Shown here piece by piece: positions 1 to 11,746 of a stretch of 11,746 nt of DNA. The notes under the pieces are model-generated. The model worked only from the letters and a program-made list of their open reading frames with translations. It was not told the DNA's origin and did no database searches. The translations under genes and the position numbers were made by a program. Position 1 is the stretch's first letter, and the number at the start of each line of letters is the position of its first letter. Source of the DNA: Nocardioides sp. (GTDB lineage: Bacteria > Actinomycetota > Actinomycetes > Propionibacteriales > Nocardioidaceae); assembly GCA_003519585.1 (NCBI GenBank), contig DOWL01000020.1, positions 1-11,746 on the forward strand. The letters are read 5' to 3'.

Positions 1-1143
1 GTGGAACCAGCGCAGCGACTTCCAAAACCAGGAACGGGTGAACTCCGAGACCAGGCCGGCGGCCGCGAGCGGCCCCGTGGCGGTGAGCACCAGCAGGGAC
101 GCCGCGCGGGCCAGGTAGACCAGCACGTGCCCGATGGCGGCCAGCCACAGGAAGATCCCGAGGAAGGCAAGAGCGGTGGCCACGCCGGCGTCGGTGATGT
201 CGTCGATGCCGAGTCCGCCGAGCGGGTCCCAGTCGGGCCAGGTCTGCACCTTGAGCAGCGACTTCATCAGCGCCTTGGTCAGCGCCCCGCAGGCCGCGAT
301 GATCATGACGCAGTACCCGAACCAGCAGGCGCACACCAAGACGAACTGGCCGGACCCGATGAAGGCCCGGGCGAGGCTCTTGCCCTCGCGCTTGAAGGCC
401 GCGGCGCCGAGCTGGATCATCGCCAAGATGACCACCAGGGCCAGCGCCAGCCACAGGGTGAAGGCGTAGACGTCCTTGCCCGGGCCGTCGGCGCTCAGGT
501 CCGGAGTCAAGAACAGCTCACTGAACGTGAGCACGATGCGCAGCACGAACAGGCCGGAGTTCCAGATCGCGAGCATGGCCGCGGTCCAGGCGTCGGCCGC
601 GGCCTTGGCGATGACGTCGCCGATGGCCTCGAACGGGTTGGGGATGTCGCCCAGCCCGGGGATGCCGCCGCCGAAGAGGTCACCGACGTTCGGCAGACCG
701 GGGATCCCGGGCAGCCCAGGGACCCCCGGAAGCCCGGGCAGCCCGCCGATGTTGCCGCAGATCGCGTCGAGGATCCCGCAGCCGTCGAGGAGCAGATCTC
801 CCGCGCCGTCGAGCAGGTCGCCGGCACCGTCCTTCACATCGCCGGCGGCGGCCTTGCCGCAATCGATCGGGTCCTTGGCGCAGTCGACGGCGTCGCCGCC
901 GAGGTCGCACAGGGCGTCGGGCCCCGGGCAGCCCATCTTGAGGTTGCGGGCCGGCAAAGTGCCGCTGGTCGCCACCGGGGCGACTAGAGCGAGGTGCGCC
1001 GTGCTGGCGGCCGGCTCGCTGGCCGCTGCGGCGGGAGGCTGGAGGGTCGAGGCAGCTCCGAGGAGCGTGGTGAGCACCAGGAGCGCCAGGGCGGCGATGC
1101 CGAGTCGGCTCGCCCGGCGCACGGCGGTGATGACGGTGTTCAC
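1..1143 (-). CDS. TrbL/VirB6-like polytopic conjugation membrane protein (3' end outside window)
   Basis: A GTG start at 1143 overlaps the stop of the preceding gene as GTGA, with GGAG about 9 bases upstream. 381 codons are visible and no stop is reached. The order is: an N-terminal hydrophobic segment (about 13-30) that looks like a signal peptide, an external linker with six cysteines (C72, C79, C88, C95, C122, C129), a run of G-x-P triplets (134-151), then hydrophobic segments near 190-212, 228-248, 262-287, 319-345 and 347-365. An extracytoplasmic head followed by many helices fits the TrbL/VirB6 type of inner-membrane channel protein in actinobacterial conjugative systems. Its place after a VirB2-like and two possible VirB8-like genes supports this. 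The family assignment is by architecture and context, not by a catalytic motif. The missing part probably holds further helices and a cytoplasmic tail. Confidence 0.72.
   Translation of the reverse strand, partial: MNTVITAVRRASRLGIAALALLVLTTLLGAASTLQPPAAAASEPAASTAHLALVAPVATSGTLPARNLKMGCPGPDALCDLGGDAVDCAKDPIDCGKAAAGDVKDGAGDLLDGAGDLLLDGCGILDAICGNIGGLPGLPGVPGLPGIPGLPNVGDLFGGGIPGLGDIPNPFEAIGDVIAKAAADAWTAAMLAIWNSGLFVLRIVLTFSELFLTPDLSADGPGKDVYAFTLWLALALVVILAMIQLGAAAFKREGKSLARAFIGSGQFVLVCACWFGYCVMIIAACGALTKALMKSLLKVQTWPDWDPLGGLGIDDITDAGVATALAFLGIFLWLAAIGHVLVYLARAASLLVLTATGPLAAAGLVSEFTRSWFWKSLRWFH
691..744 (-). repeat. Collagen-like G-x-P triplet run inside the TrbL-like gene
   Basis: Codons 134-151 of the TrbL-like gene encode six consecutive Gly-X-Pro triplets with X being Leu, Val or Ile, followed by a looser Gly/Pro/Leu-rich stretch to about residue 170. 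The run is hydrophobic, unlike the charged or hydroxylatable triplets of true collagens. It lies between the cysteine-rich external linker and the first membrane helix, so it may be a flexible or extended spacer through the cell wall side of the membrane. Confidence 0.7.
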
Positions 1144-1916
1144 TGGGGAGCTCCGTTGATCCGGATCCAGCCGGCCTTCTCGAACTCGGGGGTGCCGGGC
1201 GCCACCGCCTGCGGCTGGCCCTCCGAGACCAGGTGCTCGATGTCCGCTTCGCTGCCCTGGACCAGTCGCCAGTCACCGTCGAACCACCGCATCAGCTGGG
1301 TGCCGGCGTAGAGGCTGTCCTTGACCTGGCCGTCGGCGGTGGTGAGGGTGACGTAGCTGAGCAGGTTCACCGCGTAGTAGCCGGTGTCGAGCTCCTCGAG
1401 GGTGTAGGCGACCGGGGTGACGGCGTACGACGCGGGGGCGGGCACGTCGCCCTCCTTCGCGACGCCGGCCTGCTGGCGGCGCAGCGCGACCGCGGCGCGG
1501 GAGCGCTCCTCGAAGACGGCCTTGTCCTCGGGGTTGGCGTAGAGGCGGGCGACGGTGACGGCCTGGTCGTAGTCGAACCCGAGCTGTGCCTTGGCCAGCT
1601 CGACCTGCAGCGCCACGGCGCCCAGGTCGGTGGCCGGGAATCCGGTCGGGTAGCCGTCGACCTGGTCGTCGCCGGTCGGGATCACGACGCCGTCGGCCGG
1701 CGCGGTGTCCGGTGCGACCTGCTCGACCGATGCGTTCTCGACCGTCTGGCTCGAGTTGTCCCCGCCGGTGGTGTCGGGGCCGCCGGAGTCGTCGTCGGCC
1801 CGGGTGCGAGCACCGAGCCAGACGACGGTGGCCACCATGCAGGCGATCGCCACCAGGATGCCGATGCGCACCAGGGTGGCCCGCGAGTCGTCGTTGCCGC
1901 TCGTCAGGTTCTTCAT
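1140..1916 (-). CDS. Single-pass membrane protein, VirB8/TcpC-like candidate, second of a duplicated pair
   Basis: 258 aa. The ATG at 1916 overlaps the previous stop as TGATG. There is a short cytoplasmic N-terminus, one membrane helix at about 16-36, an acidic low-complexity linker (40-75), then an external globular domain to the end. The domain has a GFP motif at 92-94, an alternating beta-rich stretch (about 165-220) ending in W211-x-x-G-D-W216, and a C-terminal P-G-T-x5-AGW motif at 240-250. The same three motifs occur in the same order in the 288-aa neighbour, so the two look like paralogues. A cytoplasmic stub, one helix and an external alpha+beta domain are the layout of VirB8/TcpC/TraM scaffold proteins of Gram-positive conjugation channels, whose domain has the NTF2-like fold. 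That fold is inferred here. Translation is coupled on both sides. Confidence 0.6.
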   Translation of the reverse strand: MKNLTSGNDDSRATLVRIGILVAIACMVATVVWLGARTRADDDSGGPDTTGGDNSSQTVENASVEQVAPDTAPADGVVIPTGDDQVDGYPTGFPATDLGAVALQVELAKAQLGFDYDQAVTVARLYANPEDKAVFEERSRAAVALRRQQAGVAKEGDVPAPASYAVTPVAYTLEELDTGYYAVNLLSYVTLTTADGQVKDSLYAGTQLMRWFDGDWRLVQGSEADIEHLVSEGQPQAVAPGTPEFEKAGWIRINGAPQ

Positions 1917-2782
1917 CAGTGGTCCCCTTCGATGTGGTCAGGGTCAGTGGTGTCGTCGGTCGACCAGGTGCGCCAGCCGGCCTCGTGGGCCAGCTGCGTG
2001 CCGGGCCAGGTCGCGGGGGCGGGTGCGGGCGGGGCGCCGGGGGCGACCATCCAGCGGCCGCCGACCCACTGCATGCGCTCGCAGTGGGCGAAGGCGATCT
2101 GGCCTTCCTGCTTGTAGGAAGCGGTGACCTTCAACAGCACGCAGACGGTGGTCCAGTCGGGCCCGTCGGTGCCCTTCACGAGCGCGGCTGCCGGCACGAG
2201 GGAGACCGAGGAGCTGGGGTCCTTGACCTCGCCCATTCCGGTGCTGGTCAAGAAGGCCTGGACGCTGGCGTTGATCCACCACTCCTCGGCGCGGACCCCG
2301 CCGGGCAGGGCCCAGGCGTTGTAGACCTCCGCGGCCGTGGTCAGGCTCATCGACTGCAGCACCGCGAGGTCGATCTGCGCGAGCTGGCCGATCGCGCCCT
2401 CGGGGGTGTGCGGGAACCCGGTCATCACGAACGCCGGTCCGTTCACACCGGTGCCAGCCGGGATCTTGATGAGGGGCGCCTTGGCGCTGGTGGTCTCGGC
2501 CGGGAAGGCGGCGTTCTCGGGAACGGCCAGCATCGGCTCGGCCGCTACCTGCTCGCGGTGCACGGCACCCTGGGCCACCGTCGAGCGGTCGGTCTCGCCG
2601 GTGGCGACGTCGGTGTTGGCGCTGGCTTCCTCGCCGATCCCGGCGACGGCCAGGTAGACCGCGTAGCCGAGGCCACCGAGCAAGAGCGCAGCCACGACGA
2701 CGGCGGCGACCAGGATTCCGAGCAGGCGGCGCCGGCCCCACTCCGTGGCGCCTTCGGCCTTTTTCGTGGCTGCGCGCCGCAT
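1916..2782 (-). CDS. Single-pass membrane protein, VirB8/TcpC-like candidate, first of a duplicated pair
   Basis: 288 aa. The ATG at 2782 overlaps the stop of the small membrane protein gene by one base (TGATG). The order is: an arginine/lysine-rich cytoplasmic N-terminus (1-19), a long membrane helix (about 20-47), an acidic/threonine-rich linker (50-100), then an external domain. In the domain are GFP at 122-124, a predicted helix with the sequence AEVYNAW (151-157), cysteines 214 and 234, W239-x-GGRW at 239-244 and a C-terminal PGT-x5-AGW at 260-270. These match the motifs of the next gene in order. The likely role is a structural scaffold of the secretion channel, anchored in the membrane with the domain in the wall space. 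No enzyme motif is visible. A generic conserved actinobacterial protein of unknown function remains possible. Confidence 0.6.
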   Translation of the reverse strand: MRRAATKKAEGATEWGRRRLLGILVAAVVVAALLLGGLGYAVYLAVAGIGEEASANTDVATGETDRSTVAQGAVHREQVAAEPMLAVPENAAFPAETTSAKAPLIKIPAGTGVNGPAFVMTGFPHTPEGAIGQLAQIDLAVLQSMSLTTAAEVYNAWALPGGVRAEEWWINASVQAFLTSTGMGEVKDPSSSVSLVPAAALVKGTDGPDWTTVCVLLKVTASYKQEGQIAFAHCERMQWVGGRWMVAPGAPPAPAPATWPGTQLAHEAGWRTWSTDDTTDPDHIEGDH

Positions 2783-3075
2783 CAGATGCAGCCCTTGCCG
2801 AGGATCCCGTTGAGCATGCCGGGCAGCACCAGGTAGGCGATCGCGCAGGCGAACACGACCACCACCGAGATCACGCCGACCTTGGAGGCGTGCGGCAGGG
2901 AGAACACTCGGCCGGCGATGATCGCGCCGATGGCGATCACGATGCCGAGGCCGAACAGGACGATGACGCCCCACAGCACGTAGCTGGTGATCTCGTTGGT
3001 GGGGCCGACAGCACCCGGGGGCGCCTTCGGGCAGACAGCCATCACGGTGGTTGCGGTTGCGGTCATGACGTCCAT
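2782..3075 (-). CDS. Small two-helix membrane protein, VirB2/TrbC pilin-like candidate
   Basis: 97 aa from an ATG at 3075, with a clear AAAGGAAG ribosome site in the 38-base gap after the upstream gene. There are two hydrophobic helices at about 32-55 and 65-86, joined by a short polar turn containing R56 and HASK at 62-65. Before them is an N-terminal stretch with C15 and PPG, and the protein ends in a short loop with Gly, Lys and C96. Small size, two closely spaced helices and position just before VirB8- and VirB6-like genes are typical of VirB2/TrbC-type pilin or pore subunits. Unlike many Gram-negative pilins it lacks a long cleavable leader, so a membrane pore subunit is as likely as a true pilus. 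Assignment rests on size, topology and context. Confidence 0.6.
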   Translation of the reverse strand: MDVMTATATTVMAVCPKAPPGAVGPTNEITSYVLWGVIVLFGLGIVIAIGAIIAGRVFSLPHASKVGVISVVVVFACAIAYLVLPGMLNGILGKGCI

Positions 3076-3113
3076 AGGTGGACTTCCTTTCTGGGTTGCT
3101 GACCCCGGGCGGG

Positions 3114-3962
3114 TCAGGCGCTTTCGCTGGTGTCGGTGGGCAGATGTGCGGGCTCGAGCAGCTGACGTGCTGCCGAGATCAGGGGGGCCGGGACGGGTCG
3201 GGAGTCCAGGCCGTTGACCGCGAGCTCGCGGTCCTCGGGGATCTCCACGCACCGGTCCGCGACCAGGGCGCGACGTAAGGCGGGGCCGCCGGCGTGCTCG
3301 AGGCCCCGGGTCCACTTCTTGCGGCGCGGCCCACGCACGGCGAGGGCGATCTGCTCGGGCTGGCAGTGGTTGGCCAGCAGCTCGAGCGCGACCGAGGCGC
3401 GGCGCATCCCGGGGACGGTGGCTGTCGTGACCAGGACGACCTGGTCGGCGGTGCGGACGGCCTCGGCGAGCCAGCAGTCGGTGGCCAGCAGCTGACCGGC
3501 TTCCCAGCCGACGTCGAGGATCGTCAGCTGGGTCTCGTGCTCTGCGTCGATCGGCAGCGGGATCTCGTCGACGCCGGCGAGGACCTCGCTGGCCCGCTCG
3601 AGCAGAACGTGGTCGCGCTTGCCCTGACGCCAGTCGGTCGGGTGAAGGCCGAGCTCGGCGGTGCTTGCCGCGGCGAGACCAGAGGCGGTGACCGAGCAGC
3701 ACTCGATCACCCGGACCGGGGCGGCGGCGGCCAGGCCGGCTGCCAGGGCGATGGTGCTGGCTCCCACCGACCCGGCGCATCCGATCACCGCGATGGTGTG
3801 CTCCCCCGCAGCTGGCGACCAGTCGTCCGCGGCTGCGGTGCCGCGGCCGCGGGGTCCCTTGCCGGCGCCGGCGCCGGCGCGGAACTCGCCGGCGTTCACG
3901 GCGTCCCAGGCTCGCTTGAGCTCGTCGACGCCGACCGGGCGGCTCGAGGTCTGGGTGCTCAC
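3114..3962 (-). CDS. ParA/MinD/CpaE-like P-loop protein with degenerate Walker A
   Basis: 282 aa. The GTG at 3962 overlaps the previous stop as GTGA, with GGGGAGG a few bases upstream. The N-terminal 50 residues are a Gly/Ala-rich tail. A beta strand (about 57-61) leads into G61-C-A-G-S-V-G-A-S-T70, which aligns with the deviant Walker A of ParA/MinD ATPases (KGGVGKT) but lacks both lysines. A Walker B-like strand ends in D150 (ILDVGW), followed by strands near 174-180 and 205-210 as in the MinD fold. The family drives positioning or assembly of surface machines and plasmids. Loss of the lysines resembles CpaE-type members of pilus clusters, where ATP hydrolysis may be weak or absent. It probably localises or assembles the neighbouring membrane channel. 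A plasmid partition role is less likely, since no ParB-like partner is seen. Confidence 0.72.
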   Translation of the reverse strand: MSTQTSSRPVGVDELKRAWDAVNAGEFRAGAGAGKGPRGRGTAAADDWSPAAGEHTIAVIGCAGSVGASTIALAAGLAAAAPVRVIECCSVTASGLAAASTAELGLHPTDWRQGKRDHVLLERASEVLAGVDEIPLPIDAEHETQLTILDVGWEAGQLLATDCWLAEAVRTADQVVLVTTATVPGMRRASVALELLANHCQPEQIALAVRGPRRKKWTRGLEHAGGPALRRALVADRCVEIPEDRELAVNGLDSRPVPAPLISAARQLLEPAHLPTDTSESA

Positions 3963-4180
3963 TTGGCCTCCCCGATACCGCCGCGGCGGAACTCGAGCGC
4001 GGCACGGACCTCAGCCGGGGTCAGGCTTGCCAGCTCTGCCTTGGCGGCCTGGACTTCGTGCAGTTGGGCGACGCAGCCGGTGAGCTGCTCGATCGCCTCG
4101 ACCTCGCGGCCGGCGATCGCGAACAGGTCGGCGATCTTCTCCGGCGTCCGGCTCTCGCCGTCGTCCTGGGTGTATGTCAT
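3959..4180 (-). CDS. Small helical protein of unknown function
   Basis: 73 aa. The ATG at 4180 is preferred because a near-perfect GGAGGTGG (4189-4196) lies 8 bases before it. An in-frame ATG at 4252 would give 97 aa, overlap the sigma-like gene by 11 bases and also has AGGAAG upstream, so it cannot be excluded. Residues 12-52 form a likely long amphipathic helix rich in Glu, Ala and Leu with one Cys (C36). Residues 54-63 (LTPAEVRAAL) look like a second short helix. There is no membrane segment or signal peptide. It overlaps the ParA-like gene by four bases, so the two are probably made together, and it may be a cytoplasmic partner of that protein. The family is not recognised. Confidence 0.65.
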   Translation of the reverse strand: MTYTQDDGESRTPEKIADLFAIAGREVEAIEQLTGCVAQLHEVQAAKAELASLTPAEVRAALEFRRGGIGEAK

Positions 4181-4188
4181 GGGCTTCA

Positions 4189-4196
4189 CCACCTCC
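4189..4196 (-). promoter_or_regulatory. Ribosome binding site that decides the 73-aa start
   Basis: On the minus strand this reads GGAGGTGG, eight bases before the ATG at 4180. It is almost fully complementary to the 3' end of 16S rRNA. It argues for the short 73-aa form over the longer form from 4252. Confidence 0.65.
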
Positions 4197-4241
4197 AGTC
4201 GCCTATGTGTCGTCGGGCGGTGGGAGCGATCACGGTTGCGC

Positions 4242-5195
4242 TCATTCGTCATGGCCGAACTTCCTCGTGGCGGCCGCGGCGAGGGCGCGCATGCTGCGCG
4301 AGCCGTGGCGACGGACGGTTGCCTCGGACACCCCGCCCCGCGGTGCGACACGGCTGGACACCTCGTTGCTGAGCAGGCCGCCGTAGCCGCGGGCGAGGTT
4401 GCGGGTCTCGACGCGGTCGGCCTCGTCGACCAGGCAGAGCAGCAGGTAGCGGTCGGCCGCGCTGATTACCTGGTTCTCGCAGGCCCACGCCAGCAGCTCC
4501 AGCAGCTCCTCGGTGGCCGACGGCTCCTCCTGCCCCGGACCGGCGCCTGCGAGGATCTCGGGCCAGGGGAATGGGGCGCCGGCAACCCGTTCGATCGGCA
4601 TCGCGGTGGCGCTCCACGCTCCTGCGTCGCCGTCGGCCAGGTCGCCGGAGGAGAAGGACTCCACGAGGGTGGTGTTCGCCCACGTGCGGTCGGCGCGGGA
4701 GACGTAGAAGAAGTCCCCGACCTCGCGGAGGACGCCGACGCGGGTGTTGATCAGGATGTTCGCGGCGACCTTGCGCAGCCGGCGCCACTTGAAGGTCCGG
4801 ACTTCGATCCACAGCTGGGAGGCCACCAGCTCGTCGATCCGCTCGACGGCCGACCAGGAGCCGGCCGCGACGGGCTGGCTGTCGCGGAAGACCTCGCGGG
4901 GAGGGAGGGTGCTGAGCCAGCCGGCGAGCCGGCACGCGCCGGGCAGCAGGCACTTGGCGAGCGCGGCCGCGGCAGCGATGTCGTCACCGCCATCGGGAGC
5001 CGCCAGCATGGCCAGCGCCAGGAGGACCTCGTCAGAGGCTGCGCTGTCGACCGAGGGCAGCCAGGCCCGGAGGTCGTCGAACTCCTCGACGACTCCAAGC
5101 CGTGGATCAGCGGCCACCCAAGTCGGCCACTTCTGGCGGGCCTTGTCGAGCAGTTCGCTGTTGTCGTCGAGGCCGAGCTGGTCGCCCACACTCAT
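4242..5195 (-). CDS. Divergent sigma-70-like regulator (helix-turn-helix), first gene of operon A
   Basis: 317 aa. ATG at 5195 with AAAGGAG about 8 bases upstream. The C-terminal 85 residues read like sigma region 4: a helical part with ISAADRYLLL (244-253), then a helix-turn-helix near 283-310 with G-x-SEATVRRHGSRSMRAL, the usual GVS-x-x-TVRR-x-R-RA-x-x-L pattern of recognition helices in sigma factors. The N-terminal half has a D-x-x-LLALAMLAA (55-66) and an LLPGACRLAGWL helix (83-94) reminiscent of region 2, but the conserved aromatic residues of promoter melting are not evident. A tryptophan-containing middle (about 130-215) is unassigned. Being first in the operon, it may control the operon's own promoter. 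It may be a true alternative sigma factor or a DNA-binding regulator descended from one. Confidence 0.62.
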   Translation of the reverse strand: MSVGDQLGLDDNSELLDKARQKWPTWVAADPRLGVVEEFDDLRAWLPSVDSAASDEVLLALAMLAAPDGGDDIAAAAALAKCLLPGACRLAGWLSTLPPREVFRDSQPVAAGSWSAVERIDELVASQLWIEVRTFKWRRLRKVAANILINTRVGVLREVGDFFYVSRADRTWANTTLVESFSSGDLADGDAGAWSATAMPIERVAGAPFPWPEILAGAGPGQEEPSATEELLELLAWACENQVISAADRYLLLCLVDEADRVETRNLARGYGGLLSNEVSSRVAPRGGVSEATVRRHGSRSMRALAAAATRKFGHDE

Positions 5196-5247
5196 CGCAC
5201 TCGCTCCTTTCGTCCGTGGCTGTGCACGGCAGAAAGGTCGCGAGCGG

Positions 5248-5337
5248 GCGTCCCCGCATCCGTCCCCCCAAACCCCCGATTCGGAGGGGGACGCAGAGGG
5301 GGGACGCGCGTTTCCGCAGGTCAGAGGGCGTCCCCCC
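5248..5337. repeat. Five copies of a GCGTCCCC element in both orientations
   Basis: On the plus strand: GCGTCCCC at 5248-5255, CCGTCCCCCC at 5260-5269, inverted GGGGGACGC at 5286-5294, inverted GGGGGGACGC at 5298-5307, and GCGTCCCCCC at 5328-5337. Copies 4 and 5 form a perfect 10-base inverted repeat, and copies 2 and 3 an 8-base one. Copies within each pair of like orientation are 12-13 bases apart. Such an array could bind a dimeric or multimeric protein. If the minus-strand transcript starts near 5375, it would instead form alternative RNA hairpins in the leader of operon A. Confidence 0.75.
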
Positions 5338-5518
5338 GAAAGTTGCAGAAACTTCTTGGCCAGGGTGGCGCGGAGCCTATTGTTTCTATTCTCTGGCTTC
5401 TGGACGTCGTGCGCGCGAGGGGTCGCCTGAGGGTGCGCGCTACGTCAGCGCCCCGCCTCCTAATCCGCGCCCGCCGCGACAGCCGCAGGCGTACCACTAA
5501 TCGAGCGGCGCAAGTCGG

Positions 5519-5537
5519 ACGGTTTTTCCGTACGGTT
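5519..5537. promoter_or_regulatory. Candidate operator: ACGGTT direct repeat and CCGTACGG palindrome
   Basis: ACGGTT occurs at 5519-5524 and 5532-5537, 13 bases apart. CCGTACGG at 5528-5535 is a perfect palindrome, and ACGG/CCGT flank a run of five T. It lies 30-48 bases before the ATG of the plus-strand HTH gene, where a repressor site would overlap a promoter. The function is inferred from position and symmetry only. Confidence 0.35.
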
Positions 5538-5566
5538 CGCGACCCTGCTGGCCTACCGTCGAGACC

Positions 5567-6406
5567 ATGACCGAGAACGCCACCGATCACATGCCCGACG
5601 ACCACCTCGAGGTCCGCGACCTGTCGTACGACTTCACGCGGACGCGCCAGATGTACGACCTGTTCAAGCAGTCTCTTTTCGATCCCGGCTTTGACTATCC
5701 CGGCGACCCGCCGCCGCCGGATCGCCTCGAGCTCTACATGAAGAGCCGCGCGCGCGGCGCCGGCTACGTGGCGGACTTCGTCTACACGTCGCGAGACCTC
5801 CCGGTCCGGGTCTACGGGATCCTGGTCAACCGCGGCCGCGGCCTGGAGGTTGCGGAACTCGAGCTCTTCAAACTGACCTGGCGATACGAGGATGGTGGCG
5901 ACGAGGACCGCGCTGCAACCGACCACGATCCCGGCACTGAGCTGGGCCAGCTCATCACGAGCGATCTCCTTCGCCGCATCCCTCTCGGCAAGATCGTCGC
6001 TCGCGCGCAGGCGACTCTCGCCCAAGACGACTGGCGTAGTGAGGGCGTCACCCAGCTCGGCCTCGACGGCCGGCGAGACATCGCGGTAGAGGACCTCCTG
6101 CCCGAGGAACTCAGCGCATTGGAGACTGCTGCGAGCTCCGCGGCAGGCAAGCGCCGCGGCCGACCAGGCCTACCGGACACACTCCTCGAGGACGTAGCGC
6201 GCACGTACCTCCAGGAAGCCGCCAACGGGCCTGGGCTAACGGGTCGGCTCGCCACGAAGTTCGGGCGCCCCGAGCCGACCGTGCGGGACTGGATCGGCAC
6301 CGCACGACGGCGCGGCTTCCTGTCGCCGGGACAGCCAGGTCGGCGCGGCGCTGGCCCGGGTCCCCGCCTCGTTGACCGCCAGGAAGGCGGCGCCCAGGTC
6401 ACGTGA
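5567..6406 (+). CDS. Helix-turn-helix DNA-binding protein, actinobacterial type
   Basis: 279 aa and the only plus-strand gene I accept. ATG at 5567, with no Shine-Dalgarno sequence before it. A -10-like TACCGT seven bases upstream of the ATG suggests a leaderless or nearly leaderless mRNA. The N-terminal half (about 20-105) is an alpha+beta domain with many aromatic residues that I do not recognise. A linker at 195-201 (KRRGRPG) resembles an AT-hook. The C-terminal domain (204-270) has a helix ending in ARTYLQEA, then LATKFGRPEPTVRDWIGTARRRGFL (in two adjoining pieces, 228-252) and a Gly/Arg/Pro tail, the common actinobacterial pattern of an HTH that pairs a TVR-x-WI recognition helix with a basic tail. 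It may regulate itself and the divergent operon A through sites between the two genes. Confidence 0.75.
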   Translation: MTENATDHMPDDHLEVRDLSYDFTRTRQMYDLFKQSLFDPGFDYPGDPPPPDRLELYMKSRARGAGYVADFVYTSRDLPVRVYGILVNRGRGLEVAELELFKLTWRYEDGGDEDRAATDHDPGTELGQLITSDLLRRIPLGKIVARAQATLAQDDWRSEGVTQLGLDGRRDIAVEDLLPEELSALETAASSAAGKRRGRPGLPDTLLEDVARTYLQEAANGPGLTGRLATKFGRPEPTVRDWIGTARRRGFLSPGQPGRRGAGPGPRLVDRQEGGAQVT

Positions 6407-6503
6407 CTGGGCCTGCTGTCACGCCAACCCGTGATCCCTAAGGTCTAGGTTCGCGCGTCTTATTCATCTGCGCAGGCGAGCCACCCCATGCTCTGCTTCT
6501 CGC

Positions 6504-6538
6504 GAGCCCCAGGAGACCCGAGACGCCTGGGGCTCTTT
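6504..6538 (+). terminator. Rho-independent terminator after the plus-strand HTH gene
   Basis: GAGCCCCAGG (6504-6513) pairs perfectly with CCTGGGGCTC (6526-6535) around a 12-base loop, followed by TTT. It lies about 100 bases past the stop at 6406. The T-run is short but typical of GC-rich genomes. The rest of the gap 6407-6682 holds the second hairpin below and no gene I can support. Confidence 0.65.
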
Positions 6539-6614
6539 CACGTCCACCAGCGGCAGCACGAGCATCTCAGTTCGGGCGGGGCCCGGTGCCTCCGGGCCGC
6601 GCTCGGGCAGCGAA

Positions 6615-6659
6615 CGACACAGGTCCCCGGTCCTGCTGTGAGGACGGGGACCTGTGTCG
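6615..6659 (-). terminator. Long hairpin terminator at the end of operon B
   Basis: The arms 6615-6634 and 6641-6659 pair over 19 base pairs with one bulged G and a six-base loop, just 24 bases after the stop of the last operon B gene at 6683. On the minus strand it is followed by only a few T, as usual for actinobacterial terminators lacking a U-tail. The near-symmetry means it may stop transcription from both sides. Confidence 0.65.
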
Positions 6660-6682
6660 GTGATCGGTCGGCTAGTACAGGG

Positions 6683-7588
6683 TCACTGGGTCAGCACCTG
6701 GGCCTCCCCGATGCGGATCGGGAGCGGCTCGGTGGCCAGGTCGAACTCGATGGTTCCGGACTGCCCGCCACCGGTCCACTCGACCACCCAGTGACTGGCC
6801 GCGGTGACCTGGTACGCACCCTCGGGCTGGTTGGTCGACATCTTCGCGTAGCGGTGCCCGCAGGTCGGGGAGTCCTGCTTGCCGTAGTGATCGGCGTACG
6901 GCGTTCCCTTGCCGGTGCACGTCACCTTGGTTCCGTCGCCCATGTTCCACACGATGCTGGAGACGCTGGCGGTGGCGCTGACCGAGACCGGCCCTTCGCT
7001 GGCGGACGCGGTGATCGGTCCGAACGTGTCATCGGTCGGGCTGTCGACCCACATCCACACCGGCAGACCAACGAGACCAACCCGGTTGGCGCCCGACTCG
7101 GGGACGATGCCGATCGTGATCGGGTCCAGGTCCATCGATGCAATGGCCCGTTGAGCCAGCACCTCTGGATCGATGGTCACTGTGCCGTTCTCGATCCACA
7201 TCAGTTCCCACGAGGACCCGGGCGGGGGGAAGTAGCAGACGTGCCAGGCGCCGTCCTCCTCGGTCTGCCCGGGCGGCGGCTCGGTCTCGTCTGCGGGGAA
7301 CGCCTCTCCGACGTAGCACCCGTGAGCGCTGCTCCAAGTCGATCCTTCTGGGCCCGTGCAGGGAATCTCGTTGCCTTGGTACGAGCACGTTGACGAGCCT
7401 CCGTCACCAGGATCGTTGTCCTCGTCGCCATCATCGCCGGGGTCCTCGCAGACGAGCACTACCTCGCCGGTGTCCGGATTGGTCTCATAGTGGCAGTTTT
7501 GGTCGCCATCAGCGGCGGCCGGCGACGAGCCCCCAATCGTGACCAGCCATGCGGCGGCCACGATCGCGGCGAGCGCCCGGGCTAGCAC
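6683..7588 (-). CDS. Secreted cysteine-rich protein with PKD-like domain
   Basis: 301 aa from a GTG at 7588, which has GGGA six bases upstream and overlaps the lipoprotein stop by seven bases. A TTG at 7600 would add four residues. A signal peptide covers about 1-27 (cleavage after an Ala-rich stretch). Then comes an acidic Asp/Gly linker (49-64), a cysteine-rich part (C32, C47, C68, C77, C91, C118), a P-x-VLAQ-x-A helix (141-149) and a C-terminal beta-rich domain with WNMGDGT (214-220), C224, GTPY (228-231), SPTCGHRY (240-247) and a final W-x-VEW pattern. The W-x-MGDG core and later CGHRY strand are typical of PKD-like folds in a family of secreted actinobacterial proteins found near transfer-type gene clusters. 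Eight cysteines after export suggest four disulfides. It should act outside the cell, perhaps as a wall or surface component. No catalytic motif is seen. Confidence 0.75.
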   Translation of the reverse strand: MLARALAAIVAAAWLVTIGGSSPAAADGDQNCHYETNPDTGEVVLVCEDPGDDGDEDNDPGDGGSSTCSYQGNEIPCTGPEGSTWSSAHGCYVGEAFPADETEPPPGQTEEDGAWHVCYFPPPGSSWELMWIENGTVTIDPEVLAQRAIASMDLDPITIGIVPESGANRVGLVGLPVWMWVDSPTDDTFGPITASASEGPVSVSATASVSSIVWNMGDGTKVTCTGKGTPYADHYGKQDSPTCGHRYAKMSTNQPEGAYQVTAASHWVVEWTGGGQSGTIEFDLATEPLPIRIGEAQVLTQ

Positions 7589-8145
7589 GACTTGTCCCAA
7601 AGCACGTTTGAGCTGTTGACGAGCCAGCGGCCCTTCTGCTTGATCAACTCGTACTGGATCGGCACCGGGTTTCGCAGGGGGTTGCCCTCGGGGTCCTTAG
7701 GTTCGGGAACCGGCTTGCCGTCCTTCGTGCGCTCGACTCCGCTGCGGTCCTCGCAGTCGGTGATAAGCACTTGCGAGCCGCGGTCGCGCGGCTCATCGAG
7801 CAAGTGAACGTACTCCCCCGTGACCTTGCTGCCGGAGCGCTCGATTCCAGAGACGTTCTGCTGAAGGTTCAGGAACTCTTGTCCAGTTGCGACCTTGTTG
7901 AGGCGCTTGAAGTCGATGGTCGCGGCACGGAGCGCGTCGTCACGAACCTCGAGGTAGGTGGTCAGTTGGGCGGCAGCCTTCTCCTCAGGAGTCATCGGGG
8001 TGGGCGAAGCGCTGGTCGGCGTTTCGGTCGGGGTGGCGGTTGGGGTGTCCTCGGCCTCGGGGTCGGTGCCGTCGTCCGAGCAGCCCATGAGGGTCAGGGC
8101 AAGGGCGAGGGCCACTCCCCCGAGTGCGGAGTGGTGCTTCCTCAT
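7582..8145 (-). CDS. Lipoprotein of unknown function
   Basis: 187 aa. ATG at 8145 overlaps the previous stop as ATGA, with AGGAGGAG about 8 bases upstream. A basic N-terminus (RKHH), hydrophobic core and LMGC lipobox with C22 show a lipoprotein signal. A Thr/Pro/Ser spacer (24-52) follows, typical for crossing the wall. The folded part (53-187) starts with a helix (PEEKAAAQLTTYLEVRDDAL), then alternating strands, and ends in W174, W183 and a C-terminal C187. With C131 it could form one disulfide. The helix followed by a beta sheet resembles the NTF2-like folds of actinobacterial lipoproteins, but this is an inference. Membrane-anchored on the outside, it is translationally coupled to the secreted PKD-like protein and is a plausible partner of it. 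Confidence 0.75.
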   Translation of the reverse strand: MRKHHSALGGVALALALTLMGCSDDGTDPEAEDTPTATPTETPTSASPTPMTPEEKAAAQLTTYLEVRDDALRAATIDFKRLNKVATGQEFLNLQQNVSGIERSGSKVTGEYVHLLDEPRDRGSQVLITDCEDRSGVERTKDGKPVPEPKDPEGNPLRNPVPIQYELIKQKGRWLVNSSNVLWDKSC

Positions 8146-8417
8146 GCGGTGTCTCCTCCTGTGTTGGGCGGCGCCATGACTGATCGCTGGCTGACGTCGG
8201 TGGCAATGTGCTCGAGGTGTTCTTCGGCGGCGTCGACGAGCTCGGCCAGCGAGCCGTTGTCGGCGGGTTCGATCCCGAACCTCTTGTCGGCGTTGTAGAG
8301 CGTGCCGATGGTGTCGCGAACGAACACGGCCCGCGCGACGCGGCGGGCGTCGAGGTCGGGGCGGTCGCCGCCGGCCGCGACGTAGCGGCCGGTGAGCTCC
8401 TGGTCGAGCGTGGTCAT
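8142..8417 (-). CDS. Small protein of unknown function in operon B
   Basis: 91 aa. ATG at 8417, with a GGGAAGGGAG ribosome site, 22 bases after the stop of the large LysM/BTAD gene. It ends in an ATGA overlap with the lipoprotein gene. There is no signal peptide and no membrane helix, so it should be cytoplasmic. Residues 21-40 (DLDARRVARAVFVRDTIGTL) look like a helix, and 55-75 form a second acidic helix with ELVDAAEEHLEHI. The family is not recognised. Sitting directly between a membrane-tethered regulator and two exported proteins, it may be an adaptor of the cytoplasmic part of that regulator, but nothing in the sequence proves this. Confidence 0.65.
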   Translation of the reverse strand: MTTLDQELTGRYVAAGGDRPDLDARRVARAVFVRDTIGTLYNADKRFGIEPADNGSLAELVDAAEEHLEHIATDVSQRSVMAPPNTGGDTA

Positions 8418-8439
8418 GTGCTGGTGCTCCCTTCCCGAG

Positions 8440-11400
8440 TCAGCTCGCGAGCCAGCCGTGGTTACTGATGATGGTCTTCGTGCGCTCCGACAGTTCCAGC
8501 GGGGCGTCGCCGTCGTCGGACCGGTTGCAGATCTCCTCGCGGAGGATCCGGTCGGCCTCGAGCTGGTCGCCCTCGGCCTTCATGACGTGCGCCAGGCACA
8601 GGCGGGTGCTCTCGCCGTCAGGGTCTGCCCGGTTGGCGACGTAGGCGGCGGAGCGGGCCTTGACCAGGGCGCCGGCGGCGAGAGCCTCGGTGACGACGAT
8701 GAGGGCGACGTCGGCGATCCAGCCGGACGCCATGAGGTCAACGCGGTCGGGCTCGTTGACGAGCCAAGACCATCCCTCTTCACGCAGTTGGCTGAAGGGC
8801 TTCGACTCGCCGACCAGCTCGAGCGCGGTGCAGAGGTCGGCGACGCCTTCCGCTCCGCCCCGGGCCTGCCCGCGCTTGCGCAGCCGGAGGAAGAGGTGGA
8901 GATCGACCAGGAGACCGTCGTCGACCTGGTAGACGTTGACGCCGCGGAGCTTGGTGGCAGGGGCCTTGTCGGCGTGGGGCAGGTGGGGCTCTCCAGTGGT
9001 GGGGTTGGTGCCCAGCCACTCGCGGACGGTGTTGGTGTAGTCGCGCACCTTGCCGGGGGTGATCCCGAATGCCTCGCCAATCTCCTCGCGGGTGGCTCCG
9101 TGCTTGCCGTGCATGGCCAGGTACGCGAGCAGCTCGGTGAAGTAGGGCTTGCGCTTGGCCAGCGCCTTGCCGTGGGTGCGCGCGGTGACCGGGCCGAGCA
9201 GGCTGAGCCTTGGACGGTCGCAGTTGGTCGAGAACCAGTCGGCGATGTCTTGGTCGAGAGTGGGGTCGCACTGTTCGACCTCGGCTCGGACGTGCTCGGG
9301 CACCTTCGGCGCCAGCGTCTCGAGGTCCTCCTGCACGATCGCGCTGTGCCGGATGTAGTCCTCGTCGTCGCCCTCCAGGAGGGAGGACAGCGGCTCGTCG
9401 ACGGTGTCCGCGGGGGTGTTGCGCGGCAGGGTGTACCCGCGGCGCAGTGCCCCGGACTGGTCGGTGTAGGCCTCCCAGCCGTCGGTGGCGGTCTCGTCGA
9501 CCGGGACAGGTACCTCCTCGGCGACCTCGCTCTGTGCGTAGACCAGGGCGCAGCCGCGGGCCTCGTCGCTGGTCAGGCCGACGGCGATGAGGTTGAGGCC
9601 AGCGTGCTCGAGGACGACGCGGCCGGTGTTGGTCATGTGCAGGACGGCGCCCGGGGTGTTGGGGCGCTCGCCGGCGACGACGATGGAGGTGGCGGACTGC
9701 CCGACGTGGTTGGTGACCAGCTGCAGCAGCTGCTCGAGGTCCTCGGGGTCTCCGGCAGCCGCGTCGAGCAACAGCATCCGGGCGGGCCAGGTGTCGTCGT
9801 CGACGCTGCCGGTGCGCGCTGTGGACGCGTCGGTGTCGTGTCGCTTCGCCCGGTCGACCGTGGTGACGGCGGCCGCGAGGGCTTCCGCGGTCGCGGGTGA
9901 CCCGGCTGCTCCGGTCGGGTAGTAGCTGATCCGCTCGTCCATGGCGACGGCTTCCTCAGCCACGCCGATGCAGTCGACCTGGACGCGGCGCGACCACGGG
10001 TTGACGGCGAGCTGCGCGGCGAGGTGGCGGGCGAAGTCCCGGCCGTAGGTCTGGTCGCCGCTGATGGTGAGGGTGGACAGCTCCTCGCAGTTGAGCAGCC
10101 ACGTCTCGCCGGTGTCGCTCATGCCGATGGTGGCCAGGAGCGGGTAGGGCGGCTCGACGTTCCCTGTGTCGGGGCCGAGCTCGTCGACGGCGGTGTCCGT
10201 GCTGACGTGCCAGTGGGTCTGGTCCGGGCTGCCCACCCACGGCGCCGGCACCGCGGCCGGTGCGCTCAGGTGCAGCGTCAGCTTGCCGTGCGCGAGCTCC
10301 ACGGCAGCGAGCGGCGGCATCGTGGTGCCCTGCGCGCCGACGGCGGCCGCGAGGCGGCGCAGCGCCTCGTCGGCGAACTCCACGGTGGCTGCGGCCGCGG
10401 CACCGGTGGCGTTCAGGGTCATCTCGACCGGCGCGAGCTCCGGAGGCGGCGCGGCGATCGCGCGGCCGGGCGTCCGGTTCCGGTAGCCGGCGCGGCGGCG
10501 GGACCGCAGGGCCATGAGCAGTGCCCCGGACAGCAGGACGCCCCCGCCGGTCAGACCGGCGAGGACCCACGGCGCGTCGAGGATCGAGTCGTCAGCGTCG
10601 TCGACCTGGTCGACGTCGGCGGCCCGCGCCGCCGGCTCCTCGGCTTGGGGCGGCGCGTCGGGCACGGCCGTCTCGGGCACCTCGGGCACCTCGGGCACAT
10701 GGGCGACCGGCGGCTCCTCCTCGGCCGGCGGGTCGACGGGCCGCTGGTCCTCGGGGCCGGCGGGCGTCTCGGGCTCGACGTCGCGCGGCTGCTGGTGCTG
10801 GGTGTCGTCGTGACTGCCCCCCTGCTCGGCGTCGGGGATGTTGAGCTTCCAGCCGACGTCGATGACGTCGGGGTCGGTCAGCTGGGCCCCGCCGGGCTGG
10901 GTGATGCCGGTGGAGGCCCGGTAGATCTCGGGCCAGCGGTCGGCGTCGCCGAGCTGCTCTTGGGCGATCTCGCTGAGGGTGTCGGTGGGCTGCACCGTGT
11001 AGTCGTGCGCCGGTGCCCCGCCGTTGAGCGCGGGCAGCTTGAGTACCCAACCGGGCTCGAGGAAGCTCGGCTGCGCGCCGAGGAGGTCACGGTTGAGTTC
11101 GACGAGCTCCTTGTAGCGGGCACCGTCGCCGAAGTGGTCCTCGGCGATCGACCACAGGCTCTCCCCCGGCTTCACAGCGTGGTCGACGGTCTTGCGCTGG
11201 CGCTCCTGCTTCGTCTCGACCTTGAGGTCCTGCTGGGCGGGTGCCTGGTCGGCGGCACCGGCGTTGACGTGTCCCACCGTCACCGGCGCCGCGGCGGCCG
11301 AGGTGATCGTGGCTGGCTGGGCGGCGATGGGCGCGGCGATGAACAGCAGAGCGGCGAGGCCGATGAGGCCGCGTGCTGCGGCCTGCGGCCGGCCCAGGCC

Positions 11401-11700
11401 CGGCAGCTGCGGCGCCTGGACCTTGCGGAGCCGTGCGATGGCCTCCACGACCAGGCTCAGCGCCATGAAGGCCCACGCGACCCAGCCGATCACCTTGAAC
11501 AGGCCGAGGACGAGGGTGCCGTCGTCGGGCGCCATGAGCGCGTTCTTGATGCCGTCCAGGGTCGGGACGTGGTCCGGGATTGGGCTGGCACCGATCGCGA
11601 GGAATAGTGCGGGCAGCCCGAGGACGATGCCGAGTACGGCGACCGAGGCTGCGAGGCCGGTGAGCCGCTGGCCCAGGGTGGGATGGGTGGGCGTGGTCAT
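8440..11700 (-). CDS. Membrane-spanning LysM receptor with cytoplasmic SARP-like winged helix and BTAD domain
   Basis: 1086 aa. ATG at 11700 with AAGGAGG nine bases upstream, overlapping the previous stop as ATGA. Three hydrophobic helices (about 16-38, 68-90, 110-130) lead to an external part with two LysM repeats (173-222, with VKPGESLWSIAEDHFGD, and 233-288, with VQPTDTLSEIA). A Pro/Glu-rich spacer (300-370) and a fourth helix (376-398) follow, then a basic RSRRRAGYRNR stop-transfer that puts the remaining 690 residues in the cytoplasm. The middle (about 530-720) looks like a degenerate P-loop ATPase. A winged helix (838-900) precedes a helical region (925-1086) like the BTAD of SARP activators. 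LysM binds peptidoglycan, and SARP activators bind direct repeats near promoters. A membrane-bound regulator reporting wall state is the simplest reading. The BTAD end may instead be only a protein-binding scaffold. Confidence 0.82.
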   Translation of the reverse strand: MTTPTHPTLGQRLTGLAASVAVLGIVLGLPALFLAIGASPIPDHVPTLDGIKNALMAPDDGTLVLGLFKVIGWVAWAFMALSLVVEAIARLRKVQAPQLPGLGRPQAAARGLIGLAALLFIAAPIAAQPATITSAAAAPVTVGHVNAGAADQAPAQQDLKVETKQERQRKTVDHAVKPGESLWSIAEDHFGDGARYKELVELNRDLLGAQPSFLEPGWVLKLPALNGGAPAHDYTVQPTDTLSEIAQEQLGDADRWPEIYRASTGITQPGGAQLTDPDVIDVGWKLNIPDAEQGGSHDDTQHQQPRDVEPETPAGPEDQRPVDPPAEEEPPVAHVPEVPEVPETAVPDAPPQAEEPAARAADVDQVDDADDSILDAPWVLAGLTGGGVLLSGALLMALRSRRRAGYRNRTPGRAIAAPPPELAPVEMTLNATGAAAAATVEFADEALRRLAAAVGAQGTTMPPLAAVELAHGKLTLHLSAPAAVPAPWVGSPDQTHWHVSTDTAVDELGPDTGNVEPPYPLLATIGMSDTGETWLLNCEELSTLTISGDQTYGRDFARHLAAQLAVNPWSRRVQVDCIGVAEEAVAMDERISYYPTGAAGSPATAEALAAAVTTVDRAKRHDTDASTARTGSVDDDTWPARMLLLDAAAGDPEDLEQLLQLVTNHVGQSATSIVVAGERPNTPGAVLHMTNTGRVVLEHAGLNLIAVGLTSDEARGCALVYAQSEVAEEVPVPVDETATDGWEAYTDQSGALRRGYTLPRNTPADTVDEPLSSLLEGDDEDYIRHSAIVQEDLETLAPKVPEHVRAEVEQCDPTLDQDIADWFSTNCDRPRLSLLGPVTARTHGKALAKRKPYFTELLAYLAMHGKHGATREEIGEAFGITPGKVRDYTNTVREWLGTNPTTGEPHLPHADKAPATKLRGVNVYQVDDGLLVDLHLFLRLRKRGQARGGAEGVADLCTALELVGESKPFSQLREEGWSWLVNEPDRVDLMASGWIADVALIVVTEALAAGALVKARSAAYVANRADPDGESTRLCLAHVMKAEGDQLEADRILREEICNRSDDGDAPLELSERTKTIISNHGWLAS
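10672..10698 (-). repeat. Three tandem copies of a 9-base unit
   Basis: CTCGGGCAC occurs three times head to tail on the plus strand. It encodes a V-P-E repeat in the Pro/Glu-rich spacer that carries the LysM domains away from the fourth membrane helix. Copy-number changes would lengthen or shorten this wall spacer without breaking the frame. Confidence 0.75.
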
Positions 11701-11746
11701 CTCTCGATGCCTCCTTCGGCGCGGATGAGCCGCGCGGACGCCCCCC
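11697..11746 (-). CDS. C-terminal end of an upstream operon B gene (partial)
   Basis: Fifteen codons (GASARLIRAEGGIER) followed by TGA. The stop overlaps the ATG of the LysM/BTAD gene as ATGA, the same junction seen elsewhere in the window, and this is the main reason to believe the frame. The AAGGAGG ribosome site of the next gene (11710-11716) lies inside it. Too little is visible to name a family. Confidence 0.5.
   Translation of the reverse strand, partial: GASARLIRAEGGIER

Follow-up and report, generated by a model that had tools for sequence, protein, structure and literature searches.

Whether a protein that joins LysM repeats to a SARP-type DNA-binding end regulates transcription from the membrane or serves there as a structural part is the question raised by one gene of Nocardioides sp. 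(contig DOWL01000020.1, assembly GCA_003519585.1), of which a stretch of 11,746 nucleotides, referred to here as the window, was analysed. The gene lies on the minus strand at 11700-8440, with its ATG at 11700 and a stop codon ending at 8440, and an earlier note, made from the sequence alone, had taken its 1086-aa product for a membrane-tethered transcription regulator or a cytoplasmic assembly scaffold responding to the state of the wall. The ORF is confirmed as a real gene. Its homologues number in the hundreds (461, 462 and 293 matches to three queries); the best 120 listed of each gave 361 retrieved proteins, from which an alignment of 120 sequences was hand-picked. The three sets compared below are named by query, not by tree: window (26 sequences), Streptomyces (44) and Xylanimonas (50).

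According to the ORF list, Pfam, AlphaFold and fold matches, the gene encodes a LysM/pseudo-FtsK/SARP-like protein of a Tad locus. The AlphaFold model (input alignment of 120 sequences, mean pLDDT 79.5) starts with three membrane helices at residues 9-35 (11596..11676), 62-91 (11428..11517) and 103-121 (11338..11394), all features being on the minus strand. These are followed by two LysM domains, residues 171-224 (11029..11190) and 231-289 (10834..11010), a disordered acidic linker (residues 291-378, 10567..10830), a fourth membrane helix (387-407, 10480..10542), a stalk helix (420-457, 10330..10443), an alpha/beta domain, a winged helix and further helices. Helices 2 and 4 are also evident from the sequence, and both LysM domains are seen by Pfam, AlphaFold and fold matching alike, so the four hydrophobic helices of the earlier note, with two LysM repeats between the third and the fourth, are found again. 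A second model gives the same domain matches, the two being non-independent, as they share most alignment rows. In Pfam, LysM alone exceeds its cut-off in the window protein (47.2 bits vs 20.9, E 2.1e-12, two stretches). Phage records (19) match the first LysM stretch alone, over 5% of the query.

Since helices 2 and 4 are trailed by basic residues and helices 1 and 2 are joined by an acidic loop, the LysM domains are predicted to lie outside the cytoplasm and the large C-terminal part inside it, in line with the orientation proposed before. The acidic linker would then be extracytoplasmic as well, and the two LysM domains probably bind peptidoglycan.

Residues 820-1086 match the SARP fold, a winged helix followed by a BTA domain, in both models. 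The SARP/BTAD end of the earlier note is thereby recognised in structure comparison, where AfsR is the best solved match and EmbR is matched too (8hvr and 8k60, 2fez and 2ff4, respectively; 225-233 residues aligned, 15-20% identity). The winged helix, of OmpR type by fold match, was expected at residues 838-900 and is placed at 829-928 (8917..9216) by AlphaFold and fold matches, and the BTA (BTAD) domain occupies residues 930-1062 (8515..8913) according to AlphaFold, a fold match and the Pfam matches of relatives. The Pfam BTAD cut-off is passed by two of the nine relatives scanned and no BTAD match is found in the window protein; the C-terminal unit itself can be aligned in all 120 sequences. 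With the whole-family profile, a sequence-only search of solved structures listed 22 entries, LysM proteins and weak matches to TPR; with the C-terminal profile it listed 40, mainly TPR proteins besides CadC (E 0.033) and TcpP (E 0.63). Because neither list contains AfsR or EmbR, the SARP assignment rests on the fold matches together with the relatives' Pfam matches. A sigma-70 region 3 domain at residues 861-894 (E 0.059) falls below the cut-off and corresponds to the helix-turn-helix of the winged helix. Source databases label some of the relatives SARP or LysM proteins, and one of them (P0306) is named 'DNA-binding SARP family transcriptional activator/LysM repeat protein'.

The alpha/beta domain, residues about 461-745 (9466..10320), folds like the motor of FtsK, EccC and TcpA (RecA-like FtsK fold) in matches to the models. 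The Walker A pattern G....GK[S/T] is absent from all 120 aligned sequences, including the window protein, in which the corresponding segment reads GDQTYGRD (residues 548-555, 10036..10059) and has neither the lysine nor the serine/threonine. The position of the lysine is most often taken by arginine (84/120) and is a gap in 29 sequences, and a Walker A pattern occurs in four of the 361 retrieved proteins, in each case beyond the limits of this domain (residues 221-222 or 996). At the place of Walker B the window protein has D646-A647; the aspartate is found in 61 and the following glutamate in 15 of the 120 sequences. The domain thus appears to be a pseudo-ATPase that has lost nucleotide binding, for which the membrane-proximal DUF domain of EccC, described in the part of PMC11154593 cited here as an FtsK-type domain without ATP binding, offers a published precedent.

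Neither this domain nor a second feature had been noticed earlier: the LysM gene is part of a Tad (type IVc) pilus locus. In the window, the C-terminal end of TadG (11697..11746, minus strand) is followed directly by the LysM gene, the TGA of the former overlapping the ATG of the latter (ATGA); the reading frame ends ASARLIRAEGGIER before the stop, as does the annotated TadG of locus L035. The usual order elsewhere is SAF-TadZ-CpaF-TadB-TadC-flp-TadE-TadE-TadG and then the LysM gene. Counted in one direction, from the LysM gene to the Tad locus and not the reverse, Tad genes adjoin it in every informative locus: 28/28 on contigs (of 30, L021 and L028 start inside the gene), 16/16 in other genomes and 14/14 in chosen plasmid regions. 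Some of the contig loci show the last one or two Tad genes only, because the contig ends there. The genome loci comprise all four copies in the nearest genome (G001) and 12 of 12 informative loci among further matches in relatives; one of the loci (L059) has no Tad genes within 1.5 kb, and a wider stretch of it (L065) shows the full set. The annotated plasmid regions, hand-picked from 200 and 230 matching records, come from Nocardioides, Streptomyces, Microbacterium, Paenarthrobacter, Cutibacterium, Micrococcus, Clavibacter, Rhodococcus, Micromonospora, Xylanimonas and Brevibacterium. The arrangement varies: at least two other genes separate TadG from the LysM gene in L040 and L041, and the Tad locus of L066 has a different gene order. 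The gene is distributed patchily (12/25 relatives; 7/16 in the genus of G001, itself with four copies), as expected of mobile DNA.

Downstream, the operon continues on the same strand with a 91-aa ORF (8142..8417), conserved in most Nocardioides loci, and a lipoprotein-like 187-aa ORF (7582..8145), the start of which overlaps the 91-aa gene and the L035 homologue of which is annotated as a member of the IseA DL-endopeptidase inhibitor family. Next comes a secreted-looking 305-aa ORF (6683..7600), homologues of which occur in other Tad loci either ahead of the SAF gene or separating TadG from the LysM gene; past it lie conjugation-type genes.

The DNA contacts of AfsR have been named in a cryo-EM paper (PMC10936776, relevant part). 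They were mapped onto the family by taking R893, invariant in 120/120 sequences, as the equivalent of AfsR R94, whereupon T88, S91, R92 and K95 map without gaps; the place of W74 is uncertain because the loop ahead of the recognition helix differs in length, Q48 and P79 are unmapped, and all three are outside the count of five. In the recognition helix of the window protein (residues 882-897, 9010..9057), D887, N890, T891, R893 and E894 stand at T88, S91, R92, R94 and K95, i.e. one contact of five is kept. The window set as a whole is similar, with D in 18, N in 17, I or T in 22 and D or E in 21 of 26 sequences at T88, S91, R92 and K95. The 50 sequences of the Xylanimonas set, in contrast, mostly keep the contacts (T88 in 38, S91 in 44, R92 as K/R in 49, R94 in 50 and K95 as R/K in 46), and the 44 of the Streptomyces set are intermediate (T in 10, S in 22, R in 21, R or K in 23). 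Given one contact in five, the window protein is described here as carrying a SARP-like module and is not classed as a SARP activator.

The mean net charge of the recognition-helix region is +0.9 in the window set, +3.3 in the Xylanimonas set and +4.4 in the Streptomyces set, whereas that of the whole winged helix is +5.4 in the window set vs 0.0 and -3.3 in the other two; DNA binding via another face of the more basic domain may therefore be possible. The comparisons of conservation and rate that follow are made among the domains and sets of this family, without ordinary SARP genes as a control. Conservation peaks in the recognition helix in the Xylanimonas set (identity 0.786, against 0.582 for the winged helix of that set). 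The recognition helix of the window set reaches 0.663 and is surpassed by the winged helix at 0.717, the best conserved domain there by pairwise identity. In 26 close genes (that of the window plus those of 25 of the 30 contig loci, excluding L018 and L029 with in-frame stops, the incomplete L021 and L028 and the distant L034) pN/pS is lowest in the fourth membrane helix and stalk (0.14), followed by the FtsK-like (0.16) and BTA (0.19) domains, the winged helix and helices 1-3 (0.29 each) and LysM (0.33). Of 1000 bootstrap draws, all give the winged helix a higher value than the FtsK-like domain, and 945 give it a higher one than BTA.

Ahead of the tad operon, Nocardioides loci share a strongly conserved region. 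It was scanned in L035 and 23 of the contig loci (24 in all) for direct repeats of heptamers at least 6/7 alike at spacings of 8-23. Repeats spaced by 11 bases showed no excess there (5 seen vs a shuffle mean of 12.6), the actual target promoter possibly lying elsewhere. At spacing 17, 35 repeats were counted (mean 13.3, maximum 30 in 60 mononucleotide shuffles), one of 16 spacings tried on related sequences.

On balance, it seems probable that the protein is a wall-anchored component of the Tad machine with a tethered SARP-like module. It would belong to the Tad (type IVc) pilus machines that actinobacteria encode on plasmids and chromosomal elements; in these, the two LysM domains would hold it to peptidoglycan, and the four membrane helices and the stalk would lead to the cytoplasmic FtsK/EccC-type domain. 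With nucleotide binding apparently lost, that domain is probably an assembly platform and not a motor, and the SARP unit (winged helix and BTA) would close the chain. Most likely, the protein would anchor and organise the motor CpaF and the platform TadB/TadC, possibly by contacting them, at the wall of bacteria that have no outer-membrane secretin. Gram-positive Tad pili work without such a secretin; the protein is found with Tad genes wherever this could be checked, and its anatomy would suit a part that fixes these pili in the wall. The SARP unit derives from a DNA-binding activator and in some relatives still resembles one. In the window set, the DNA-reading helix of which is much changed, binding of a partner or another kind of DNA binding is more likely than activation in the manner of AfsR. 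Of the two proposals of the earlier note, the wall-responsive assembly scaffold is the better fit to the Tad genes beside the gene and the nucleotide-dead FtsK/EccC-type domain. That the C-terminal unit aligns throughout the family, the invariant R893 and the good conservation of the winged helix by identity speak against a pure scaffold.

The main rival is the other proposal, a membrane-tethered SARP activator working as a one-component system like CadC or ToxR, which would sense the state of LysM or the pilus outside, relay it through the pseudo-FtsK domain and recruit RNA polymerase to tad or transfer promoters by means of the winged helix and BTA. The complete SARP fold matching both AfsR and EmbR argues for it, as do the contacts and the recognition helix preserved in the Xylanimonas set and the conserved region upstream of the tad operon. 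Most contacts are lost in the window set, however, 11-base-spaced heptamers are not in excess, and the conserved upstream blocks may belong to a different regulator. We consider this reading possible, if somewhat unlikely; it is weakened for the window copy, the winged helix of which also changes faster among close relatives than the pseudo-motor, stronger for relatives that keep the contacts and plausible for the wider family, so that regulation by DNA binding of the window copy is possible, not favoured. A little more doubtful still appears signalling across the envelope by one protein, a SARP activator tethered to membrane and peptidoglycan whose nucleotide-dead FtsK/EccC-type assembly would convey to promoters the condition of the Tad pilus or of the wall; if this were true, the window set would represent a module moving from DNA reader to structural part. 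Alternatively, the FtsK/TcpA-like domain and the winged helix might receive DNA at the membrane, the Tad pilus being a mating or uptake pilus. This seems quite improbable, as without a Walker A motif the protein would have no motor of its own, and a homologue of the ParA-like gene is missing from the flank (≤10 kb) in 12 of the 30 contig loci (L034 has one at 28%). That the architecture is a misreading of a hydrophobic ORF without true SARP or LysM parts could be argued from the missing Pfam BTAD match, and is next to impossible in view of the LysM E-value, the hundreds of homologues and the agreement of the two models in domain matches.

If the preferred reading of a wall-anchored component is right, the protein may link a surface pilus with the wall, and perhaps with gene control as well. 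The relatives that keep the contacts, set against those that lost them, provide a natural contrast for a possible direct link between pilus machine and transcription. In the literature searched (mostly open-access journals), no description was found of the FtsK-like pseudo-ATPase in this family, of the cross-genus linkage of the gene to Tad loci or of the set-to-set difference in DNA contacts, nor of a pilus machine that incorporates a SARP regulator. The combination of LysM and BTAD in a Tad locus is already known. To call the system under-described, as was done earlier, is fair, but it is not unknown, as the name of P0306 shows and as does a 2013 table (PMC3666418, section 3.2, Table 2) listing both Pfam domains for one ORF towards the end of a Tad locus; the ORF is PAGK_2369, from plasmid pIMPLE-HL096PA1 of Cutibacterium acnes. 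In the table the protein is labelled TadB, and in that section and table neither an FtsK-like domain nor a function is given. Among the annotated plasmid regions, one from C. acnes likewise shows a homologue within a Tad locus.

Among known systems, CadC, TcpP and ToxR likewise have a winged helix inside and another part outside, and CadC and TcpP are the weak sequence matches given above, but they have a single membrane helix, an N-terminal winged helix and neither LysM nor an FtsK-like domain. AfsR/SARP activators share the order of winged helix and BTA with the window protein and differ in the DNA-contact residues, most of the mapped ones being replaced in the window set. Large SARPs are normally soluble. 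They carry extra domains after the SARP unit, as described in part of PMC10936776, whereas in the window protein this unit comes last in a polytopic membrane protein. FimV and HubP, LysM-membrane-TPR proteins that organise polar machines, likewise combine LysM outside, a membrane helix, a long cytoplasmic part and a TPR-type helical end, according to the part of PMC12918733 considered; the same part gives FimV of P. putida as dispensable for pilus-dependent motility. The acidic region of FimV is cytoplasmic, whereas the acidic linker of the window protein precedes the last membrane helix, and the FtsK-like domain and winged helix are additional. The FimV C-terminal domain gave no Pfam match at E 0.1, and the fold-match lists were filled by other domains; the likeness is one of plan, and no homology is claimed. 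A plan of membrane helices, stalk and FtsK-type domain lacking a functional Walker A motif is shared with the EccC/EssC proteins of type VII secretion, most of all with the DUF domain of EccC, and with FtsK, as far as set out in the cited part of PMC11154593. Compared with EccC/EssC, the window protein lacks further ATPase domains, has LysM outside and a SARP unit inside in its predicted topology, and is encoded in a Tad locus.

Downstream of the Tad operon, the reverse strand of the window (positions 1-5195) harbours conjugation-type genes, among which the Pfam scan distinguished TrbL/VirB6-like and ParA-like genes and others with no Pfam matches. Genes of this type were found again downstream of the Tad operon in other loci containing homologues of the LysM gene. 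Since a homologue of the ParA-like gene (at least 81% identity) recurs in the fetched flank of 17 of the 30 genome_contigs loci, the Tad and transfer genes seem to travel together.

Recombinase-like genes were also detected inside Tad loci. Two long reverse-strand ORFs lie between tadB and tadC in both L017 (4036-7308) and L024 (4025-7273), and the sequences of these pairs, inspected by eye, read like those of tyrosine recombinases. In the annotated region L044, a tyrosine-type integrase (4378-5505) is recorded between its two platform genes.

The nearest genome, G001, carries four copies of the LysM gene (L001-L004), which share 96, 85, 44 and 42% identity with the window protein and are each adjoined by Tad genes, as well as two ordinary BTAD genes (L049, L050). 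In three further loci (L018, L029, L056) the LysM gene contains internal stops in the frame as read, and these may represent decayed copies, frameshifts or assembly errors.

In loci L006-L033, the region 5' of the tad operon is strongly conserved up to 330 bases before the SAF gene. The conserved elements upstream of this gene include GATAGAAATGCACTAGTGT, with the palindromic CACTAGTG, a further element, GGTCCCATGGA, and CAGTCCCATCGGGGGGACTG, which appears hairpin-like as judged by eye. A search of the window for the core strings of these elements returned none.

The second gene after the LysM gene (7582-8145, reverse strand) is lipoprotein-like, and its homologue in the annotated region L035 (60% identical) is annotated as an IseA-type DL-endopeptidase inhibitor. 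An IseA-type role would fit with wall hydrolysis being controlled close to the pilus.
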